A stretch of 64,000 nt of DNA from a virus. The stretch lies in IMG/VR virus record IMGVR_UViG_3300008117_000023, positions 47,582 through 111,581 of that record. The stretch is one strand, 5' to 3'. The notes below the pieces were generated by a model. The model was given only the letters and a program-made list of their open reading frames with translations. It searched no databases and was not told where the DNA came from. Position numbers and translations under genes: made by a program. This document shows positions 1-64,000 of this stretch, in pieces. How positions within the stretch are numbered: position 1 is the first letter of the stretch; every line of letters begins with the position of its first letter.

Positions 1-423
1 TATCAAACAAATGTAAATATTTTTGGATTACCTGGAGAAGAATGGACTAATCTAAAAATGAGTTTTATTTGGAGTTGTTTTGCTTATCTAAAAAGAGACG
101 TTCCAATTAAAACAATTAAAAGCTGGGGGTATATGACATCACTGTCCTACACCGTAGAAGATAGAAATACTTATTGGCATCAGCATCTTAGACAAGATTC
201 TAAAGTTATAAGCGGAGTATACTATCTTCAATTACCATCAGGTGTTGATATGTCAACTGCTGGAACCGAGTTCGCTCCGCAAGGGCCAGAAAACCCTGGA
301 CATCACTTCGCTGAAGCTCGAATAGGGCATTGGATCATTTGGCCCGGAAAAACTTGGCATCGTCCAGGAATTCTGCAGAGTCAAGAAGATCGCTTTATTG
401 TTGCGGCTGATTTAGAGTTTTAA
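1..423 (+). CDS. 2OG-Fe(II) oxygenase-like protein (5' end cut by window)
   Basis: The frame is open from base 1, so the gene starts outside the window; at least 140 residues are visible. The visible part has a double-stranded beta-helix feel: a YWHQHLRQDS segment, a VYYLQLP strand, then WPGKTWHRPGI near the end, like the iron-binding His and late His/Arg strand of the small phage 2-oxoglutarate/Fe(II) dioxygenases. Such enzymes hydroxylate protein or nucleic-acid substrates; the substrate here is unknown. It is followed 27 bases later by an AbrB-like gene. The assignment rests on motif pattern only. Confidence 0.55.
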   Translation, partial: YQTNVNIFGLPGEEWTNLKMSFIWSCFAYLKRDVPIKTIKSWGYMTSLSYTVEDRNTYWHQHLRQDSKVISGVYYLQLPSGVDMSTAGTEFAPQGPENPGHHFAEARIGHWIIWPGKTWHRPGILQSQEDRFIVAADLEF

Positions 424-450
424 TATAAGTACTTAATCATGGAGAAAAAA

Positions 451-660
451 ATGGAAGAAAAAGAAGCTAAACGCTGGGTATTTAAAGCAGAGGATATTTT
501 TGAGGACATTCCCACAGATCCTGAGAACTGTCTAATGAAAATTCCTGAAGAAGTATCTAATGCTATAGGGCTAGCACCTGGCGATCGAGTAAAAGTTTTA
601 TGGGGTGATCAGGGCACTATTATTATAGAAAAGGCAAAAGAAACAGATGCCAAAGAATGA
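451..660 (+). CDS. AbrB/SpoVT-like swapped-hairpin DNA-binding protein
   Basis: Small protein of about 69 residues. The second half (IPEEVSNAIGLAPGDRVKVL, then TIIIEK) has the AbrB/MazE/SpoVT pattern: a helix start, an LxxGDxVxV strand and a closing strand. These domains dimerise and bind DNA as regulators or antitoxins. I chose the ATG at 451 because GGAG lies 7-11 bases before it; an upstream ATG at 439 is in frame but lacks a good site. No toxin gene is adjacent. It overlaps the IF-1 gene by 14 bases, so the two are co-transcribed. Confidence 0.6.
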   Translation: MEEKEAKRWVFKAEDIFEDIPTDPENCLMKIPEEVSNAIGLAPGDRVKVLWGDQGTIIIEKAKETDAKE

Positions 661-868
661 CGATCTACTAGAAGTTGAGGGCGAAATAGTAGAGGTTTTA
701 CCAAATCAAACATTTAACGTACTATTAGATGTGAACAAAAGCATGATTGTCTGCTACACCAGCGGACGTATGCGTCAAAACAAAATCCGATTAGTAGCAG
801 GAGATCGTGTAAAAGTAGAAATGAGCTCATACGATCTATCCAAAGGACGTATTTCATTCCGTATATAA
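647..868 (+). CDS. infA: Translation initiation factor IF-1 homologue
   Basis: The 73-residue product has the length of bacterial IF-1 (71-73 aa) and aligns end to end with it by eye: LxVEGxIxEVLPNxxFxV in the first two OB-fold strands, SGRMRQNKIRL in the middle, GDRVKVE, and the hallmark YDLSKGRISFR at the C-terminus. IF-1 binds the 30S A site with IF-2 and IF-3 and sets initiation fidelity. The start overlaps the end of the AbrB-like gene. The N-terminus and the DVNKS loop differ from typical host proteins, so this is a diverged phage copy, presumably tuning initiation on phage mRNAs. Confidence 0.93.
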   Translation: MPKNDDLLEVEGEIVEVLPNQTFNVLLDVNKSMIVCYTSGRMRQNKIRLVAGDRVKVEMSSYDLSKGRISFRI

Positions 869-892
869 TATTGGGTTTTAACTCCGATAAAC

Positions 893-920
893 TTGACTGT
901 TAATTTTTTTCGTGTAAAGT
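893..920 (+). promoter_or_regulatory. Sigma70-type promoter
   Basis: TTGACT at 893-898 and TAAAGT at 915-920 with a 16-base spacer, upstream of the gene at 964. A weak hairpin ACAGTAG/CTACTGT follows in the leader. Confidence 0.5.
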
Positions 921-963
921 GTAAATACAGTAGTGAATAGTTCTACTGTTTTGGAGAAGTACC

Positions 964-1482
964 ATGCAGATCTACACCAAAGGAAGTACACGAAAAACCC
1001 AAAAAATCGTTAAGGATTTGACTCGCTTCTGCGCAGAAATGCTCATGAGCAAGCGCCTTGCAGACGGTTTGTTGATCCGTATAGAATTTATTAAAGATCT
1101 TGACAATCAGTATGATGGCGATTGCGAGTATGTTGATGAAGAATCCCGCCCAAAAGAGTTCCTTATTAGAGTTAACAACTCATTAAAATTAAGCAAAAAA
1201 CTTAGAACCATATGCCATGAAATGGTACATGTAAAACAGTATGCAACAGGTGAAATGAAATACATGAGCCGTCCTGCCCGTTTTACCAAATTCCAAGGCA
1301 CACTTTACCCAGACGAATTTGACTATTGGGATAGTCCGTGGGAAATTGAAGCATTTGGACGTGAACCCGGATTGTATACCAGATGGATCGATTCTAGAGG
1401 TCATACCAAAAACATCATTTTTGACACACGTCACGTAGACGACGATATAACTTCTGAAGAGATAGAATATATTAAAGGTTGA
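964..1482 (+). CDS. HExxH zinc metallopeptidase-like protein
   Basis: 172 residues with ICHEMVHVKQYATGEMKY: an HExxH zinc site (HEMVH) in a helix, as in SprT/WSS1-like and related minimal metallopeptidases. An acidic third ligand could be in the later DSPWEIEAFGREPG segment, which is also present in its shorter paralogue at 7187-7591 (MPWEQDAFARQEI). The shared PWExxAF motif suggests one phage family with a conserved active site. GGAG lies 8 bases before the ATG. Target proteins are unknown. Confidence 0.6.
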   Translation: MQIYTKGSTRKTQKIVKDLTRFCAEMLMSKRLADGLLIRIEFIKDLDNQYDGDCEYVDEESRPKEFLIRVNNSLKLSKKLRTICHEMVHVKQYATGEMKYMSRPARFTKFQGTLYPDEFDYWDSPWEIEAFGREPGLYTRWIDSRGHTKNIIFDTRHVDDDITSEEIEYIKG

Positions 1483-1507
1483 CTGCCGTTTAGATTGATA
1501 CTATAAT
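1479..1507 (+). promoter_or_regulatory. Sigma70-type promoter
   Basis: TTGACT 1479-1484, 17-base spacer, TATAAT 1502-1507. It starts in the stop codon region of the preceding gene and drives the DGQHR/HNH pair. Confidence 0.8.
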
Positions 1508-1541
1508 ATGTACTGTTATAGGCAACTACTAAAGGCAACAC

Positions 1542-2741
1542 ATGGCTTACCCAAAAAAAGTAACTGATCTTTTTGGACAAGATCTTTTCAAACTACTTGG
1601 TCCCAAAAAAGATCGCGTTCAATGGAACTCGCTCTCTTTCAAAGAAAAAGAAGAGCGTATCAAACACATCCCCGTTTATATTAGTACTCGTAGACTAGGT
1701 AAAACTCCTAGCTTTGAAGACATGTTAGTGGAGTGCTTCCGTGTGCTATCAAATCTTGGATCAAACAATCCGTTGCGTGGAATTGACTTGCCCGAATTAA
1801 ACAGTCTACTGAATGCAAGCAGTATTCATAATACTCCACCATTAAATTACTTTGGCGGGCTAACTAAAGTTGAAGAACTATACAAGAACGCAGAAAAACA
1901 AAGAGATATTTTTCTGAAACACATTCTTGTTGATCTAGTGTTTCAATTTGAACCCGGACTAGTATTTCCAGGTGTGGGGCGAAAAGATTCGCAAGGACGC
2001 ATCTTTGTTAATGATGCCCAACACCGTACACTAGCATGTATGTTTTTTGGAATTGAAGAAGTTCCTCTTAACTACATCCTAAGTGACGACGAATACTGGG
2101 ACGTTCAACAATATGCGGCTATCAATATTAATAGTCTGCAATGTTCTGACTTTGACAAGTTTCGTATTCGTGTGCAACGAGGCGAAGCAAGCGTACAGGC
2201 TAAGTTCTCTGTTGATCCTGAAGACCAACTATGCATGGACATGAATGATGTGTTTCAACGCAACGATATTATTGTAGTTGAAAAGGGTGACAAAGAAGTA
2301 AGCATTAACAGCAAGGTGCTAACAGGTATTGGTAACATGGTCAAGTACTGGAAAGACTACGGCCCTAGCATTTCTACTCGTGCTATTGAGCTAAATGCTG
2401 TGATGTTCCCTACCAGCACATTTCAAACTGCTAATAGCTGGGGGCTGATGGAGTTTCTTAAAGCGCAGGATAACACTATTAATCCTATGCTAATGGACTA
2501 TGCTATTCAGCAGGCAATTAAAACTTGGTTGCCCAAAGACAATCATGGTAACAAACTGCACGATCAAATTAAAAAGAAGTGCAAAGAAGATAACGAAATC
2601 AATTCTATCCGTTTTGAGCCTATGGTGATTGCTGAAGGTATTCGACAGCTCTGCGAAGCCTACGGTGGCCCTGTAACCTGGAACTGGAATGAGCCACAGT
2701 GGACTGAAGAAAAGTTTGAGTTTGAATTGGACCTTGTTTAA
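1542..2741 (+). CDS. DGQHR/DndB-like domain protein
   Basis: 399 residues. Around residues 155-165 it has IFVNDAQHRTLACMFFGI followed by VPLNYIL and a run ending YAAININ, which matches the DGQHR-domain pattern (NDxQHR, then an asparagine-rich helix start) found in DndB-like and ParB-like proteins. DndB is the transcriptional regulator of phosphorothioate DNA modification; other DGQHR proteins sit in defence and mobile-element loci. It shares one base (TAATG) with the following HNH gene, suggesting a functional pair. The role in the phage is not known. Confidence 0.6.
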   Translation: MAYPKKVTDLFGQDLFKLLGPKKDRVQWNSLSFKEKEERIKHIPVYISTRRLGKTPSFEDMLVECFRVLSNLGSNNPLRGIDLPELNSLLNASSIHNTPPLNYFGGLTKVEELYKNAEKQRDIFLKHILVDLVFQFEPGLVFPGVGRKDSQGRIFVNDAQHRTLACMFFGIEEVPLNYILSDDEYWDVQQYAAININSLQCSDFDKFRIRVQRGEASVQAKFSVDPEDQLCMDMNDVFQRNDIIVVEKGDKEVSINSKVLTGIGNMVKYWKDYGPSISTRAIELNAVMFPTSTFQTANSWGLMEFLKAQDNTINPMLMDYAIQQAIKTWLPKDNHGNKLHDQIKKKCKEDNEINSIRFEPMVIAEGIRQLCEAYGGPVTWNWNEPQWTEEKFEFELDLV

Positions 2742-3235
2742 TGTGCAATGACTATACAAAAGTCAATGCTCTGATTGAGGAACGCAAGCAGAATCCCTTC
2801 AAAGGGTTGTGTGAAGCTACATACATCAGCGACAGAATTTATTCTGAATTTGCAAAACGCAAAGATCTTAAATGGGTCAAAGTTCAAGATCTTAGACTCA
2901 AGTATCGTTGGTCAGATGCAGAGGCTCAGCTGATGTATGCTAAAACTCTAGACGGTTGGACGGACGGAGTTGGTGTTTACAGATTGTTTGACTTTGGTAA
3001 AGGTGAAAACAAAGTAGTTAAAGAAGATGGCATTGATAAACTGTTTCACGAACCTCAGCATGATCATATTGTTAGTCGAGACGAAGCTAAACAATTGGGC
3101 TGGACTGATGAACAAATTAATCATCCAAATAATTTGCAGTACATTAGTGCTATCCAAAATTTTATGAAAAGAAACTTTACCAAAAACATGTGGGAAGCAG
3201 TAAGTCCAACAGTGGGCAATCTTTTCAAAAAATAA
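2741..3235 (+). CDS. HNH endonuclease-like protein
   Basis: 164 residues. The C-terminal half carries HDHIVSRDEA, then NHPNNLQYIS and NFMKRN, fitting an HNH/beta-beta-alpha-metal core (DH, N, then a conserved N). The N-terminal half is not recognisable. Start ATG overlaps the stop of the DGQHR gene. It may be a nuclease partner of that protein, or a homing-type endonuclease. Confidence 0.6.
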   Translation: MCNDYTKVNALIEERKQNPFKGLCEATYISDRIYSEFAKRKDLKWVKVQDLRLKYRWSDAEAQLMYAKTLDGWTDGVGVYRLFDFGKGENKVVKEDGIDKLFHEPQHDHIVSRDEAKQLGWTDEQINHPNNLQYISAIQNFMKRNFTKNMWEAVSPTVGNLFKK

Positions 3236-3236
3236 C

Positions 3237-3265
3237 TTGACAGCTAACATATTTGAGTATATAAT
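3237..3265 (+). promoter_or_regulatory. Sigma70-type promoter
   Basis: Perfect TTGACA (3237-3242), 17-base spacer, perfect TATAAT (3260-3265). Drives the operon starting at 3298. Confidence 0.88.
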
Positions 3266-3297
3266 ATACACATTACTTAGGCATTGAGAGGCATACT

Positions 3298-4122
3298 ATG
3301 AGCAAACTTCCTGACCCAAACGATCTTGATTGGGGCGCAATGAGCAAAAAACAATTCAAGTATATGGAAATGGCTTACGAGCTTGCTGACGAAGAAGACG
3401 AAGCTCTTACTAGGCCTAAGACTCGAGTACAGCCCCTAAAGAAAAAAATGTTCAAAACTCAGGAAGTACTAGCTGTGGCATTTGCGGCTCAGGCTAGAAA
3501 CAGTGGCTATGTTAAAGTTACTGAACGTTTTAACGAACCTGAGAACAAGACTCGTTTTGCAAATAAAGAACTGGTAAAATTTCATTACGCTGAACCTTCG
3601 CAGTGGATTCCACCAGACCATATTCCGTTAACAGTAACAGAAGATGACTATGAAAATGTAGACATTGCTCTTAAACATTTTAGACGCTATACTCTAGGTG
3701 TTATTGGCAATCAACTCACTGGCTTCCAGAAAGATGTATTTGATGCAGTTAATTTGGACGAAGTGGACGGCGGAAAACTAGGTGTCTTATCCTATGTTCC
3801 AGAATTGGTAAAGCGCGAAGTTGAAGAAAATAAATTTAAGAAGCTGTTGCGTACAGAATATCATGCTAGTCAAGACATAGGCAAAGAAGGCGATTCCATT
3901 GAAGGTGTAATGAAGATTCTTAGCCGATTCTATTCAGAGCAATGGCAGAGCTATAACTATGTTGCTGACTATATGGGTAACCTAGTTAGCTTTATGAACA
4001 AGTACGAACACGCAGTTGACGAAAGAAAGAAGTTTAAAGCCAAAGTTAAAGGACACGGAAAAAATAGAACTTTTGAAGTTCCTGAGACTAGGCTTAATCA
4101 CGTTAAATTATATAAAGTATAA
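3298..4122 (+). CDS. Hypothetical protein, 274 aa
   Basis: Not recognised. Soluble, charged, mainly helical protein with a lysine-rich tail (FKAKVKGHGKNRTF). First gene behind a consensus promoter; GAGAGG lies upstream of the ATG, and the metallophosphatase gene follows after 2 bases, so the two are likely translated together. Confidence 0.75.
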   Translation: MSKLPDPNDLDWGAMSKKQFKYMEMAYELADEEDEALTRPKTRVQPLKKKMFKTQEVLAVAFAAQARNSGYVKVTERFNEPENKTRFANKELVKFHYAEPSQWIPPDHIPLTVTEDDYENVDIALKHFRRYTLGVIGNQLTGFQKDVFDAVNLDEVDGGKLGVLSYVPELVKREVEENKFKKLLRTEYHASQDIGKEGDSIEGVMKILSRFYSEQWQSYNYVADYMGNLVSFMNKYEHAVDERKKFKAKVKGHGKNRTFEVPETRLNHVKLYKV

Positions 4123-4124
4123 CA

Positions 4125-4982
4125 ATGAAAATTACAGTTGTATCAGATCTGCATTTAGAGTTTTCTGATTGCTACGATATTAAGAACGCAGACAATGCTG
4201 ATGTTCTGATTCTCTCAGGCGACATTATGGTTGCTGAGGATCTGCACGACCATCCAAACTTTGATTTCAATCCTTATAGTCATGGTGCGTTTGCTGACCT
4301 TGGTCGCAAGCAACAACGAGTAGCCACCTTCCGTGATTTCTTAAAGCGGATGAGCAACTTGTTTCCACATGTAATCTATATTGCAGGTAATCATGAGTTC
4401 TATCATGGCAAGTGGGTTAAAGGTATTCAGTACCTCAGAGATGAGTGTGCTAAGTTTCCTAATGTCTACTTCTTAGAGCGTGATGTTAAAGTTATTGACG
4501 ATGTTGTGTTTGTCGGCGGAACTTTGTGGACTGACATGAACAAGCATGATCCGTTGACTCTGCATGCTGTGCGTGATATGATGAACGATTTCCGCATCAT
4601 TAAAAACGATGAAAGAGGATTCACTCCGTTAAAACCTGCTGACACAGTTATTCGTCACCGTGAAACGCTTCAGTATGTTAAGCATATTCTTAGCGAACAC
4701 AAAGACAAACGCTGTGTAGTAGTTGGACATCATAGTCCTAGTTTGCAAAGCATACACCCTACATATGCAAGTGAGTTTTTGATGAACGGTGCATATCACA
4801 GTGATTTGAGTGAGTTCATTTTGGATCATCCACAAGTCAAACTGTGGACACACGGACATACTCATCATCCGTTTGATTATATGATTGGCGAAACACGAAT
4901 TGTGTGTAACCCACGTGGTTATGAAAACGATGGTTACAGCGAAGACACAGGTTGGAATCCAAACATCATAATTGAAGTCTAA
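4125..4982 (+). CDS. Calcineurin-like metallophosphoesterase
   Basis: 285 residues with all metallophosphoesterase blocks in order: VVSDLHLEF near the start (D8, H10), LSGDIM, AGNHEFYHG around residue 90, VVGHHSPS, and THGHTHHPF near 243. These residues bind two metal ions and hydrolyse phosphomonoesters or diesters. Family members act on nucleotides, 2',3'-cyclic RNA ends or proteins; the substrate cannot be told from sequence. A second, shorter family member lies at 26873-27430. Confidence 0.88.
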   Translation: MKITVVSDLHLEFSDCYDIKNADNADVLILSGDIMVAEDLHDHPNFDFNPYSHGAFADLGRKQQRVATFRDFLKRMSNLFPHVIYIAGNHEFYHGKWVKGIQYLRDECAKFPNVYFLERDVKVIDDVVFVGGTLWTDMNKHDPLTLHAVRDMMNDFRIIKNDERGFTPLKPADTVIRHRETLQYVKHILSEHKDKRCVVVGHHSPSLQSIHPTYASEFLMNGAYHSDLSEFILDHPQVKLWTHGHTHHPFDYMIGETRIVCNPRGYENDGYSEDTGWNPNIIIEV

Positions 4983-4983
4983 C

Positions 4984-5217
4984 GTGAGCGAAGATATCTT
5001 TGCTGACTGGAAGAAGAATCGGTTCATAGTGGCCGATTCTTCTCTTACCGGTACAGAAAAACACATAATAGTTTTAACTGATTTAGCATACTGGATAGAA
5101 CATGCTGATGCTCTTGTAGAATGGTGCAGACATAATCCAAAAGCACAAACGCAGGGTATGACAGTTGAAATATCAGATGACAAAACTCTAACGCATTTTA
5201 TATTAAAGTGGACATGA
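4984..5217 (+). CDS. Small hypothetical protein, FxLRW-tail family
   Basis: About 77 residues from a GTG at 4984 (a TTG at 4972 is the alternative start). It ends in ISDDKTLTHFILKWT. The ending, acidic stretch then hydrophobic FxLxW, recurs in the genes ending at 5471, 9388, 9609 and (weakly) 30742, so this is a paralogous phage family of unknown function. Overlaps the next gene by ATGA. Confidence 0.65.
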   Translation: MSEDIFADWKKNRFIVADSSLTGTEKHIIVLTDLAYWIEHADALVEWCRHNPKAQTQGMTVEISDDKTLTHFILKWT

Positions 5218-5471
5218 ACATAGAACAAGATATCATTAATCGGGCTGGTAAGCGAATGTCCGACGAGATAGACTTTCATATCTTATCCGAAATGTTGATT
5301 GAATTAGGTTGGACTAAAATTGTGCTCAAACCAATGACACAAGAAACAGGGCAAGTTCTTGACACTTGGGTTGAGAAAAATGTCAAAGGACCTTTTGAGA
5401 CAATGGGCTTAGTGTGGTTGTTTCAAGATTCTAAAGATGCTACAATGTTTATTTTACGGTGGGTCTCTTAA
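5214..5471 (+). CDS. Small hypothetical protein, FxLRW-tail family
   Basis: 85 residues, ATGA overlap with the preceding paralogue fixes the start at 5214. Ends FQDSKDATMFILRWVS, the family tail. Contains TWVEKNVKGPF and VWLFQDS, as in the paralogue at 9385-9609 (KWCIDQFGARW, YRFCFADEQD). Function unknown. Confidence 0.7.
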   Translation: MNIEQDIINRAGKRMSDEIDFHILSEMLIELGWTKIVLKPMTQETGQVLDTWVEKNVKGPFETMGLVWLFQDSKDATMFILRWVS

Positions 5472-5930
5472 ATGAAAGTTATTTTCTATAAAAAAATTGG
5501 ACGCAAGTACGAAGCTGTATCAGAATACGACAACGAACTATTAGATGCGTTTCCCAAAGGTGATCATTTAGTGTCCGTTTACCCAGGCGGTGGCAGTAGA
5601 CGTTTTAACATTGATCCAAACTATGCGGCTATGATTGCCGCTGGGCGTGTTGCTGAAGATGCTATCTGTCGTAAGATACAGGAAGCTACAGAACTACGCC
5701 CAATGAGCAGAGAGATAGACGAACACACTCAACGCAAATGGAAAGAATTTATTTCTGACGTGCCGGAAGAATTTCGTTTCATGTTTTCACATGGTTCTGC
5801 TCGAGATGCTGCCGAAGCTGGGGTCAAAGCCATGCAGGAAGAGGCAGACAAATTAATGACAAATCATGCTGTGCGCAAGGCATTTGAAAAATTTTTATTG
5901 GTTGCAAATTTAACAAAGGAAAATCACTAA
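5472..5930 (+). CDS. Hypothetical protein with NxxVRxAxEKF tail
   Basis: 152 residues. The C-terminal NHAVRKAFEKFLLVANLTK resembles the ends of the genes at 9612-9998 (NPSVRIAWEKYQTLLRL) and 10915-11319 (NPSVQLAWEKYKLLAGL), a second small-protein family in this operon. Starts directly after the preceding stop. Confidence 0.7.
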   Translation: MKVIFYKKIGRKYEAVSEYDNELLDAFPKGDHLVSVYPGGGSRRFNIDPNYAAMIAAGRVAEDAICRKIQEATELRPMSREIDEHTQRKWKEFISDVPEEFRFMFSHGSARDAAEAGVKAMQEEADKLMTNHAVRKAFEKFLLVANLTKENH

Positions 5931-6106
5931 TGGCAAAAATTGTTCTATCATTTATCATCTTATCTTTTATTTTCTATTTTGGCATTACTGCTGTAAGATC
6001 AATGTCAGGAAAAGAGAAATGGGCCTTGACAAAAACTGTAGCATACAGTACAATTGTCGCATTACTAGCTGTTCTAGTGATGATGGTAATCGTAATTTTA
6101 TTCTAA
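5930..6106 (+). CDS. Small membrane protein, two TM segments
   Basis: 58 residues starting with ATG overlapping the previous stop (TAATG). Two hydrophobic segments (IVLSFIILSFIFYFGI and STIVALLAVLVMMVIVILF) are separated by a basic loop (RSMSGKEKW). Directly precedes the Band-7 lipoprotein, 9 bases apart, so it may act with it at the membrane. No known family recognised. Confidence 0.7.
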   Translation: MAKIVLSFIILSFIFYFGITAVRSMSGKEKWALTKTVAYSTIVALLAVLVMMVIVILF

Positions 6107-6115
6107 GGAAACACA

Positions 6116-6910
6116 ATGAAACGTATTTTTACTCTTGCAGTTCTTGCCGCCGCAGTTCTTGCTACTGGATGTACTCGTATCGAAACTGGTGAAGTTGGTG
6201 TACGAGTTGGATTTGACAAACAGGTACAGCCAGGTGAGCTGTTGCCCGGCTCGTTCAATCAAGTGTTGATTGGTGATGTGCTAACATTTCCAATCAAGGA
6301 TGTTAATGTTACACTAGAGAATATGACTCCAGTGGCCAAAGACAACTCAACAATGAAAGACTTGGATGCTGTGGTTGTTTACAACATCAATCCACAACAA
6401 GTGTCTGAACTGTACGCTACAAAGAATAGAGCATTTCACGCAGAGTTCAAAGGCGACACCTATGTGATGTACAACTACATTGTTCAGAATGCTCGTAATG
6501 CTATCTACAAGGCCGCACGTAAGTACGAAGCACTGGATATGGCAGACAACCGCGGTGAAATGGAAAAGTTCATCCAGGAAGAAATTGTTCGAAACCTAGC
6601 AGACGAAAAGTTGGACGGCAGTATTATGATTAGCCAAGTGCTGATTCGTAACGTTGTGCCAGCAGACAGTGTTGTTGAAAGTGCTAACGCATTGGTTCGA
6701 AGCAAGAACGAATTGAAGCAGAAGGAAGTTGAAGTTAAGACTGCTGAAGCCGAAAGCCGTAGAATGGCAGCACTAGCCAACAACTCAGGTGCAAGTATTC
6801 AGTTCATGCAGGCACAGGCCATGTTGAACATCAGTGAAGGTATTAAGAACGGACAGGTACAGACCATTGTTGTGCCCAGTAACTTTAATGCATTAATGAT
6901 GAACAAATAA
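6116..6910 (+). CDS. SPFH/Band-7 (prohibitin-like) lipoprotein
   Basis: 264 residues. Signal peptide with lipobox LATGC gives lipidation at Cys19. Then comes a Band-7 domain (GEVGVRVGFDKQVQPGELLPG; AVVVYNINPQQVSELY; DGSIMISQVLIRNVVPADSV) and an Ala/Glu-rich coiled coil (KNELKQKEVEVKTAEAESRR), the order seen in prohibitin/HflK-C-type proteins. These form membrane rings that modulate proteases. The lipoprotein anchor instead of a TM helix is unusual. GGAA precedes the ATG. Confidence 0.85.
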   Translation: MKRIFTLAVLAAAVLATGCTRIETGEVGVRVGFDKQVQPGELLPGSFNQVLIGDVLTFPIKDVNVTLENMTPVAKDNSTMKDLDAVVVYNINPQQVSELYATKNRAFHAEFKGDTYVMYNYIVQNARNAIYKAARKYEALDMADNRGEMEKFIQEEIVRNLADEKLDGSIMISQVLIRNVVPADSVVESANALVRSKNELKQKEVEVKTAEAESRRMAALANNSGASIQFMQAQAMLNISEGIKNGQVQTIVVPSNFNALMMNK

Positions 6911-6912
6911 TT

Positions 6913-7107
6913 ATGGATATGAATCAAGCGGCTGTATTTTTAGCAGGAAGTATTTTAATAATGTTAGGATTTGTTATTGTTGTAGCAGGAACCATCGCTA
7001 TAAACAATATGATCCATAAATATTGGAAACCAGTAAAGATATGGACATTTGAATCATATCCCCCCAGCGTTATGATACAGCAGAAAGACGAAAATAAAAC
7101 TACGTAA
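6913..7107 (+). CDS. Small single-TM protein
   Basis: 64 residues: one TM helix (AGSILIMLGFVIVVAGTIAI) and a polar C-terminus. It lies 2 bases after the Band-7 gene and before a terminator, so the 58-aa protein, Band-7 and this protein form a membrane cassette. Function unknown. Confidence 0.65.
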   Translation: MDMNQAAVFLAGSILIMLGFVIVVAGTIAINNMIHKYWKPVKIWTFESYPPSVMIQQKDENKTT

Positions 7108-7120
7108 TGTCTGTATAAAG

Positions 7121-7148
7121 AAAAGGGTCTTGACGACCCTTTTCTTTT
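7121..7148 (+). terminator. Rho-independent terminator overlapping a promoter
   Basis: AAAAGGGTC (7121-7129) pairs with GACCCTTTT (7135-7143), loop TTGAC, then CTTTT. The loop supplies the -35 box of the next promoter. Confidence 0.85.
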
Positions 7149-7158
7149 GTGCTATAAT
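7130..7158 (+). promoter_or_regulatory. Sigma70-type promoter with -35 in a terminator loop
   Basis: TTGACG 7130-7135, 17-base spacer, TATAAT 7153-7158. The -35 box lies in the loop of the terminator hairpin of the upstream operon. Confidence 0.85.
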
Positions 7159-7186
7159 ACACAAATAGCAACACAGAAAGAATCCT

Positions 7187-7591
7187 ATGGAATTCAAAGT
7201 CAGCGGTAGTAAACGAAATAAAAAGTTTGTAGAAGCTATTCTTCCTAGTTTGATTACACAACTTGGTTTGGATTCAAGTCGTAAGGCTGTTATAATCCAA
7301 ATTGAAGATGACGGAACAGCTAATATGGGATCAACTATTCCTGTTGACGTGTTAGACTCTTATATTGTTGTAGTTAAGCCACATCGTAATCTTAAAGAAA
7401 TTGGGTTTACACTAGCACATGAAATGGTGCATGTCCGTCAAATGGCCAAGGGCATACTAAAAAGTGTCAAAAATGGTTATACGTGGGCCGGCAAGCGTTA
7501 TAGCAACAAAACAAAATATTTAGATATGCCCTGGGAACAGGATGCATTTGCTCGGCAAGAAATTATTTTTCGTAGGGCGATTGAAGAATGA
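7187..7591 (+). CDS. HExxH metallopeptidase-like protein (short paralogue)
   Basis: 134 residues with LAHEMVHVRQMAKG (HExxH) and DMPWEQDAFARQ, the same two blocks as the 172-aa protein at 964-1482. The same fold and a zinc-dependent activity are likely; target unknown. First gene behind the promoter at 7130-7158. Confidence 0.6.
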   Translation: MEFKVSGSKRNKKFVEAILPSLITQLGLDSSRKAVIIQIEDDGTANMGSTIPVDVLDSYIVVVKPHRNLKEIGFTLAHEMVHVRQMAKGILKSVKNGYTWAGKRYSNKTKYLDMPWEQDAFARQEIIFRRAIEE

Positions 7592-7770
7592 ACGAACGAA
7601 TTCAAGAACTTGAAATCCAATGTTGGGAGCCTCGTCAGTATGGACCTGCTTGGTTTAACTCAACAAAGTTCGCCGAGTTGATTGTTCGGGAATGTATGTC
7701 TAATTTATATCTACATGGGTATGACGATGCTAGGGCACAGATTAAACAGCATTTTGGAGTTGAAGAATGA
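7588..7770 (+). CDS. Small protein, FAELIVREC family (copy 1)
   Basis: 60 residues, ATGA overlap with the previous gene. Contains KFAELIVREC and a C-terminal IKQHFGVEE, both shared with the next gene. Families of such small proteins are common in T4-like environmental phages; function unknown. Confidence 0.7.
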   Translation: MNERIQELEIQCWEPRQYGPAWFNSTKFAELIVRECMSNLYLHGYDDARAQIKQHFGVEE

Positions 7771-8060
7771 ATGAACGAATTAAGACCCTAGCCAAAGTCG
7801 CTGGCTACGATGAAATTAACAAAGCCGCAATGAAGTTGATAGGGTTTGACCCAGAAAAGTTCGCCGAATTGATTGTGCGAGAATGTTGTCTAGCATTGAA
7901 TCCCATGTTGCGTGATATGATCAGTCGCGGGCAGGGAGTAGACATGATTAAACTACATTTTGGAATGAATCCCAAAGAAATCACAACTGCTATGCTTGAC
8001 GCCTCCATTGCACAATGCGAACAAGAATTAGTAAAAAAGAATGAACGAACAGATGTTTGA
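7767..8060 (+). CDS. Small protein, FAELIVREC family (copy 2)
   Basis: 97 residues; shares MNERI, EKFAELIVREC and IKLHFGM with the preceding gene, so it is a tandem duplicate with an added C-terminal helix. Start fixed by ATGA overlap. Confidence 0.7.
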   Translation: MNERIKTLAKVAGYDEINKAAMKLIGFDPEKFAELIVRECCLALNPMLRDMISRGQGVDMIKLHFGMNPKEITTAMLDASIAQCEQELVKKNERTDV

Positions 8061-8085
8061 CAAAAGAGATAACATCATTTATAAT
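8057..8085 (+). promoter_or_regulatory. Sigma70-type promoter
   Basis: TTGACA 8057-8062, 17-base spacer, TATAAT 8080-8085; overlaps the stop codon of the upstream gene. Confidence 0.88.
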
Positions 8086-8114
8086 GAAACATCAGTAAAC
8101 AATAAGGAACAAAA

Positions 8115-8828
8115 ATGCTTACAGTAAAAGAATGGATGGAATTAGTTGATTATCGTATCACCGAAGGCGGGGATTACGGTTGGATGTGTTTTGGCCCAGA
8201 CGCTTATAGTTTAAGTTCTTGGAATGGTGATCATGACGGCTACAGTTTTAATATTGTTTTTGACACTAGAACTCAAACAGTATATACTGTAGAAGTATGC
8301 GATTATAAAAACGAACGTGCATATCGTATTATCAACCCTTTGTTTAAAACCATCCACGACAGTGAATCTGAGGATCGTGGTGTACTAGGCAATCAAGCCT
8401 GGGATGATGTTAATTGGATTGATTTGGAAGCTGACGACGACTTTATCCAAAAAGGACTTGCTATTCGTGATGGCGAAGATTACGACACTCGTGTAAGCGT
8501 TCCGTTGGACTTGCCCGATGATATGCTGTTTGATCTTATGAAGCAGGCACATGAGCGTGACATTACACTTAATGAACTGATGGAAGATGTTATTCGCAAT
8601 GCTGTTGATAATGCAAAAAAAGATCCAGATGCATTTAAGGAAAGTTTTAGCGAGTTTCATAATGCTAAACCTGCAATGATGAAATCAAAAAAAAAAGAAA
8701 AAGTAAAGCGTAAACACCTAGCATATGAACTGCTAGGCGTTATCACTGATGTTGAGGAAGGCGCAGGCTTTGACGATATATGTTTAGAAACTATTAAAAG
8801 AGTTTGCGGCGAACTACAAAATGATTGA
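8115..8828 (+). CDS. Hypothetical protein with ribbon-helix-helix-like segment
   Basis: 237 residues. Central VSVPLDLPDDMLFDLMKQAH then ERDITLNELMEDVIRNAV resembles an Arc/HicB-type ribbon-helix-helix (strand, helix, turn, helix), suggesting DNA binding. A lysine run (MKSKKKEKVKRK) follows. The N-terminal 110 residues are unrecognised. AAGGA precedes the ATG. Confidence 0.6.
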   Translation: MLTVKEWMELVDYRITEGGDYGWMCFGPDAYSLSSWNGDHDGYSFNIVFDTRTQTVYTVEVCDYKNERAYRIINPLFKTIHDSESEDRGVLGNQAWDDVNWIDLEADDDFIQKGLAIRDGEDYDTRVSVPLDLPDDMLFDLMKQAHERDITLNELMEDVIRNAVDNAKKDPDAFKESFSEFHNAKPAMMKSKKKEKVKRKHLAYELLGVITDVEEGAGFDDICLETIKRVCGELQND

Positions 8829-9090
8829 CTTACACTTTAGCATTAGGAATCCGTGGAGCAAAAAATGGCGCAACATTCGCTGTTGGCATGGTAATACTCC
8901 TTGGGATCGCAAGCACTGGGAAGTTGAAGTCATACAAAGTGCAGATCTAATTGCTTTTACATTTTCATTAACACACAGACAGGACCATGCTGGTATTAGA
9001 ATTAGTACCGCATTACTCGGATATGAAATACAAGCGACGATCTACGATTCAAGACACTGGGATGAAAAGACAGCGTCCTATCACAGTTGA
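8821..9090 (+). CDS. Hypothetical protein, 89 aa
   Basis: Overlaps the previous gene by 8 bases. Tryptophan-rich (RNPWSKKWRNIRCWHGNTPW) start; C-terminal part HWDEKTASYHS. Not recognised; plausible by operon position and codon use. Confidence 0.6.
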   Translation: MIDLHFSIRNPWSKKWRNIRCWHGNTPWDRKHWEVEVIQSADLIAFTFSLTHRQDHAGIRISTALLGYEIQATIYDSRHWDEKTASYHS

Positions 9091-9388
9091 AGACTATCTA
9101 GCCAGCGAGGATGAACTAGTGTTCTTTTGGGATCCAAGCTCAATTAAACCGCCTGAGGATTTAATGAGCAAGGCTATACGAGTTCTTATTAGCGATCCCA
9201 AAGATCATCACGGTGTTCGAGGACTTGATATTAAAAGATGGGCTCAAGCCAACTGCAAAACTTTCTTTTGGTATGATGTTACTGACGTAAGTGATGCAAG
9301 TTATATCACTGACGAAATTCACGCATACTATTTTATCGATGAAAAAGATGTAACATTTTTTATGCTTCGATGGGGCGGACAGATGTGA
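9062..9388 (+). CDS. Hypothetical protein, FxLRW-tail family
   Basis: 108 residues from the ATG at 9062 (in-frame ATGs at 9023 and 8987 are alternatives but would overlap the previous gene more deeply). Ends FIDEKDVTFFMLRWGGQM, the family tail. Also has KRWAQANCKTFFWYD, the shared middle block. Confidence 0.6.
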   Translation: MKRQRPITVEDYLASEDELVFFWDPSSIKPPEDLMSKAIRVLISDPKDHHGVRGLDIKRWAQANCKTFFWYDVTDVSDASYITDEIHAYYFIDEKDVTFFMLRWGGQM

Positions 9389-9609
9389 TAGAATATCGTC
9401 ATCTTGATCATGAAGTTCTAATTGATGCTCATAAACACGGACCTGCCAGTAAATGGTGCATTGATCAGTTTGGAGCTCGATGGGAAGCTATAGGTAATCG
9501 ATCTGGACGCTGGTGTCTCTTTTGGGCCGGCCGTGATGCTCCTAAAAAATATAGGTTCTGCTTTGCTGACGAGCAAGATATGGTTTGGTTCGTATTAAGG
9601 TGGTTGTAA
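9370..9609 (+). CDS. Hypothetical protein, FxLRW-tail family
   Basis: 79 residues; ends FADEQDMVWFVLRWL. Has the family middle block KWCIDQFGARW. A GTG at 9385 overlapping the previous stop is an alternative start. Function unknown. Confidence 0.65.
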   Translation: MGRTDVIEYRHLDHEVLIDAHKHGPASKWCIDQFGARWEAIGNRSGRWCLFWAGRDAPKKYRFCFADEQDMVWFVLRWL

Positions 9610-9611
9610 AA

Positions 9612-9998
9612 ATGAATGATATAAAAGAATTCTGTCACAAGTATGATGCATATGTACAAGAAAGCAAGCGCATGCATCGTAGAAGTCGCCGTATTGATTA
9701 TAAGATGTGGAGTGAAAGCGACCCTAACATATATCAAGCTATTCCTTACGATGAAGTTAAGTGCGTAGAAATTCACCTGCCTGAGGATCGATTCCGTGCT
9801 CTATTAGAACATGACGAATGGTTATCAAAAGCAGGGTTACATGACAACAATTTCTTCAATAACAACGTAAGTCGAGTATCAAATCTAGTAGTACAAGCTG
9901 AACGAGAAACTCGCATACGACATGAAAATCCAAGTGTAAGAATTGCTTGGGAAAAATATCAAACATTGTTAAGATTAGTAGATAGCCATTATGATTAA
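9612..9998 (+). CDS. Hypothetical protein with NPSVxxAWEKY tail
   Basis: 128 residues; I chose the ATG at 9612, 2 bases after the previous stop, over a TTG at 9585. Ends NPSVRIAWEKYQTLLRLVD, shared with the products of 10915-11319 and, more loosely, 5472-5930. Rich in Arg/His/Asp; function unknown. Confidence 0.68.
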   Translation: MNDIKEFCHKYDAYVQESKRMHRRSRRIDYKMWSESDPNIYQAIPYDEVKCVEIHLPEDRFRALLEHDEWLSKAGLHDNNFFNNNVSRVSNLVVQAERETRIRHENPSVRIAWEKYQTLLRLVDSHYD

Positions 9999-10320
9999 AG
10001 AGCGTAAATTTCTTGCCTATTGGGACTGTCTTGGATTTGAAGGAATCTGGGACATCACTACCTACGAGCGCCAAAAGCTTCTAGCTGATCTTAAGAATAC
10101 TACGGTAACTGCTCCGGTTAATCTTAACGCTATGATGCTGAGAGCTAGATACAATCCACAACGTAGTCCTGAGATTTGGTTGTTTACTGCTACTGATACA
10201 ATTAGGCAAGAAGAGTTAATGGATATTGCTCGAGACAATCCGCAGTATCTTGTGGACCTAATTCGCGAGCGAGGTACTAGTCTTTATCGTAACACACCGC
10301 AGAAACAAGTTATTACATGA
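9991..10320 (+). CDS. Hypothetical protein, 109 aa
   Basis: Starts inside the end of the previous gene and overlaps tilS by ATGA. Begins FLAYWDCLGFEGIWDIT and continues with IWLFTATD; not recognised. Directly upstream of the TilS-like gene. Confidence 0.65.
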   Translation: MIKERKFLAYWDCLGFEGIWDITTYERQKLLADLKNTTVTAPVNLNAMMLRARYNPQRSPEIWLFTATDTIRQEELMDIARDNPQYLVDLIRERGTSLYRNTPQKQVIT

Positions 10321-10952
10321 TTAAGCTACAGGGCAAACTCCCTCGTGATATTGTACTGGCCTGTTCAGGCGGTGTAGACTCAATGGCTGCACTAGATTTC
10401 TTGCGTAGAAATCATCGTGTAACTGTGGCCTACTTTAATCATAAAACTGAGCATGGACAAAAAGCTGGTGCTTGGCTTAGAGAACAATGCCGTACCAAGT
10501 ATACTGATGTTCGATACAGAGAACACACTATTGAAGGCGAATGTCCAAAAAATATGAGCAAAGAAGAATGGTGGCGTAATGAACGCTATGCTTGGTTCAA
10601 TGGTGAAGCTTGGAAAGGCCATACTGTAGTAACTGCACACCATTTGGATGATTGTGTAGAGACTTGGATTTGGAGTAGTATGCATGGTACAGCAAAAATT
10701 ATTCCGTACACTCGGCAAAATGTAGTACGACCGTTTCGCTTAACCAGAAAGAGGGACTTCGAACTGTGGACAAATTTAAATAACATTGAGTATATAGAGG
10801 ATGACAGTAATGCAAATATCTGTTATACTCGTAACTATATTAGACATGAGATGATGCCGCATGTATTAAAAGTAAACCCAGGCATTCATAAACTTATTGC
10901 GAAGAGAGTACGAAATGAAGATTGGACTGAGTTACAGCCGATGTGTGCGTGA
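10317..10952 (+). CDS. tilS: tRNA(Ile)-lysidine synthase-like PP-loop ATPase
   Basis: 211 residues. PP-loop LACSGGVDSMAAL at about 15-27, AYFNHKTEHG, TAHHLDDCVET, VVRPFR, and the TilS signature DDSNANICYTRNYIRHEM followed by NPG. TilS uses ATP to attach lysine to C34 of tRNA-Ile2 (CAT anticodon), switching it from Met to Ile decoding. Only the N-terminal catalytic domain is present (bacterial enzymes are usually 300-440 aa). Two CAT tRNAs lie in this window (19085 and 22465), one a possible substrate. ATGA overlap with the previous gene. Confidence 0.85.
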   Translation: MIKLQGKLPRDIVLACSGGVDSMAALDFLRRNHRVTVAYFNHKTEHGQKAGAWLREQCRTKYTDVRYREHTIEGECPKNMSKEEWWRNERYAWFNGEAWKGHTVVTAHHLDDCVETWIWSSMHGTAKIIPYTRQNVVRPFRLTRKRDFELWTNLNNIEYIEDDSNANICYTRNYIRHEMMPHVLKVNPGIHKLIAKRVRNEDWTELQPMCA

Positions 10953-11319
10953 TATTGTTGACGGAAAAGTAGACATTGACGATGTGTTGGTGTTGATCAC
11001 TCGCACTGATTTTGATCCGAGAGATGCTGATCAATGGAAAGGTATCTGGGAAGGATACGGGGGCGGCCAAACTTTTGGTAACCCACTTAGTAATCCAGAA
11101 TGGATGGACTATCCTGCAGAGGATGAAGATCGATTTCGTAGCGTAAGCATTGAACTTTGGGAAACTGGTAAACTGCACCAACCTCGCAAGTTTGGGTCTC
11201 ACCCTCGACGATTGCCCTACTACTGGTTAGAAACGTTTGCTCCTGAAACAGAAGTTGCATCTAACCCCTCAGTACAACTCGCTTGGGAAAAATATAAACT
11301 TCTAGCAGGTCTAAGCTGA
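10915..11319 (+). CDS. Hypothetical protein with NPSVxxAWEKY tail
   Basis: 134 residues from the ATG at 10915, which has GAGAG upstream; it overlaps the end of tilS by 38 bases. Begins MKIGLSYSRCVRDIV and LITRTDFDP; ends NPSVQLAWEKYKLLAGLS. Seems to be a conserved phage family of unknown function. Confidence 0.68.
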   Translation: MKIGLSYSRCVRDIVDGKVDIDDVLVLITRTDFDPRDADQWKGIWEGYGGGQTFGNPLSNPEWMDYPAEDEDRFRSVSIELWETGKLHQPRKFGSHPRRLPYYWLETFAPETEVASNPSVQLAWEKYKLLAGLS

Positions 11320-11756
11320 TGCTGGTTAATGTAACACATGATTCTCACTTAGCGTATTTAAAAGATGACCCTGTACGTCCGCACATACCCGTAGAGTTTA
11401 GGATTAGAAAACCCAATCAAGTTTGGTTATTAGAAGATGATTTTAGCGGTAGTGTACATGGCGTAATCTGTGTTGCATATACACACACTGTACCTACCAC
11501 AGAACAAGAGTTAATGAACTTCTGCGACAACGATGGTGATATTGTTGTGTTTTATACAGTATGGAGTTATACCAAAGGTGCAGGTCGAGACATAGTATTT
11601 GGTGTTGCGAGACATATCAAACAAACTAGAAAAGTTAGTCGGTATGTAACATTAAGCCCTAAGACAGAAATGGCTAGAAAGTTTCACTTAGCCAACGGAG
11701 CAATAGTTTTACAAGAAAACCCAGAAAGTGTTAATTACGAATATTTGGAGATATAA
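11319..11756 (+). CDS. Possible GNAT-like acetyltransferase
   Basis: 145 residues. Alternating beta strands (VICVAYTHTVP; IVVFYTVWSYTKGAGRDIVF) and a C-terminal TEMARKFHLANGAIVLQ are reminiscent of the last helix and strand of a GNAT fold, but a clear acetyl-CoA loop is not visible. Overlaps both neighbours by one base. Low-confidence function. Confidence 0.5.
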   Translation: MLVNVTHDSHLAYLKDDPVRPHIPVEFRIRKPNQVWLLEDDFSGSVHGVICVAYTHTVPTTEQELMNFCDNDGDIVVFYTVWSYTKGAGRDIVFGVARHIKQTRKVSRYVTLSPKTEMARKFHLANGAIVLQENPESVNYEYLEI

Positions 11757-12229
11757 TGGAAGATACCAACGAGTATGAAGAATTTGCTAAACGCATGGAA
11801 GAACGTTTTCCAAAAATGTTCGAAGGCAGATATGGTGGCTTTGCTGTAGGTGCGGGTTGGTATCCTATTATCGAAGCATTGTGTGCTAACATTCAAAGTC
11901 ACGCAGATTGGCGAAACGATCAACGAAAACGGCTGTTAGAAAATAACAAGTATGTTCATCCAATACCCGAAGCAGTTCCGCAAGTAACTGTGGAACAGAT
12001 TAAAGAAAAGTTTGGCGGACTACGCTTCTACTACCAAGGCGGCGACGACACTATTGCAGGCATGGTACGTATGGCAGAAGCCTGGGCAGATGCAAGTTGC
12101 GAAGAGTGTGGTGCTCCTGGTACACAGCGTAATGGCGGATGGATTAGAACATTGTGTGATCTGCATGAGAATGAACATCAAGAACGATTACGCAGTCAAG
12201 AAATGAAAATGTCAGGATTTGAAGAATGA
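11756..12229 (+). CDS. Conserved phage protein with CxxC zinc motif
   Basis: 157 residues. VTVEQIKEKFGGLRFYYQGG followed by CEECGAPG and LCDLHENEH suggests a zinc-binding C-terminus (CxxC...CxxH). This GGLRFYY plus zinc-finger arrangement recurs in phages with unknown role. TAATG overlap with the previous gene. Confidence 0.65.
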   Translation: MEDTNEYEEFAKRMEERFPKMFEGRYGGFAVGAGWYPIIEALCANIQSHADWRNDQRKRLLENNKYVHPIPEAVPQVTVEQIKEKFGGLRFYYQGGDDTIAGMVRMAEAWADASCEECGAPGTQRNGGWIRTLCDLHENEHQERLRSQEMKMSGFEE

Positions 12230-12462
12230 GCGGCACGCCAGCAGACAAGAGTCCTGGTATAACAGGTTTCATTGAAATCTTTGAAGGTAGGCTAGCTAAA
12301 ATGAAGCTACACCTTAAAGAAGAACTAGATAAGGCCAAAAGCGACAGAGATCGTAAAAGCATACGTAGGATTACTGCTGATGCTAGAAAGCTCAACCGGA
12401 CACTAAAAGAAATGCGTAATGCTACAGCTAGGCATTGCCCACATTGCGGAGAGAAAATATGA
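12226..12462 (+). CDS. Small coiled-coil protein with terminal CxxC
   Basis: 78 residues: a charged helix (KLHLKEELDKAKSDRDRKSI) and C-terminal HCPHCGEKI, half of a zinc ribbon. ATGA overlaps on both sides. Possibly a dimeric zinc-binding protein. Confidence 0.6.
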   Translation: MSGTPADKSPGITGFIEIFEGRLAKMKLHLKEELDKAKSDRDRKSIRRITADARKLNRTLKEMRNATARHCPHCGEKI

Positions 12463-12905
12463 AGCCACAAGCACCAGCAGAAGGTATTTTAAAAACTAAC
12501 GACTTTGGAAATTCAAAATGGTATCACGTAGTATGCGGATGCGGACAACCAGATCATGCTTTAACTGTAGAAGTAGAAGCAGACGAAATGGGTGTTAGTG
12601 TGAACACATATGCTACAGTTAAAACTGACTACTGGACTGAAGCAGTTAAAAAGCGTTACGATATCAATAGTCCTTGGTTGCAAGAGTGGGATTGGTTTTG
12701 GAAAGATCTAGTAAACGGTGTTGTTACTAGGCTGCGCTTAACATGGGACGTTTGGACTAAAGGTTATGTTCGTGCAGAAACTACTGTTTTAATGAGTGAA
12801 CAGCAGGCAATCAATTATGCACATACATTGACAAGTGCAGTCAAAGATGTTAAACTGTTTAGAGATGAAAGTTTAAAGGAAGTACAAAATGGCTCAACAC
12901 GGTAA
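12459..12905 (+). CDS. Hypothetical protein, 148 aa
   Basis: Start at 12459 fixed by ATGA overlap. Begins MKPQAPAEGILKTNDFGNSK, then VVCGCGQPDHALTVEVE, so beta-rich with a CxC pair, then Trp-rich WLQEWDWFWKDLVNG. Not recognised. Confidence 0.65.
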   Translation: MKPQAPAEGILKTNDFGNSKWYHVVCGCGQPDHALTVEVEADEMGVSVNTYATVKTDYWTEAVKKRYDINSPWLQEWDWFWKDLVNGVVTRLRLTWDVWTKGYVRAETTVLMSEQQAINYAHTLTSAVKDVKLFRDESLKEVQNGSTR

Positions 12906-13728
12906 TTATTGGAGTTGCTCAAAGTTTGCAGATTGGATTCGCGGCACCAAAAAGCTCGGCGCCGGCACAGCCGAAGAATGGGATGAGTGGACTACTCAAG
13001 CACAAATGAAACACAACTTTCGCTACTGGTTAGCCGAAGAAGCACTTGGACACATCCAAGACTTTGTCACATGGCCTGAAAGGAAATTAAATGACATTAG
13101 ATATTATATTAATAATCGTTGGGTCAGTCGCAGCCATAGCCTTACTGCTCATGCTCGCGATATTAAGCCTGGGGATTGGTGCGATGTGGGCAATCGGTTT
13201 CTTCCTTGCCTTTTTAACGAGCTGGTGGATTTTGTTGAGATAGAGCAAGCCTGGCATCACTGCATATGGAGTGACGAAGCTAAAACTAAATTTGAAACTC
13301 CTTGGTGGCGCAAGGGATGGCTGCGTTGGAGAACTTGGCGTTGTCCAGAAGCTGGTATGGAATACTTAAAATGGGCATCAACTCTAACTAACGAAGAATG
13401 GTTAGACGAAGGTGAAAAGCACAAAGCAGAGCCTACATACCAAGCTACGGCTGCTAAAGAAATTATCGAACTTTACACCTGGTGGACTGTTACCTATCGC
13501 ACTCGTCCAGACCCATACGAAGCAAGTGGCTGGAGTGCTCACTGTGATGCTATGCGTGTAAAGTACCCTGGTAGCATGTTCTCAAGTCTTAATTCAAAAG
13601 ACCCAGAAGATCGCAAGGCCAGCGACAAAGCACACAAGTTACTTACTAAGATCGAAAAGGCTTATGAAAAGGAAGACGAAGCTATGATGATTCGTCTAAT
13701 TAAAATCCGTCAATCACTTTGGACATGA
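12889..13728 (+). CDS. Hypothetical Trp-rich protein, 279 aa
   Basis: Not recognised. Many tryptophans (WWRKGWLRWRTWRCPEAG), a GNYWSCSKFADWIRGT start, and a charged C-terminal helix (KLLTKIEKAYEKEDEAM). Soluble; conserved among related phages as far as I recall, but no function. Overlaps the previous gene by 17 bases. Confidence 0.68.
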   Translation: MAQHGNYWSCSKFADWIRGTKKLGAGTAEEWDEWTTQAQMKHNFRYWLAEEALGHIQDFVTWPERKLNDIRYYINNRWVSRSHSLTAHARDIKPGDWCDVGNRFLPCLFNELVDFVEIEQAWHHCIWSDEAKTKFETPWWRKGWLRWRTWRCPEAGMEYLKWASTLTNEEWLDEGEKHKAEPTYQATAAKEIIELYTWWTVTYRTRPDPYEASGWSAHCDAMRVKYPGSMFSSLNSKDPEDRKASDKAHKLLTKIEKAYEKEDEAMMIRLIKIRQSLWT

Positions 13729-14483
13729 ATATGACATCAGTAACACAGCTTGGACAGATACTAGCACAAATTAAACCAGCGCAATACACCTGGTTAGATG
13801 ATTTTGAAGTTAAGACTGAAGATCAAGAAAAGACGTTTGATGCACCATTCGATGTGTTAGCCTCTATTATTTCTGCTATTGACGCAGACGCACCACTTTG
13901 GGAAATTGGAGAAGCTTGGAAATCTCTTAAGTATTCGAAAGGATTCGATGGCCTAAAGGTAACTGCTCCTAACGATTTTCAAATTCAGCGAGCAAATCAG
14001 ATTCGCAAGTATTACAGGAATAAACTTACTATTCTAGCATTGAAGTCGCAGAGTATGAGTAACTTTAGAGTAGATCTGCAAGAGCTGTTAAGCATGGATC
14101 CAACAAAATTAAAATTAAAGTTTTTGCCTATGATGATTCGCTTGCCTTCTTTTTATAAAGAAGATACTATAATAGATAATCTAAAGAAAACTACAGTAGT
14201 GCCCATGCATAATCGTGCTCGACCCGAAAAGGAATCTAGGACATTGACATTTGTAGATAAGATTCATCGCAAAACTAAAAATCAAGATCTAAATTGGTAC
14301 TGGTTTGTAAATGAACAAAATGTACTGCATCGTTTGAGCGTAGACGGCAAAAACAAACTAAGTCATATTCTTGAAAAGTTTCTAGATAAACCTGTAACCA
14401 TTGAGGCAAATTATCCTGTTCAGACTGTGCGAGGAACTGATCTTAGTTTCTTCAGTGTTGAAGGTGACTGGAAATTGTTATGA
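13725..14483 (+). CDS. Hypothetical protein, 252 aa
   Basis: Start at 13725 chosen from ATGA overlap. Alpha/beta protein without a recognisable motif; basic centre (RPEKESRTLTFVDKIHRKTK). Overlaps the next gene by ATGA. Confidence 0.65.
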   Translation: MNMTSVTQLGQILAQIKPAQYTWLDDFEVKTEDQEKTFDAPFDVLASIISAIDADAPLWEIGEAWKSLKYSKGFDGLKVTAPNDFQIQRANQIRKYYRNKLTILALKSQSMSNFRVDLQELLSMDPTKLKLKFLPMMIRLPSFYKEDTIIDNLKKTTVVPMHNRARPEKESRTLTFVDKIHRKTKNQDLNWYWFVNEQNVLHRLSVDGKNKLSHILEKFLDKPVTIEANYPVQTVRGTDLSFFSVEGDWKLL

Positions 14484-14701
14484 ATCGAGATGTAAGAACT
14501 CTAGTAGATCTTGCTATGGAAGTTGAAATGGAAGATCCTATTGACTGGGGCATGTTAGCTATTAGTGAACATGATGCTTATGAACTTATGGCTTCCCATG
14601 TACTTGAGATGAATAATGATAACTTGACAAACAAGGCTATTATTGTTAAACTACTAGTAGAGAATTTTGTACTAAATCTCAAACTAATGGAATTAAGATA
14701 A
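14480..14701 (+). CDS. Small acidic hypothetical protein
   Basis: 73 residues, acidic and helical (VDLAMEVEMEDPIDWGMLAI). Overlaps both neighbours. Small acidic proteins of early phage regions often inhibit host factors, but nothing specific is visible. Confidence 0.6.
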   Translation: MNRDVRTLVDLAMEVEMEDPIDWGMLAISEHDAYELMASHVLEMNNDNLTNKAIIVKLLVENFVLNLKLMELR

Positions 14702-14943
14702 TGACAGTTAAAAAAACATACGCAGATACTGTTGATCTGCACTGCACGGATAAAAATGAAATAGTGCCAGCTGAAATCCTAGAATTTCGCCCAGGCATGC
14801 TTATTAGTGTAAGTATACAAAGAAAAATTAAAATGATACTTAAATTTAATCATCGAGGCAATAACTATGTTGGCTCGATGGCAGGTCTTGAGTTTACTAC
14901 TGCTGGCCCAAAAGAAACTATTACTTACGAAGGAAGAAGATAA
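14701..14943 (+). CDS. Small beta-rich hypothetical protein
   Basis: 80 residues with regular short strands ([39 protein letters not shown]), compatible with an SH3/PilZ-like barrel. TAATG overlap upstream; TAATG overlap with clpP downstream. Confidence 0.6.
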
Positions 14944-15560
14944 TGCCACTAATCCCAATGGTTGTTGAACAAGAGACTCGCGGCGAGCGTTCATATGATA
15001 TTTACAGCCGCTTGCTCAAAGATCGAATTGTTATGCTCAACGGCCCTGTAGAAGATAATATGGCTAATGTAATTGTAGCACAGTTATTATTTTTAGAAGC
15101 AGAGAATCCAGACAAAGACATTAACCTATATATTAATTCGCCTGGCGGTGCAGTTACCGCAGGACTAGCTATCTACGACACAATGCAGTACATCAAATGT
15201 GATATTCGTACTATTGTCATGGGTCAGGCATGTTCAATGGGCTCGTTCCTAGCACAAGCAGGCACGGCAGGTAAGCGAGTAGTACTGCCTGAAAGCCGTA
15301 CTATGATACATCGAGTTAGTTCAGGTACTCCTGGAACACGTGGTTCAGTTCATGTACAAGAACTTCAATTTGAAGATGCTATTCGTTCAATGGAAGAAAG
15401 TAAAAAACTCAACAAGCGATTAACCGAGCTGTATGTCAAACACAACACCAAAGGCAAACAATACGATGAGCTTTTTGAAACAATGAAATTTGATACTTTC
15501 TTAAATGCACAAGAAGCGGTTGATTACGGTTTAGCAGATAAAGTTGTAGAGAAACGATAA
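14943..15560 (+). CDS. clpP: ClpP-family serine protease subunit
   Basis: 205 residues, full length for ClpP. The catalytic triad is visible: Ser98 in [14 protein letters not shown], His123 in TMIHRVSSG, and Asp184 in [24 protein letters not shown] (substrate-binding strand) is intact and the N-terminus begins PMVVEQ. Such subunits form tetradecameric chambers fed by ClpA/ClpX. It may make mixed rings with host ClpP, or act in head maturation, but no capsid genes are near; the early-operon location favours proteome remodelling. Confidence 0.92.
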
Positions 15561-15748
15561 TGAGTGACGGAGGAAAAGGCAGTGCAAGAAGAAAAGGCGC
15601 AGATGATGCAAAATACAGCAGTGGATGGGACCGAATCTACGGTACAAGATACAATGGCGGCACTAAAAGGGATCCCAACAGAGGAAGCCCTGACCCAGAT
15701 GCTCAAAGAACAGATCCTAAGAGTGACGTTCCTCAAACTAGACGGTGA
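15560..15748 (+). CDS. Small basic phage protein (SDGGKGS...DRIYG)
   Basis: 62 residues starting SDGGKGSARRKGADDAKYSS then WDRIYGTRYNGG. Short phage proteins with a (S)DGKGS-R start and a DRIFG-like middle are frequent. It overlaps the next gene almost completely in another frame, so this stretch seems to code twice. TAATG overlap with clpP. Confidence 0.6.
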   Translation: MSDGGKGSARRKGADDAKYSSGWDRIYGTRYNGGTKRDPNRGSPDPDAQRTDPKSDVPQTRR

Positions 15749-15941
15749 TCAAAGAATTATGACCTGTACAAAAAGTTTGAATTATATTCCAGAAAAGTCA
15801 CGTCCATCCAACAGTTCAAAGCCAAGCAAGCCTGGCACAATCAATGTTTGGGACATAGACGCTGACAACTGGCGTAGTTTTCGATATGATCGAGTTCAAG
15901 CAGTTGAACTTAACATTTCAAACATACAAGAGGTTGGTTGA
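15564..15941 (+). CDS. DUF2693-like small beta protein
   Basis: 125 residues if started at the GTG at 15564; ATG codons at 15603 and 15654 are possible starts. The segment ILRVTFLKLDGDQRIMTCT, then INVWDIDADNWRSFRYDRV, matches the pattern of a phage family (TFTKKDG-RVM ... VWDxxxxxWRSFR). Its first 60 codons lie in a different frame of the 62-aa gene at 15560-15748. Function unknown. Confidence 0.6.
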   Translation: MTEEKAVQEEKAQMMQNTAVDGTESTVQDTMAALKGIPTEEALTQMLKEQILRVTFLKLDGDQRIMTCTKSLNYIPEKSRPSNSSKPSKPGTINVWDIDADNWRSFRYDRVQAVELNISNIQEVG

Positions 15942-15966
15942 CAAATCTCCGTTTTGAGCCTATTAT
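15938..15966 (+). promoter_or_regulatory. Sigma70-type promoter
   Basis: TTGACA 15938-15943, 17-base spacer, TATTAT 15961-15966; overlaps the preceding stop codon and drives the short ORF at 16002. Confidence 0.82.
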
Positions 15967-15987
15967 AAGGTAGTTTTTTAGAACTGG

Positions 15988-15995
15988 GATAAATA
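15988..15995 (+). promoter_or_regulatory. T4-like late promoter motif GATAAATA
   Basis: GATAAATA 7 bases before the start of a 38-codon ORF. Same octamer as upstream of the fibre genes. Confidence 0.6.
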
Positions 15996-16001
15996 AAATA
16001 T

Positions 16002-16118
16002 ATGAAAAAGGAAATGCTTTCAATGCTATTCGTAACACTATCCCCCGTAGCGTCAACAACACTTGGATCAGAGAATCCAGGCAGTGACGCCACCATGACT
16101 AGGGTTATGAAGTTGTAA
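16002..16118 (+). CDS. Short ORF, 38 aa
   Basis: ATG-started, product MKKEMLSMLFVTLSPV...MKL. It lies between two promoter types (sigma70-like and late motif) and a strong terminator, a stand-alone transcription unit. The sequence also folds: GCGTCA...TGACGC around TGGAT/ATCCA, so it may be a structured RNA rather than a protein gene. Compare 21449-21550. Confidence 0.4.
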   Translation: MKKEMLSMLFVTLSPVASTTLGSENPGSDATMTRVMKL

Positions 16119-16136
16119 GTAAGCACTAACAAACTT

Positions 16137-16170
16137 TAAAAACCCTGGACTAAACACCCAGGGTTTTTTG
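16137..16170 (+). terminator. Rho-independent terminator
   Basis: AAAACCCTGG / CCCAGGGTTTT hairpin followed by TTTTTTG; ends the 38-codon unit just before the tRNA promoters. Confidence 0.88.
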
Positions 16171-16195
16171 TTGCGTAAAAACAACAAAAAAACAG

Positions 16196-16224
16196 TTGAC
16201 AGGCAAGCAATAAGGCAATACAAT
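16196..16224 (+). promoter_or_regulatory. Sigma70-type promoter (tRNA operon, distal)
   Basis: TTGACA 16196-16201, 17-base spacer, TACAAT 16219-16224. Its transcript would begin with a hairpin (TTACTTAAACAAC 16231-16243 against GTTGTTCAAGTAA 16258-16270, one mismatch). Confidence 0.82.
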
Positions 16225-16288
16225 AGACACTTACTTAAACAACAAAGCGGCTGCAGAGTTGTTCAAGTAAAAAGATTTTAAAAAGTAG

Positions 16289-16317
16289 TTGACACAGAAC
16301 TTTTTCGGTGTTATACT
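16289..16317 (+). promoter_or_regulatory. Sigma70-type promoter (tRNA operon, proximal)
   Basis: TTGACA 16289-16294, 17-base spacer, TATACT 16312-16317; leads into a boxA-like leader and the first tRNA. Confidence 0.85.
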
Positions 16318-16342
16318 ACGTAAACTGTAACAAGTTTACAAA

Positions 16343-16356
16343 CGTTCTTTAAAAAG
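16343..16356 (+). promoter_or_regulatory. boxA-like antitermination site
   Basis: CGTTCTTTAAAAA in the leader between the promoter and the first tRNA. It resembles boxA of proteobacterial rRNA leaders (TGCTCTTTAACA type), which binds NusB/S10. Its place in an untranslated operon that must be read through many structures fits an antitermination role. Confidence 0.55.
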
Positions 16357-16371
16357 TTGAATACGGAAACA
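16357..16371 (+). repeat. Left arm of 15-base inverted repeat around tRNA block
   Basis: TTGAATACGGAAACA, the exact reverse complement of 21318-21332. It lies just after the boxA-like site; the partner lies just after tRNA-Val. Confidence 0.75.
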
Positions 16372-16424
16372 GATTAATCTGTTTTCATCTGTGTACAAAA
16401 GTGTACAGTTGAAAGCAGATTTAT

Positions 16425-16500
16425 TCCTCAGTAGCACAGCGGTAGTTGCACTTGACTGTTAATCAAGGTGTCCGTGGTTCGATCCCACGCTGAGGAGCCA
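16425..16500 (+). tRNA. tRNA-Asn(GTT)
   Basis: Cloverleaf with acceptor TCCTCAG/CTGAGGA, anticodon stem CTTGA/TCAAG around GTT, T-arm GGTTCGATCCC, encoded CCA. First tRNA of the array. Confidence 0.95.
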
Positions 16501-16505
16501 ATTTA

Positions 16506-16595
16506 GGAGCGTGGGCCGGATGGTAAGGCAGCGGTTTGCTAAACCGTAGATCACGTAAAAAGGGTCACAGGGTTCGACTCCCTGACGCTCCGCCA
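16506..16595 (+). tRNA. tRNA-Ser(GCT)
   Basis: 90 bases with long variable arm, acceptor GGAGCGT/ACGCTCC, anticodon GCT, encoded GCCA end. Confidence 0.94.
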
Positions 16596-16603
16596 AATTA
16601 AAT

Positions 16604-16678
16604 GCACGATTCGTCTATCGGTTAGGACGCTGCCCTTTCAAGGCGGAAAGACGAGTTCGATTCTCGTATCGTGTACCA
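16604..16678 (+). tRNA. tRNA-Glu(TTC)
   Basis: Acceptor GCACGAT/ATCGTGT (first pair G-U), anticodon loop CTTTCAA, T-loop GTTCGATTC, encoded CCA. Confidence 0.93.
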
Positions 16679-16679
16679 A

Positions 16680-16930
16680 GTTTTTTAGTAAGTTGTTTAA
16701 GGTTACCTAGTCCGCTAGGGGTGAACGAAAAGGTGATTGCGTAGCAGAAATGCTCGGCCTTGATACCCATGAAGCAGGAGGGTTCTAGAGTATGACGAGA
16801 CACCATCGAGTCAAAGGGCAAGAACTATTCCAAACTCCAGGAAGGCGGCGGAACTACTAGGCCTGTAATGAGGTCTTGACGCAAGTTGGTGATGCGTGTC
16901 AAGAACTTCCTCAAACAATTTATTAAAGAT
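16680..16930 (+). ncRNA. Uncharacterised structured RNA between tRNAs
   Basis: About 250 bases with no ORF and no tRNA, inside the tRNA transcript. It holds CCTAG-TCCG-CTAGG (16706-16719) and a longer hairpin with GAGG/CCTC and CTTGAC/GTCAAG arms (16870-16912). No known family recognised; RNase P and tmRNA signatures are absent. Confidence 0.4.
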
Positions 16931-16933
16931 TTT

Positions 16934-17010
16934 GCACCGTTAGCTCAGTTGGTTAGATCGCTTGCCTGTCACGCAAGAGGCCAGGGGTTCGAGTCCCCTA
17001 CGGTGCGCCA
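16934..17010 (+). tRNA. tRNA-Asp(GTC)
   Basis: Acceptor GCACCGT/ACGGTGC, anticodon stem CTTGC/GCAAG around GTC, encoded GCCA. Confidence 0.95.
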
Positions 17011-17016
17011 TATTAG

Positions 17017-17044
17017 TTGACTTTGATTGTAAAGAGTGTACAAT
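17017..17044 (+). promoter_or_regulatory. Sigma70-type promoter inside tRNA array
   Basis: TTGACT 17017-17022, 16-base spacer, TACAAT 17039-17044, between tRNA-Asp and tRNA-Thr. Confidence 0.65.
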
Positions 17045-17063
17045 TAAAATATAGAAAGTTTTT

Positions 17064-17137
17064 GCCCTTATAGTTAAATGGTATAACGACGGTTTTGTAA
17101 TCCGTAGTTTGCAGTTCGATTCTGTGTAGGGGCACCA
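17064..17137 (+). tRNA. tRNA-Thr(TGT)
   Basis: Acceptor GCCCTTA/TAGGGGC, anticodon loop TTTGTAA, encoded ACCA. The fifth anticodon-stem pair is a T-T mismatch. Confidence 0.88.
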
Positions 17138-17151
17138 AAGTGTTAGTTTTT

Positions 17152-17235
17152 GCCCCGGTGGTGTAATGGTAGCCACGCTGGTCTTAGAAGCCAGTGCCGC
17201 AAGGCGTGTCGGTTCGAGTCCGACCTGGGGCACCA
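17152..17235 (+). tRNA. tRNA-Leu(TAG)
   Basis: 84 bases with long variable arm; anticodon stem CTGGT/GCCAG around TAG; T-arm GTCGGTTCGAGTCCGAC; encoded ACCA. Confidence 0.94.
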
Positions 17236-17245
17236 ATGTTAGTAA

Positions 17246-17319
17246 GCGGGATTAGTTTAATGGTAAAACAGCAGATTTCCAATCTTCGGTCATCAGTTCG
17301 ATTCTGATATCCCGCTCCA
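17246..17319 (+). tRNA. tRNA-Gly(TCC)
   Basis: Acceptor GCGGGAT/ATCCCGC, anticodon loop TTTCCAA, encoded TCCA; one mismatch in the anticodon stem. Confidence 0.92.
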
Positions 17320-17335
17320 ATTTTAAAAGGTAGAT

Positions 17336-17560
17336 ATGAAAGCAAAAACTTTAAGTCGTGGTCCAACTATTGATACTAATAAATGTGTTGAAAATGTTGG
17401 TGGTAGATTTGATCTAGTATTAATTGCTTCAGTTAGAGCTAGAGAAATAGCAAGGAAACACAGGAACGACGAAATGTCTACCCAAGTTAATGCGCCAGTT
17501 TCTGCACTGCTTGAAATTCAAGAAGGCAAAATTGGTAGAGAGTATCTAAGAAAAGTATAA
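17336..17560 (+). CDS. rpoZ: RNA polymerase omega subunit homologue
   Basis: 74 residues. KCVENVGGRFDLVLIASVRA at about 17-36 followed by REI, and later VSALLEIQEGKIG, reproduce the core of bacterial omega (VEKxxNRFDLVLxAxxRARQ ... ALREIxEGLI). Omega latches the beta-prime subunit and affects sigma choice and the ppGpp response. Length is close to short omegas. It sits alone between tRNA-Gly and tRNA-Pro, so it should be expressed with the tRNAs. AAGG precedes the ATG. A phage-borne omega could replace host omega in RNAP; this is inference. Confidence 0.85.
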   Translation: MKAKTLSRGPTIDTNKCVENVGGRFDLVLIASVRAREIARKHRNDEMSTQVNAPVSALLEIQEGKIGREYLRKV

Positions 17561-17561
17561 T

Positions 17562-17639
17562 CGGAGTGTGGCGCAGTCTGGCTAGCGCACCTGGTTTGGG
17601 ACCAGGGGGTCCAAGGTTCGAATCCTTGTACTCCGACCA
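17562..17639 (+). tRNA. tRNA-Pro(TGG)
   Basis: Starts with C, acceptor CGGAGTG/TACTCCG, anticodon stem CCTGG/CCAGG around TGG, encoded ACCA. Begins 1 base after the rpoZ stop. Confidence 0.94.
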
Positions 17640-17645
17640 TTTTTT

Positions 17646-17720
17646 GGGCTGTTAGTGATAATGGGAGCACGGGGCCTTTGCAAGGCTTAGGTCGGGGTTC
17701 GATCCCCCGACGGTCCACCA
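17646..17720 (+). tRNA. tRNA-Ala(TGC)
   Basis: Acceptor GGGCTGT/ACGGTCC with G-U pairs, anticodon loop TTTGCAA, T-arm CGGGGTTCGATCCCCCG, encoded ACCA. Confidence 0.92.
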
Positions 17721-17726
17721 AATATG

Positions 17727-17799
17727 CGGGTATGATGTAATGGTAACCTGAAACCTTGCCAAGGTTTATTCGCGAGTTCGATTCTCGCTACCCGCTCCA
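17727..17799 (+). tRNA. tRNA-Gly(GCC)
   Basis: Acceptor GCGGGTA/TACCCGC, anticodon stem AAACC/GGTTT around GCC, encoded TCCA. Confidence 0.93.
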
Positions 17800-17828
17800 A
17801 ATGTTTTAGAAATATTTTTAAAAAGATG

Positions 17829-17857
17829 TTGACAAGACAGTAAAAATTTGCTAAAAT
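17829..17857 (+). promoter_or_regulatory. Promoter of the giant structured RNA
   Basis: TTGACA 17829-17834, 17-base spacer, TAAAAT 17852-17857; predicted start near 17864, just before the structured region. Confidence 0.85.
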
Positions 17858-17863
17858 AGACAC

Positions 17864-19080
17864 ATGTTAAGAATTTAAGGGTGGTTTATCATCCTGTAGG
17901 CGGCTTGCCGTTTACAAAGAATAAGTGTGGCGACACACCCAAAGCTAGAATGCCTACATACTAGCGCCAGCAATGGTTCACGTAAACAAGCCTGCTCACT
18001 ACCGCGAGGTAGCGTTCACTCATAAGACCGGTGGATGTAACAGCAAAGCTGATGTATGGGAAAGAACATTGTTCGACGTGCCGCAAGGAACACGGGGCAG
18101 TGAAAAGTAACAGGTGGTGCTGACTTCCATATAAAACCAATCAGTTAGTTGGTATGAGAAAGGGTAGTGTACTTGTTCGAGGGGTCGCACCTAAGAGCTC
18201 GTATACAATGTAAATGGTTAGTGGGCTGTAGTAATACAGTACACCGATCGTGAAACATCACTGAGTAGCTCGCGAGGCAAAAGGTATGTGGTGAGTTGTA
18301 TTTTGTATTCCAAAAGAGTATGAAGCAACTGAGGCAGCTCATCGCGGTAGGTTAATGTAGATCAATGGTAGATCATCTTCCTGTTAAGAAGAATGCTGTC
18401 GGTTCAAATCCGATCATTTAAACAAAAATGCAAAGACTGCCTCGGTCGTATGTGAAAAGTATCTAATACTTGAGTGGTAACACAATCAAGTCTAATGAAG
18501 CTCGCAAGGTAACATTAGTTTATACTGGAAGTTTCGTAGGGTGTTAGCGCACTCGAATAGCTCGCAAGGTTAACGGAATAGATGGTGTAGAATAGCATAT
18601 GGCGTCAAGTCTACTGCCTGACTTAAAACGGCGATACTGTAAGCAGACTAGGTTACATAGTGATATGGACTTAGTGGATGTCTAGAGAACGTATACTCGC
18701 AAGGTGTACGGTAATGCTAGAGGTGCTTATGGTTAAGATGTAATCTCAGTCTTAACACTATTCTAAAACACATTACCACAAACAGCAATTAGAGCTGGTT
18801 GTATAACAATGTCGTAGTGTGTTTCAGAATAGCAGAAATGTTATGCACATGACAATTCGTTGTCAGCAAGAGAATGTCACGCTATAAAGGTTTCTTCGAA
18901 GGACTGATATAGTAGAAGGGGACGGGTTCAACTCCCGGCTGATCGGAAGATCGGCGCAGATTGGTTGCTAACTGGACTAGTATCCCAAGTGACGTACCGA
19001 GTCCCGCTCGAGCTTGTTAATTCGGGTGAATGGTGCTTATAACGATGGAAGTACTAATGAGTTGTCAGCTGTATAATATT
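17864..19080 (+). ncRNA. Giant ornate RNA, GOLLD/ROOL-like, with embedded tRNA-like domain
   Basis: About 1.2 kb without a credible ORF, with its own promoter. It has many GNRA-type hairpins: GTGTG-GCGA-CACAC (17925-17938), CTACC-GCGA-GGTAG (17999-18012), GCAA at 18083, GCGA at 18272, and GCAA in three CTCGCAAGG copies (18501, 18561, 18696). GGAA sits in a 7-bp stem (18938-18955). A 14-bp stem with one mismatch joins 18758-18772 to 18818-18832. A tRNA-Asn-like fold is enclosed by GAGGCAG (18331) and CTGCCTC (18437). GOLLD and ROOL RNAs are very large phage/prophage RNAs found next to tRNAs; size, setting and architecture fit. Exact class and ends are inferred. Confidence 0.72.
18351..18424 (+). 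ncRNA. tRNA-Asn(GTT)-like domain inside the giant RNA
   Basis: D-arm GATC/GATC, anticodon stem TCTTC/GAAGA around GTT, and T-arm GTCGG/CCGAT are good, but the acceptor (GTTAATG/CATTTAA) has two mismatches and there is no CCA. It is flanked by the perfect stem GAGGCAG/CTGCCTC. More likely a structural part of the large RNA than a charged tRNA, though processing cannot be ruled out. Confidence 0.65.
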
Positions 19081-19084
19081 TTGA

Positions 19085-19163
19085 AGCGGAGTAGAGGAGT
19101 CCAGTCGTCCTCGCTAGTCTCATAAGCTAGAGATCGCAGGTGCGAATCCTGCCTCCGCAACCA
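19085..19163 (+). tRNA. tRNA-Met(CAT), probably initiator type
   Basis: Anticodon loop CTCATAA. The counted 3' end CTCCGC-A-ACCA leaves base 1 (A) facing A72, an unpaired first position as in initiator tRNAs. The three consecutive G-C pairs typical of initiator anticodon stems are not present (CTAGT/GCTAG). It follows directly after the giant RNA. Confidence 0.8.
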
Positions 19164-19177
19164 GTTTTATTTTCAAA

Positions 19178-19267
19178 GGAAGCGTGGCAGAGCCCGGCTT
19201 ATTGCGTTAGTCTTGAAAACTAAAGACTCGAAAGGGTCCGTGAGTTCGAATCTCACCGCTTCCGCCA
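19178..19267 (+). tRNA. tRNA-Ser(TGA)
   Basis: 90 bases, acceptor GGAAGCG/CGCTTCC, anticodon stem TTAGT/ACTAA around TGA, long variable arm, encoded GCCA. Confidence 0.94.
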
Positions 19268-19282
19268 GACATTAAAAAATAC

Positions 19283-19311
19283 TTGACAAGTAGACACAAA
19301 TCATATACAAT
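19283..19311 (+). promoter_or_regulatory. Sigma70-type promoter
   Basis: TTGACA 19283-19288, 17-base spacer, TACAAT 19306-19311; drives the gene at 19338 and probably the following structured RNA. Confidence 0.83.
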
Positions 19312-19337
19312 TAACACATAGAGAAAAGGACACAAAC

Positions 19338-19910
19338 ATGGAACTTACACTTCGTAAAGCAAGCGCACTTCAGAACAGCATCAACGATACTGTTAAAAGT
19401 ATCACGTTGACACAAACAATTCGCATCAACGAGTTCCAAGAGGCTGAAGCTGAAATATCTAAGGCTGCTCAGGAATTTAACAGCAATGTGTTTCGTCGTG
19501 TAGCACTGACAGATGTGCTGTACGAAATTCGCAAGGCAGTGAGCCGTGCAAATGCACAAGCAGGTGTCAATGAAAAGTTGGCAGACTTGGCTCAGCTTGA
19601 GAAAGATATCCAATTCTTTTCAGGTCTAACAGCTCATGACGTTCGTGAGTCTGCTCAAGTCATTGAGGGCAAGTTGAATAAAATTCGGAACCGCAAAGAA
19701 GACACTCGTGCAAGTTTGTACGGCCACAGTGATGAAGTTAGTACTTCTGTATTGACTCGCAAAGATGTAGATACATTCCGTGCAAAAGTAGCAGAAGCCA
19801 AAAAGGCCAAGCAGAAATTGCAGGACGAGCTCTTAGAGCTTAATGTTCGTACAACTATTGCCCTAAGTGGTAAGGCTGTGGACATTCTTAAGCACGAAGA
19901 ATTGATCTAA
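19338..19910 (+). CDS. Coiled-coil protein, 190 aa
   Basis: Not recognised. Nearly all helical with long heptad-like stretches (EFQEAEAEISKAAQEFNS; RAKVAEAKKAKQKLQDELLE). No membrane segment or signal. AAAGG precedes the ATG. Its position between a serine tRNA and a large structured RNA, with its own promoter, makes RNA binding or assembly possible but unproven. Confidence 0.75.
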   Translation: MELTLRKASALQNSINDTVKSITLTQTIRINEFQEAEAEISKAAQEFNSNVFRRVALTDVLYEIRKAVSRANAQAGVNEKLADLAQLEKDIQFFSGLTAHDVRESAQVIEGKLNKIRNRKEDTRASLYGHSDEVSTSVLTRKDVDTFRAKVAEAKKAKQKLQDELLELNVRTTIALSGKAVDILKHEELI

Positions 19911-19911
19911 G

Positions 19912-20535
19912 GAAAACCCGGGCTCCCTTGCCCGTTATACACAGGGGGTGGGGCAGTCACCATAAAGAGTGCTAGGCGTGTAGTGCATTGGCCTTCCGAT
20001 CCCGTGTAGGGAATCCGGGGACGCATTAGGTGAGGTTTAGCACCTTTCCAAAAGAATAAATGTTATGGACAGAGTAACCGCTCAGTCTAGGGCTCATGTG
20101 GTGTGAGTAGCTAGACACTTTATAAATGCTCTTTGAAGTTTAACTACACTTGAGAACACCAGTAGGTACTAAGTCGACTAACTGCTGAACGTGCAAGGAA
20201 GATACGGAGTTAAACAGTTTGGTTCGATTCCAACAGAGAGCACCTATAAGGTTTTGGTAGTATGCTGGTAACAGTAAACTACCCGGAAGAAGGCGAGAGA
20301 TGAGGATGAACACCGTTATCGCTTCATGCGATGACTCCAATACTGGCAATCAGTCTTGAAAACTGATCGTGTTTGTATGCCCCGAATCTATCGAACTTGT
20401 GATTTGCTGTTCGGAAATACGCAAGCCACTGTGCTTTGCATATTGTAATTTGCTTAGGGCCTAGAGTAACCTCAGCCCGTTTGCACCTTGCACAGTTCAT
20501 TACTTACTTGCTAACTTTCGTTTTTTTATAAGTAA
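19912..20535 (+). ncRNA. Second large structured RNA with a tRNA-like module
   Basis: About 620 bases without an ORF. Hairpins seen: CGGGC/GCCCG at the start; GTCTAG/CTAGAC enclosing CTCAT/GTGAG (20085-20116); GGTAGT/AACTACC with a CTG-GTAA-CAG tip (about 20256-20283); ATCGC-TTCAT-GCGAT; an anticodon-arm look-alike TCAGT-CTTGAAA-ACTGA; and ATTACTTA/TAAGTAAT near the end. A tRNA-like part spans 20128-20244. Size is in the range of ROOL-type RNAs, but no class is proven. Confidence 0.55.
20128..20244 (+). ncRNA. tRNA-like structure (acceptor, T-arm, long central stem)
   Basis: GCTCTTT (20128-20134) pairs with AGAGAGC (20235-20241) followed by ACC; before it is a T-arm with GGTTCGATTCC. In place of D and anticodon arms is an 8-bp stem GTTTAACT/AGTTAAAC (20138-20145 with 20208-20215). 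The topology recalls the tRNA-like part of tmRNA, but it is far too short for tmRNA and has no tag frame. Confidence 0.5.
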
Positions 20536-20556
20536 TCTTACAAAGGAGACAAACTT

Positions 20557-21231
20557 ATGTATGCAACAGGTGTTTTTCGTTCTGCATCGCAGATTAATAG
20601 TGCAATGGGCCGTGTTTACGGACATATGGCACTGGCAGTTATCACATCAATGATTGTAAGTTATCTTGTAGGATCAAATACAACGCTGATGGAATTTTTC
20701 TTTACAGGCGCAATGAAATGGCTTGTAATCTTTGCGCCGCTTGTAGCCATTCTTGGCGTTAGCTTTGCAATGGACAAAATGAGTAAGAGTGCGTTACAGC
20801 TATTTTTACATGGATTTGCCGCATTAATGGGTCTAAGTTTTGCTACAATCTTTGTAGTATATAACATGGGAAGCATTGTAAGCGCATTCATGGGAGCTGC
20901 CGTTCTATTTGCTACAATGAGTGGCTATGGCTACTTCACTAAACGTAATTTGGACGGAGTTGGCCAATTTATGTTCATTGGGTTGATTGCGATTGTTATT
21001 GCAAGTATAATCAATATTTTTATTGGTAGTACAGTTTTTCAAATGGTCATTAGTGCTATCGGAATTATTGTGTTCTTAGGCTTAACAGCATACGACACAC
21101 AAAAGATTCGTGAGATGGTTAGTTACGACAATGATGGTAAGGCAGAAATTGCAGGCGCTCTTAGCTTGTACTTAGACTTTATCAACTTGTTCTTAATGTT
21201 ACTACAACTATTTGGTGGTCGTAAGGACTAA
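20557..21231 (+). CDS. Bax inhibitor-1 family membrane protein (YbhL/YccA-like)
   Basis: 224 residues, seven hydrophobic helices, soluble N-terminus with RSASQINSAMGRVYGHM, and the family C-terminus AGALSLYLDFINLFLMLLQL then FGGRKD, nearly identical to the ending of bacterial YbhL-type proteins. Bacterial YccA binds and inhibits FtsH; the family includes pH-gated calcium leak channels. An AAAGGAG site lies before the ATG. With the Band-7 protein at 6116 this suggests control of membrane proteolysis or lysis timing (inference). Confidence 0.9.
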   Translation: MYATGVFRSASQINSAMGRVYGHMALAVITSMIVSYLVGSNTTLMEFFFTGAMKWLVIFAPLVAILGVSFAMDKMSKSALQLFLHGFAALMGLSFATIFVVYNMGSIVSAFMGAAVLFATMSGYGYFTKRNLDGVGQFMFIGLIAIVIASIINIFIGSTVFQMVISAIGIIVFLGLTAYDTQKIREMVSYDNDGKAEIAGALSLYLDFINLFLMLLQLFGGRKD

Positions 21232-21238
21232 AGAATTT

Positions 21239-21313
21239 GCCTGGTTAGCTCAGGGGTAGAGCAACGCCTTTACACGGCGAAGGTCCGCGGTTCGAAACCG
21301 TGACCAGGTACCA
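21239..21313 (+). tRNA. tRNA-Val(TAC)
   Basis: Acceptor GCCTGGT/ACCAGGT, anticodon loop TTTACAC in stem CGCC/GGCG, T-arm CGCGGTTCGAAACCGTG, encoded ACCA. Confidence 0.93.
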
Positions 21314-21317
21314 GAAA

Positions 21318-21332
21318 TGTTTCCGTATTCAA
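21318..21332 (-). repeat. Right arm of 15-base inverted repeat around tRNA block
   Basis: TGTTTCCGTATTCAA, exact reverse complement of 16357-16371, directly after tRNA-Val. Together they bracket about 4.9 kb of tRNAs, rpoZ, the two large RNAs and the BI-1 gene. Confidence 0.75.
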
Positions 21333-21383
21333 GAGTGTGGCAAAAATACAACAATATTTTTGTCACTTTTTAAAGAAAATCTC

Positions 21384-21412
21384 TTGACAGAGATAAATAA
21401 ATACAGTATACT
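21384..21412 (+). promoter_or_regulatory. Sigma70-type promoter
   Basis: TTGACA 21384-21389, 17-base spacer, TATACT 21407-21412. The spacer contains the late octamer GATAAATA. Confidence 0.82.
21392..21399 (+). promoter_or_regulatory. T4-like late promoter motif GATAAATA
   Basis: Lies within the spacer of the sigma70-type promoter, so early and late start signals overlap here. Confidence 0.5.
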
Positions 21413-21448
21413 ATACACATAGTAAGAAATTAACTAACAGAAAGAAAG

Positions 21449-21550
21449 ATGATCAAAATGTTTAAGCAAATTAGAAAACATCAGATGTTTTGCATTCGCT
21501 GGTATCGACTACCAGGCGAGGGCCTTTCTGTAGGAGCAAGTTACGCATAA
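21449..21550 (+). CDS. Short ORF, 33 aa
   Basis: Basic peptide MIKMFKQIRKHQMFCIRWY... ending SVGASYA; AGAAAG upstream of the ATG. The region folds into TGGTA-TCGAC-TACCA. As at 16002-16118, it is a tiny unit with early-type promoter, late motif and terminator. Could be a peptide or a small RNA. Confidence 0.4.
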   Translation: MIKMFKQIRKHQMFCIRWYRLPGEGLSVGASYA

Positions 21551-21570
21551 CCAGTAACAGCTCAAAAAAC

Positions 21571-21617
21571 AAAAAGACCCTCGGAATGTAAAATACTCCG
21601 GGGGTTTTTCTTTTAGT
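21571..21617 (+). terminator. Rho-independent terminator
   Basis: AAAAAGACCC-CGGA / TCCG-GGGGTTTTT hairpin followed by CTTTT, ending the short ORF unit. Confidence 0.8.
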
Positions 21618-21619
21618 GC

Positions 21620-21842
21620 TATAGGAAACGAGATCCTGCTATCACTTTAAACTAGCAAATGGGCGGCCTAGGGGATGAAGTCTGTGGCGACAACACAGAT
21701 GTTAAAATCCTAGAGTAGTTAAGAACACTATAGGGACGACTGGACTCATAGCCCAGAACTTTGTAAAAGGCGTTATTAGTGTTCTTAACTACACACTCTT
21801 CATTCGCCCTGCGACGGCGTCTAAAAGCATAGCGGAGAGTGT
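21620..21842 (+). ncRNA. Structured RNA with perfect 16-bp stem
   Basis: Three hairpin units and no ORF: TCTGTG/CACAGA (21681-21699) closed by CTAGG/CCTAG; a perfect 16-bp stem GTAGTTAAGAACACTA (21715-21730) with its complement at 21777-21792 enclosing 46 bases that hold an anticodon-arm-like CTGG...CCAG; and ACACTCT/AGAGTGT (21793-21842) enclosing CGCC/GGCG. It ends 10 bases before tRNA-Tyr. No known family recognised. Confidence 0.55.
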
Positions 21843-21852
21843 CACTAAGTTT

Positions 21853-21939
21853 GGAGATGTAGGAAAATTGGTAACCCCAGTGGACTGTAAATCCGCCGCC
21901 CTTCGGGCACTACTGGTTCGACTCCAGTCATCTCCACCA
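21853..21939 (+). tRNA. tRNA-Tyr(GTA)
   Basis: 87 bases with long variable arm (GCCCTTCGGGC), acceptor GGAGATG/CATCTCC, anticodon loop CTGTAAA, encoded ACCA. Confidence 0.94.
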
Positions 21940-21944
21940 AACAT

Positions 21945-22019
21945 AGCCGCGTAGCTCAGAGGAAGAGCACTCGCTTGATAAGCGATAGGTCGACATTTCG
22001 AAACTGTCCGTGGCTACCA
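21945..22019 (+). tRNA. tRNA-Ile(GAT)
   Basis: Acceptor AGCCGCG/CGTGGCT, anticodon loop TTGATAA, encoded ACCA; T-stem is imperfect. Confidence 0.9.
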
Positions 22020-22026
22020 AATTAAT

Positions 22027-22100
22027 GTATCTCTAATGTAATGGCAGCATCACAGTCTCCAAAACTGTTCGTCGGGGTTCGAGTCCCTGGAGGTACGCCA
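22027..22100 (+). tRNA. tRNA-Trp(CCA)
   Basis: Acceptor GTATCTC/GAGGTAC, anticodon stem ACAGT/ACTGT around CCA, encoded GCCA. Confidence 0.93.
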
Positions 22101-22107
22101 AGTATAA

Positions 22108-22182
22108 CTCGCTTTAGTATAATGGATAATACAGTAGGCTTCTACCCTACGAATATGGGTTCGATTCCTGTAGGCGAGGCCA
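22108..22182 (+). tRNA. tRNA-Arg(TCT)
   Basis: Acceptor CTCGCTT/AGGCGAG, anticodon stem GTAGG/CCTAC around TCT, encoded GCCA. Confidence 0.92.
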
Positions 22183-22189
22183 GTAATAC

Positions 22190-22267
22190 GCACAGGTGGC
22201 AGAGAGGCCCAATGCAGTGGATTGCAAATCCGCAAAACCGTGAGTTCGAATCTCACCCTGTGCTCCA
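22190..22267 (+). tRNA. tRNA-Cys(GCA)
   Basis: Acceptor GCACAGG/CCTGTGC, anticodon stem GTGGA/TCCGC around GCA, encoded TCCA. Confidence 0.93.
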
Positions 22268-22388
22268 GTTACTGCAACAATCCGCTCGGGCTTCGTAGCG
22301 GAATGTAGTATTGAAGCCTATAAGTCCTGTGGAAGCAGGGGTCTAGATCCGTGTCCAAAGCGGTGTGGCTAACGAAGTGCCAAATTTA
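22268..22388 (+). ncRNA. Structured spacer RNA
   Basis: About 120 bases between tRNA-Cys and tRNA-Gln. TCCGCT/AGCGGA, CCTGT-GGAA-GCAGG, and a longer-range GGC-TTCGT with ACGAA-GT-GCC enclosing helix. No ORF. Family unknown. Confidence 0.42.
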
Positions 22389-22389
22389 T

Positions 22390-22463
22390 TGGGGTATAGT
22401 GTAATGGTAGCACCACAGACTTTGACTCTGTTAGTCTAGGTTCGAACCCTAGTACCCCTGCCA
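22390..22463 (+). tRNA. tRNA-Gln(TTG)
   Basis: Anticodon stem ACAGA/TCTGT around TTG; T-arm CTAGGTTCGAACCCTAG; acceptor GGGGTA/TACCCC with T-T at the first position (weak first pair is normal for tRNA-Gln); encoded GCCA. Confidence 0.91.
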
Positions 22464-22464
22464 T

Positions 22465-22540
22465 AGTGATGTAGCATAGCGGCTAATGTACCTCCTTCAT
22501 ACGGAGTTTATCGTCGGTTCGAGTCCGACCATCACTACCA
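22465..22540 (+). tRNA. tRNA with CAT anticodon (elongator Met or Ile2)
   Basis: Acceptor AGTGATG/CATCACT, anticodon loop TTCATAC, T-arm GTCGGTTCGAGTCCGAC, encoded ACCA. As another CAT tRNA (19085) looks like the initiator and the phage has TilS, this could be the lysidine-modified tRNA-Ile2 or the elongator tRNA-Met; sequence alone does not decide. Confidence 0.88.
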
Positions 22541-22558
22541 ACTTTAAAGGAGAAATAT

Positions 22559-22750
22559 ATGCCAACGATTAGATATCTTGATACTAGTATGTACGGATCG
22601 TATTTTGTCGACTGCGAAATATTAGAAAAAATAGACGAAGACACATTTAAGATTAAATTCTATGATGACAATATAGATGAATATGAAATAAAGGTAGTTG
22701 AGCGTGATCGTCTTGAGTTTCCTAAGTTTAGTGATTACGCATCTTATTAA
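22559..22750 (+). CDS. Small acidic hypothetical protein in tRNA array
   Basis: 63 residues, beta-rich and acidic (CEILEKIDEDTFKIKFYDDN). AAAGGAG lies 8 bases before the ATG, a strong site. Not recognised. Between tRNA genes, so expressed from the same transcript. Confidence 0.7.
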   Translation: MPTIRYLDTSMYGSYFVDCEILEKIDEDTFKIKFYDDNIDEYEIKVVERDRLEFPKFSDYASY

Positions 22751-22838
22751 GGAGAAAACAAAATGGGGCGATCGTAGTTTTACTTATGATAGTAGCTTTA
22801 ATTTACTTTATTGACAAAAATTTAAAATAGGAGAATGA

Positions 22839-22905
22839 CATGAAACGTTCAAGTAAACGTTAGTGTCAACCTTGACCCCGTATTGGTCCTGGTTGGCACA
22901 TTAAA
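22839..22905 (+). other. Minimal leader ORF and hairpin
   Basis: A 7-codon ORF (MKRSSKR) after GGAGAATGAC is followed at once by GTGTCAACC/GGTTGGCAC with an inner GACC/GGTC, like a leader peptide plus attenuator without a T-run. It lies between the 63-aa gene and tRNA-Lys. Function uncertain. Confidence 0.3.
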
Positions 22906-22924
22906 TCAATTTAATTACGACCAA

Positions 22925-23000
22925 CCACTTGTAGCGTTAACGGTAGCGCACTTGACTCTTAATCAATGAGGTGTGAGTTCGAATCTCACCGGGTGGACCA
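22925..23000 (+). tRNA. tRNA-Lys(CTT)
   Basis: Acceptor CCACTTG/CGGGTGG, anticodon loop CTCTTAA, T-arm GTGAGTTCGAATCTCAC, encoded ACCA. Body resembles tRNA-Asn at 16425 (TAGCG-GTAG-GCACTTGAC), perhaps a diverged duplicate. Confidence 0.9.
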
Positions 23001-23004
23001 ATAC

Positions 23005-23080
23005 GGGAGTATGGTGAAATGGTTATCACAGCAGACTTTTAATCTGCCAGTTCCGGGTTCGAGTCCCGGTGCTCCTACCA
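23005..23080 (+). tRNA. tRNA-Lys(TTT)
   Basis: Anticodon stem GCAGA/TCTGC around TTT, T-arm CCGGGTTCGAGTCCCGG, encoded ACCA. Confidence 0.94.
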
Positions 23081-23205
23081 TAGATAAACACACTTTCAAT
23101 CTGAATTGACAGATACAAACAACCAAGGGGAGCCTCTGGGTTCATCCAGTTTCATCCTGAATTGACAGGAACAAGGTTGTAAGGGGAGCCGAGTGTGTTT
23201 TTCTA
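23081..23205 (+). ncRNA. Tandem two-module structured RNA
   Basis: Two copies of one module lie in a closing stem (AAACACACT 23086-23094 with AGTGTGTTT 23192-23200). Each module has a hairpin with the identical six-base loop AATTGA (TCTG/CAGA at 23100-23113; TCCTG/CAGGA at 23155-23170), a six-base strand, then the identical AAGGGGAGCC (23125-23134 and 23181-23190). The strands are complementary to each other: ACAACC (23119) and GGTTGT (23175). A CTGG/CCAG hairpin separates the modules. No known family recognised. Confidence 0.6.
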
Positions 23206-23213
23206 TGGTAATA

Positions 23214-23288
23214 CGGCCCTTGGTGAAATGGATATCATTTCGGTCTTCGAAACCGACGGTGGGAGTTCGATCCTCTCAGGGCCGGCCA
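23214..23288 (+). tRNA. tRNA-Arg(TCG)
   Basis: Acceptor CGGCCCT/AGGGCCG, anticodon stem TCGGT/ACCGA around TCG, encoded GCCA. Confidence 0.93.
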
Positions 23289-23295
23289 AATATAT

Positions 23296-23370
23296 ACCCC
23301 TGTCGTTCAATGGATAGGATACCATGCTACGAACGTGGGGACGGTGGTTCGATTCCATCCAGGGGTGCCA
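23296..23370 (+). tRNA. tRNA-Arg(ACG)
   Basis: Acceptor ACCCCTG/CAGGGGT, anticodon stem CCATG/CGTGG around ACG (A34 would need deamination by host TadA), encoded GCCA. Confidence 0.92.
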
Positions 23371-23376
23371 ATCAAT

Positions 23377-23450
23377 GGTGTTGTTAGTGTAGTGGTAACA
23401 CGACTGTCTGTGAAACAGTAGACCAGGGTTCGATTCCCGACTTCACCCCA
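23377..23450 (+). tRNA. tRNA-His(GTG)
   Basis: Anticodon stem ACTGT/ACAGT around GTG. Extra G at -1 faces discriminator C (ACTTCAC-C-CCA), the bacterial tRNA-His identity element. Acceptor GTGTTGT/ACTTCAC has two T-T mismatches. Confidence 0.88.
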
Positions 23451-23454
23451 AATT

Positions 23455-23576
23455 TGTAGTAACCAGCTAGGTGCTGTGTAAAAGGTGTTGCGGATAGTAG
23501 AGGTCTCATAGAGATAAGCTCGCTGTCGTTAAAGATCGTGACGCAAACTAATTGAGTTTTGTCTCAACCTACTACA
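23455..23576 (+). ncRNA. Structured RNA between tRNA-His and tRNA-Phe
   Basis: Closing stem TGTAGTA (23455-23461) with TACTACA (23570-23576); inside, TTGAG-TTTTGT-CTCAA (23552-23567) and TCTC-ATA-GAGA. No ORF, no tRNA. Family unknown. Confidence 0.5.
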
Positions 23577-23586
23577 TTTTATTTTT

Positions 23587-23662
23587 GCCGCTTTAGCTGA
23601 TGTGGTCATAGCAACGGATTGAAAATCCGAGGAACCCTGTTCGATCCGGGGAGGCGGCACCA
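23587..23662 (+). tRNA. tRNA-Phe(GAA)
   Basis: Acceptor GCCGCTT/AGGCGGC, anticodon loop TTGAAAA in stem CGGA/TCCG, encoded ACCA. Last plus-strand tRNA. Confidence 0.93.
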
Positions 23663-23686
23663 TTAACTGTGTATGATTTTATATTA

Positions 23687-23763
23687 TGGAGCGACCGGGG
23701 GATTCGAACCTCCGCTTCTTGGGTTACAGTCCCAAGTGTAGTGACCACTCTACTACGAGTCGC
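23687..23763 (-). tRNA. Minus-strand tRNA, anticodon probably TGT (Thr), uncertain
   Basis: On the minus strand: acceptor GCGACTC/CGGTCGC (last pair mismatched), a six-pair anticodon stem CTTGGG/CCCAAG with loop ACTGTAA, T-loop TTCGAAT, encoded TCCA. The central triplet is TGT, but position 33 would be C rather than the near-universal T; a shifted reading gives GTA (Tyr). Possibly a degenerate gene. It is the only tRNA on this strand. Confidence 0.68.
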
Positions 23764-23771
23764 ATATTGAT

Positions 23772-24614
23772 TTAAGGTATTGTGCTACTAGTTGCCAACA
23801 GTTCTTTTATTTTGTCAAAAATTATCTTATTTCCTTCTGCGTTCATTGCATTAGCAGATTGTTGATAACCAATGTTATATTGGCTGTTATCTTTATATAG
23901 CTCGCGCATAGAAAGATCTACAGGTCCAGACGTAATAGTATACCAAGAAGGGTACCATTGATCTTTACTAAAAAAATGTACACAGGGTATTTTTTTATTA
24001 TGCAAGTACGAATCAATTTGCATTAATGCCCCATAGTATCTGTTTAATTGTAAATCTGGATGATACATATATTTTCTAGTTAGTTCAAAAGCAGTCCAAA
24101 GTTCTTGGTAAAACTTTTCATCGTCTGATGCTATTCGAACCTGATCTAATAGTGCTTGTTTAATTTCACTACTATCCCCATCTTGCCATTTTATAAATGC
24201 ATCAGTATAGTTTTCAAAATGAATGTTATAATATTCTAATAATTGTAAACATGCTCCGTTAGGGACGTTTTCAAAAAAATCAATATAAAAATCATGTTCT
24301 TTAAAGTCAGTTCCCCACATTGATTCTACCCAATTTCGAGCAGTGTATTTTCTATCAAATGTAGTTTTGTCTATGTTCGAAACATCTTTGTTCCAGCTAG
24401 GCATAAAGATATGATACGGTGCGGCATGGAATATAATTGCTGTATCTAGTTTTTTAGTTTTCTTTAAATTGAATAATATTCTTTCCTCACTGCAATGTGG
24501 GATTCCAGAATGGACAATATTAGCATCAAACTCTTTTTTTAATAAACTTACAAAATTCCATTCTTGGTTAGGATCATATCTAGAAATACTATCTCCATAC
24601 ACACCTATGTTCAT
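23772..24614 (-). CDS. SGNH/GDSL-type hydrolase-like protein
   Basis: 280 residues on the minus strand. It begins MNIGVYGDSISRYDPNQEW, giving the block I GDS motif with Ser nucleophile, then NIVHSGIPHCSEERI (block II Gly region) and AIIFHAAPYH (block III). The C-terminal catalytic Asp/His block is less clear. Family members are esterases or acetylhydrolases of sugars. With the adjacent minus-strand tRNA it forms a small inverted island in plus-strand surroundings, like a late-acquired cargo gene. Confidence 0.6.
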   Translation of the reverse strand: MNIGVYGDSISRYDPNQEWNFVSLLKKEFDANIVHSGIPHCSEERILFNLKKTKKLDTAIIFHAAPYHIFMPSWNKDVSNIDKTTFDRKYTARNWVESMWGTDFKEHDFYIDFFENVPNGACLQLLEYYNIHFENYTDAFIKWQDGDSSEIKQALLDQVRIASDDEKFYQELWTAFELTRKYMYHPDLQLNRYYGALMQIDSYLHNKKIPCVHFFSKDQWYPSWYTITSGPVDLSMRELYKDNSQYNIGYQQSANAMNAEGNKIIFDKIKELLATSSTIP

Positions 24615-24699
24615 TCTGAACTCCTAAAAAAGTATTTAGTAGTAGTTTTTTTTTAAAAATTATATGTGGATCGGTAGAAGATTAATTTTACCACACCAG

Positions 24700-24728
24700 T
24701 TGACAACATTACAACTTGACTATATAAT
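24700..24728 (+). promoter_or_regulatory. Sigma70-type promoter
   Basis: TTGACA 24700-24705, 17-base spacer, TATAAT 24723-24728, between the divergent SGNH gene and the plus-strand operon. Confidence 0.87.
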
Positions 24729-24734
24729 AGCAAT

Positions 24735-24965
24735 ATGTATAACGTAATAGGAAAAGAAGAAACACTCAAAGTTCTTACACTTGCTGAAGCAATGAATGTT
24801 GCAAAGCATATGAATGAATATGTAACTATCGTTGGAAAAGATTTTGAAATCGTTGGCATATTTGGTGCTGACACAGTGAGCAATGGTAAACTACCAAGTG
24901 GTCACGATTACACTTGGAACAAGGCTAGCCGAATTGGTCGTGTGAAAAAAGAACGTTCATCATGA
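24735..24965 (+). CDS. Small phage protein, 76 aa
   Basis: [20 protein letters not shown] then [14 protein letters not shown], a pattern recurring in small proteins of environmental phages; function unknown. The ATG lies only 7 bases after the -10 box, so the mRNA is close to leaderless. ATGA overlap with the next gene. Confidence 0.7.
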
Positions 24966-25363
24966 TAAAAGAACTATTCGAAGGCCTTGATGAAAAAACA
25001 AAAACCTGCGGAATGTGCTTATTGAATCTTCCTTTAGGAATGTTTGGTACAGATGGTGGTGCAAAGTATCTTAGATATGAATGTAAACCATGTGCAAAGA
25101 AACAATCTGCTTTATTGAAGAAGATAAAATCGACTGCACCTATTAGACCTAAAGATTATACATGCCCTATTTGTAACAGAAACGAAGAAGAAGCAAAGGG
25201 ACACAATCCTAATAAAAAAGGAGTTTGGTGTGCAGACCACGATCATGCTACTGGAAAATTTAGAGGTTGGCTTTGTCATAAATGTAATTTAGGGTTAGGT
25301 AATATGAATGATGATATTAGTAGACTAGAATCTGCTATAAAATACTTAAAGGAGCGAGTATAA
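24962..25363 (+). CDS. Recombination endonuclease VII-like protein
   Basis: 133 residues. Zinc-type pairs CGMC (16-19) and CKPC (41-44), then CPIC, and the nuclease core [20 protein letters not shown] (89-108), which is the His-Me finger signature of the T4 gp49 group. These enzymes cut Holliday junctions and branched DNA before packaging. The N-terminal CxxC pairs look like an extra zinc ribbon. Confidence 0.85.
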
Positions 25364-25830
25364 TGCCTTGGATTGAAAATGTAGCAGCCGCTGATATTCC
25401 AACAGGATTCCATCACGACGCCGGCGCTAACAGTATGCTGATCAGTATTGTGGATCCTGCCAGCTGGCGTCCTGAAGCTAAACACCAATTCAAAGAGCGT
25501 CATAACTTTGAATTTTTAGATGTAGAAGAAAAAGACGAAGTGTTAGAGGAAGCAATGAAGTGTAGTCACGAGCAGGCCGCAGAGCTTGTTCGACTGCTAC
25601 AACACGCATTAGAGAACCGTATGAATGTTGTTGTGCATTGTTATGCAGGCGTATGTCGTAGTGGTGCTGTGTGCGAAGTCGGAGTCATGATGGGCTTCAA
25701 TGACACAGAACGTTTCCGTAGTCCAAACTTGCTAGTCAAGCATCGTATGATGAAGGCTTTGGGTTGGACATATGATGCTGACGAAAAACCAAACATTGAT
25801 GATTGGCGTACATTTAGGAGTATTGATTAA
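25363..25830 (+). CDS. Dual-specificity/tyrosine phosphatase-like protein
   Basis: 155 residues with VVHCYAGVCRSGAVCEVGV, a C-x5-R phosphatase loop (Cys93, Arg99) after a beta strand; an Asp in the DVEEKDE segment could be the general acid. Such enzymes remove phosphate from Tyr/Ser/Thr or from RNA 5' ends and inositols. TAATG overlaps with both neighbours. Confidence 0.8.
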   Translation: MPWIENVAAADIPTGFHHDAGANSMLISIVDPASWRPEAKHQFKERHNFEFLDVEEKDEVLEEAMKCSHEQAAELVRLLQHALENRMNVVVHCYAGVCRSGAVCEVGVMMGFNDTERFRSPNLLVKHRMMKALGWTYDADEKPNIDDWRTFRSID

Positions 25831-26021
25831 TGTATCTATGTAGAGAAGAAGTTCAAAAGATTCTGGACACTATAGACAAGTTTCCGGAGGCTACTAGTTT
25901 TGAGTTAATTCAAGACAACCACAGTGGCATTGGTAGTGTTACTGCGCTTATTGTGCATACCACAATTAACGGACTCCCTGGTGAGTTTAAAACTGAAATA
26001 TCTGGCGTGGAGAATTGGTAA
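25830..26021 (+). CDS. Small hypothetical protein, 63 aa
   Basis: One helix followed by three strands (FELIQDNHSGIGSVTALIVH; GEFKTEISGVENW). Not recognised; tight operon overlaps support it. Confidence 0.65.
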   Translation: MYLCREEVQKILDTIDKFPEATSFELIQDNHSGIGSVTALIVHTTINGLPGEFKTEISGVENW

Positions 26022-26242
26022 TGTATAAAACTATGTACAAAGAAGTTGAAGTTGATGTTGATCTCAGCGACTTCGACACAGACGACTTAATTGAAGAATT
26101 GGAAAGCCGCGGCGCAGGTGTAACCGACTACGGTGATGGCAAAGATATTCTTAATGCTATCTACGAAAAACGTAGACTGGGCAAAGACTATCAACAAGAT
26201 TTAGATCAATTGATTTGGTTGGGTTTAGGGAAGATTCTATGA
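26021..26242 (+). CDS. Small acidic hypothetical protein, 73 aa
   Basis: Start at 26021 from TAATG overlap. VEVDVDLSDFDTDDLIEELE is very acidic, followed by a basic helix (AIYEKRRLGKDYQQ). Not recognised. Confidence 0.65.
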   Translation: MYKTMYKEVEVDVDLSDFDTDDLIEELESRGAGVTDYGDGKDILNAIYEKRRLGKDYQQDLDQLIWLGLGKIL

Positions 26243-26255
26243 GTGGAGGATTGTA

Positions 26256-26771
26256 ATGTCTGTGTGTTATCAACTAGTTGGAGTTCCTGGTGCAGGTAAA
26301 TCTACTTGGCTAGACAATCAAGACTGGATCAAAGGATTTGTTTCATTTGGTCAAACTGGAATTAATTACTGGACTCCAAAAAGTGACTACGTAATAGTTT
26401 CTACAGATTACTTTGTAGAACGATTTGCTCGTCGAATGGGTTCAACCTATTCGGAAGTTTTTGATAAGGTAATGCCTAGAGCTATTCGTTTAATGATGCG
26501 TCGAGTTCGAAAAGCGCAGTCTGAAGGTCGCCGCATTATTTGGGATCAAACATCTACAACTTTGGCAAGTCGTAAACGTAAGTTTAATGCCTTGCCAGAC
26601 TATGAGCATGTTGCTGTAGTGTTTAAGACTCCGGACTGGACAGAATTAGAACGTAGACTAAGCAATCGTCCTAACAAGATCGTTCCATTAGAAGTTGTTA
26701 AAAGTATGATTGATAACTTTGAAATGCCGACTGAAGCAGAAGGATTTAAAGAAATCTGGTACGCTGATTAA
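26256..26771 (+). CDS. P-loop kinase (polynucleotide kinase-like)
   Basis: 171 residues. Walker A GVPGAGKST (9-17), VIVSTDYF, IIWDQTSTTLASRKRKF (base-recognition and lid region), LERRLSNRPNKIVPLEVVKS. The order and DQT/lid features match the 5'-kinase domain of T4 Pnk and related RNA/DNA kinases. The 3'-phosphatase domain is absent. Possible role in tRNA or nicked nucleic-acid repair. Confidence 0.8.
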   Translation: MSVCYQLVGVPGAGKSTWLDNQDWIKGFVSFGQTGINYWTPKSDYVIVSTDYFVERFARRMGSTYSEVFDKVMPRAIRLMMRRVRKAQSEGRRIIWDQTSTTLASRKRKFNALPDYEHVAVVFKTPDWTELERRLSNRPNKIVPLEVVKSMIDNFEMPTEAEGFKEIWYAD

Positions 26772-26793
26772 CTGTGGCTTTTTTTTACAACAT

Positions 26794-26828
26794 GCCCTGT
26801 CAGTCTATTTGGTTGACAGGGCTTTGTC
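26794..26828 (+). terminator. Terminator hairpin containing a promoter -35 box
   Basis: GCCCTGTCA (26794-26802) pairs with TGACAGGGC (26814-26822), then TTTGTCTT. The 3' arm carries TTGACA of the next promoter. Confidence 0.78.
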
Positions 26829-26841
26829 TTGACTATATAAT
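26813..26841 (+). promoter_or_regulatory. Sigma70-type promoter overlapping terminator
   Basis: TTGACA 26813-26818, 17-base spacer, TATAAT 26836-26841; drives the phosphoesterase gene at 26873. Confidence 0.86.
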
Positions 26842-26872
26842 ATATGCATTACTAAAGATAAGAGAGAAAAAA

Positions 26873-27430
26873 ATGACAACTTGGTTGACTAGTGACCTGC
26901 ATTTTGGACACGCAAACATTATGAACTTTTGTTCACAAGCAAGAGCAAGATTTCATAATGATGTAACGTACATGAACGAAAAAATGATAGAAGAATGGAA
27001 TGAAACTATTGCTCAAGATGACACCGTTTACATTCTAGGAGATGTTGCATTTCTTCCAGCTGACAAAGCTGTAAAGATTTTGCAACGATTGAATGGCAGA
27101 AAAATTTTGATTGAAGGAAATCACGATCGTAAACTGTTAAATGATCCAGTGTTTCGTAGATGTTTTGTAGAAATACATCCGTATTTGTGCATTAACTACG
27201 AAAAGACTCGTGTAGTAATGTTTCACTATCCTATTGCAGAATGGGATCAAATGCATAGAGGTGCTGTTCACTTTCATGGTCACTTACACGGTGGCAAGAG
27301 TGGATTAGAAGAATATCGTGCAAGAGACATGGGTATGGATGCAACAGGAATGATTGCGGTTACTATGGAGCGAGCCATTGCTGATGCAATGACTGGCAAG
27401 GTTAAAGGACACCACACCACTGTTATGTAA
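26873..27430 (+). CDS. Metallophosphoesterase (small, phage type)
   Basis: 185 residues from the ATG at 26873, which has AGAGAG upstream and lies just behind a consensus promoter. Blocks: TSDLHFGHANIM, LGDVAF, IEGNHD, MFHYPIAEW, HFHGHLHGG. This FGHxN type of phosphoesterase is frequent in phages; the substrate is unknown. Followed by an HD-domain gene 9 bases later. Confidence 0.88.
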   Translation: MTTWLTSDLHFGHANIMNFCSQARARFHNDVTYMNEKMIEEWNETIAQDDTVYILGDVAFLPADKAVKILQRLNGRKILIEGNHDRKLLNDPVFRRCFVEIHPYLCINYEKTRVVMFHYPIAEWDQMHRGAVHFHGHLHGGKSGLEEYRARDMGMDATGMIAVTMERAIADAMTGKVKGHHTTVM

Positions 27431-27439
27431 GGAGTGATT

Positions 27440-27943
27440 ATGACAATCGTAGAAAGAGCTAGGGTATTTGCAACAGCGGCACATTCAGCTGTAGCTCAAC
27501 TTCGTAAGTACACAGGTGAACCATACATCGTTCACCCTGCTGAAGTTGTTCGCATTGTTAGTACAGTGACTCACACTGACGCAATGTTAGCGGCGGCTTG
27601 GTTACATGATGTTGTAGAAGACACTGGTGTTACTAACGAAGTGATCCGTGCTGAATTCGGAGACGAAGTTGCAGAGTTAGTGGGATGGTTAACTGATGTT
27701 AGTCGTCCTGAACAAGGCAATCGAGCTGTGCGCAAGGCTATTGACAGGGCACACTCTGCTATGGCACCGGCAGCGGCGCAAACAGTAAAGTTAGCTGACT
27801 TAATCTCTAACACTCGTAGTATTATGGCACACGATGAAAAGTTTGCTAGAACATACTTAGAAGAAAAGAGATTGTTGTTAGAAGTAATGACTAAGGGCGA
27901 TCCTGTGTTATTAGCTGAAGCTAGAAAGAATATCAGCAAATGA
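27440..27943 (+). CDS. HD-domain (p)ppGpp hydrolase-like protein
   Basis: 167 residues, single HD domain. YIVHPAEV (His32), AAAWLHDVVEDTGVT (His56-Asp57) and KLADLISNT supply the metal ligands in the order of RelA/SpoT hydrolase and MESH1 proteins; the downstream synthetase, TGS and ACT domains are absent. Such proteins remove pyrophosphate from ppGpp, or act on NADPH in animals. Expected effect in a phage: relief of the stringent response. GGAGTG precedes the ATG; a GTG at 27434 is an alternative start. Confidence 0.82.
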   Translation: MTIVERARVFATAAHSAVAQLRKYTGEPYIVHPAEVVRIVSTVTHTDAMLAAAWLHDVVEDTGVTNEVIRAEFGDEVAELVGWLTDVSRPEQGNRAVRKAIDRAHSAMAPAAAQTVKLADLISNTRSIMAHDEKFARTYLEEKRLLLEVMTKGDPVLLAEARKNISK

Positions 27944-28035
27944 CATATCGTCAGTACTATTGGCGAGAGATGATGAGAGCTCTCAAGGCTTTCATCATCT
28001 ACTCACGGGGATTCATTTTAGGTAAACGTATATGA
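27940..28035 (+). CDS. Tiny ORF, 31 aa
   Basis: Starts and stops with ATGA overlaps. Product basic and aromatic (YYWREMMRALKAFIIYSRGF). Contains inverted repeat AGATGATGA/TCATCATCT. Supported only by its exact fit between neighbours. Confidence 0.5.
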   Translation: MTYRQYYWREMMRALKAFIIYSRGFILGKRI

Positions 28036-28193
28036 AAATTAAATTTGATAAAGAAACTATGCCCGACGAATTGTATAATGCACTACTACAGCATTTTGTA
28101 AATGAAGCAGTTGGACTAGGAGTAGAAGTAACCAAGCATACTCGATTTGAAGATTGGGTAGTTGAGTGCAACATCAAGGTACCATTACAATGA
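28032..28193 (+). CDS. Small hypothetical protein, 53 aa
   Basis: ATGA overlaps on both sides. Sequence MKIKFDKETMPDELYNALLQ continues to VEVTKHTRFEDWVVECNI. Not recognised. Confidence 0.6.
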   Translation: MKIKFDKETMPDELYNALLQHFVNEAVGLGVEVTKHTRFEDWVVECNIKVPLQ

Positions 28194-28369
28194 AGGACGA
28201 AAGTCATTTACCAGTAGCAGAACAGAGTCTAGTTTTTCGTTTGCGTAAGCGAGCAGAAATACGTAGGCAAATTAAAGATCGTAAATCAGTGCAAGAAGGT
28301 GCCAATGATCGCATTGCGGATCTCTTAGAGGAAGCCGCTAACGAAATTGAAAGACTGCAAAATGAGTGA
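28190..28369 (+). CDS. Small helical phage protein (RLRKRAEIRRQ)
   Basis: 59 residues; start at 28190 from ATGA overlap. LVFRLRKRAEIRRQIKDRKS and DRIADLLEEAANEIERL are typical of a short charged protein seen in many T4-like phages; function unknown. Confidence 0.7.
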   Translation: MKDESHLPVAEQSLVFRLRKRAEIRRQIKDRKSVQEGANDRIADLLEEAANEIERLQNE

Positions 28370-28736
28370 ACTATATCAATATATATTTAGCGACTATGCA
28401 GGTACTGGAGAAGGGCGCACCATGTGCGTTCTAATCACACGAGCATATCCAAAAAAAGATGACTACGAAGTACAACCAGATTTTGTTACAGACGAAACAG
28501 GTAAAATGGTGTATGTTCCAGGCAAACTAAAGCATAGTCAAAAATTTATTGCGGCTAGAGAATTCAAAGAACGATTTGGAGACTTCTATATTCATTTCGC
28601 AGAGAATTTGAGCAAGGAAGACTTCTTAACCAGATCTGGTAGACTTTTACCTGAAATGGTGTTAAAATTAGTTAACAGTGAGGATCAGCCTGGCAATCTT
28701 TACTTTGCACAAGAATTCCATTTTAACTTTAGCTGA
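28362..28736 (+). CDS. Hypothetical protein, 124 aa
   Basis: Start ATG 28362 overlaps the previous gene's end. Begins MSELYQYIFSDYAGTGEG; mixed alpha/beta; ends FAQEFHFNFS. Not recognised. Confidence 0.68.
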   Translation: MSELYQYIFSDYAGTGEGRTMCVLITRAYPKKDDYEVQPDFVTDETGKMVYVPGKLKHSQKFIAAREFKERFGDFYIHFAENLSKEDFLTRSGRLLPEMVLKLVNSEDQPGNLYFAQEFHFNFS

Positions 28737-28742
28737 GGACAT

Positions 28743-30059
28743 ATGCGTACACAACCCGAATACATTATTGGTGCTTTAGAAGATCACCCTAGCCGTCTTA
28801 ATAAAGAAGGTATCCTCGAGTCGGCTATGGAAGAAGGACTAGACGAGTTCTTTGAAGGTGTACGTATGGCCTTGGATCCTCTTGTAACATTTGGCGTTAA
28901 GCAAGTACCAGAAGCTACTGTAGACGGGCAAGGACTTACTTGGGCTAATTTTAAAACACTTGCAGATCAACTTAATCGTAGAGAACTAACCGGTCATGCG
29001 GCACGTGATGCTATTAAACTATGCATGGACACAGCTACAGCATCACAGTGGAATCGATTCTATCGACGCATCCTTATTAAGGATTTGCGTTGCGGTGTTT
29101 CGGAAAAGACTGTAAACAAGGTTGCTAAAAAATTCCCGCAGTACACAATTCCAATCTTTGAATGTCAGCTTGCGCATGACTCAGCTAATCACGAAAAGAA
29201 GATGACTGGCAAGAAACAGATTGAAGTTAAACTAGACGGTGTTCGAGTCATTGCTGTAGTTCGTGTTGACGGCAGAGTCGAACTGTTTAGCCGCAATGGT
29301 AAAGAGTTTCATAACTTTGGACACATCGCAGACGAAATTTCTAAAGTAGTAAAATTTAATCCGCCAGCTTATGACCTAGTGCTAGACGGCGAAGTAATGA
29401 GCGCCAGCTTTCAGGACCTAATGAAGCAGGTTCACCGTAAGGACAATGTTGCCGCAAGCGATGCAGTACTGCATCTGTTTGACATGTGTCCATTAGAGGA
29501 TTTCCAAAAAGGTGTATGGGAAAAGCCACAGAGTGTCCGCAGTCAAATGGTTCAGGCTTGGGTTTCAAAACATGTGGCTTTTCTGCCACACGTCCAATGC
29601 TTAGACTGGGAAACTGTGGACTTAGACACCCCCGACGGACAAAAACGCTTTGTAGACCTGAATAAACGTGCTGTAGACGGTGGTTATGAGGGTGTTATGA
29701 TCAAGGATGTTGATGCACCCTACGAGTGCAAGCGGAGCCACAGTTGGCTCAAAGCTAAACCATTTATAGAAGTAACATTAAGTATTACAGCCGTAGAAGA
29801 AGGAACCGGAAAAAATGAAGGAAGACTTGGGGCTTTTGTATGCAGTGGCGCGGATGATGGGCGTGATATTAGGGTCAATGTTGGCAGTGGCTTTACGGAT
29901 GATCAAAGATCCAGTTTTTGGACTAGTCGTAATGATCTTCTTAGTGCTTTGGTGGAAGTCCGTGCAGACGCCGTAACACAAAATCAAGACGGTACATATA
30001 GCCTTCGCTTTCCTAGGTTCAAAACTTTTAGAGGATTTGAAAAGGATGAAAAGTTATGA
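28743..30059 (+). CDS. ATP-dependent DNA ligase
   Basis: 438 residues. N-terminal helical domain; motif I KQIEVKLDGVRV with the adenylated Lys; SRNGKEF (motif Ia); LDGEVMSASF (motif III); GYEGVMIKD (motif IV); SWLKAKP (motif V). A C-terminal OB part follows. This is the size and order of T4/T7-type phage ligases. It seals nicks in replication and recombination. GAGGACAT precedes the ATG. Confidence 0.92.
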   Translation: MRTQPEYIIGALEDHPSRLNKEGILESAMEEGLDEFFEGVRMALDPLVTFGVKQVPEATVDGQGLTWANFKTLADQLNRRELTGHAARDAIKLCMDTATASQWNRFYRRILIKDLRCGVSEKTVNKVAKKFPQYTIPIFECQLAHDSANHEKKMTGKKQIEVKLDGVRVIAVVRVDGRVELFSRNGKEFHNFGHIADEISKVVKFNPPAYDLVLDGEVMSASFQDLMKQVHRKDNVAASDAVLHLFDMCPLEDFQKGVWEKPQSVRSQMVQAWVSKHVAFLPHVQCLDWETVDLDTPDGQKRFVDLNKRAVDGGYEGVMIKDVDAPYECKRSHSWLKAKPFIEVTLSITAVEEGTGKNEGRLGAFVCSGADDGRDIRVNVGSGFTDDQRSSFWTSRNDLLSALVEVRADAVTQNQDGTYSLRFPRFKTFRGFEKDEKL

Positions 30060-30232
30060 TAAAAATTGGCAGCAGATGGAAGACAGTTGACAACACATTT
30101 ATAGTTATTGACGTAATAGAAAAAGAAGGAGACCCATGGGTCTATTATAAAAACATTAAAACACTACAAGAATATAACTGTCGCCAAGAAGCATTCGTAG
30201 GACGCTTCGGCGAAATAGTAAATGAAAATTAA
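30056..30232 (+). CDS. Small hypothetical protein, 58 aa
   Basis: ATGA overlap with ligase; its end overlaps the next gene by 11 bases. Product MIKIGSRWKTVDNTFIVIDV... is a short beta-hairpin-type protein (WVYYKNIKT). Not recognised. Confidence 0.62.
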   Translation: MIKIGSRWKTVDNTFIVIDVIEKEGDPWVYYKNIKTLQEYNCRQEAFVGRFGEIVNEN

Positions 30233-30455
30233 TACAACACACAGTCAATTAAAAACAATTAAACAAGGTGAGCCGGGCTTTATGCTCACTGACGGACTTG
30301 TAGTCGCACCAAGAGCAGGTTTTGAAATAAGTCAAAATTGTCCAGCTGAATATAAAAGTATTTTTATTACAGCAATTAATGCTGGCTGGATTAAACCCAT
30401 AGCTAATGTCTATGCTCGAGATTTGACTTTCCAAGCATTAAAAGAATCGACGTGA
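30222..30455 (+). CDS. Small hypothetical protein, 77 aa
   Basis: Beta-rich (GFMLTDGLVVAPRAGFEIS) then a CPAEYKSIFITAINAGWI helix; such late-beta/helix proteins recur next to phage structural genes. Function unknown. Confidence 0.65.
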   Translation: MKINTTHSQLKTIKQGEPGFMLTDGLVVAPRAGFEISQNCPAEYKSIFITAINAGWIKPIANVYARDLTFQALKEST

Positions 30456-30742
30456 CTTGGTTAGGACAACCTACTTATCATATAGTTGGCAATAACATAG
30501 AAGAACGGCGTAAAGTTCTTCTATACCAGTTTAGCATGGGCGATGTAGAAGACCCACAGCTATATGCCGCGTTTCCAATAAGTGAATGGCAAAAAACTGA
30601 AATTGGTCAGTGGTGTATGAAAAATGCCACAGACATAGAGTGGCACACAAACATAGATCACCATTCATTGGGCTATAATGTAGTAATAACAGGTGTTCTC
30701 TCGGGCAAACATTTAACCTACTTTTTACTCAAAAAAGGTTGA
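30452..30742 (+). CDS. Hypothetical protein, distant FxLRW-tail family member
   Basis: 96 residues, GTG start with GTGA overlap. Middle block QWCMKNATDIEW and tail SGKHLTYFLLKKG resemble the 5.0-5.5 kb and 9.0-9.6 kb paralogues. Confidence 0.6.
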   Translation: MTWLGQPTYHIVGNNIEERRKVLLYQFSMGDVEDPQLYAAFPISEWQKTEIGQWCMKNATDIEWHTNIDHHSLGYNVVITGVLSGKHLTYFLLKKG

Positions 30743-30767
30743 CTTCTTTTGGATAAGCATATATACT
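30739..30767 (+). promoter_or_regulatory. Sigma70-type promoter
   Basis: TTGACT 30739-30744, 17-base spacer, TATACT 30762-30767. Confidence 0.78.
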
Positions 30768-30797
30768 AACGACTTACACAACTGTTAGGAGTAAAGC

Positions 30798-32087
30798 ATG
30801 GCAACCAAAGTCGGAATCAAAGTACCAAAAAAGAAAGCTCGGTTGGCGCCCACTGTACGCCAAGGATCCAAAATCAAAGGTCCTAGCTTTGAAGGTTGGG
30901 AAACTTGGCCAGGTGAACAGTATCACCGTGCTGTGCGTTCTGCTCGTGACTTTTATTACGACAATTACAAGCCTGCAGATTTGCTACCAGAAGTTCTAGC
31001 ATGGATGAAAGAAAATGGTTACAAGGCTGACGAAATCAAAAGTGTAAAAGCCGCTGGTGTAAACATTACCGTTTGCATCTACTGCAAACTGCTTCGTAAT
31101 GGTATGCCTGACTACAATAAAGTACACGACGAGTTTTGGCAAGGCCTTTCTGGAACTATGGGTCCAATTAAACCTGTTACTGATTATATTAAAACTGCCC
31201 TTGAACTAGCAATAGTTGGAGGCAAATCGATTGTGGTCCAAGAAGCCAAGGCTGAAAAAGTCAAAGCAAATACCTATACTCCTACTATTCAAGAACGTAT
31301 TACAGAGCAAGCTCAAAAAGCTGCCGAAGATATCGATAATTGGCTTGAAGGATTTGTTGAAGATCGCAAAAACTTTAATCCAAAAGGTTTTGATTTTAAG
31401 GCTCACTTTAGTAAAATGGGCGTGACACAAGCACACGCTCGCAAATTGGTTGGCTTTTATCAAAAGGAATTGGAAGAGTTTCGTTCGCTCCAAAACTTAC
31501 CCACAGCGGCACAACTCAAAAAAATGGATGCTAGAGAAGCAGATCATGTAGAGCAACTAAAAGAAGCCTACAGTCACCTTGCTAAGAAGGATGTCTCTAA
31601 CTACATTGCGGCTCTAGAAACGCTTGTAGACGCTTGTACGCTTATCGTAGACACCAGCAAAGCTACACGCAAACCTCGTACAGCAAAGCCTAAGTCGGCT
31701 GATAAATTGGTTGCTAAACTCAAATATATGAAAGTGGATCAAAAGTACAGTTTGGCATCCATTAACCCTACAGATATTGTGGGTGCAAATGAACTTTGGG
31801 TGTTCAATGTAAAGACTCGCAAGTTGGGCAAATATATTGCGTCTAGCATTGATCCAACTGGTATGGGCAGAAATGGGAGTGGACTTACAGTCAAAGGTAC
31901 TACTGTTGAAGGATTTGATCCAGTAAAGAGTATCCAAAAAACTTTGCGTAAACCAGAAGAACAAATCAAAGCATTTAAAGCTGCCGGTAAGGTTGTATTG
32001 CGTAAGTTTTTAGAAGACATCAATACTACAGATACGATCATGAACGGACGTATTAATAGTGATACTATACTACTTAAAGTAGCATAA
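30798..32087 (+). CDS. Hypothetical protein, 429 aa
   Basis: Not recognised. Basic N-terminus (KVGIKVPKKKARLAPTVRQG), long helical middle (ITEQAQKAAEDIDNWLEGF) and a beta C-terminal part (NELWVFNVKTRKLGKYIAS). GTTAGGAG precedes the ATG. It lies before the late/fibre block but has an early-type promoter. Confidence 0.78.
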   Translation: MATKVGIKVPKKKARLAPTVRQGSKIKGPSFEGWETWPGEQYHRAVRSARDFYYDNYKPADLLPEVLAWMKENGYKADEIKSVKAAGVNITVCIYCKLLRNGMPDYNKVHDEFWQGLSGTMGPIKPVTDYIKTALELAIVGGKSIVVQEAKAEKVKANTYTPTIQERITEQAQKAAEDIDNWLEGFVEDRKNFNPKGFDFKAHFSKMGVTQAHARKLVGFYQKELEEFRSLQNLPTAAQLKKMDAREADHVEQLKEAYSHLAKKDVSNYIAALETLVDACTLIVDTSKATRKPRTAKPKSADKLVAKLKYMKVDQKYSLASINPTDIVGANELWVFNVKTRKLGKYIASSIDPTGMGRNGSGLTVKGTTVEGFDPVKSIQKTLRKPEEQIKAFKAAGKVVLRKFLEDINTTDTIMNGRINSDTILLKVA

Positions 32088-32091
32088 ACCC

Positions 32092-32127
32092 GCTCATACA
32101 TGTATCTTGATAAATACATGTATGAGC
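32092..32127 (+). promoter_or_regulatory. Perfect 14-bp inverted repeat over late promoter and start codon
   Basis: GCTCATACATGTAT (32092-32105), spacer CTTGATAA, ATACATGTATGAGC (32114-32127). The right arm contains the start codon at 32122 and the spacer/right arm contain GATAAATA. Confidence 0.7.
32109..32116 (+). promoter_or_regulatory. T4-like late promoter motif GATAAATA
   Basis: Six bases before the ATG at 32122, so a late transcript would be nearly leaderless. Confidence 0.6.
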
Positions 32128-33222
32128 ACAAACAATCCTAACATTCACGATATACTAAAGAGTCTCGGCGATGCTATCGACGGGATTTCTAAACGCGAAG
32201 TCCAAAAGACTAAAATTTTCGATAGAGAATTAAGCGGCGACAAAATTAACGGTGGTATGATTACCAACTTTGCAAGTGTCGGTATTAAAGATACTGCTAC
32301 AAAGGCAATTTTACGAGTAGCAGATGACGGTATTCGAGTTGATGTAGTTCATACAAATGTTGTTGCTTGTCCGTTAACTGTTAAAGGAAACTTAACAGTT
32401 GAGGGCGAAATACATGCCCGTAAACTACACGTTGACGAAGTATCAGCGGACATAAGATATGAAAGAACAAGTCCGCTAGAATTTAAAGGCGAAGACGGTT
32501 CATTAGCATATGGTAAGGGACTTATTTGGACAGGTGGTAGTTACACTAAACAATTTGTTCTACAGCCAAAGCCGGATCGATTTTTTAGCTCAGAATCTAT
32601 TGACCTGTTCAAAGACAAATACTACTCTATATCAGGTCTACCAGTGTTAACACAAACTGAGCTAGGCACTAGTGTTGTTAAAAGTAATCTAAAACAAATA
32701 GGTACATTAGACGAGCTTCGTGTTGCAGGCAACGTGGTAGTGGACGAATTTTTATTCTGGGATGCTGACACACAACGTTTAGGTTTAGGAACAGATGCAC
32801 CTAACGGTGCTATTAGTATTATGAGTTGGGATCACGAATTTGTAATTGATCCTACTGAAGATAAGAAATTTAAAATAGGCACATGGACTACAACTGCACT
32901 AGAAATTATCACAGACGATTCTACTAGGATTGATATTGCACACAATGGTGTTGTAACTTTTTACGAAAAAGTTGTGTTAAAGCATAAGCTAGGTGTAGGT
33001 GTTAAGAACTTTGCTGAGGATGCTGATATCACTACAGCAGGTCCTGTGCGATTCCAAGATAAAAAGTTTGAAGTAGGTACAGAGATTCCTACAGCAGGTA
33101 CTTACAAAAAAGGTGATATAGTATGGGACGCAAATCCTCAAGCTGGAGGGTATACTGGTTGGATCTGTATACGTGAAGGCACGCCAGGTGTGTGGAAACC
33201 ATTTGGTCAAATTTCTGTTTAA
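32122..33222 (+). CDS. Tail fibre/baseplate-like structural protein, 366 aa
   Basis: 366 residues, beta-rich. It has repeated short strands ending in fibre-like motifs (LTVKGNLTVEGEIHARKLHV; LGLGTDAPNGAISIM) as in trimeric phage fibres, and a C-terminal module GTYKKGDIVWDANPQAGGYT then GWICIREGTPGVWKPF, a common fibre carbohydrate-binding/cap domain. Late promoter upstream. Probably part of the host-recognition apparatus. Confidence 0.75.
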   Translation: MSTNNPNIHDILKSLGDAIDGISKREVQKTKIFDRELSGDKINGGMITNFASVGIKDTATKAILRVADDGIRVDVVHTNVVACPLTVKGNLTVEGEIHARKLHVDEVSADIRYERTSPLEFKGEDGSLAYGKGLIWTGGSYTKQFVLQPKPDRFFSSESIDLFKDKYYSISGLPVLTQTELGTSVVKSNLKQIGTLDELRVAGNVVVDEFLFWDADTQRLGLGTDAPNGAISIMSWDHEFVIDPTEDKKFKIGTWTTTALEIITDDSTRIDIAHNGVVTFYEKVVLKHKLGVGVKNFAEDADITTAGPVRFQDKKFEVGTEIPTAGTYKKGDIVWDANPQAGGYTGWICIREGTPGVWKPFGQISV

Positions 33223-33234
33223 TCAAACAATTTT

Positions 33235-33831
33235 ATGTGGGTCTTTGGCAACGGCGAAAGTCGTAAACATATTGATCTAGATCGTCTTAAAGGTTATAAG
33301 ATAGGGTGTAACGCTATAATGCGTGACCATGAAGTAGACTATCTAGTATGTGTTGACAGACGTATGGTCAACGAAGCAATTAAAGATAATATAAACGAGA
33401 CTACATTAGTTTATACTAGAAAAGACTGGTATGGCGATTATCGACATTTAAAAAATGTTAGAGAAGTTCCAGATATTCCATACGAGTCTGTGATACGAGC
33501 CGATGAGCCGTTTCAATGGGGCAGTGGCCCTTATGCTGTGTTACTTGCGGCAAAATTATCTAAAGAACGTTCTGTTAGTCTAGTAGGCTTTGATTTATAC
33601 AGTGACAATAAACTTGTAAATAATTTATACAAAGACACACAGGGCTATGATGAAGCATCAAAGTCCGCAGTCGATCCACGCTATTGGATACACCAAATAG
33701 GCAAAGTTTTTGAACATTTTTCAAAAGTAAATTTTACAGTCTATCGTCCGCTTAATTGGGAGACTCCCAAAGCCTGGATTAAATCTAACGTTGAGGTTGA
33801 CAAGATAAGTAACATATACTATAATACATAG
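33235..33831 (+). CDS. DUF115/glycosyltransferase-like protein
   Basis: 198 residues. MWVFGNGESRKHIDLDRLKG (Rossmann-like start), VDYLVCVDRRMV, then FQWGSGPYAVLLAAKLS and VSLVGFDLYSDN. The SGxxA...GFD pattern occurs in DUF115/6-hydroxymethylpterin-pyrophosphokinase-like and sialyltransferase-like proteins of phage glycan clusters. Followed by QueD-like and glycosyltransferase genes. Confidence 0.55.
   Translation: MWVFGNGESRKHIDLDRLKGYKIGCNAIMRDHEVDYLVCVDRRMVNEAIKDNINETTLVYTRKDWYGDYRHLKNVREVPDIPYESVIRADEPFQWGSGPYAVLLAAKLSKERSVSLVGFDLYSDNKLVNNLYKDTQGYDEASKSAVDPRYWIHQIGKVFEHFSKVNFTVYRPLNWETPKAWIKSNVEVDKISNIYYNT
33797..33825 (+). promoter_or_regulatory. Sigma70-type promoter within the preceding gene's end
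   Basis: TTGACA 33797-33802, 17-base spacer, TATAAT 33820-33825; transcribes the QueD-like gene. Confidence 0.8.
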
Positions 33832-33869
33832 TATACTATACAGTGGTCTTTTAATGACGTTCACCCCAC

Positions 33870-33877
33870 TTTAAATA
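33870..33877 (+). promoter_or_regulatory. Possible late promoter variant TTTAAATA
   Basis: Similar to the late octamer, 46 bases before the QueD-like start. Confidence 0.35.
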
Positions 33878-33922
33878 CTCTGCATGTCATCAAACTTGCT
33901 ACCTACAAAAAGGAGACTAGAG

Positions 33923-34447
33923 ATGGCAAAATATCTTTCAACAAAAACTTATGGCAATGACAGAGGTCTGTCATGTTGCTTTAGACAATGGCGTAGTACA
34001 CATTCACACTGTTCGTTACTACACGGATACTCAATTGGTATCAAATTAATCTTTGAATCAAAAACACTAGATGATCGCAACTGGGTTATGGACTTTGGTG
34101 GACTCAAAGCATTCAAAGAGTGGAGTGAATGGCAATTTGATCACACTACTGTTATGGCTTTAGATGATCCTCATCTCCCAAAGTTTAAGGAACTTGCTAA
34201 GTTGGGTAAACAAGCTGAAGGCGGTGTATTGGATTTGCGTCTAGTAGAAGCTGTTGGATGCGAAAAATTTGCTGAACTGGCATATCGCACAATGAATGAA
34301 ATACTAGAAGCATACAAAGAAGGTCGTGCTTGGACTCATCCAGACGGAAGAGTATTTGAAGCACGGTATCCTGTTGGTGCTGGTGTTCGTCTACGTTCAG
34401 TTGAAGTGTTTGAACACGCTGGTAACTCTGCTACTTATGAGGGTTAA
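33923..34447 (+). CDS. QueD/6-pyruvoyl-tetrahydropterin synthase-like protein
   Basis: 174 residues from the ATG at 33923, which has AAGGAGACTAGAG before it; a longer frame from 33884 lacks a site. THSHCSLLHGYS aligns with the AAH...CxxxHGH zinc/catalytic block (Cys present, second His of HGH replaced by Tyr); DFGGLK and FDHTTV match DFxxLK and LDH. These enzymes turn dihydroneopterin triphosphate to carboxy- or pyruvoyl-tetrahydropterin in 7-deazaguanine or pterin synthesis. Phages use the route to modify DNA guanines; QueC/QueE/FolE are not in this window. Confidence 0.82.
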   Translation: MAKYLSTKTYGNDRGLSCCFRQWRSTHSHCSLLHGYSIGIKLIFESKTLDDRNWVMDFGGLKAFKEWSEWQFDHTTVMALDDPHLPKFKELAKLGKQAEGGVLDLRLVEAVGCEKFAELAYRTMNEILEAYKEGRAWTHPDGRVFEARYPVGAGVRLRSVEVFEHAGNSATYEG

Positions 34448-34449
34448 AA

Positions 34450-35280
34450 TTGCCAAAGATTGACAAAGGTCAATATACTAAAGAAGAATGGCGTAAGATA
34501 AAAGAACAGAGGCATTTAGAAAAACAAAAGCCTCAAGAAATTATTACGCCTAATTTAGTTACCCATGAAGATAGTCTAAAAAATTATCTTCTTTGTTTAA
34601 AACACGGCACAAAATACGGTCCAGAATATGTAAACAAACTCTACAACATGGTTAAGAGAAACTGTAGTTTAGACTACGAGTTTGTTTGTTTAACAGATAA
34701 CGCTAATGGACTAGATCCAAGAATAAAAACAATACCTTTGCCCGCCAACTTACAAGGATGGTGGTGTAAACCTTATATGTACAGTAAAGAGTTGCCTATT
34801 AATGGCACAATACTTTACATGGATTTAGATGTAGTAATAGCAAGTAATATAGATAAACTTTTTACCTACCAACCTAATCACTGGTGTACTATTAGAGATT
34901 TTACCAGAGCTATGCGCCCAAGTTGGAAAAAATATAATAGCAGTGTAGTTCGATTTAAAACTGGCCAGCTAGATTATGTCTGGACAGGATTCCGAGAAAA
35001 TCAACACGATATTCAAAGAAGACTACATGGCGATCAAGATTGGTTATTTGAAGCTACACAAAAAAATCAAGCAATGCTGTATCCGGACAGTTGGATACTA
35101 AGTTGGAAATGGGAAGTTAGACGTACTAAAGAATTTGATTATGGCAGCACTAAAGGAAATCGAAAATTTAAACAGATAGAAGATGTAAAACCAAGGATTG
35201 AATGTTGTGTAACAGTATTTCACGGAGACCCAAATCCTCATAATTGTGAAGACCCTTGGGTGGTTGACAACTGGCGCTAA
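34450..35280 (+). CDS. Glycosyltransferase-like protein
   Basis: 276 residues from a TTG start at 34450 (no early ATG). YNMVKRNCSLDYEFVCLTDN, then LYMDLDVVIASNIDKLF: a DxD-type motif (DLDV) in the position typical of GT-A sugar-nucleotide transferases. GDQDWLFEA and FHGDPNPHN follow. Could glycosylate virion protein, DNA or a host target. Confidence 0.72.
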   Translation: MPKIDKGQYTKEEWRKIKEQRHLEKQKPQEIITPNLVTHEDSLKNYLLCLKHGTKYGPEYVNKLYNMVKRNCSLDYEFVCLTDNANGLDPRIKTIPLPANLQGWWCKPYMYSKELPINGTILYMDLDVVIASNIDKLFTYQPNHWCTIRDFTRAMRPSWKKYNSSVVRFKTGQLDYVWTGFRENQHDIQRRLHGDQDWLFEATQKNQAMLYPDSWILSWKWEVRRTKEFDYGSTKGNRKFKQIEDVKPRIECCVTVFHGDPNPHNCEDPWVVDNWR

Positions 35281-35292
35281 ATCTAGTATAAT
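35264..35292 (+). promoter_or_regulatory. Sigma70-type promoter
   Basis: TTGACA 35264-35269, 17-base spacer, TATAAT 35287-35292. The uvdE ATG is 6 bases after the -10 box, so this transcript would be leaderless. Confidence 0.85.
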
Positions 35293-35297
35293 AACTT

Positions 35298-36398
35298 ATG
35301 AAAAAACGTATCGGCTTTGCTTGCAAATATATGTACCCTGATCGAACTCAAAAGAAAAAACTTTTGGAAGAAATTCAGAGACCACTAAATACTCGGTCAA
35401 CTACTGTACAATGGTTGAACAGACAAACTAAGGCTGTAGCAGAACAGCGGCTTTGGGAAATTATGGAGCACAATATTGCTTCGTATAGGAGACTTATAGA
35501 ATATGTTGGACGTTTGCCGCAAGATCTTAGAATGGTTAGACTGGGTAGCGATTGCCTTCCTGTGTACACTGAGCCGACTTGGGGGTACTATTGGAAGTTA
35601 CCAGACGTTAGAGCATATTGTGAAAGAGAGTTTGCCTTGGTGGGCGAAACGGCTCGTAGGCTTGATGTGCGTGTGTCTATGCATCCTGGCCAGTTTACTG
35701 TGTTGGCATCTGAGTCAGATGACATTGTTAATCGATCAATAGAGGAGTTTGAATATCATGCAGATATGGCCCGTTGGATGGGGTTCGGCAAACAATTTCA
35801 GGACTTTAAAATCAATGTCCACATCGCGGGTCGCAGAGGTCCAGCCGGTATTATCAGCGCACTTGGGCGTCTCTCACCAGAGGCGCGAAACTGTATTACT
35901 ATCGAAAACGACGAAATGTCTTGGGGAATCGACGCCTCTCTCGAACTATCAAAGCATCTCGCTTTGGTGCTAGACATACATCATCATTGGATTAATTCTG
36001 GAGAATATATTGAAGCTACTGACGACCGTTTTAAAAGGATTATTGATAGCTGGCGTGGTGTTCGGCCTGTTATACATTATAGTGTTTCACGGGAAGACTG
36101 CCTTATTGGCCATTCCAAACACCAGCGCCCCGATCTTTGGACGCTACTAGAAAACGGATACAAGAAAGCTAAACTTAGAGCACACAGCGATTACATGTGG
36201 AATGACGCTGTAAATGATTGGGCTCTTACATTCCGTGAATATGCAGATATTATGGTTGAATCTAAATGTAAGAATTTAGCAACATTGGACTTATATAACT
36301 ATGCCAATACCAATGCAAGTATTAAGAATGAGTACGGATTCTTGGATGTTCAACAAGCGCAGGATAGGGCATCAGCAGAAACTGTGCTTATTGCCTAG
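35298..36398 (+). CDS. uvdE: UV damage endonuclease UvdE
   Basis: 366 residues. It starts KRIGFACKYMYPD (family GYAC start). TIM-barrel metal ligands are seen in RVSMHPGQF, INVHIAGRRG, ITIENDEMSWG, VLDIHHHW and HYSVSR, then KAKLRAHSDYMW. UVDE nicks DNA 5' of UV photoproducts and other lesions. Length matches bacterial and phage members. Promoter directly upstream without room for a Shine-Dalgarno site. Confidence 0.93.
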   Translation: MKKRIGFACKYMYPDRTQKKKLLEEIQRPLNTRSTTVQWLNRQTKAVAEQRLWEIMEHNIASYRRLIEYVGRLPQDLRMVRLGSDCLPVYTEPTWGYYWKLPDVRAYCEREFALVGETARRLDVRVSMHPGQFTVLASESDDIVNRSIEEFEYHADMARWMGFGKQFQDFKINVHIAGRRGPAGIISALGRLSPEARNCITIENDEMSWGIDASLELSKHLALVLDIHHHWINSGEYIEATDDRFKRIIDSWRGVRPVIHYSVSREDCLIGHSKHQRPDLWTLLENGYKKAKLRAHSDYMWNDAVNDWALTFREYADIMVESKCKNLATLDLYNYANTNASIKNEYGFLDVQQAQDRASAETVLIA

Positions 36399-36540
36399 GC
36401 GCTGTTATCTAAGTAATAAGTTTTTGTGGCTTAAACGCTGTGAAGTAATTACTAGTATGATAACTGGCCCTGGTGAATCTATTTTTGAAACGTATTGGTG
36501 TGACCCTAAAGAATTTCTACTCAACGAATTGAAACGGTAA
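36346..36540 (+). CDS. Small basic conserved phage protein, 64 aa
   Basis: Starts at ATG 36346 inside the end of uvdE (53-base overlap). LPRRCYLSNKFLWLKRCEVI then TGPGESIFETYWCDPKEFL matches a short protein (LPRRCY-T-K-xWLK ... TGPGxPxFE) frequent in environmental phages. Function unknown. Confidence 0.7.
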   Translation: MFNKRRIGHQQKLCLLPRRCYLSNKFLWLKRCEVITSMITGPGESIFETYWCDPKEFLLNELKR

Positions 36541-36543
36541 ATA
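36536..36543 (+). promoter_or_regulatory. Possible late promoter GGTAAATA
   Basis: Variant of the late octamer directly before the gene at 36548. Confidence 0.4.
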
Positions 36544-36547
36544 CAAT

Positions 36548-36835
36548 ATGAACTACTTAACCAAAATGTACGGTCGCACATCAAGCGTAGTACCTAAAAC
36601 TTCAGACAAAAATCCTAACCGAGTTGCCGGCGGGCTTCGTGGTCAAGGTGTAGACACATTTACTATGCTAGGAGAAGATGGTATAGAAAAGCGTATTCCT
36701 ACTCATGCTTATGTGCAGAGTCTGGAAGAGCAGATAAGAAAACAGCGAGCAGCCATCGATGTATTAGATCGAAAGCTAGCTCGCCAAGATAGTGCAATTC
36801 AAACTATAGAAAGTTTGTTGCGCTCGCGTAATTAA
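36548..36835 (+). CDS. Small coiled-coil protein, 95 aa
   Basis: N-terminal half polar, C-terminal coiled coil (YVQSLEEQIRKQRAAIDVLD). Late-type motif upstream. Not recognised; may be virion-associated. Its end meets the minus-strand gene tail to tail. Confidence 0.65.
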   Translation: MNYLTKMYGRTSSVVPKTSDKNPNRVAGGLRGQGVDTFTMLGEDGIEKRIPTHAYVQSLEEQIRKQRAAIDVLDRKLARQDSAIQTIESLLRSRN

Positions 36836-37155
36836 GCACTAGTTTTCGGCTTACGGCCACGTGTTGAAGCAGTCTTAGTGGCTGCTTTTTTAACGGTTGC
36901 CTTTGCTTTGGTTGCAGTCTTCTTAACGGCTGCTTTTGCTTTAGTCGCTACAACTTTTACATCAGCTACATCAACTTTACCGTCTTTGTTAGCATCTGCA
37001 ACTTCTGCAACAGCTTCAACAGTCTTTTCAACTGCGGCTTTCGCATCAGCTAAATCAACTTTTCCGTCTTGATTGACATCAATACCAGTTTTACGATTTG
37101 CGTACCAAATCGCTGTACCAGCTACTACAACTATAATTGCAATTATAATTTCCAT
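36832..37155 (-). CDS. Membrane-anchored EF-hand/dockerin repeat protein with histone H1-like tail
   Basis: 107 residues on the minus strand; AAGGAGGT precedes the ATG. Order: TM helix (IIIAIIVVVAGTAIWYA), DVNQDGKVDLADAK and DANKDGKVDVADVK (two DxNxDGxVDxxD calcium loops as in dockerin/EF-hand), then a Lys/Ala tail (KAAVKKTATKAKATVKKAAT) like bacterial H1-type proteins. Calcium binding and nucleic-acid or polyanion binding are plausible. The fusion is unusual and lies against the local gene direction. Confidence 0.72.
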   Translation of the reverse strand: MEIIIAIIVVVAGTAIWYANRKTGIDVNQDGKVDLADAKAAVEKTVEAVAEVADANKDGKVDVADVKVVATKAKAAVKKTATKAKATVKKAATKTASTRGRKPKTSA

Positions 37156-37215
37156 GTTAAAATACCTCCTTAAGGTCTTTTATTTAACTAAATACAAATA
37201 ACTGGAGATTAAATT

Positions 37216-37392
37216 ATGGCAGGACTATACAGCGGAAGTTTAAAATTGGATCGTGTAACAGGAATTAGACACGACAAAGGTCAATACATGACTTACGTTC
37301 CTGTTAAGAAAGATACTACTAAACTTCAAGAATCACCTAAAGGTATGAAAATAACCCCTAACGTCACTAGTGACGGACTTAAAAAATCATAA
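37216..37392 (+). CDS. Small hypothetical protein, 58 aa
   Basis: ATG at 37216 with GGAG 11 bases upstream and a CTAAATAC late-like motif at 37188. Product MAGLYSGSLKLDRVTGIRHD... basic, beta-like. Its stop overlaps the end of the minus-strand gene. Likely a small virion or late protein. Confidence 0.6.
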   Translation: MAGLYSGSLKLDRVTGIRHDKGQYMTYVPVKKDTTKLQESPKGMKITPNVTSDGLKKS

Positions 37393-37674
37393 CTTACTAA
37401 TATCTAAACTAGAGCTAGCAGGTAAATCCCATACCTGCTTTTTTTGTACTCCGCGTTTCTGAGCAAATCTTTTAGCATCACATTTTGAGCAAACATGGAA
37501 ATAGTTGTTGCTCAACCTCTTTGGATCCATACTTCCTTTTTCTCTTGAAAATTCCGTATCACAACTATCGCACCGAAATAGAGCATAAGTTCGTTCCCTG
37601 TCATACAGATGCTCAACACCCAGTTTACTTTTACGAGTGTGTTGTGTTTTTTCAATTCTAGTGCCAATGAACAT
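37387..37674 (-). CDS. Zinc-ribbon protein, 95 aa
   Basis: Minus strand. FRCDSCDTEFSREKGSMDPK and HVCSKCDAKRFAQKRG form a CxxC...CxxC zinc ribbon, as in small phage proteins related to HNH nucleases, but no HNH core is seen. Convergent with the 58-aa gene. Confidence 0.65.
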   Translation of the reverse strand: MFIGTRIEKTQHTRKSKLGVEHLYDRERTYALFRCDSCDTEFSREKGSMDPKRLSNNYFHVCSKCDAKRFAQKRGVQKKQVWDLPASSSLDISKL

Positions 37675-37706
37675 ATACTATTTACATTAAGATTATAAAA
37701 TTTTAC

Positions 37707-37714
37707 GATAAATA
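37707..37714 (+). promoter_or_regulatory. T4-like late promoter motif GATAAATA
   Basis: 47 bases before the start of the 3,028-residue fibre gene. Confidence 0.72.
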
Positions 37715-37760
37715 ATTGAGCAGGAAAGAAATCCTGCTACATCTAATATCGGAGTAAAGT

Positions 37761-40700
37761 ATGGCAAGAAAAGAGATTAACATTGGCGTAGAAGGCAATG
37801 ACGGCACAGGTGATAGTATCCGTGAGTCGTTTAGAAAGACCAACGAAAACTTTAATGAACTATATGCTATTTTTGGAGCAGGCGGTACTATTAGATTTAC
37901 TACGCTAAGTGATACTCCTGACGGCTATGAACCTAATACTGTATTATTTGTTGATTCAAACGCTGACGGAATTAAATTTAGAGCCTTAGCTTCTAATTCA
38001 GCTGCTGATCCTACTGCCGACGATAGTATTTTAATTAGCTATGATACTCCTAATAAAATTGTACTGTCAACATCTTTCAGAGCATTATCACAAGATTTAT
38101 CACCGCAATTAGGCGGTCCTTTAGATGGAAGAAATAAAGCTATTGCTCGTATAGCAATATCACAAGAAGCAGTTGACGAGTTTAACGCAGAACAACCTAA
38201 TCCTCAAATAACCATTGACGATCTAGTTATTACCAAAGGTTACGCTGATAATAGATATATTGCGGGTGCCTTACCAATTAGAATTCCAGACGAGCCTGCT
38301 AATGCAAGTGATTATACGTTGGTTATTGAATCTTATTCAAATGGTAATATTGTAGTTACTGGTCACGGATTTGACAATACCATTAACGGAACTCCTTACA
38401 AATTTCGAGCAGAAGATACTGATCCATCCGGAATAGTAACTGATACAACTTATTATTTACGGTATGCTACAGCAAATCAATTAAGTGTACATGCTACCAG
38501 AGCCGATGCTACTGTTCTAAGTCAGTCCGATGCCAATACAAATAAGATATTCATTACGGGTACTATTGGTGTAGATGATGAGCATATTTTTGTTGATGCT
38601 GCATACGACTCAAACTTACAAGGATTTTATCTAGCTAATCAAGCAATACCTAGAAAATCAGTAGTTCGCCGTCAGGGTGATAAGATGACTGGACCGTTGA
38701 TACTGCATGACAGCCCAGGCGAACTTGCAGGGCTAGCCAGCAGCGATGAAGATTTACAAGCAGCAACTAAATTTTATGTTGACAATACCAGTTATGCTAG
38801 TATCAGTAACTTATATGTAACTACGCAGGGCGACGATAGAATGACAGGAGTGCCAGCTGGTAAAGCAGGAACTTCTTGGAGTTATGCGTATAGAACTATT
38901 AACGCAGCAGCTCGGCGAGCTGAAGAAATTATTCAAGCATCTGAAGCTGAACCCGGTCCGTACATGCAGACTATTACTCGAGACGGCGGCACAACACCAG
39001 CTGAAGTACTTGAAGCTGCCATTGTTACTCCTGTGTTTAATCAAGCAAGGTATTTGATCGAACAAAATAGAGCGTTTGTTGTTAGTGAAGTTACAGGTTA
39101 CTTACAATTTAAATATCCTAATTTTGATTATAATATTGAAACTTGCGAACGTGATCTAGGTTTGATTTTAGATTCTATTGCATTTGATATTAATAGAGGA
39201 CCCGCAGTTGATGCTACAGCTAACTACCTAACAAGATTGGCTGCTGAAAGATATTATGCTAATGCAAGTGCTATTGTAGCAATTACAAGACAATTAACAG
39301 AAACTGTTGATGCTATTAATACTGCAAGAGATATGATTGCAGCAGTTCTGTTAAATCGTCCATATTTACAAAGACCAATATCAAATATTACACAAGCAGC
39401 TATAGCAAGAGTTACTACTAGCGTTTCACATAATCTAGTAAGCGGTAATCAGGTGATTATTAAAAATGTATCTGGTATGACACAGGTCAACGAGAACGTT
39501 TATTATGTAAGAGTAGTAAGCCCAAATCAATTTGAGTTATTCACTGATCGAACACTATTAACCGCAGTAAATTCATTATCTTTTACAGCATATAGTTCGG
39601 GCGGTATAATTGGTATTAGATATCAAGACGACGAAGGTCAATTTTTTGATATTGGTAATGATGCTGACGCAACATCAAGAACTGCTATCAGTGATAAGTT
39701 TAATTTAGTTACCAACATTATCCAGAACGGTATTAATGCTGGTGCATTAGTAGTATATGGTAGTACATACAAAGTTGTTGTTAATAACGGCGGTCTTAGT
39801 GCAATTGACCAAGGTGTAGGCAATAACGTAGACTTATTACCAGGAAAAATACTAGTTGGTAAAATATCAGGCGCACAAGGACGTATTGTTAGCTTAACAA
39901 CTAATGATCCAGCCGAAGGCGGCCAAGATAAAATTCTTGTGCATTTAATAAAGCCTATTGATTTTATACCAGGTGAAGATCTAGAGTTTGATAATTTTGT
40001 TAAACGCAAACAGATTACGATTTTTATTGAATCAGGTATTTATGAAGAAGACTACCCTATTAAAGTTGCTGCCAACGTTTCAGTTGTGGGTGATGAATTT
40101 CGTCGCGTAATTATAAGACCAAATCGTCGAGTATCTCAATCACCTTGGGCAAGTACTTACTTCTACAGAGATTTAGAATTTGATGGTATACCGCTGGTTA
40201 CAGGAGGTAATAGATTCTATAACCAAGTAGGCGAAATACAAGGTAGATTTGGATATCATTACTTAGAAAATCCAACCAAAGTTAAAAACACAGGCACGTC
40301 TGTTGTAAACCCAGGAAAATTTTCAACAGCCTCAAACATTCTTCAAGAAAATAAAAAGTTTATACAAGAAGAAGTAATTGCGTATATCAATCAAAACTTC
40401 CAAGATTTGCTCTACGACAAAATTCAGTTTGCTAGCGACTTTGGAGAAATACTTGACGGCATTACCTATGACATAGTATTAGGTACAAATTACAATCAAG
40501 TACTAGAAGGATTAAAATTTTCTCGTGCAGGCAGTATATACAGAGATTCATATCTAAGAGAACTTTGGGTAGATGCATTAATTAGAGCTAGAAATCTTGT
40601 TTCAGCATTACCAGCAGTTATTAGTAGTGCAACTGCAACTACTAGATCAAACACAGCGTTTAATGAAATAATTGATATTATTCAAAACGGTGTTGTTAGT

Positions 40701-43700
40701 ACTGAGACTGCGGCAAATGCATTAACATTTAGTCCTATTGACAGTACCTTACAAGATCAAATTGATGCAAAGAATCAATTGCAGGCAAATAGAAACTTCA
40801 TTGCTGCTGAGATTACTGCATACATAGCTGTAAACTTTCCTAGGTTAGAATACAATTCAACTAAGTGTGCAAGGGATGTTAAGTATATAGTTGATGCATT
40901 AAGCTATGATGTGATGTATGGAGGTAACTTTGCTACTAGACAATCTGCAATTAGTTACTTTGTTAATGCAGTAAGTCAGTTAGGATTAAATCAAAGATCT
41001 TTTACTGTTGATGCGTACGAGCATTTGTCAGGAGTAGTAGCAGACATAGTTCGTGGTATTGCTATAGTACCAACTTCAGGAAATGTATTGTCACAGACTG
41101 GCGTAGGATCTAACCCAGCTAGTACAACAGAATCAACAATAGTAACTAATTTAGTTAATATTATTAAAAATCAAATTAATAATAATAATTTGCTAACATT
41201 GCCTAGCGCCGTGTATCCTTCATTAACAAGTGCAAACGTAACCTTACTTGATGTAAAAACTGCAATCAACGGCAGTACTAATACTATTGTTTCTGATGTA
41301 ATCAGTACACTTGATGGTATTGCTGTATACTCATACAATCAGGCAAAGTGTCGTCGAGACGTTGGATTAATCGTTAATGCACTAGCAGATGATTTAAAGC
41401 TAGGCGGTGATGAGTTTTCTACAGAAGTACAAGGAGAATATTTTAGAAGCTATATTCAAAAGTATAATAACGACGGATTTGGTGGACAAGAAAATGTTAC
41501 CAAAGGCGCTATTAGATATATTTCAGAAATTGCTGCTAGACTATTTGACGGTGCATACGATGCCGGCGCTATCCAACAAAATCCTCTAGCTGTTAATTAT
41601 GTTGCTCCTGACTTTGAATATGGAGTAGCAGAAAATGATACAGATAATATAATAAGCAATTTAATTGAAAAGATTGTTTTTGTTTTTGATCCTAGATATA
41701 ATCCTCCAAAACGAAATGACGAAGTAGATGTGTTTTTAATGAACGATGCTACAATTTTACGTAACATGACAGTTCAGGGGCACGGCGGATTTATGTGTAC
41801 TCTTGATCCAGACGGTCAAATATTAACTAAGTCACCTTACATACAGACAGGATCTTCATTCTCACAAACATTAAATCGCAAACGTTTTGCTGGCGGTATG
41901 TTTGTTGATGCATATGTAGGTAACTTACCAGCTGAGATAACTGGAAAAATTAATGCGTTTACTCTTACAATTCGCAGCGAAGAAACTCAAGGTCTAAGAA
42001 TTCGACCACCCCAGTTACCATGTCCATTCTACATAGAAGGCAGACGCTATCAAGTTAATGCAATTTCTGATTATGACCAAGCACAAGGTACTGCAACTAT
42101 CTATCTAGATGCTACATCTAACGCAGGTGTTGGATATCTAGAAAGTCAATTTGAAGAAGACACTGGACAAGTAGAACGTCCGTTATATTTACAAACTGCT
42201 GGTAATCGTTCGATGCTGGGCAATGACTTTACACAGATTAATGACCTTGGTTACGGCTTAGTAACTAACAATGGCGCATTCTCTGAAATGGTGTCAATGT
42301 TTACCTATTATTGTCAAGCAGCCTACTATGCTAAGAACGGATCAGAAATTCGTTCACTAAACGGTTCTAACGGTTATGGTAACTTTGGTCTTGTGTCAGA
42401 AGGCGCAGATCCTAACGAAATTCCTGATCAGGTTACATTAGAATTTCCTATGACTGCTCCAGCTAGAACGCTTCGATTCCCTCAAGGAGTTGACAATCTC
42501 GGTGCACCTACTAATTTTACAAACGTAGAAGCAGCAAATAGCATAGTAGTAACAGATGTACCATATGCTCCACTAACTGGTTCTGTGGTTACAATTAATC
42601 ACGGCGGTACAGTAGGAACCTTACAGTATAACGTTTCTGTTGTTAGGTATTTAGGAGACGGTAATCAATCTGGAGACGTAGTTCTAACAGGTATACAATC
42701 TGTTAGTTCTGTAGCTGGTAATGCTTCTAGAACTCCTGGAACATATACTGGCAAAGTAGGTACTGGTGGTACACCTACTGTACAAGCAACATATACTATA
42801 GTAATAGTGCCTGGCGGAGCAACTACAGTAACCGTTGAAGGCTGTGGTGAAGGATATGCTATTGGTAATACTATTACTATTGCTAATACACAGTTTGGAG
42901 GTACAGGAACTGCAATTACATTTACGGTTGCATCAATTTACGGCAACGACGGTGTAACAGCATTACCTGCTAGTGTATATAATAATAAGGTATATAGATT
43001 ACAAATAAGCGGACAACCTAACGGTACTAACGGAGATTTCTACTCAGCAATTAAGGCTGATGTAGCCAACGGAGTACTAGTTGAATATCGTAACGGCGGA
43101 ACTCATATATTTGACAGCGTTAAGGATACTTCAAGATTAGTTACTAGACCAAGTACAGCTATTAACTTTGACGAGAGTGACAATGTTACTTACAGAAGTA
43201 TTGGTTTCAGTGCATTTAATTCACTAGGTTTACCTTTAGACAGTAATTCTATTCAGACAACTTTTGAAGTTAGTTACGATCATATTGAGTTGTACGTTGA
43301 AGCAGCGAACGTTACCAGTACAACTGGTGGAACTATTGGTAATACACAAATTAAAATTAATCCAGATAAAGAAGGATTCGGATTACTTGCAGATGAACTT
43401 GCAAGAATTACTAGAGACGTTGCTGGTAGATTGCCTGGAGCTCCAGGCTATAGTGGTGGTATGGTGTTTACATGGGCAGGTAGAACACATCAAATTATAA
43501 ATTATACCCCAGTTGATACAGACGAAGCTATACTTACTATAAGCAGTACAAACATACATAATCTTGCAGGCGCAGGCACAGGCATTGCTGAAGCGTTTAC
43601 TACCGATAAAGTATTACGTGCTGGTTTGCCTGTAGGCAGTACTGCTGAGATAACTATTGCTATTTCATTGTGCCGCGCTACAGGTCACGATTTTACACAA

Positions 43701-46700
43701 ATTGGTACTGGTGGATTTAATACATCTAACTATCCTAATGTAATTTTAGGTGATCCATTAGGCTCTCTTGCACCTGCTTATGTAGATTCTCCTAATGCCA
43801 CATCAGGACAAGTTTACGAAAAACGAAAAGGTCGTGTATTTTGGATGAGTACTGACCAATTTGGATTCTTCCGAGTTGGTAAGTTCTTTGAAGTTGATCA
43901 AGGCCAGGGTAGTATTAAGTTCTCAGGTGACATTGGTATTACTGGTGCAACAGCATTAGGATTTAAGAAAGGTGTTACTATTGATGAATTCTCCATTGAC
44001 GATACAATGGCAGATGAGTCAGATACAAAAGTACCTGTTGAAAAGGCTATCGTTAGTTACATTAACAGACGATTAGGCAGAGATAGAAATGACACTAACA
44101 TATCTAACAAAATTGGTCCAGGATTCTTACCGCTAAGTGGTACCGCAGAAATGCAAGGAAACTTGCTGATGGGTAACCAAAAAATTACTAACTTAGGTGA
44201 TCCAGGAGTTGATCCTACCGCGGCTGTTAATAAAGCCTACGTTGACGATGCGGTATCTAGTTTTGATACCTTAGAAGATCAACGAAACATTAGCTTCAAC
44301 AGAATTGAATCTGGTGATATTTTAGTTGGTACTGGTTTGAAAAAGATATTTGTAACACCTCCAAGCGGTGGTGTTTTTGTTGCTGGTGATACTATTACAG
44401 ATATTTCTGCAAGTAAATCTGGAACAGTAGTTGATGTACAAGAAGTTACAGACGAAATTTTAGGTTCTGCGCCAGGGTACGATCTAACTATAATTACATA
44501 CCTACCAGTAACTAATTCTTTTAACCTAGGTGAAGACGTTGTTAAGGGTGCTATTTCAGCTAACATAGTAGACGGTCCTATTGATGAAGTTGCTAATGCA
44601 AGAGAATCAACCAACAGCGTTATTAATATAACTGTATCAAGAACAGCGGCAGTATATCAAGACGGTTTAACTGTTCCAATCGCACAACTTAATCTTCAAA
44701 TAGAAAATGATTCAATAGTTAATGCTGACATTAATGCTAATGCAAGTATTCAGCAAAGTAAACTATTAATGGAAAGAGCAAGACCATTATCAGCTAGTAC
44801 TGGTTTATATGGTGTGAACAATGCAGTTGGACAAACTGACAGAGGTTTATCAGCATACGATGCTAAAAACTTTACAGAAGAGCTGCAAGTAACATTGGCA
44901 AATTCTGTCTCTGCTAATGCTGGAGATATATTATACCAAGGAACTTCAAAAGGTGTAGTAGTAAACACGATTGTTAATAACACTACTGTAATAATTAAAA
45001 CTTCGGACACTTGGGCTACTAGTCCAACTGTATTAACCAAAGCAATATTCACTAACGGTATAGAACAAACTCCTACTACATTAACTGGGGTCAATGTAAC
45101 AGCCGTTAATCGTAGTGCATATATAGGTTTAAAAGAAAGAAGTATTGGACTTGATAAACACGAACCAATTTCAACTGATACTGTATTGGGAAGATTTACT
45201 CCTGGAACAGGAGCAGTTGAACTAGTACCATTTGATACCATTGTTGATCAAGGCTTCGCTGTTCAGGATAAAGATTTTACAAACAGTGAAATTACTCAAC
45301 TAACAGGTCAGCGACTTGTGTTTACTAGTGAACTAAGCGTAGCAGATGGCGCTTCTGTAACACAAGCAGGTAGCGGTGCAACTGGTACTGTACAAGGACA
45401 AACATTTAGTGAAACATCATTTATTGTTGTAAACATTACTGGTGCGTTCAACAACAGTGGCATTGTAACTGTTGGCGGAGTAGCAGTAGGAATTCCTACT
45501 CCGGCATCAATAAGTCTTGCTGGTAAAGCAATGGTACAGATAGCCGACGGCATTTATGGAACTACTAGTATATCAACAGGTTCATCTAACAATAGTATTG
45601 TAAGAAGAACTGGTGATGGTAAAATACAAGCTGAAGCATTTATTATTGGCGGTACGCCAAGTCAAGAAATACTAAGTCAAAGTGGCGGTGTATTATCATT
45701 TAAAACTCCTGTGCAAGGCGTTATATTAACAGCCGCAGGCGGTAGTGGCGGTGGAAGTCCTACATATCCAGTTGTTCAAATGCCGGGTTCATTAAACGTT
45801 GGAGTTGAACTGTTTAGTGGATTAGTTAACACCACACAAGGAACTGCACAATCTAACATTGCTGGACTAACTGGAAAAGGCTTTGTAAGTGCTCCGTGGA
45901 TGTACAGTAACTTTATCCAAGCATTAGATAATAAAGGAACAGCAAACACTACAGGCATTTCTCTTGGTGCTACATCTGGATTTACAAGTTCTGCACTCAG
46001 CACACTAGTATTGGTTGCAAACGGTTCAGAAGCTATCAAAGTTAACAGTACAGAGTCTCAGTTCTTTGGTAATGTAAAAGTTTCCAGTGGAGGCCTAGAT
46101 AGATTTGTTATTACAGCATCTAGTGGAAACACTGCTGTTGGAGGCACTCTAGGTGTTGGTGGAAACTTTGCAGTAGCTACTACTAAATTTACTGTAGCAA
46201 GTGCTAGTGGTGATACAGCAATTGCAGGTAATCTAAGTGTTACAGGCACCTTGGGTATAACTAGTAACACAACATTAACAGGAAATCTAACTGTTAATGG
46301 TAACACTATTATTGGTGATGCTAATACTGATACTGTGACTTTTACTGCTAGGGCTGCAAGTGATCTTGTACCAAGTACTAATAATGCAAACAATCTAGGA
46401 AGCGGTTTATTAAAATGGAATACTGTATATGCTACTACATTTGACGGTACTGCATTAACTGCTCGTTATGCTGACTTAGCTGAAAACTATCAAGCAGATG
46501 CTGCATACGAACCAGGCACTGTGCTGATATTTGGCGGTGATGCTGAAGTTACTATAACTACCATTAAAGACGATCATAGAGTAGCAGGTATTGTTTCTAC
46601 AAATCCAGCATATCTAATGAACAGCAATCTACAAGGAGCCAATGTTGTTTCAGTGGCACTGCAAGGCCGAGTACCATGCAAAGTGTTAGGTAAGGTAAGA

Positions 46701-46847
46701 AAAGGTGACTTGTTAGTTTCTAGTGCAATTCCTGGATATGCTATGGTTGGACAGACACCAGCAGTTGGTACTGTAATAGGTAAGGCTCTTGAAAATAAAG
46801 ACAGTGAAGGTAAAGGTATTATTGAAGCTGTAGTAGGAAGAGTATAA
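37761..46847 (+). CDS. Giant tail fibre/virion protein, 3,028 aa
   Basis: N-terminus INIGVEGNDGTGDSIRESFR then KTNENFNELY, a block shared with the protein at 48145 and typical of T4-like fibre/baseplate proteins. Several related modules follow, each with a helix ending like YPNFDYNIETCERDLGLILD, LEYNSTKCARDVKYIVDAL or NQAKCRRDVGLIVNALADD (internal repeats). Glycine/threonine-rich beta regions lead to the C-terminus RYADLAENYQADAAYEPGTV ... NPAYLMN ... GRVPCKVLGKVRKGDLLV, a widespread fibre-end domain thought to act in folding or self-cleavage. Very likely the main host-recognition fibre. CGGAG precedes the ATG. Confidence 0.88.
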   Translation: MARKEINIGVEGNDGTGDSIRESFRKTNENFNELYAIFGAGGTIRFTTLSDTPDGYEPNTVLFVDSNADGIKFRALASNSAADPTADDSILISYDTPNKIVLSTSFRALSQDLSPQLGGPLDGRNKAIARIAISQEAVDEFNAEQPNPQITIDDLVITKGYADNRYIAGALPIRIPDEPANASDYTLVIESYSNGNIVVTGHGFDNTINGTPYKFRAEDTDPSGIVTDTTYYLRYATANQLSVHATRADATVLSQSDANTNKIFITGTIGVDDEHIFVDAAYDSNLQGFYLANQAIPRKSVVRRQGDKMTGPLILHDSPGELAGLASSDEDLQAATKFYVDNTSYASISNLYVTTQGDDRMTGVPAGKAGTSWSYAYRTINAAARRAEEIIQASEAEPGPYMQTITRDGGTTPAEVLEAAIVTPVFNQARYLIEQNRAFVVSEVTGYLQFKYPNFDYNIETCERDLGLILDSIAFDINRGPAVDATANYLTRLAAERYYANASAIVAITRQLTETVDAINTARDMIAAVLLNRPYLQRPISNITQAAIARVTTSVSHNLVSGNQVIIKNVSGMTQVNENVYYVRVVSPNQFELFTDRTLLTAVNSLSFTAYSSGGIIGIRYQDDEGQFFDIGNDADATSRTAISDKFNLVTNIIQNGINAGALVVYGSTYKVVVNNGGLSAIDQGVGNNVDLLPGKILVGKISGAQGRIVSLTTNDPAEGGQDKILVHLIKPIDFIPGEDLEFDNFVKRKQITIFIESGIYEEDYPIKVAANVSVVGDEFRRVIIRPNRRVSQSPWASTYFYRDLEFDGIPLVTGGNRFYNQVGEIQGRFGYHYLENPTKVKNTGTSVVNPGKFSTASNILQENKKFIQEEVIAYINQNFQDLLYDKIQFASDFGEILDGITYDIVLGTNYNQVLEGLKFSRAGSIYRDSYLRELWVDALIRARNLVSALPAVISSATATTRSNTAFNEIIDIIQNGVVSTETAANALTFSPIDSTLQDQIDAKNQLQANRNFIAAEITAYIAVNFPRLEYNSTKCARDVKYIVDALSYDVMYGGNFATRQSAISYFVNAVSQLGLNQRSFTVDAYEHLSGVVADIVRGIAIVPTSGNVLSQTGVGSNPASTTESTIVTNLVNIIKNQINNNNLLTLPSAVYPSLTSANVTLLDVKTAINGSTNTIVSDVISTLDGIAVYSYNQAKCRRDVGLIVNALADDLKLGGDEFSTEVQGEYFRSYIQKYNNDGFGGQENVTKGAIRYISEIAARLFDGAYDAGAIQQNPLAVNYVAPDFEYGVAENDTDNIISNLIEKIVFVFDPRYNPPKRNDEVDVFLMNDATILRNMTVQGHGGFMCTLDPDGQILTKSPYIQTGSSFSQTLNRKRFAGGMFVDAYVGNLPAEITGKINAFTLTIRSEETQGLRIRPPQLPCPFYIEGRRYQVNAISDYDQAQGTATIYLDATSNAGVGYLESQFEEDTGQVERPLYLQTAGNRSMLGNDFTQINDLGYGLVTNNGAFSEMVSMFTYYCQAAYYAKNGSEIRSLNGSNGYGNFGLVSEGADPNEIPDQVTLEFPMTAPARTLRFPQGVDNLGAPTNFTNVEAANSIVVTDVPYAPLTGSVVTINHGGTVGTLQYNVSVVRYLGDGNQSGDVVLTGIQSVSSVAGNASRTPGTYTGKVGTGGTPTVQATYTIVIVPGGATTVTVEGCGEGYAIGNTITIANTQFGGTGTAITFTVASIYGNDGVTALPASVYNNKVYRLQISGQPNGTNGDFYSAIKADVANGVLVEYRNGGTHIFDSVKDTSRLVTRPSTAINFDESDNVTYRSIGFSAFNSLGLPLDSNSIQTTFEVSYDHIELYVEAANVTSTTGGTIGNTQIKINPDKEGFGLLADELARITRDVAGRLPGAPGYSGGMVFTWAGRTHQIINYTPVDTDEAILTISSTNIHNLAGAGTGIAEAFTTDKVLRAGLPVGSTAEITIAISLCRATGHDFTQIGTGGFNTSNYPNVILGDPLGSLAPAYVDSPNATSGQVYEKRKGRVFWMSTDQFGFFRVGKFFEVDQGQGSIKFSGDIGITGATALGFKKGVTIDEFSIDDTMADESDTKVPVEKAIVSYINRRLGRDRNDTNISNKIGPGFLPLSGTAEMQGNLLMGNQKITNLGDPGVDPTAAVNKAYVDDAVSSFDTLEDQRNISFNRIESGDILVGTGLKKIFVTPPSGGVFVAGDTITDISASKSGTVVDVQEVTDEILGSAPGYDLTIITYLPVTNSFNLGEDVVKGAISANIVDGPIDEVANARESTNSVINITVSRTAAVYQDGLTVPIAQLNLQIENDSIVNADINANASIQQSKLLMERARPLSASTGLYGVNNAVGQTDRGLSAYDAKNFTEELQVTLANSVSANAGDILYQGTSKGVVVNTIVNNTTVIIKTSDTWATSPTVLTKAIFTNGIEQTPTTLTGVNVTAVNRSAYIGLKERSIGLDKHEPISTDTVLGRFTPGTGAVELVPFDTIVDQGFAVQDKDFTNSEITQLTGQRLVFTSELSVADGASVTQAGSGATGTVQGQTFSETSFIVVNITGAFNNSGIVTVGGVAVGIPTPASISLAGKAMVQIADGIYGTTSISTGSSNNSIVRRTGDGKIQAEAFIIGGTPSQEILSQSGGVLSFKTPVQGVILTAAGGSGGGSPTYPVVQMPGSLNVGVELFSGLVNTTQGTAQSNIAGLTGKGFVSAPWMYSNFIQALDNKGTANTTGISLGATSGFTSSALSTLVLVANGSEAIKVNSTESQFFGNVKVSSGGLDRFVITASSGNTAVGGTLGVGGNFAVATTKFTVASASGDTAIAGNLSVTGTLGITSNTTLTGNLTVNGNTIIGDANTDTVTFTARAASDLVPSTNNANNLGSGLLKWNTVYATTFDGTALTARYADLAENYQADAAYEPGTVLIFGGDAEVTITTIKDDHRVAGIVSTNPAYLMNSNLQGANVVSVALQGRVPCKVLGKVRKGDLLVSSAIPGYAMVGQTPAVGTVIGKALENKDSEGKGIIEAVVGRV

Positions 46848-46852
46848 TGACC

Positions 46853-46860
46853 GATAAATA
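46853..46860 (+). promoter_or_regulatory. T4-like late promoter motif GATAAATA
   Basis: 21 bases before the ATG at 46881. Confidence 0.72.
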
Positions 46861-46880
46861 TAATGTAACAGGACAAAAAA

Positions 46881-48131
46881 ATGGCTAATAAGTTTCCCTT
46901 AATATTTGACACCACTGACGGCAACAAGATTAAAGAGTTACCCAGCGGTGATAATTTAAATCTTCAAGGCAGTAGTATTGTTGACGTTGTTAATGTTAAT
47001 GCTTCGGGCACTTTGCAAGCAAATACTTTGTCAGTGCAGTCTATAAGCGTAGGTGGAAGCAATCTCGCTAGTGTAGCGTTATCTGGAAATTATAATTCAC
47101 TAATTAATAAACCTAATATTTTTAGTGGTGACTATAACGATCTTAATAATCGTCCAGTAATTTTCTCTGGCAGTTATATTGATTTAACTAACAAGCCTGT
47201 AATACCTACCGCAGTGTCACAACTAACTAACGATGCAGGATATGTTACAAGTGTTACAGCTACCGTTCCTGCTTCAAATGTAGTTGGACTAGCTGATGTA
47301 GCTGTTACAAATGATTATAATGATTTAGATAACTTACCAGATGTAATTCTTAGAAGCGAATTTACAAGCGGTGCATTAACTATTGATGTTACTAACACTG
47401 GTAATTTGACAGGTAGTGTGTTTTCAGATTCGAATGTTTTATTAGTGGATCACATAAATTCTATCATTCCAGCTAGTGTGCTATCTGGGACTGCCGGCAT
47501 AGATATTAACAGTGTTGGAAATAGTGCATTTAATCAAATGAGTGCAGTAAGACTTTCAGTGGCACTTGCAACATTCGAAGATATTAAACTAGAAGGAAAC
47601 TTAACAGCTGACGATTCTAGTTTAATTATAGACGGAACTACTAAACGAATTTTTGGTAGTTTCAACGGCCCGTTAGATGGTAATATTAATAGAGCAGGTT
47701 CAGAATTATTAGTAACTGCTGTAGGAGGCATTACATTATCCCCAGCGGGAGTATTAAACGTACCCAATGCTACGGATATCTCATTGAGTGGTACTGGTGA
47801 TATGCAACTATCAGGTTCTACCGAAATTGGTATTCAAAGTAGTGCTGGGCCAGTTCAAGTTACTTCATTTACTGAAACTGACATATCATCAACTAGTTCA
47901 TTTGTTCGATTAAAAGCGCAAACTAATTTGACGCTAGAAGGTAATACAATAATTTTTAAACCTTTGAAAGCAAAGCCTACAACAAGGTTTGGGGCGGTTG
48001 GCGACACAGCAGGAGAAATTCGCATAGACAGTAGTACTGGATTTACATACATTTATTATTGTGTTAAAGATTACACTGATGGAATTGATGGTATTTGGAC
48101 AAGAACAATTATGGATACTTTCTGGCCATGA
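46881..48131 (+). CDS. Fibre-like structural protein, 416 aa
   Basis: Beta-rich fibre sequence. Repeats SGNYNSLINKPNIFSGDYND and FSGSYIDLTNKPVIPT are the known fibre motif (Y-D/S-L-x-N-x-P). Many short strands with Ser/Thr/Asn follow; the C-terminus TRFGAVGDTAGEIRIDSSTG and IYYCVKDYTDG is a recurrent fibre-end module. Part of the late fibre operon. Confidence 0.82.
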   Translation: MANKFPLIFDTTDGNKIKELPSGDNLNLQGSSIVDVVNVNASGTLQANTLSVQSISVGGSNLASVALSGNYNSLINKPNIFSGDYNDLNNRPVIFSGSYIDLTNKPVIPTAVSQLTNDAGYVTSVTATVPASNVVGLADVAVTNDYNDLDNLPDVILRSEFTSGALTIDVTNTGNLTGSVFSDSNVLLVDHINSIIPASVLSGTAGIDINSVGNSAFNQMSAVRLSVALATFEDIKLEGNLTADDSSLIIDGTTKRIFGSFNGPLDGNINRAGSELLVTAVGGITLSPAGVLNVPNATDISLSGTGDMQLSGSTEIGIQSSAGPVQVTSFTETDISSTSSFVRLKAQTNLTLEGNTIIFKPLKAKPTTRFGAVGDTAGEIRIDSSTGFTYIYYCVKDYTDGIDGIWTRTIMDTFWP

Positions 48132-48144
48132 TAAGGAATTTAAA

Positions 48145-48840
48145 ATGACTATAAATTATATTGATGTAGGTATTGTTGCTAACGATGGCACCGGTGATGA
48201 TCTCCGTGAGGCATTTATAAAAGTTAACGATAACTTTCAAGAACTAGATTTAAGAATTGTTGAAGAAACTGTTATAGACAATGCAGGAGTTTTAGGTGTA
48301 GGTATATATGCTGGAAAAATTGATGGAGAAAATATATTTAAACGTCTCCTGGCTGGCTCTAATATAAACTTAAATCAAAACGCTAACACTATTACAATCA
48401 ATGCTAATGACAGCTTAGACCAATTAATTGTTGTATCAGACAGTGGTACTGTTACGATTTCAAGAGGACAAACACTATCAATACAAGGTGGCCAAGGAAT
48501 TAACACTAGAGTTAATGGTCAGCAGCTGATAGTTGACCTAGACAATAATGGAATTCTAGTTAAAGATTTAACTCCTACCCTAGCTGGTAACTTAAATGCT
48601 AACAACAAGAACATACAGAATGCCAACACAATTTCTGCAACTACATTCAGCGGAGAATTACAAGGCAACGTATACGGATTTGATGTTCGAGATTTTGGTC
48701 CTTACTTAACTGGTTTTGACTTTGGTGAATTTAGAGCAGTTTATACTAATTCGCTTCAATTTATTATGCGTAAAGTAGACGTTGACTTTGGTCCTTTTGA
48801 CCCACCTAGCGGAGATACTGTAGACCTGGGTGGTTTTTGA
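48145..48840 (+). CDS. Fibre/baseplate-like structural protein, 231 aa
   Basis: Starts at ATG 48145 after AAGGAATTTAAA. YIDVGIVANDGTGDDLREAF and IKVNDNFQEL duplicates the N-terminal block of the giant fibre, suggesting the same attachment site on the virion. Ends with an Asp/Gly/Pro-rich segment (DFGPFDPPSGDTVDLGG). Confidence 0.8.
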   Translation: MTINYIDVGIVANDGTGDDLREAFIKVNDNFQELDLRIVEETVIDNAGVLGVGIYAGKIDGENIFKRLLAGSNINLNQNANTITINANDSLDQLIVVSDSGTVTISRGQTLSIQGGQGINTRVNGQQLIVDLDNNGILVKDLTPTLAGNLNANNKNIQNANTISATTFSGELQGNVYGFDVRDFGPYLTGFDFGEFRAVYTNSLQFIMRKVDVDFGPFDPPSGDTVDLGGF

Positions 48841-48853
48841 ATCCGTTGTTTCC

Positions 48854-48861
48854 GATAAATA
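48854..48861 (+). promoter_or_regulatory. T4-like late promoter motif GATAAATA
   Basis: 20 bases before the ATG at 48882. Confidence 0.72.
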
Positions 48862-48881
48862 CGCTATATAGGATATAAAAT

Positions 48882-51563
48882 ATGGCAGACTTGTGGACGC
48901 AACCGTCTAATACTAAATTAGCTACGCTAGAAGAAAATGTTACAACAAGCATAAATTTGCCGTTGGTTAATCCTTCATCTACGGTTTCTCTTATCAGTGG
49001 AAAATTGCCTGGTGGGATACGAATCCAAGGTTCTCAAATAGTAGGTACTCCTTACGAAGTGCCGCGTGTTACAGATTACAGATTTGTCCTAAGAGCTAGC
49101 TATAACAATGTAACTAGAGATAGAACATTTGTAATTACTGTAGGTGATGCTGATGCACCTGTATGGCAAACAACTCCTGGATTATTACCAGTAGGTAATA
49201 ACAATACATTTTATATTTTAGACAATTCACCAGTTGATTTTCAATTAGTGGCAACTGACGTTGATTTACCTATTGGTGAAAGTTTAGATTTTTATATAGC
49301 GTCCGGAGACGGACAATTACCGCCTGGTATACAATTAACCAGAGACGGCAGATTAGTAGGAGTAGTTGATCCTATTCTTGCTATTGAAAGAACACTGCTT
49401 TATAATGCAGGCTCGTATGATACAGCGCCGTACGATTTTACTTCTGCAGGATATGATTTTGGCTTAAGATCATCTAATGGTTTTGATAGTTTTTTCTACG
49501 ATACTGACATTTATGATTTTAACTATCCAGAACGAACACCTAAAAAATTAAATAGATATTATCAATTTACTGTAAGTGTATCTGACGGAGATATTATATC
49601 TCGACGAACATTTAGAATTTATGTAGTAGGCGATGACTTTTTACGTGCTGACAACACTATTATGCAGGTTGGTACAGGTACGTTTACTGCTGATAACACT
49701 AATATAAGAGTTCCCATATGGTTAACACCTAGCGACTTAGGTGTTAGACGAGCCAACAATTATATTACTTTGTTCTTAGATGTTATTGATTCAAATACAT
49801 TAACAGGTATTGTTACATATTTCTTACAGGCTACTAATCCCGATAGTTCTCTTAGCAGACTACCTCCAGGACTAACACTAGATAGTAGCACCGGAGAAAT
49901 TGCAGGTAAAGTGCCCTATCAAGCAGAGGTTACAAAAACTTTTAAATTTACTATACGGGCTCAAAGATTTACCCCTGATCAAGCACAAGAATTAGTTGCA
50001 AGTAGTAAAACATTTACTGTAAAATTACTAGGGGAAATTAATTCTGAAACAAAATGGATTACTGATAGTAATCTAGGACTGTTGGGATCAAATGTTATTT
50101 CTGTACTAAAAGTTGAAGCAACTACAAATGTTCCCGGAAGTAACGTAATTTATAACTTATCATCAGGAAGACTGCCGCCTGGACTTGCACTAAGTTTTGA
50201 TGGTGAAGTTGTAGGTAAAGTAAATGCATTTGGTGAAAATGTTTATAAAAGCACTTGGAAAAACGAACGACAATATACATTAAACGATGTTGTACGTTAT
50301 CAAGGGTTGCTTTATCAAGCTCTGAGTACTCATCAGAGTACCAGTACTGGGTCATTTAGTACTGATCAGGCGCTATGGGCAAGATTTGCATATAGAACTA
50401 ACGGGCTGACAGTATTTGATAATGATACATTTAGACTTGATGCCAATTCGACTACAATAGATAGAGAATATCGTTTCACTGTTACTGCACAAGATCTTTA
50501 CAAATATAGCGTAGTGAGTAAAGAATTTGTAATTAGAATATCAGACCCTGATAGTAAAAAGTATAGTAATTTATACATGAAGCCTTTTCTTAAAGAACAA
50601 GTTAGAAGAAACTTTAATGCTTTCATTTCTAATCCAGAAATTTTTATTCCAGAATACATTTATCGACCAAGCGATCCTAATTTTGGTATACAACGTGAAA
50701 TTAAAATGCTTGCATATGCTGGTATTGAAACTAAAGAATTACAAGAAGTAGTTAGAGCAATGTCTACAAATCATAGAAGAAAACGCTATCGAGTGGGCGA
50801 TTTAAAGAGTGCTATTGCAAAAGTTCCTGGAACTAATGATATAGTTTATGAAGTACTTTATTTGGATGTAATAGATCCTTATAATCCAAGTGAAGGTCGA
50901 ACTAAGAAAAGTATTACAGTACGTAATTCTAAAAAGATTAAAGTTAATTCTGTTAGTGCAACGCCTAAAGACATGTTTTACGACTACGAAGAAAAACCTT
51001 CTTTTACAGTACAGGCTAGAGGAAAAACTATTACTGTTACACTAGGCGAAGATTTCGTAGTTGAAACTAGAGCTGATGGAGAATTTAAGTTAAAATGGGA
51101 AGATGGATTGGAAATAGATTCTAGAACAGAAACTAGAATTCTATCAATACTAGAGGGACTATCTCCAAACATGGTGTTAAGACCCGAACCTGAAGCTAAT
51201 ACAGTTAAAGCGGATTCTAATATATACACTGCTGGACAGACAATTGATTCAATAAAATATATCAGTAATATCACAAACATGCGTGATAATATACGACCGT
51301 TAGGTCGTACTGAAAGATCTTTTGTTCCGCTTTGGATGCGATCATCACAACAGAGTAGTGTAGACGAACTAGGTTATACTCCATCGTTGGTGTTGTGCTA
51401 TTGTAAACCAGGAACTAGTCAAATTATTCAAAGTGCCATTAAAGCTAGCAATTTTGACTTTAGTCAATTTGACTTAGACATGGACAGATACATTATTGAT
51501 AATACTCTTATAAGCAGTAAATCGCAGTATTTACTGTTCGCAAATTATCAGTACAATATATAA
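48882..51563 (+). CDS. Multi-Ig-domain (He_PIG-like) virion protein, 893 aa
   Basis: At least four cadherin/Ig-like repeats with the He_PIG ending: LPGGIRIQGSQIVGTP, LPPGIQLTRDGRLVGVV, LPPGLTLDSSTGEIAGKV and LPPGLALSFDGEVVGKV. Between repeats lies a chitin/cellulose-binding-like segment YTLNDVVRYQGLLYQALSTH. The C-terminal 350 residues are mixed alpha/beta and unrecognised. Likely decorates tail or baseplate and binds surface glycans. Confidence 0.82.
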   Translation: MADLWTQPSNTKLATLEENVTTSINLPLVNPSSTVSLISGKLPGGIRIQGSQIVGTPYEVPRVTDYRFVLRASYNNVTRDRTFVITVGDADAPVWQTTPGLLPVGNNNTFYILDNSPVDFQLVATDVDLPIGESLDFYIASGDGQLPPGIQLTRDGRLVGVVDPILAIERTLLYNAGSYDTAPYDFTSAGYDFGLRSSNGFDSFFYDTDIYDFNYPERTPKKLNRYYQFTVSVSDGDIISRRTFRIYVVGDDFLRADNTIMQVGTGTFTADNTNIRVPIWLTPSDLGVRRANNYITLFLDVIDSNTLTGIVTYFLQATNPDSSLSRLPPGLTLDSSTGEIAGKVPYQAEVTKTFKFTIRAQRFTPDQAQELVASSKTFTVKLLGEINSETKWITDSNLGLLGSNVISVLKVEATTNVPGSNVIYNLSSGRLPPGLALSFDGEVVGKVNAFGENVYKSTWKNERQYTLNDVVRYQGLLYQALSTHQSTSTGSFSTDQALWARFAYRTNGLTVFDNDTFRLDANSTTIDREYRFTVTAQDLYKYSVVSKEFVIRISDPDSKKYSNLYMKPFLKEQVRRNFNAFISNPEIFIPEYIYRPSDPNFGIQREIKMLAYAGIETKELQEVVRAMSTNHRRKRYRVGDLKSAIAKVPGTNDIVYEVLYLDVIDPYNPSEGRTKKSITVRNSKKIKVNSVSATPKDMFYDYEEKPSFTVQARGKTITVTLGEDFVVETRADGEFKLKWEDGLEIDSRTETRILSILEGLSPNMVLRPEPEANTVKADSNIYTAGQTIDSIKYISNITNMRDNIRPLGRTERSFVPLWMRSSQQSSVDELGYTPSLVLCYCKPGTSQIIQSAIKASNFDFSQFDLDMDRYIIDNTLISSKSQYLLFANYQYNI

Positions 51564-51567
51564 AGTA

Positions 51568-51575
51568 AATAAATA
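51568..51575 (+). promoter_or_regulatory. T4-like late promoter variant AATAAATA
   Basis: 20 bases before the ATG at 51596. Confidence 0.6.
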
Positions 51576-51595
51576 CTGTTAGGAGATAAATTAAA

Positions 51596-52198
51596 ATGGC
51601 TAGTAATATAAATTATATAAATGTCGACGAAAGTTTTCCAATAGCTGGACAGGACAACGATAGTCAGGGTTTTCGAGATAACTTTGCAACAATTAAAAGT
51701 AGTTTAGCATCTGCTAAAACTGAGATTACAAATCTTCAAGATAATACTGCAAAATTAAACGTTAACAATAACTTTAATCAAAACGAAATTTCAAATGCTA
51801 AACTTAGAAACACACCATATGTGTTTTTTAATAAAAATATTAACCAAGGCGATACGCATAATTTACTGTTCAGTGACGGAAGTTACCAGCAATTAAATAT
51901 CAACAATTTTGCTATTATAGATTTAGAAGATTTTAGACCACCAAACGGTGCTCAAGTTCAGTTTAAAATTCAAATTTTGTTTAATGGAAACGGAACAGTT
52001 GAGTGGCTTACTGGATCTCCAAGCAATGTTTTTAGGGTTAATTCTACCTGGCCTAAGAGAGTAAACCCAACTAATCCATTTACTGTTACGACAAATCAAC
52101 CCGTTCTAGTTGATATTTGGACAACTGACGGTATAACATTCTACGGCCATTATTACGGAAACTATGTAACGATTGCTCAAGACGATGGTATCATTTAA
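51596..52198 (+). CDS. Virion structural protein, 200 aa
   Basis: INYINVDESFPIAGQDNDSQ and GFRDNFATIKSSLASAKTEI is another form of the N-terminal GxDN(D)xxGFRxNF block of fibre-type proteins; a beta-rich C-terminal part follows (VEWLTGSPSNVFRVNSTW). A CGGxxxxNF-type adaptor at the fibre base is plausible. TTAGGAG upstream. Confidence 0.75.
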   Translation: MASNINYINVDESFPIAGQDNDSQGFRDNFATIKSSLASAKTEITNLQDNTAKLNVNNNFNQNEISNAKLRNTPYVFFNKNINQGDTHNLLFSDGSYQQLNINNFAIIDLEDFRPPNGAQVQFKIQILFNGNGTVEWLTGSPSNVFRVNSTWPKRVNPTNPFTVTTNQPVLVDIWTTDGITFYGHYYGNYVTIAQDDGII

Positions 52199-52424
52199 TC
52201 CTCTAGTAGACGATTTTTCAAAACTTTCAGACCTTGAAGTAGAATCAAAGGTTACTGATCTAGGGCGAAAATATTTTATGTCTAGAAATCCAGAAGTACA
52301 AATGCAGATAGCAGCACTGCTAGGAATGTACAAGGAAGAAATGCAAGCAAGGCGTGCTCGCACACAATTACAATCACAACAAAACGGCAATTCTGATCTT
52401 GACAATTTAATCAATATCAGCTAA
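52185..52424 (+). CDS. Small helical protein, 79 aa
   Basis: Starts at ATG 52185 inside the previous gene's end. VDDFSKLSDLEVESKVTDLG and RKYFMSRNPEVQMQIAALLG then EEMQARRARTQ; a conserved helical protein near structural genes of T4-like phages, possibly assembly related. Function not established. Confidence 0.68.
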   Translation: MVSFNPLVDDFSKLSDLEVESKVTDLGRKYFMSRNPEVQMQIAALLGMYKEEMQARRARTQLQSQQNGNSDLDNLINIS

Positions 52425-52433
52425 TATAGTTAG

Positions 52434-52991
52434 ATGCTTATTAAAACTGACAAGTTAGGGGTGCCTAGATTTTCTAACCAAGACTTAATATCTATGATCT
52501 ATAGCGGACATGTAGATAAATGTCACGTAGTACTATGCGAGCCTTCCGATGACATTGATAAATTTAATGCTACTATGGAAGAACAAGGACTCCCAACATT
52601 AACCAAATACATTGCACTAGATGTAGATCAGAAAGATTTTGACAACGCTTTACAGTCAGAATGGTTCATGCCTGAAGATTATAAAAATCTAGATATAGGT
52701 GCCTATATCATGCATAAGTTGATGCAAAAACTAGGCACAATTGAACCCTACGAAATACAAGAACGAGAAGAATACAAAAGAGTATGCGAAGAATTAGATG
52801 CATTTGGTGAGCATAATATGCAGGATTTGCTTCGATATATGGTATATCTTGTAGACTTTATGAGAGAAAATAACATAGTTTGGGGAGTTGGGAGAGGCTC
52901 TAGTGTAGCAAGTTATATTTTATATCTAATTGGTATACACAGAATTGATTCAATTCAGTATAACCTAGACTGGCGAGAGTTCTTGAGATAA
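52434..52991 (+). CDS. DnaE-motif protein (DNA polymerase III alpha fragment-like)
   Basis: 185 residues. The C-terminus WGVGRGSSVASYILYLIGIH then RIDSIQYNLDWREFLR closely follows the bacterial PolIII-alpha palm motif (VGPGRGSxxxSLVxYxLGIT-DPLxYxLLFERFLN), but the protein stops before the catalytic PDxD aspartates. Upstream MPEDYKNLDIGAYIMHKL may match the preceding PolC/DnaE region. So it is not an active polymerase. It may bind DNA or act as a decoy subunit; it could also be a remnant, though the frame is intact. Confidence 0.65.
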   Translation: MLIKTDKLGVPRFSNQDLISMIYSGHVDKCHVVLCEPSDDIDKFNATMEEQGLPTLTKYIALDVDQKDFDNALQSEWFMPEDYKNLDIGAYIMHKLMQKLGTIEPYEIQEREEYKRVCEELDAFGEHNMQDLLRYMVYLVDFMRENNIVWGVGRGSSVASYILYLIGIHRIDSIQYNLDWREFLR

Positions 52992-53019
52992 GTACATATA
53001 TAATATTAGGAGAATTAAT

Positions 53020-53358
53020 ATGCCAATGAAACAACCACAAAAAAAGATTTACAAAACTGCCCAAGGCAAAATAGTTGATATGGACATGCTTAGGCAGCGC
53101 AACGAACTTACACCTGCTGTAGGTAATGCTCGCGTAAATGCTAGAGGAGATGAATTAGGTCCTGGCGGGAAAGTTATTCGTAAGCGGGAAGATGTTCTTA
53201 AAGAATATTACGACACAGCACAAGGTGTAGCAGATCAAACGCCAGTAAGAAAAGCTAAAACTGTTACAGAAACAGCAAGTGAAGAAGAATGGGTTGAGGA
53301 CGACGAAGGTAATTTTGTTCCGGCAGACGAAGTTAAAGTTACAAAAAGAGGGCGTTAA
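53020..53358 (+). CDS. Conserved acidic phage protein, 112 aa
   Basis: KIYKTAQGKIVDMDMLRQRN and ELTPAVGNARVNARGDELGP, then GGKVIRKRE, a pattern common to a protein next to the GroES-like gene in T4-like environmental phages. C-terminal EEEWVEDDEGNFVPADEVKV. AGGAG upstream. Unknown function, maybe virion associated. Confidence 0.7.
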   Translation: MPMKQPQKKIYKTAQGKIVDMDMLRQRNELTPAVGNARVNARGDELGPGGKVIRKREDVLKEYYDTAQGVADQTPVRKAKTVTETASEEEWVEDDEGNFVPADEVKVTKRGR

Positions 53359-53759
53359 TGAGTATTCAGCTTAACGTTACCAAAGGCAAACCAAGAGCAG
53401 TTAGTAATAGAGTACTAGTCTCCGATATGTACTTTGGTGAGCAAAAAACTACAAGCGGCATTGTGCTAACGTCAGACGACGGAACTACTCGAGGAATTTA
53501 TCCTCGCTGGGCAAAGGTTTACTGTAAAGGTCCAAATAATAAAGATCCTTATGAGATTGGACAGTGGATCCTAGTTGAACACGGACGCTGGACTCGAGGG
53601 TTCAAAGTTGATGACGGAGAAGGCGAAAAAGAGCTACGTATGGTTGAATCTGAAAGTGTTCTTGCCTATGCAGATGAAAAACCAAATGATGTTTATGTTG
53701 GTCAAGAATATGCCAACGGATCTAGTACTACTATTAAACCGGAAGATTTTATAAAATGA
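53358..53759 (+). CDS. GroES/gp31-like co-chaperonin
   Basis: 133 residues. PRAVSNRVLVSDMYFGEQKT then GIVLTSDDGTTRGIYPRWAK and DPYEIGQWILVEHGRWTRG reproduce the GroES fold order (domain start, mobile loop with hydrophobic tripeptide, barrel strands), with the longer form of T4 gp31-type proteins. It would cap host GroEL for folding of phage capsid protein. Overlaps both neighbours. Confidence 0.78.
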   Translation: MSIQLNVTKGKPRAVSNRVLVSDMYFGEQKTTSGIVLTSDDGTTRGIYPRWAKVYCKGPNNKDPYEIGQWILVEHGRWTRGFKVDDGEGEKELRMVESESVLAYADEKPNDVYVGQEYANGSSTTIKPEDFIK

Positions 53760-54157
53760 CAAATCCCTTCAGAGATCAAGAAAAATTTATGCGAGCCTGT
53801 GACCAAACAGTTGGTGAGAGTAACTTAAATCAATTTGGTCTGTATACAAAATTGATAGAAGAAGAGTATAAAGAATTTAAACATGCCTGTGATATGAATG
53901 ATAATGTAGAAGCATTAGATGCTTTAATTGATATTTTAGTTGTAACAATTGGAGCTATTCACAGTGCAGGATTTGATGCAGAAGGTGCATGGAAAGAAGT
54001 TATGCGTACTAACTTTGCTAAGATTGATAAGGACACTGGCAAGGTTCGAAAGCGTGAGGACGGCAAAGTATTGAAACCTGTGGGATGGACTGCTCCGGAT
54101 TTAAAACCGTTTGTAACCAAAATACCACCTAATGGATTTGTAACAGACTGCGTTTAA
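53756..54157 (+). CDS. MazG/PRA-PH-like nucleotide pyrophosphohydrolase
   Basis: 133 residues. LIEEEYKEFKHAC, NVEALDALIDILVVTIGAIH and a conserved GAWKEVMRTNFAKIDKDTGK match all-alpha NTP pyrophosphatases (EExxE...ExxD ligands). These hydrolyse NTP/dNTPs; cyanophage MazG has been linked to ppGpp-related reprogramming. Here it lies in the nucleotide-metabolism block. Confidence 0.8.
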   Translation: MTNPFRDQEKFMRACDQTVGESNLNQFGLYTKLIEEEYKEFKHACDMNDNVEALDALIDILVVTIGAIHSAGFDAEGAWKEVMRTNFAKIDKDTGKVRKREDGKVLKPVGWTAPDLKPFVTKIPPNGFVTDCV

Positions 54158-54167
54158 CCTAAATTAC

Positions 54168-54196
54168 TTGACTCCTAATAGATTATGCAGTATAAT
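54168..54196 (+). promoter_or_regulatory. Sigma70-type promoter inside an inverted repeat
   Basis: TTGACT 54168-54173, 17-base spacer, TATAAT 54191-54196. Confidence 0.85.
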
Positions 54197-54216
54197 GTAT
54201 ATAAACTATTAGGAGT
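54171..54216 (+). promoter_or_regulatory. 11-bp inverted repeat enclosing promoter and Shine-Dalgarno
   Basis: ACTCCTAATAG (54171-54181) and CTATTAGGAGT (54206-54216), perfect. The right arm contains AGGAG, the ribosome site of the next gene, and is followed by TTTCTTTT. Read-through RNA would hide the site and may terminate; RNA started at the internal promoter lacks the left arm. Confidence 0.75.
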
Positions 54217-54222
54217 TTTCTT

Positions 54223-54762
54223 TTGGCCACACACGGAATGATTGACTTAGAAACACTTGGTGTAGAACCTGATTGTGTCGTAATGACAATAGGTGCTATT
54301 AAGTTTGATCCTTTTACTGATGCAGAACCGCATAGCGGTTTATACTTGCGTTGCGATGTTGATGAACAGACGGCCATGGGCAGGACTATTGACGACAATA
54401 CTCTAGCTTGGTGGGCAAAACAAGACGAAGCTATCAAAGAAGAAGCATTTGGCGAACACAAACGAGCGTCAATGGATCAAGTTACAAGAGCAATCAACAA
54501 GTTTTGCGTAGGATTAGATGTATTATGGTGTCAAGGTCCGTTGTTTGACTATGCTATTTTACAAAATCTTTACAAGCAACTGGGAAAGCCTGCACCGTGG
54601 CACTATTGGCAGATTCGCGATAGTCGAACACTGTTTTCTATGATGCCTCAAGATCCTCGAAAAGCAATTCAAGAAAGTTTACACAATGCGCTTGCTGACT
54701 GTTATTATCAAGCAAAGTGTGTACAACAAAGTTACAAGCATTTTGGAGTTAAAGCAAGATGA
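54223..54762 (+). CDS. 3'-5' exonuclease (RNase T/DnaQ-like, Rv2179c type)
   Basis: 179 residues from a TTG start with AGGAG 7 bases before it. MIDLETLGVEPDCVVMTIGA (DxE of ExoI), LWCQGPLFDYAIL (ExoII Asp) and NALADCYYQA (ExoIII Asp) give a DEDD-type nuclease. Resembles phage and mycobacterial Rv2179c-like exoribonucleases. May degrade RNA or DNA ends. Confidence 0.82.
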   Translation: MATHGMIDLETLGVEPDCVVMTIGAIKFDPFTDAEPHSGLYLRCDVDEQTAMGRTIDDNTLAWWAKQDEAIKEEAFGEHKRASMDQVTRAINKFCVGLDVLWCQGPLFDYAILQNLYKQLGKPAPWHYWQIRDSRTLFSMMPQDPRKAIQESLHNALADCYYQAKCVQQSYKHFGVKAR

Positions 54763-55103
54763 TAAATGGCATTACATCTAACAGTAGATATATTACTGTG
54801 TCAGATGGTTCAGGTACTAATCCGTATATTAGTCCCGGAGCAGTAGGAGCAGGCATGATGCGCTGGAACCCAAACATGAATTGTATGGAAGTATGTGACG
54901 GTAATAGTTGGAAGTCTTTAGGTATGAGCTATGCCAGCGTGGGACTAACAGGTGAAACTGAATCTTTGTTAGACTGGGCTAGAGAAAAACGTATGGAAGA
55001 ACAACGACTACAGGAAATGATGGAGAAGTATCCAGCACTTAAAAAAGCCAAAGATAACTTTGATATATTACTCAATATAGTTAAGGATGATTTTAAGCAA
55101 TGA
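54759..55103 (+). CDS. Hypothetical protein, 114 aa
   Basis: N-terminal beta part (RYITVSDGSGTNPYISPG; MRWNPNMNCMEVCDGNSW) resembles fibre or head decoration modules with the W-D-G-N-W signature; C-terminal coiled coil (EKRMEEQRLQEMMEKYPAL). ATGA overlaps on both sides. Confidence 0.65.
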   Translation: MINGITSNSRYITVSDGSGTNPYISPGAVGAGMMRWNPNMNCMEVCDGNSWKSLGMSYASVGLTGETESLLDWAREKRMEEQRLQEMMEKYPALKKAKDNFDILLNIVKDDFKQ

Positions 55104-55504
55104 AAATAGGTTTTACTTGTTCAACTTTTGATTTGTTTCATGCCGGGCATGTAATGATGCTGGAAGAGGCAAAAACACAATGTGAGTTTTTAATTGTAGG
55201 ATTACAGACTGACCCTACACTTGATAGGCCCGATACTAAAAATAAACCTGTACAAGGAGTATTTGAACGTTGGGCACAATTGAAGGCTTGTAAATTTGTA
55301 GATCAAATCGTACCTTACTCCACTGAGCGAGAGTTACGCGATATTCTTTTATCGTTTCCTATCAATATTAGAATTTTAGGTGAAGAGTATCAAAGTAAAG
55401 AATTTACGGGACACGACATTCCTATGGAATTTTACTTTAATAAACGTAGACACAGTTTTTCAACTTCAGAATTAAGACAACGTGTAATAGAGGCCACAAA
55501 ATGA
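55100..55504 (+). CDS. Cytidylyltransferase-like protein (TagD type)
   Basis: 134 residues. GFTCSTFDLFHAGHVMMLEE carries the HxGH nucleotidyl-transferase motif, LIVGLQTDP a Rossmann strand, and HSFSTSELRQRV the second signature ([S]TSxLRxR). Glycerol-3-phosphate cytidylyltransferases make CDP-glycerol; phage members may supply a sugar or lipid precursor. ATGA overlap upstream. Confidence 0.83.
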   Translation: MKIGFTCSTFDLFHAGHVMMLEEAKTQCEFLIVGLQTDPTLDRPDTKNKPVQGVFERWAQLKACKFVDQIVPYSTERELRDILLSFPINIRILGEEYQSKEFTGHDIPMEFYFNKRRHSFSTSELRQRVIEATK

Positions 55505-55671
55505 AATGTGATACTTGCGGTGAAAATTTAAAAGAAAATGGTTATGGATGTGACTGGCGACAAGGTCGTTGCCCGCATCGCCATCCCATGTTTAACGAAA
55601 TCGTACTTGACAATTACAAGATGCGATATTATAATTTAGTACAAACTATTAAAGGCTGGTTTAAATTTTGA
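55501..55671 (+). CDS. Small zinc-binding protein, 56 aa
   Basis: MKCDTCGENLKENGYGCDWR then GRCPHRHP: CxxC...C...CxH set as a zinc finger. ATGA overlap with the previous gene, TTGA overlap with the next. Conserved-looking but unknown role. Confidence 0.68.
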   Translation: MKCDTCGENLKENGYGCDWRQGRCPHRHPMFNEIVLDNYKMRYYNLVQTIKGWFKF

Positions 55672-55859
55672 GAAACTTAGAATTAGAAGATGCTGTAATA
55701 GCATTACATGACACAGCTAGAACTGTTGAAAAAAGAATTGGTCGAGGTCAATTAAGCGACGACATTAGATCCTGTGCAGATCGATTGCATCAATATTTAA
55801 GAACCGATGCATCAATTAATATACTAACACAAAATATTATTAACAAGGCAGAAGAATGA
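55668..55859 (+). CDS. Small helical protein, 63 aa
   Basis: TTG start overlapping the previous stop. ELEDAVIALHDTARTVEKRI and IRSCADRLHQYLR, all-helical; typical of small phage proteins before the clamp loader. ATGA overlap with the next gene. Confidence 0.65.
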   Translation: MRNLELEDAVIALHDTARTVEKRIGRGQLSDDIRSCADRLHQYLRTDASINILTQNIINKAEE

Positions 55860-56770
55860 AAGAACTATGGGTAGAAAAGTATCGTCCTAAAAAGGTCAAC
55901 GGATATGTGTTCCGAGATGACGCACAACGAAAACAAATACAGCAATGGATTAAAGACCAAAGTATTCCTCACTTACTGTTTAGTGGCAATGCAGGTATTG
56001 GTAAAACCACTCTTGCTCGGATTTTGTTTAATGAATTAGATATTAACGATCTAGACATTATGGAGATTAACGCAAGTCGTGAAAACAATGCAGATACTAT
56101 TCGTGACAAAATCACAAACTTTGTACAAATGATTCCGTTTGGCCCGTTCAAGGTTGTACTGCTGGATGAGGCAGATTACTTAACTCCAAATGCACAGGCT
56201 ATCTTGCGCGGTGTTATGGAAGAGTATCATACCACAGCAAGATTTATTCTAACTTGTAACTATCCTAACAGGATCATTCCTGCGATTCACAGTCGCTGTC
56301 AAGGCTTCCACGTTGCAAAAGTAGATCAAACTGAGTTTACTGCTAGAGTAGCTGAGATCCTTATCACTGAAGAAGTAGAATTTGACATTGATACTCTTGA
56401 CACATATGTTAAAGCAACATATCCAGACCTCCGTAAGTGCATTAATACTGTTCAAATGAACAGTCAAGAAGGTAAATTAGTAAAACCCAATGAGGCAGAC
56501 ACTGGTGAAGCAGACTGGAAGATTCATATGGTAGAACTATTTAAAGCTGGTAAGATCAGCGAAGCACGAAAACTACTGTGCGGAAGTGTTCGACCTGAAG
56601 AAATGGAAGATATTTTCCGCTGGCTTTATGACAATATTGAACTGTTTGGTGACGAAGAAAAACAAAACTCTGCGGTGCTTACTATCAAACAAGGATTAGT
56701 TGATCATACTCTTGTAGTAGATCCAGAAATAAATCTTGCCGCAACTCTTATTAGACTTGCAAGACTGTAA
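55856..56770 (+). CDS. Sliding-clamp loader ATPase (gp44-like)
   Basis: 304 residues, AAA+ clamp loader. Walker A SGNAGIGKTTLA (43-54), Walker B VVLLDEADYL (100-109), sensor ILTCNYPN, and SRC arginine-finger motif (146-148), then a lid and C-terminal collar. It matches the large subunit of T4-type loaders (gp44) and RFC-small proteins; the small subunit (gp62) is not seen here. It loads the sliding clamp for DNA replication and late transcription in T4. Confidence 0.92.
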   Translation: MKELWVEKYRPKKVNGYVFRDDAQRKQIQQWIKDQSIPHLLFSGNAGIGKTTLARILFNELDINDLDIMEINASRENNADTIRDKITNFVQMIPFGPFKVVLLDEADYLTPNAQAILRGVMEEYHTTARFILTCNYPNRIIPAIHSRCQGFHVAKVDQTEFTARVAEILITEEVEFDIDTLDTYVKATYPDLRKCINTVQMNSQEGKLVKPNEADTGEADWKIHMVELFKAGKISEARKLLCGSVRPEEMEDIFRWLYDNIELFGDEEKQNSAVLTIKQGLVDHTLVVDPEINLAATLIRLARL

Positions 56771-56791
56771 TAATTAAGTAAAGGAAATTAA

Positions 56792-57493
56792 ATGAGAGTT
56801 CGTATTGTAGGCTATACTGTAGCAGACCCAGAATTTGTAGAAGAATGTAAAGCAGAAGCTCTGGCCAAGGGTAAAACAGAACCAGAATTTGCAGACATTC
56901 AAGATCTAATTGCGTTTTGCGCAAGAGTTAGTAACCCAGCTAACCAAATGAATGAAGAAACTAGTGCTAAACTTATCAAATATTTGATCAAACACAGTCA
57001 CTGGAGTCCACTCGAGATGGTTAATGCTACTCTCGAAATTGATACTACTCGTGATATTGCACATCAAATTGTGCGTCATCGCAGTTTTTCCTTTCAAGAG
57101 TTTAGCCAGAGGTATGCTAACCCAGAAGACATGGGCGACATGTTTGAATATTCAGAAGCAAGATTGCAAGATGAAAAGAATCGTCAGAACAGTATTGAAA
57201 CTGAAGACCGTCAGTTAGCCATAGACTGGTTGCATGCACAGATGCGAGTAGCACATAACTGTAAGAAAGAATACGACTGGGCTATTAAAAACGGTATTGC
57301 TAAAGAACAAGCACGTAAGGTTTTGCCAGAAGGCATTACCAAGACACGATTATACATGCAAGGCAGTTTGCGTAGCTGGTTACACTATATTGAACTACGC
57401 AGTGCAAATGGCACACAGAAAGAACACATGGCTATTGCGATTGCTTGTGCAGAAATCATTGGAAAGATCTTTCCGTTGATGAATGAATTATGA
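56792..57493 (+). CDS. thyX: Flavin-dependent thymidylate synthase ThyX
   Basis: 233 residues. The ThyX motif RHRSFSFQEFSQRY (95-108) is intact, preceded by HSHWSPLEM and followed by RKVLPEGITKTRLYM and GSLRSWLHYIELR, all family blocks. It makes dTMP from dUMP using FAD and methylene-tetrahydrofolate. Works with the next gene. AAAGGA precedes the ATG. Confidence 0.95.
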   Translation: MRVRIVGYTVADPEFVEECKAEALAKGKTEPEFADIQDLIAFCARVSNPANQMNEETSAKLIKYLIKHSHWSPLEMVNATLEIDTTRDIAHQIVRHRSFSFQEFSQRYANPEDMGDMFEYSEARLQDEKNRQNSIETEDRQLAIDWLHAQMRVAHNCKKEYDWAIKNGIAKEQARKVLPEGITKTRLYMQGSLRSWLHYIELRSANGTQKEHMAIAIACAEIIGKIFPLMNEL

Positions 57494-57960
57494 AAGCAAA
57501 GTTTGTAGATGCATACATGGATGTTGCTGACAGGTTTAGCAAATTAAGTTCTGCTAAACGACTGCAAGTTGGTGCTATTGTTGTTAAAGATGATAGGATT
57601 ATCAGTATTGGCTATAACGGTATGCCTAGTGGGTGGGACAATAATTGCGAACACGAAGATATTGGATTTAGTGATGCAGTGTTTGGAGAGTCACAATCTC
57701 TAGTTAATAGAGGTTTAAAAACGAGACCAGAGGTTTTACACGCAGAGTCAAACGCCATAGCAAAATTAGCCCGCAGTTCTGAGAGCGGAGATGGTGCTAC
57801 GTTATTTGTAACGCACCAACCTTGCATGGAATGTGCTAAATTGATCTATCAAAGTGGCATAAAAGCTGTTTATTATGCCCATCCATACAGACTCAACGAT
57901 GGTCTAGACTTTTTACAAAAGTCAAATATCAATGTTATTAAAGTAGAAAAGGGCTCGTAA
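57490..57960 (+). CDS. dCMP deaminase
   Basis: 156 residues. RLQVGAIVVKDDRIISIGYN, HAESNAIAKLA (HAE: zinc ligand His and proton-shuttle Glu) and PCMECAKLIYQSGIKAVYY (two zinc Cys) define the deoxycytidylate deaminase family. It supplies dUMP to ThyX, whose gene overlaps it by ATGA. The stop codon lies in the loop of the shared terminator. Confidence 0.93.
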   Translation: MKAKFVDAYMDVADRFSKLSSAKRLQVGAIVVKDDRIISIGYNGMPSGWDNNCEHEDIGFSDAVFGESQSLVNRGLKTRPEVLHAESNAIAKLARSSESGDGATLFVTHQPCMECAKLIYQSGIKAVYYAHPYRLNDGLDFLQKSNINVIKVEKGS

Positions 57961-57975
57961 GCCCTTTTCCTTTTA
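57947..57975. terminator. Bidirectional terminator between convergent genes
   Basis: AAAAGGGCT (57947-57955), CGTA loop, AGCCCTTTT (57960-57968), with A-run on one side and T-run on the other; serves the deaminase gene (+) and phoH (-). Confidence 0.88.
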
Positions 57976-57986
57976 GTCTATATTAC

Positions 57987-58703
57987 TTATTCATCTCCGT
58001 AAAGTTGTAATACTTCCTTAACTGCCTCGTGACGTTCGATGTCTCCTTGTTCGAAACGGACTATGTCCAAATGTTTTAATTGTTTGGATTCAAGCTGTTC
58101 GATAAAACTTATCAAGCCGTTATCTTTTAAACGATCTGCTTGAGCTAAATCTCCTGTTACAGCCATCATTGAGCCTTCTCCTAATCTAGTTAAGAGCATT
58201 TTCATTTGATTTTGAGTTGCATTTTGCATTTCATCAGCTAGAATAAATGCATTTTTGAATGTCCTGCCTCGCATATAGGCTAGGGGTGCAATTTCAATGA
58301 TGCCTTCTTCTATCATGCCTTCTATTTCCTTAGCATTAAAGTATTCGCGTAAGACGTCAAATATAGGTCTTGTCCACGGTGCCATCTTTTGTTCTAGTGT
58401 GCCTGGTAAAAATCCTATATCCTCATCTACTGATACTGCTGGTCTTGTAACAATAATTTTGTCAATTTCGCCTTCTTTAAACAATTTTACAGCCACCTGC
58501 ACCGCAATAAGCGTTTTGCCGGTTCCTGCTGGACCCACTCCGAAGACTATATCTTTCTTTGGATCTAGTAATTTTAGCATGTAAGTTTCTTGGTGTTTAT
58601 TGCGTGGAAGAATTTGCACTTGACGCTTGTGTTTATAATTGTTGATATCTACAACGTTTTCAAAGTTTTGTTTTTTAGTACGAGACGCTCTTTTTGCACT
58701 CAT
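57987..58703 (-). CDS. phoH: PhoH-like ATPase
   Basis: 238 residues from the ATG at 58703, chosen because AAGGAGG lies 6 bases upstream; the longer frame to 58865 has none. Walker A GVGPAGTGKTL (55-65), IVTRPAV, DIGFLPGTLEQKM, AYMRGRTF, FILADEMQNAT (Walker B), TGDLAQAD. PhoH proteins are RNA-related ATPases common in marine and freshwater phages; the exact role is unknown. It is one of the few minus-strand genes. Confidence 0.93.
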   Translation of the reverse strand: MSAKRASRTKKQNFENVVDINNYKHKRQVQILPRNKHQETYMLKLLDPKKDIVFGVGPAGTGKTLIAVQVAVKLFKEGEIDKIIVTRPAVSVDEDIGFLPGTLEQKMAPWTRPIFDVLREYFNAKEIEGMIEEGIIEIAPLAYMRGRTFKNAFILADEMQNATQNQMKMLLTRLGEGSMMAVTGDLAQADRLKDNGLISFIEQLESKQLKHLDIVRFEQGDIERHEAVKEVLQLYGDE

Positions 58704-58819
58704 TAAGTCCTCCTTACGGATATTGAGTAACTGTGTACAGCGTTCCGGGCTGGAACACCCTACAAAGATATTTAGCTCAGACCTCCAAAAGTAAAAACAT
58801 AATGTTATCTTTTTGATGC

Positions 58820-58827
58820 GATAAATA
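58820..58827 (+). promoter_or_regulatory. T4-like late promoter motif GATAAATA
   Basis: 28 bases before the ATG at 58855, heading the late/lysis block. Confidence 0.7.
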
Positions 58828-58854
58828 AGTATAGTAGATTTATAGGACAGCACA

Positions 58855-59424
58855 ATGCACGACATTTATGACGTTATTAAAAACATCGAAGGAATATACG
58901 AAAACGACACTGCTTTTCAGGTGTTGAAAGACTTCGAACGAGTTCTAGACGAACTAGATCTTTATGTATATGCTAATTGGGAAGATGCTGAACTTTTAAG
59001 CGGCCCTGTGATTGATCGCCATTGGGTTACATGCTCGTTTATGTGGCCACGCAACAAGATGCCGGATCCAATGGGAGGCAAGCGTCTAGTAGACTATGAT
59101 TGTAAGATAGGCTATAAAAAAGACTACGTCATTGTTCCTAGAAAAATTAAAGACCCTGATGATATTCGACCAGGAACTAAAAAAGGAAAGCTGGATAGAA
59201 ACCCAGTATGGATTGTTGAAATTCAAATGCCTAAGAAATTAATCGTTGATATCTATACAGGATATAACGAAATGGAGAGTTTTGAAACTGAACCTGCTGT
59301 GGCTGCTAATTCTCCAGGATCAGAATCACAACCTGCTGATCAATCAATGGCTCCACCAGTAGCTGCACCGGGCGGAGCAGTGGCTGCACCCAGCGGCAGC
59401 GAACCAACCGGAGGTGTAGCATAA
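58855..59424 (+). CDS. Hypothetical late protein, 189 aa
   Basis: Mixed alpha/beta N-terminal part (FQVLKDFERVLDELDLYVYA; RHWVTCSFMWPRNKMPDP) and a low-complexity Pro/Ala/Gly tail (APPVAAPGGAVAAPSGSEP). Conserved in related T4-like phages next to the following gene; unknown function, likely virion associated. Confidence 0.75.
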   Translation: MHDIYDVIKNIEGIYENDTAFQVLKDFERVLDELDLYVYANWEDAELLSGPVIDRHWVTCSFMWPRNKMPDPMGGKRLVDYDCKIGYKKDYVIVPRKIKDPDDIRPGTKKGKLDRNPVWIVEIQMPKKLIVDIYTGYNEMESFETEPAVAANSPGSESQPADQSMAPPVAAPGGAVAAPSGSEPTGGVA

Positions 59425-60137
59425 TGGGACTACGAATAGGTGACCTACGAGATATGATCTACGAGATATTTGAAATTGATTCATTTGCCTCTAAAATGGG
59501 CGATGATCAAAACATTATCACACTAAGCTTCAGCGTAAAAACAAAAGAACCTGCAGACGATCTAGTGAGTTTTTTAGAAAAAGGGTACGATTTTATTCTT
59601 GATGCAGACACAACAGCAGGAGAACAAAGCGATGGTACTTTTAAAGTTTTTGTAGAGTTAGAAAGAAATTCTGAAGCACATGAACAGATCGCTGAAATAG
59701 TAGACGGTATCAAAAAACTTGCAGATAAAGATAAACTAAAATTTAGATATTATAAAGATTTTAGAAGCCACGAAGCCACGTTAGAAAATTTACAACAATT
59801 TGTACCCAGCGACCCTGACAACTATGGAATTGTAGCTAACGAAAGCAACATGAATAATTTTAAAAATTTCTTTAGTAAAAGTTTTGTTGAATCTATAGAT
59901 ATGTTAGATGATATTCTTACTATTAAAAAAATGTATGCAGATCCATTGCATTTTAGATTTGTAGATATTGGTGAAAAACATCTTATACTAAATAACATTA
60001 CTGAAAGTTTGAATTTTAACGACTTCGGAGAAGTGATATATCTCAGTAAATATATAGGTAATTACAATATTACAAAATATGGTAAAAAACTTACACTAGA
60101 AAATAACGGCAGAACACTAGTTCTCGAACGTTTATAA
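59424..60137 (+). CDS. Hypothetical late protein, 237 aa
   Basis: RIGDLRDMIYEIFEIDSFAS then KMGDDQNIITLSFSVKTKEP, a sequence block of T4-like phage proteins of unknown function; C-terminal part alpha/beta. TAATG overlap with the previous gene. Confidence 0.75.
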   Translation: MGLRIGDLRDMIYEIFEIDSFASKMGDDQNIITLSFSVKTKEPADDLVSFLEKGYDFILDADTTAGEQSDGTFKVFVELERNSEAHEQIAEIVDGIKKLADKDKLKFRYYKDFRSHEATLENLQQFVPSDPDNYGIVANESNMNNFKNFFSKSFVESIDMLDDILTIKKMYADPLHFRFVDIGEKHLILNNITESLNFNDFGEVIYLSKYIGNYNITKYGKKLTLENNGRTLVLERL

Positions 60138-60151
60138 AATAAGGAACTACA

Positions 60152-60781
60152 ATGAGTTTTACATTTGAATTTAAAAAAGAATATTTGTCAGAAATAATTG
60201 GCAAGAACCCATATACAGATTACTGGTACAGTGCATTATGCGAAATCCTTCCAGTATACGAAATACATACTCCTGAGCGTGTGGCAGCATTTGTTGCACA
60301 GTGCGCTCACGAATCAGGTGGCTTTAAATTCCTTAAAGAAAATTTAAACTATAAAGCAGAAAGTTTGACAAAGACTTTTTCTAAGTATTTTAAAACTTTA
60401 GATGAAGCTAGGGCCTACGAGAAAAAGCCAGAAAAGATTGCCAATAAAGTATATGCGAATCGTATGGGCAACGGAGACGAAGCTAGTGGTGACGGTTTCC
60501 GTTATCTAGGTCGAGGACTTATTCAGTTGACAGGTAAAAATAATTACACATTATTTGCGGCTGCTATTGATACTCCATTAGAAGAAATTCCAGAGTACCT
60601 ACAAACGTTTGAAGGTGCTGTACAATCAGCTTGCTGGTTCTGGGAGCAGAACAATCTTAATCAATGGGCTGATAAGAAAGACATCCTTACACTAACTAAG
60701 CGTATCAACGGTGGTACTATTGGTTTAGAAGACCGCATCAAGCATTACAATCACGCATTACACTTGTTTGTAGGACATTAA
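60152..60781 (+). CDS. Endolysin, GH19 chitinase/lysozyme family
   Basis: 209 residues. QCAHESGGFKFLKENLNYKA (catalytic Glu54 in HESGG), YANRMGNGDEASGDGFRYLG, and GRGLIQLTGKNNY are GH19 motifs used by many phage endolysins to cut the glycan strand of peptidoglycan. No signal peptide, so it depends on the holin at 61512. AAGGA precedes the ATG. Confidence 0.9.
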   Translation: MSFTFEFKKEYLSEIIGKNPYTDYWYSALCEILPVYEIHTPERVAAFVAQCAHESGGFKFLKENLNYKAESLTKTFSKYFKTLDEARAYEKKPEKIANKVYANRMGNGDEASGDGFRYLGRGLIQLTGKNNYTLFAAAIDTPLEEIPEYLQTFEGAVQSACWFWEQNNLNQWADKKDILTLTKRINGGTIGLEDRIKHYNHALHLFVGH

Positions 60782-60782
60782 T

Positions 60783-61247
60783 ATGTGGATGCTATCCTTT
60801 GTGCCAGATAGTTTTTTACTTTGGGTAGTTAACACTATCCTTATCGCTGGCGCAATTGGTACTTTCTTTACATTTTTTATACTACACAGAGTAGTTCGTT
60901 GGCTTCCAGCAATAGCTCCATATCATTTAATTTTACAAATAGTCAGTATTGTATTATTGATTGTAGGTGTATATTTCAAAGGTGGTGTAGGTGTTGAAAT
61001 GGAATGGCGCGAAAAACTTCGTGTTGCTGAAGAACGTGCTAGAATCGCTGAAGAACAGGGAAAACAAGTAAACAAAGAAATTGTTACTGTTTACAAAGAC
61101 CGTGTTAAAGTTGTAAAAGAAAATGTAGTTATCTATCAAGATAAGATTAAAGAAATAGAAAAAATAATCAATCAAGAGTGTAAAGTAGCACCCGAAGCTA
61201 TTGATATTCTTAACGAAGCAGCGAAACCACCAGGGAGCAAGAAATGA
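60783..61247 (+). CDS. Inner-membrane spanin-like protein (Rz type)
   Basis: 154 residues. Hydrophobic segments in the first 70 residues (LWVVNTILIAGAIGTFFTFF; LILQIVSIVLLIVGVYF), then a long charged coiled coil (WREKLRVAEERARIAEEQGK; KIKEIEKIINQECKV). Its stop overlaps (ATGA) the lipoprotein gene, the classic i-spanin/o-spanin layout. More than one TM segment is atypical for Rz. Confidence 0.75.
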   Translation: MWMLSFVPDSFLLWVVNTILIAGAIGTFFTFFILHRVVRWLPAIAPYHLILQIVSIVLLIVGVYFKGGVGVEMEWREKLRVAEERARIAEEQGKQVNKEIVTVYKDRVKVVKENVVIYQDKIKEIEKIINQECKVAPEAIDILNEAAKPPGSKK

Positions 61248-61510
61248 AAAAACTTCTAATGTTGCTTCCTGCGGTTTTATTAACAGGATGTTTGTCCATA
61301 ACAAAGCCGCCAACATTTCCTGAACTACCGCAAGAAATTGCAGATCCTTGCCCAGAACTTAAACAAGCAGAAAAGTCGCCTGAATTAAGTAAACTTCTTG
61401 ACAGTGTAGTTCAAAACTACGGAACTTATTACGAATGCCGTGTAAAAATTGAAGCTATGGTTGAATGGCACAAACGTCAAAAAGAAATTTACGACAAGGC
61501 AGTAAAATAA
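61244..61510 (+). CDS. Outer-membrane lipoprotein spanin-like protein (Rz1 type)
   Basis: 88 residues with lipobox LLTGC (Cys16), then a Pro-rich part (SITKPPTFPELPQEIADPCP) and a helix. Lipoprotein plus proline-rich sequence, starting in the end of the i-spanin gene, fits o-spanin. Together they would fuse the two membranes at lysis. Confidence 0.78.
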   Translation: MKKLLMLLPAVLLTGCLSITKPPTFPELPQEIADPCPELKQAEKSPELSKLLDSVVQNYGTYYECRVKIEAMVEWHKRQKEIYDKAVK

Positions 61511-61511
61511 A

Positions 61512-61850
61512 ATGTCAGGATCAACTGTACACGAAGATTGGATGAATAGAAAATGGCGTCCTGCTATGGGCTGGACCTACATGTTTATTTGTATTCTAGA
61601 CTTTGCTGTGTTTCCTATACTATGGTCAATTACGCAGGCAGCATATTCAGGCACGGTATCTACACAATGGGATCCTATTACTCTTAAAGGCGCTGGCCTG
61701 TTCCACATGGCCATGGGTGCTATACTAGGCATTGCTGCTTGGAGTAGAGGACAAGAAAAAATAATGAATGCTACGACAGTACCAGCTCAGACTGTAGTAA
61801 CACCAACAGGGCTACGTAAGCCTGTGCAACCAACTGAGCCAGAATTATAA
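61512..61850 (+). CDS. Holin, three-TM family
   Basis: 112 residues. NRKWRPAMGWTYMFICILDF, FAVFPILWSI and GAGLFHMAMGAILGIAAWSR then GQEK match the 3-TM holin family (WRP-MGW ... GxFHxAxGAILGxxAW). Pore former that sets lysis timing and releases the endolysin. One base after the o-spanin stop. Confidence 0.88.
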   Translation: MSGSTVHEDWMNRKWRPAMGWTYMFICILDFAVFPILWSITQAAYSGTVSTQWDPITLKGAGLFHMAMGAILGIAAWSRGQEKIMNATTVPAQTVVTPTGLRKPVQPTEPEL

Positions 61851-61862
61851 AGGAGATTTTAC

Positions 61863-61985
61863 ATGTTAGATATATTATTATGGGTAGCAGTAGGTGCATT
61901 TGTAGGATGGAATTTTCCACAACCTTTCTGGGCAAAAGCCGTACAAGAAAAAGTTCAAGCCATGTTAGCTAAAAAGGAAAAATAA
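61863..61985 (+). CDS. Small membrane protein, 40 aa
   Basis: AAGGAG 7 bases before the ATG. One TM helix (ILLWVAVGAFVGWNF) and a basic amphipathic tail (KAVQEKVQAMLAKKEK). Position after the holin suggests an antiholin or accessory lysis peptide. Confidence 0.65.
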   Translation: MLDILLWVAVGAFVGWNFPQPFWAKAVQEKVQAMLAKKEK

Positions 61986-61986
61986 A

Positions 61987-62298
61987 ATGAAATTATTAAC
62001 AACAGCAATTTTTGCAGGTATGATGGTTATTGGTACAGCAGCCTGCGCCAAAGAAGAACCAAAAAAAGCAACACAAGCAACACCAGCAGCCACAGCAAAC
62101 GCAACTGCTCCGGCTGCTCCAGCGGATACTAATAAAGAAGCTCCAAAAACTAAACAAGTTTGCTTAGATGTACAAGGTAAAGACGGAAAACCTGTAATGG
62201 ATCCTAAAACTAATAAACCAAAACAAACTTGTACTACAGTCAAAGTTCGTGAAAAGTTCGAAGGAACTAAGATCGAAGACGCTAAGAAGAGCAAGTAA
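61987..62298 (+). CDS. Exported lipoprotein-like protein, 103 aa
   Basis: Signal peptide with lipobox-like GTAAC (about Cys20), then an Ala/Pro/Thr-rich linker (ATQATPAATANATAPAAP) and a small two-Cys domain (VCLDVQGKDGKPVMDPKTNK...QTCTTVKV). Lysis-block neighbour; function unknown. Confidence 0.68.
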   Translation: MKLLTTAIFAGMMVIGTAACAKEEPKKATQATPAATANATAPAAPADTNKEAPKTKQVCLDVQGKDGKPVMDPKTNKPKQTCTTVKVREKFEGTKIEDAKKSK

Positions 62299-62687
62299 TG
62301 AGAATCTTAGCTGCCGCAGTTCTTGCTTTATCATTAACAGGCTGTGCTACTGTACAGAATTGGATACCCAGCTTCTGGGATGATAATCAAAGCCGCGCAA
62401 TCGTTGATGTACGTCAATCAGTAGCACAGTTAGATTGCAATATAGATCATGCTCCACAAGTAAAACGCATTAAAGATCATCTAGAATGGTTTGATCTTTA
62501 TAGTGAAAGCAAGGGATCACGTCAACAGGATGTTCGTAAGTTGATCGGACCGATGAAAGAAACTGTTGACGATTTTTATAAACGCAGTATTGACAAACAG
62601 GGCACCAAAGCCTACTGTGAAATTAAAAAGAAAATAATGATACTTCAGTCTGAAAAGTCTGCAAGTGCAGTATTAGGGAGATTCTAA
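62298..62687 (+). CDS. Lipoprotein, 129 aa
   Basis: Signal with LSLTGC lipobox (Cys16). The mature part is helical with two Cys (LDCNIDHA; AYCEIKKK). TAATG overlap with the previous gene. Could be an additional envelope or superinfection-exclusion protein. Confidence 0.68.
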   Translation: MRILAAAVLALSLTGCATVQNWIPSFWDDNQSRAIVDVRQSVAQLDCNIDHAPQVKRIKDHLEWFDLYSESKGSRQQDVRKLIGPMKETVDDFYKRSIDKQGTKAYCEIKKKIMILQSEKSASAVLGRF

Positions 62688-62918
62688 ATGCAAGAACTAA
62701 GAGCACTAATTGGTTGTGGTCGTCCATGGGCAGAACAAAGAGCTCAAATGGCATTGCAACTATCAGAAGCGTATTCCGCTGGACAAATTAGTCCTGATGA
62801 ATATAAAGAATTACTACAAGACTTAGTCAGAACAGATATACTAGACAATGAAGCAGACGATATGGCTGTAAAAGCCATGCTGGTTACAGGTGTGTATGGT
62901 CTACTTCAAGTTGTTTAA
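62688..62918 (+). CDS. Small helical protein, 76 aa
   Basis: MQELRALIGCGRPWAEQRAQ... ISPDEYKELLQDLVRTD; soluble helical bundle type with a pattern (SxGQISPDEYKELLxDLVRTD) seen in phage late regions. Unknown role. Confidence 0.65.
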   Translation: MQELRALIGCGRPWAEQRAQMALQLSEAYSAGQISPDEYKELLQDLVRTDILDNEADDMAVKAMLVTGVYGLLQVV

Positions 62919-62930
62919 CAAAGGAAAATT

Positions 62931-63377
62931 ATGAAAAGTTTATTTGTATTTTTATTAGCAACAGTATTATCTGTTCCGGCTTTTGCACAAGGCAAAATGC
63001 CTACTAAGTCAGCAACATATGATGCACAAATTATTAGAGTGAGTGATGGCGATACTATTGTAATCGCCGCCCCCTTTCTACCAGCCCCGCTCAAACCTGA
63101 ACTTGCTGTTAGAATCTACGGCGTTGACACCCCAGAAAAAGGACACAGAGCTCAATGTCCACAAGAAGACCAGCGAGCGCAACTGGCGAGTAAATTTACA
63201 ACTCAAGCCATACAATCCCACCCAAAGCACCAGGTTATTATCTATGGATGGGATAAGTTTGGTGGCCGTATATTGGGAGACATCTTGGTAAATGGACAAA
63301 GTATTCGACAAGGATTAATTGCCAACGGTTTAGCTAGAGAGTATTACGGCGATGCTAAACAAAGTTGGTGTAACTAA
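62931..63377 (+). CDS. Secreted thermonuclease (SNase-like)
   Basis: 148 residues. Sec signal peptide (LFVFLLATVLSVPAFAQ, likely cut after AQ). SNase core: DGDTIVI, VRIYGVDTPEK (Arg and Asp/Thr calcium site), QLASKFTTQAIQ helix region, GRILGDILVNGQSIRQGLIA. The catalytic Glu/Arg set is mostly visible. Exported nuclease in the periplasm or released at lysis; may digest DNA there. GGA site upstream. Confidence 0.85.
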   Translation: MKSLFVFLLATVLSVPAFAQGKMPTKSATYDAQIIRVSDGDTIVIAAPFLPAPLKPELAVRIYGVDTPEKGHRAQCPQEDQRAQLASKFTTQAIQSHPKHQVIIYGWDKFGGRILGDILVNGQSIRQGLIANGLAREYYGDAKQSWCN

Positions 63378-63480
63378 CACACCTTAGGACCGGTATTAAG
63401 TTACCGAAAGTGTGCGCCGGCTGCTGGCGCGGAGAAAGCGATTCGCTACCGTAGACTTCGAAAGTGAGCTTTATAAAGAT
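63378..63480 (+). ncRNA. Structured leader RNA (riboswitch- or attenuator-like)
   Basis: Three neat helices in 80 bases: CACAC/GTGTG closing CGGTA-TTAAGT-TACCG (63378-63415), GCGCC-GGCTGCT-GGCGC (about 63415-63431), then AGCG-ATT-CGCT, all upstream of the amidotransferase-like gene. No family recognised. Confidence 0.5.
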
Positions 63481-63485
63481 TAAAG

Positions 63486-64000
63486 TTGAAAAAGATAGCA
63501 TTATTTTTGCATCAACCCATCTGTGCCGTGGACTCTGCTAACGGCATCATCAAAGCTCTTTCATCCCACTACAGTTTTAAATTATTTTCTAGAGACGAAG
63601 TTGAACCTACCTTCTTTGATGATGTAGACTGCGTATGTTTTCCCGGAGGCTACGGTGACAGCGATAGATATGATACTCTAATGAAATGGAACTGTGACGC
63701 TGTTAGAAACTTTGTAAAGAGTGGAGGCAAATTTCTTGGAATATGCATGGGAGCATACTGGGCAGATCGAGACTACCTTAATGTCTTAGATGGTGTTAGA
63801 GCAGTACAGTACATCAAACAACCTAACACTGACACAAGACGCCCCCATCCTAAAGCTATGCCAGTGAATTGGTTAGGTGTTAACGAAAGGATGTATTTCT
63901 ATGACGGCTGTGCATTTGTTGGTAATAATATGGATGTTGTGGCTACCTATAGCAACGGTGATCCTATGGCTATTATACAAGGACGCATTGGTGTAATAGG
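63486..64000 (+). CDS. Class I glutamine amidotransferase/BPL_N-like protein (3' end cut)
   Basis: At least 171 residues from a TTG start at 63486; the frame is open to the window end. CFPGGYGDSDRYD and GGKFLGICMGAYWA (nucleophile Cys in the GICMG elbow) match the biotin-protein-ligase N-terminal-like/GATase1 family. An active thiol hydrolase or amidotransferase is plausible; in phages such proteins sometimes sit in nucleotide or tRNA-modification clusters. The C-terminus, including the His/Glu partners, is outside the window. Confidence 0.72.
   Translation, partial: MKKIALFLHQPICAVDSANGIIKALSSHYSFKLFSRDEVEPTFFDDVDCVCFPGGYGDSDRYDTLMKWNCDAVRNFVKSGGKFLGICMGAYWADRDYLNVLDGVRAVQYIKQPNTDTRRPHPKAMPVNWLGVNERMYFYDGCAFVGNNMDVVATYSNGDPMAIIQGRIGVI

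Follow-up and report, generated by a model that had tools for sequence, protein, structure and literature searches.

The non-coding stretch at positions 17864-19080 of the window (the whole 64,000-nucleotide stretch of DNA analysed here, taken from a virus record of 111,581 bases) raises two questions: which RNA it encodes, and why a fold resembling a tRNA lies inside that RNA. The sequence-only reading had proposed a giant RNA of about 1.2 kb, of the GOLLD or ROOL type, with an embedded tRNA-like domain that made this copy special. The explanation favoured here, with a probability of about 0.4 for the whole, is a GOLLD RNA that carries a tRNA mimic in its linker, most likely as a tRNA bait.

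Class and extent of the RNA

The Rfam GOLLD model (RF02032), a search proposed earlier as a check, matches positions 18288-18752 on the plus strand with 201 bits (cutoff 150, E 3e-55) and is covered over its full length (model positions 1-416 of 416), which corresponds to the complete conserved 3' domain. The ROOL half of the original assignment is rejected: ROOL is likewise a phage cage RNA often encoded near tRNA islands (according to the accessible part of PMC12286853), but the window RNA has no match to its covariance model, with nothing at the gathering threshold in the window and nothing even at E<=1 in 16300-24000. A coding explanation is rejected as well. As the sequence-only reading had held, no credible open reading frame is present: 17864-18770 contains four frames of at least 40 amino acids, which are 45-65 amino acids long and of which three are antisense, and every frame contains at least one stop in the relatives examined. 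The covariance-model score, the size of about 900 nt, the covarying 5' domain described below and the location inside a tRNA array together make membership of the GOLLD family, as first proposed, virtually certain. ARAGORN makes 28 calls in the window, the embedded one included; the 27 others, one of them on the minus strand, form the array around GOLLD at 16425..23763. The clamp-loader protein is closest (at most 55% identity) to those of PA5oct-like phages, Atu_ph07, Phosso and XacN1, and the source therefore looks like a large tRNA-rich phage.

Relatives were gathered through a neighbour protein (49 loci) and through DNA motifs (loci found by motif being minimum counts), and among the records tested at the outset Rfam detected GOLLD in 19 of one set of 49 and in 5 of another of 18. 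A nucleotide profile made from the Rfam-positive relatives and run over at least 320 loci (designated by L numbers) yielded at least 144 full-span 3' domains, at least 100 of them distinct; the 100 distinct sequences used below include the window's own, and the loci added only by a DNA motif designed on relatives that bear the embedded tRNA-like module rest on this profile without Rfam re-scoring. Among the matches listed, the number of the 100 distinct sequences with similarity to the window is 29 at 17875, 29-57 at 17875-17925, and 60-97 from 17950 to 18750, then drops on the 3' side from 60 (18750) through 21 (18775) to 2 (18800); outside the conserved unit at most 11 of the 100, among the same matches, are similar, up to the tRNA at 19085. 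This distribution delimits an RNA unit of about 900 nt, in which the 5' domain takes up about 424 nt and the 3' domain 465 nt, followed by a short tail, with its approximate 3' end, on the plus strand, where similarity declines at 18753..18770. The extent of about 1.2 kb proposed earlier is thus upheld to near 18770, and the remainder (18775-19080), where so few of the listed matches are similar, is rejected as part of the RNA. A 14-bp stem with one mismatch, also noted earlier, does exist at 18758-18771/18819-18832, but lies mostly outside GOLLD, similarity being nearly gone by 18800.

A near-consensus sigma-70-type promoter is predicted on the plus strand at 17829..17857 (TTGACA-17-TAAAAT, extended -10 with TG before the -10 element), with 11 of 12 positions matching, in agreement with the promoter first read from the sequence. 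A scan of 17700-19400 found four comparable sites where 3.1 are expected from shuffles, so the weight of this promoter comes from its position just upstream of the conserved RNA. Promoter-like sites with at most three mismatches in 12 lie near the 5' start of 10 of 30 sequences (the window included), compared with 1 of 120 control windows.

The 5' domain (17864..18287, plus strand, about 424 nt) is not spanned by the Rfam model and is delimited by similarity and covariation. Its central part (17950-18250) is similar in 60-71 of the 100 distinct sequences among the matches listed, fewer than at the start of the 3' domain. In 30 sequences its 118 consensus pairs are formed in 97.0% of cells, with 536 double-change cells against 142 in shuffled alignments, and slid controls pair in 36-40%. 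In the env-38 GOLLD, whose structure was solved by cryo-EM (Kretsch et al. 2025, PMC12286853), the two domains comprise residues 1-420 and 421-833 according to the text consulted; the window RNA resembles it in having a conserved 3' domain, a 5' domain of about 420 nt and a phage origin near tRNAs, and its 5' domain, likened to that of env-38 by size and position and not pair by pair, would by analogy be a cap domain. From its family membership, the window GOLLD would in all likelihood assemble into a 14-chain RNA cage like the one solved for another GOLLD; expression that rises at lysis counts among the other traits of the family.

The hairpins to which the earlier reading drew attention are present. 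Eight GNRA hairpins with stems of at least 3 bp occur in 17864-19080 (shuffled mean 2.8, a number reached in 5 of 500 shuffles), seven of them with stems of at least 4 bp (reached in 0 of 500); inside 17864-18770 there are six (6 of 500 shuffles) and five (0 of 500), respectively. All three copies of the conserved hairpin element CTCGCAAGG stand on the plus strand, at 18501..18509, 18561..18569 and 18696..18704.

The tRNA fold in the linker

The tRNA-Asn(GUU)-like fold reported earlier is confirmed by an ARAGORN call and by the Rfam tRNA model (57.4 bits) at 18351..18423 on the plus strand, and by the covariation described below. It has a 4-bp acceptor stem (18354-18357/18415-18418) and an anticodon at 18383-18385. 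The perfect 7-bp stem said to enclose it (GAGGCAG/CTGCCTC, 18331-18337/18437-18443) likewise stands and can be extended to nine pairs, with strands at 18329..18337 and 18437..18445 on the plus strand. In 95 of the 100 sequences among the matches listed (five without the search motif being left out), the enclosing helix is paired in 98-100% at seven of the eight positions counted and in 85% at the eighth, and several of its pairs show changes on both sides. The fold lies 64-136 nt into the 3' domain, a placement like that of the env-38 linker (nt 497-538, or 77-118 nt into the 3' region, in the part of PMC12286853 consulted); the env-38 linker, however, is 42 nt long and unresolved, whereas that of the window holds a tRNA mimic of about 70 nt closed by a helix of its own of up to nine pairs.

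The embedded domain does not make this copy special. A cloverleaf occupies the same linker in 93 of the 100 distinct sequences among the matches listed, window included, and in 80 of the 100 distinct domains among the matches listed the linker tRNA is picked up by ARAGORN; since the motif was designed on module-bearing relatives and the profile was built mostly from module-bearing sequences, 93 of 100 is no prevalence for GOLLD as a whole. The occurrence of tRNAs in the GOLLD linker is already in print: PMC12286853, in the text consulted, states in one sentence and a figure legend that they sometimes sit there, which describes the same kind of object, treated as a phage-encoded tRNA that is sometimes present.

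Seven sequences were set aside from the linker alignment: L003 and L263 have a plain linker, L114, L122, L198 and L239 have no cloverleaf, and L187 is permuted. The remaining 93 contain 85 different linkers, and these can be aligned as cloverleaves, although a few are defective in one arm. The module (four acceptor pairs and the D, anticodon and T stems) is paired in 98.2% of cells compared with 68.3% in shuffled alignments, with 435 double-change cells against 114 and double changes at 17 of 18 pairs against 14.6, in shuffles that do not preserve the relatedness of the rows; slid controls pair in at most 51%. RNAalifold, given no structure, recovers 17 of the 18 pairs, adds no others and forms no outer acceptor pair. 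The residues of the elbow and anticodon loop are retained as well: T55 and A58 in all 85 linkers, C56, G19 and U33 in 83 each, and a purine at position 37 in 82. The covariation in homologues called for as a check is therefore strong both in the 5' domain and in the linker module, and the tRNA fold in the linker is shown to be maintained by selection.

The acceptor end does not share in this conservation. Among 80 embedded modules, acceptor pairs 4-7 are formed in 96-99%, whereas pairs 1, 2 and 3 are formed in 51, 41 and 60%, which is near random; among 1075 other distinct tRNAs of the same loci (two unparsable ARAGORN calls were left out of the comparison), all seven pairs individually reach 91-96%. 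CCA is encoded by 3 of the 80 modules compared with 1036 of the 1075 other tRNAs, and 7 of the 80 attain a full stem of seven acceptor pairs when G-U pairs are included. The window mimic pairs at acceptor positions 2 and 4-7 only, with mismatches at 1 and 3, and has no CCA, whereas 21 of the 22 array tRNAs checked in the window end in CCA, among them a complete tRNA-Asn(GUU) at 16425-16500 that is 64% identical to the mimic. An exact-match scan of the viral collection with this lineage's linker flanks followed by CCA found two loci, L134 and L172. A rescue of the outer acceptor pairs by bulged pairing with a downstream AAC, judged by eye, was rejected, as the RNAalifold consensus lacks it. Of the features of a functional tRNA, the seven-pair acceptor stem and the encoded CCA are thus absent from the module and the signature of the elbow and anticodon loop is present. 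The 4-bp acceptor stem and the lack of CCA, with few exceptions, make an ordinary decoding tRNA very unlikely, and the linker module is most probably a non-decoding tRNA mimic.

Plant-virus tRNA-like structures and other tRNA mimics are also viral RNAs that imitate tRNA. The plant-virus structures classically imitate the acceptor end in order to be charged, and it is this end that the mimic in the GOLLD linker lacks.

The mimic marks one lineage and not the whole GOLLD family. A looser 3' motif gave at least 108 new loci, of which 100 were tested and 48 have GOLLD over the cutoff (L321-L340 and L342-L369; the second GOLLD of record G139 is left out of these 48 domains). Among the matches listed, 37 of the 48 have a short A/T-rich linker (295-333 bits), seven have an ARAGORN tRNA in the linker (160-199 bits) and four are of neither type, one of which (L363, identical to L281) aligns as a cloverleaf. 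The existence of plain-linker GOLLDs indicates that the mimic is not essential to GOLLD. A narrow 3' motif made from the window found GOLLD in 13 of 24 records, 12 of them with the tRNA fold and several being copies of one sequence, and an exact-match scan of genome contigs for the embedded-module pattern returned none.

The permuted linker of L187 (IMGVR_UViG_3300009154_000117, from about locus position 7596) holds a circularly permuted tRNA inside GOLLD, in which the T arm, the 3' acceptor strand and CCA come ahead of TAAATTTAT and the 5' half stands last; after re-ordering, ARAGORN reads seven acceptor pairs and CCA. It is the sole match in the viral collection to a pattern for permuted linker tRNAs.

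Anticodons, cultured phages and possible roles

The anticodons GUU, UUU, CUU and UCU account for 65 of the 85 linkers (rows that are related, and so not 85 independent cases) compared with 105 of 999 array tRNAs, and of the 83 loci with array tRNAs, 37 have the linker anticodon among these as well. On a tree of the flanks with the linker removed (85 rows), the anticodon requires at least 42 changes, where 16 is the least possible and shuffles average 52.4, none of 200 going so low. In this quickly built tree 30 of 81 inner branches have less than 80% support; counted on the well-supported branches only, GUU, UUU, CUU and UCU still require at least 13, 10, 9 and 7 changes, respectively. Five pairs of loci were compared for exchange. 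L185 and L188, the only pair with both flanks near 99%, share 98.9% (185 nt) and 99.7% (324 nt) identity in the flanks but 59.4% in the module; L149 and L146 are 99.1% identical in the 3' flank and 63.4% in the module, but just 79.8% in the 5' flank, and three further pairs are less clear. Misassembly of metagenome contigs into chimaeras may underlie pairs of the L185/L188 type. One clear pair and the tree nevertheless indicate that the module is exchanged as a cassette. Within modules, the anticodon loop of 83 close metagenomic pairs changes hardly more than expected, if at all, and takes 55 of 449 differences (12.2% compared with 9.9% expected); loop-rich differences occur between L203 and L102 or L186 and between L112 and L196 (four of six each). 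In L120 and L320 the linker mimic has the anticodon CTA, of the amber-reading type.

GOLLD is also present in cultured phages. Neither the window RNA nor L363 matched any phage record by blastn, and the neighbour protein (19338-19910) matched none by tblastn; a protein search led to four related isolates, of which two, Sinorhizobium phage Phosso and Xanthomonas phage XacN1, have GOLLD by Rfam, and blastn with the Phosso RNA then led to the Caulobacter phages, which make up 18 of the 27 records matched. GOLLD scores over the cutoff in 10 of the 11 excerpts scanned (phiCbK, Swift, BL57, Mesorhizobium phage Cp1R7A-A1, Phaeobacter phage MD18, DSS3_MAL1, Phosso, XacN1, RAS14 and X1) and below it in that of an Erythrobacter phage. 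XacN1, Stenotrophomonas phage RAS14 and Xanthomonas phage X1 have a plain linker; the other 7 of the 10 have the tRNA fold. The Caulobacter phages (phiCbK, Swift, BL57 and relatives), Phosso, Cp1R7A-A1, MD18 and DSS3_MAL1 thus share the architecture of the window RNA, but the module is recorded only as tRNA-Lys, -Gly, -Leu or -Arg, and is unannotated in Phosso. The phiCbK genome paper, in its accessible text, reports that Rfam gave nothing beyond tRNAs (PMC3556154).

Twelve of the 18 Caulobacter records were compared. Six have the anticodon loop CGUCCUA (phiCbK, represented twice, Ccr10, Ccr29, Ccr34 and S2L), five have CUCUUAA and one (BL57) has CAUCCUA, while the other 65 positions of the module are identical in all 12. 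In the rest of the 892-column alignment the CGUCCUA and CUCUUAA types differ at 3-7 positions, and BL57 differs from phiCbK at 43. Such loop-only variation stands nearly alone beside the metagenomic pairs. The records annotate these modules as tRNA-Gly and tRNA-Lys. CGUCCUA and CAUCCUA lack U33 and have a pyrimidine at 37, and the Gly-type form of phiCbK should therefore not decode; some annotated phage tRNA genes, that of phiCbK tRNA-Gly for example, are probably not tRNA genes, which bears on the question of why phages carry tRNAs.

Two further observations concern these phages. Six of the 10 excerpts with GOLLD (L376, L381, L382, L383, L385 and L389, which come from XacN1, phiCbK, Swift, DSS3_MAL1, MD18 and BL57) also contain a permuted tmRNA (RF04321), no more than about 1.1 kb away from the GOLLD 3' domain. 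XacN1 (AP018399) has two plain-linker GOLLD copies, at 38570-38983 (unannotated in the record) and 357365-357778, apparently one in each of its terminal repeats, which are reported in the accessible text to contain 56 tRNA genes (PMC5852040).

Judged against the open literature searched, four points appear new: that the acceptor end is lost, that the anticodons are biased, that the module seems to be exchanged and that phiCbK-type phages carry it. Acceptor and CCA loss, anticodon bias and exchange go unmentioned in the accessible sections of PMC12286853, and titles and abstract openings on tRNA decoys against anticodon nucleases and on phage tRNA mimics contained nothing recognised as a mimic in the GOLLD linker. 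The cage structure, in the text consulted, revealed no GOLLD cargo (PMC12286853). A conserved, probably non-decoding mimic inside the cage points to tRNA-binding partners of GOLLD, and the cultured phages (the phiCbK group, Phosso, MD18, DSS3_MAL1 and the Mesorhizobium phage) make the function of GOLLD testable.

The role tentatively preferred is that of a nuclease bait. Placed inside the cage as in the solved relative, the linker would hold a mimic that keeps the tRNA elbow and anticodon arm, so that a partner would have to read those parts. Each cage would present many copies to those host proteins that hold on to the elbow and anticodon arm, above all the host anticodon nucleases of anti-phage defence, and the phage's real tRNAs encoded next to GOLLD would thereby be spared. 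The redundancy of the mimic with the complete tRNA-Asn(GUU) of the same array (at 16425) speaks for the explanation favoured here. In the sources consulted, the reported targets of AriB overlap the linker anticodons in part (GUU, UUU and UGU, not CUU or UCU), and the published hypothesis on phage tRNAs and such nucleases is one of escape, not of bait (PMC10264068, accessible text). Loops without U33 and with a pyrimidine at 37 mean that the phiCbK-type and BL57 modules imitate no working anticodon loop, and the phiCbK-type loops speak against a simple anticodon decoy. The cryo-EM structure of the env-38 type has the linker within a closed cage (PMC12286853, in the part consulted), so a bait there would be hidden unless the cage opens. 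An extension of the bait reading, possible but held with less conviction, is that the nanocage displays or encloses non-chargeable mimics whose anticodon loop is exchanged to keep track of the tRNA-cutting defences of hosts. If true, such swappable baits would be a counter-defence made of RNA only, and none of this kind was met in the titles and abstract openings of the literature searched.

Less probable than either is a docking or cargo handle, by which the mimic would bring ribosomes, or some other factor that binds tRNA, into or onto the cage to serve storage, shutdown or reprogramming late in infection, the anticodon tuning the codon or factor that is met. Kretsch et al. cite pull-down assays with ribosomes binding to GOLLD and suggest tRNAs or ribosomes as cargo (PMC12286853, in the part consulted), and the retention of the elbow and anticodon arm without the aminoacylation end fits contacts with the decoding centre or the elbow. 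The concentration on four anticodons is not readily explained by docking, however; module-free GOLLDs exist, and loops without U33 are not expected to decode.

It is improbable that tRNA genes of the array simply jump into the linker and decay there without function, although the array adjoins GOLLD, three loci have a CCA-bearing linker tRNA (L134 and L172, with the same Ile tRNA, and L267, with a Leu tRNA) and the linker of L187 holds a complete, circularly permuted tRNA. Neutral decay would not hold 18 pairs at 98% with 435 double-change cells, the same 4-bp acceptor stem recurs too regularly, and the anticodon make-up is sharply unlike that of the array. Still harder to sustain is a working tRNA that is cut from GOLLD, given CCA and charged: U33 and the purine at 37 in nearly all of the 85 linkers, and the seven acceptor pairs of a few modules, would suit it, but acceptor pairs 1-3 form at near-random rates, 3 of the 80 modules encode CCA, and the window copy is mismatched at pairs 1 and 3 beside a full tRNA-Asn that makes it redundant; the U33 signature, moreover, is missing from the phiCbK-type and BL57 loops. 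An equally poor prospect is loop-loop assembly, with the mimic's loop pairing between chains in the cage or with another RNA and the fold serving as a rigid arm, for although the UUAA of the GUU, UUU and CUU loops is self-complementary as read from the sequences, GOLLD chains use symmetric kissing loops (PMC12286853, in the part consulted) and the Caulobacter phage modules vary in the loop only, the UCU loops and CGUCCUA have no UUAA palindrome and the T-loop/D-loop elbow residues would need no conservation.

Other elements of the tRNA array

The array contains several further candidates for structured RNAs. One, separate from GOLLD, lies between it and tRNA-Met at 18855-19065, has no Rfam match at E<=1, and in 14 distinct homologues is paired in 93.4% of cells with 110 double-change cells, compared with 36 in shuffles. 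Another, at 20025-20246, ends in about 107 nt that by eye resemble a tRNA-like domain of the tmRNA type, with an acceptor stem, a long helix in place of the anticodon arm and a T arm with GGTTCGATTCC; it matches no tmRNA or tRNA model at E<=1, and in 10 distinct homologues is paired in 86.8% of cells compared with 77.4% in shuffles, with 59 double-change cells against 20. The third, at 20270-20530, has 107 double-change cells in 14 distinct homologues, compared with 32 in shuffles, and no Rfam match at E<=1. Two non-coding gaps in the array, 16680-16933 and 21600-21850, also look structured and have few diverged homologues among the loci collected (1 and 8 loci, respectively, at less than 97% identity). 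Between tRNA-Lys and tRNA-Arg, at 23081-23213, two tandem units of about 60 nt that end in AAGGGGAGCC were recognised by eye, and one relative, L127, has a stretch 93% identical to this repeat region. A small gene within the array, at 17336-17557, matches the omega/Rpb6 subunit of RNA polymerase (PF01192, E 1.3e-10).
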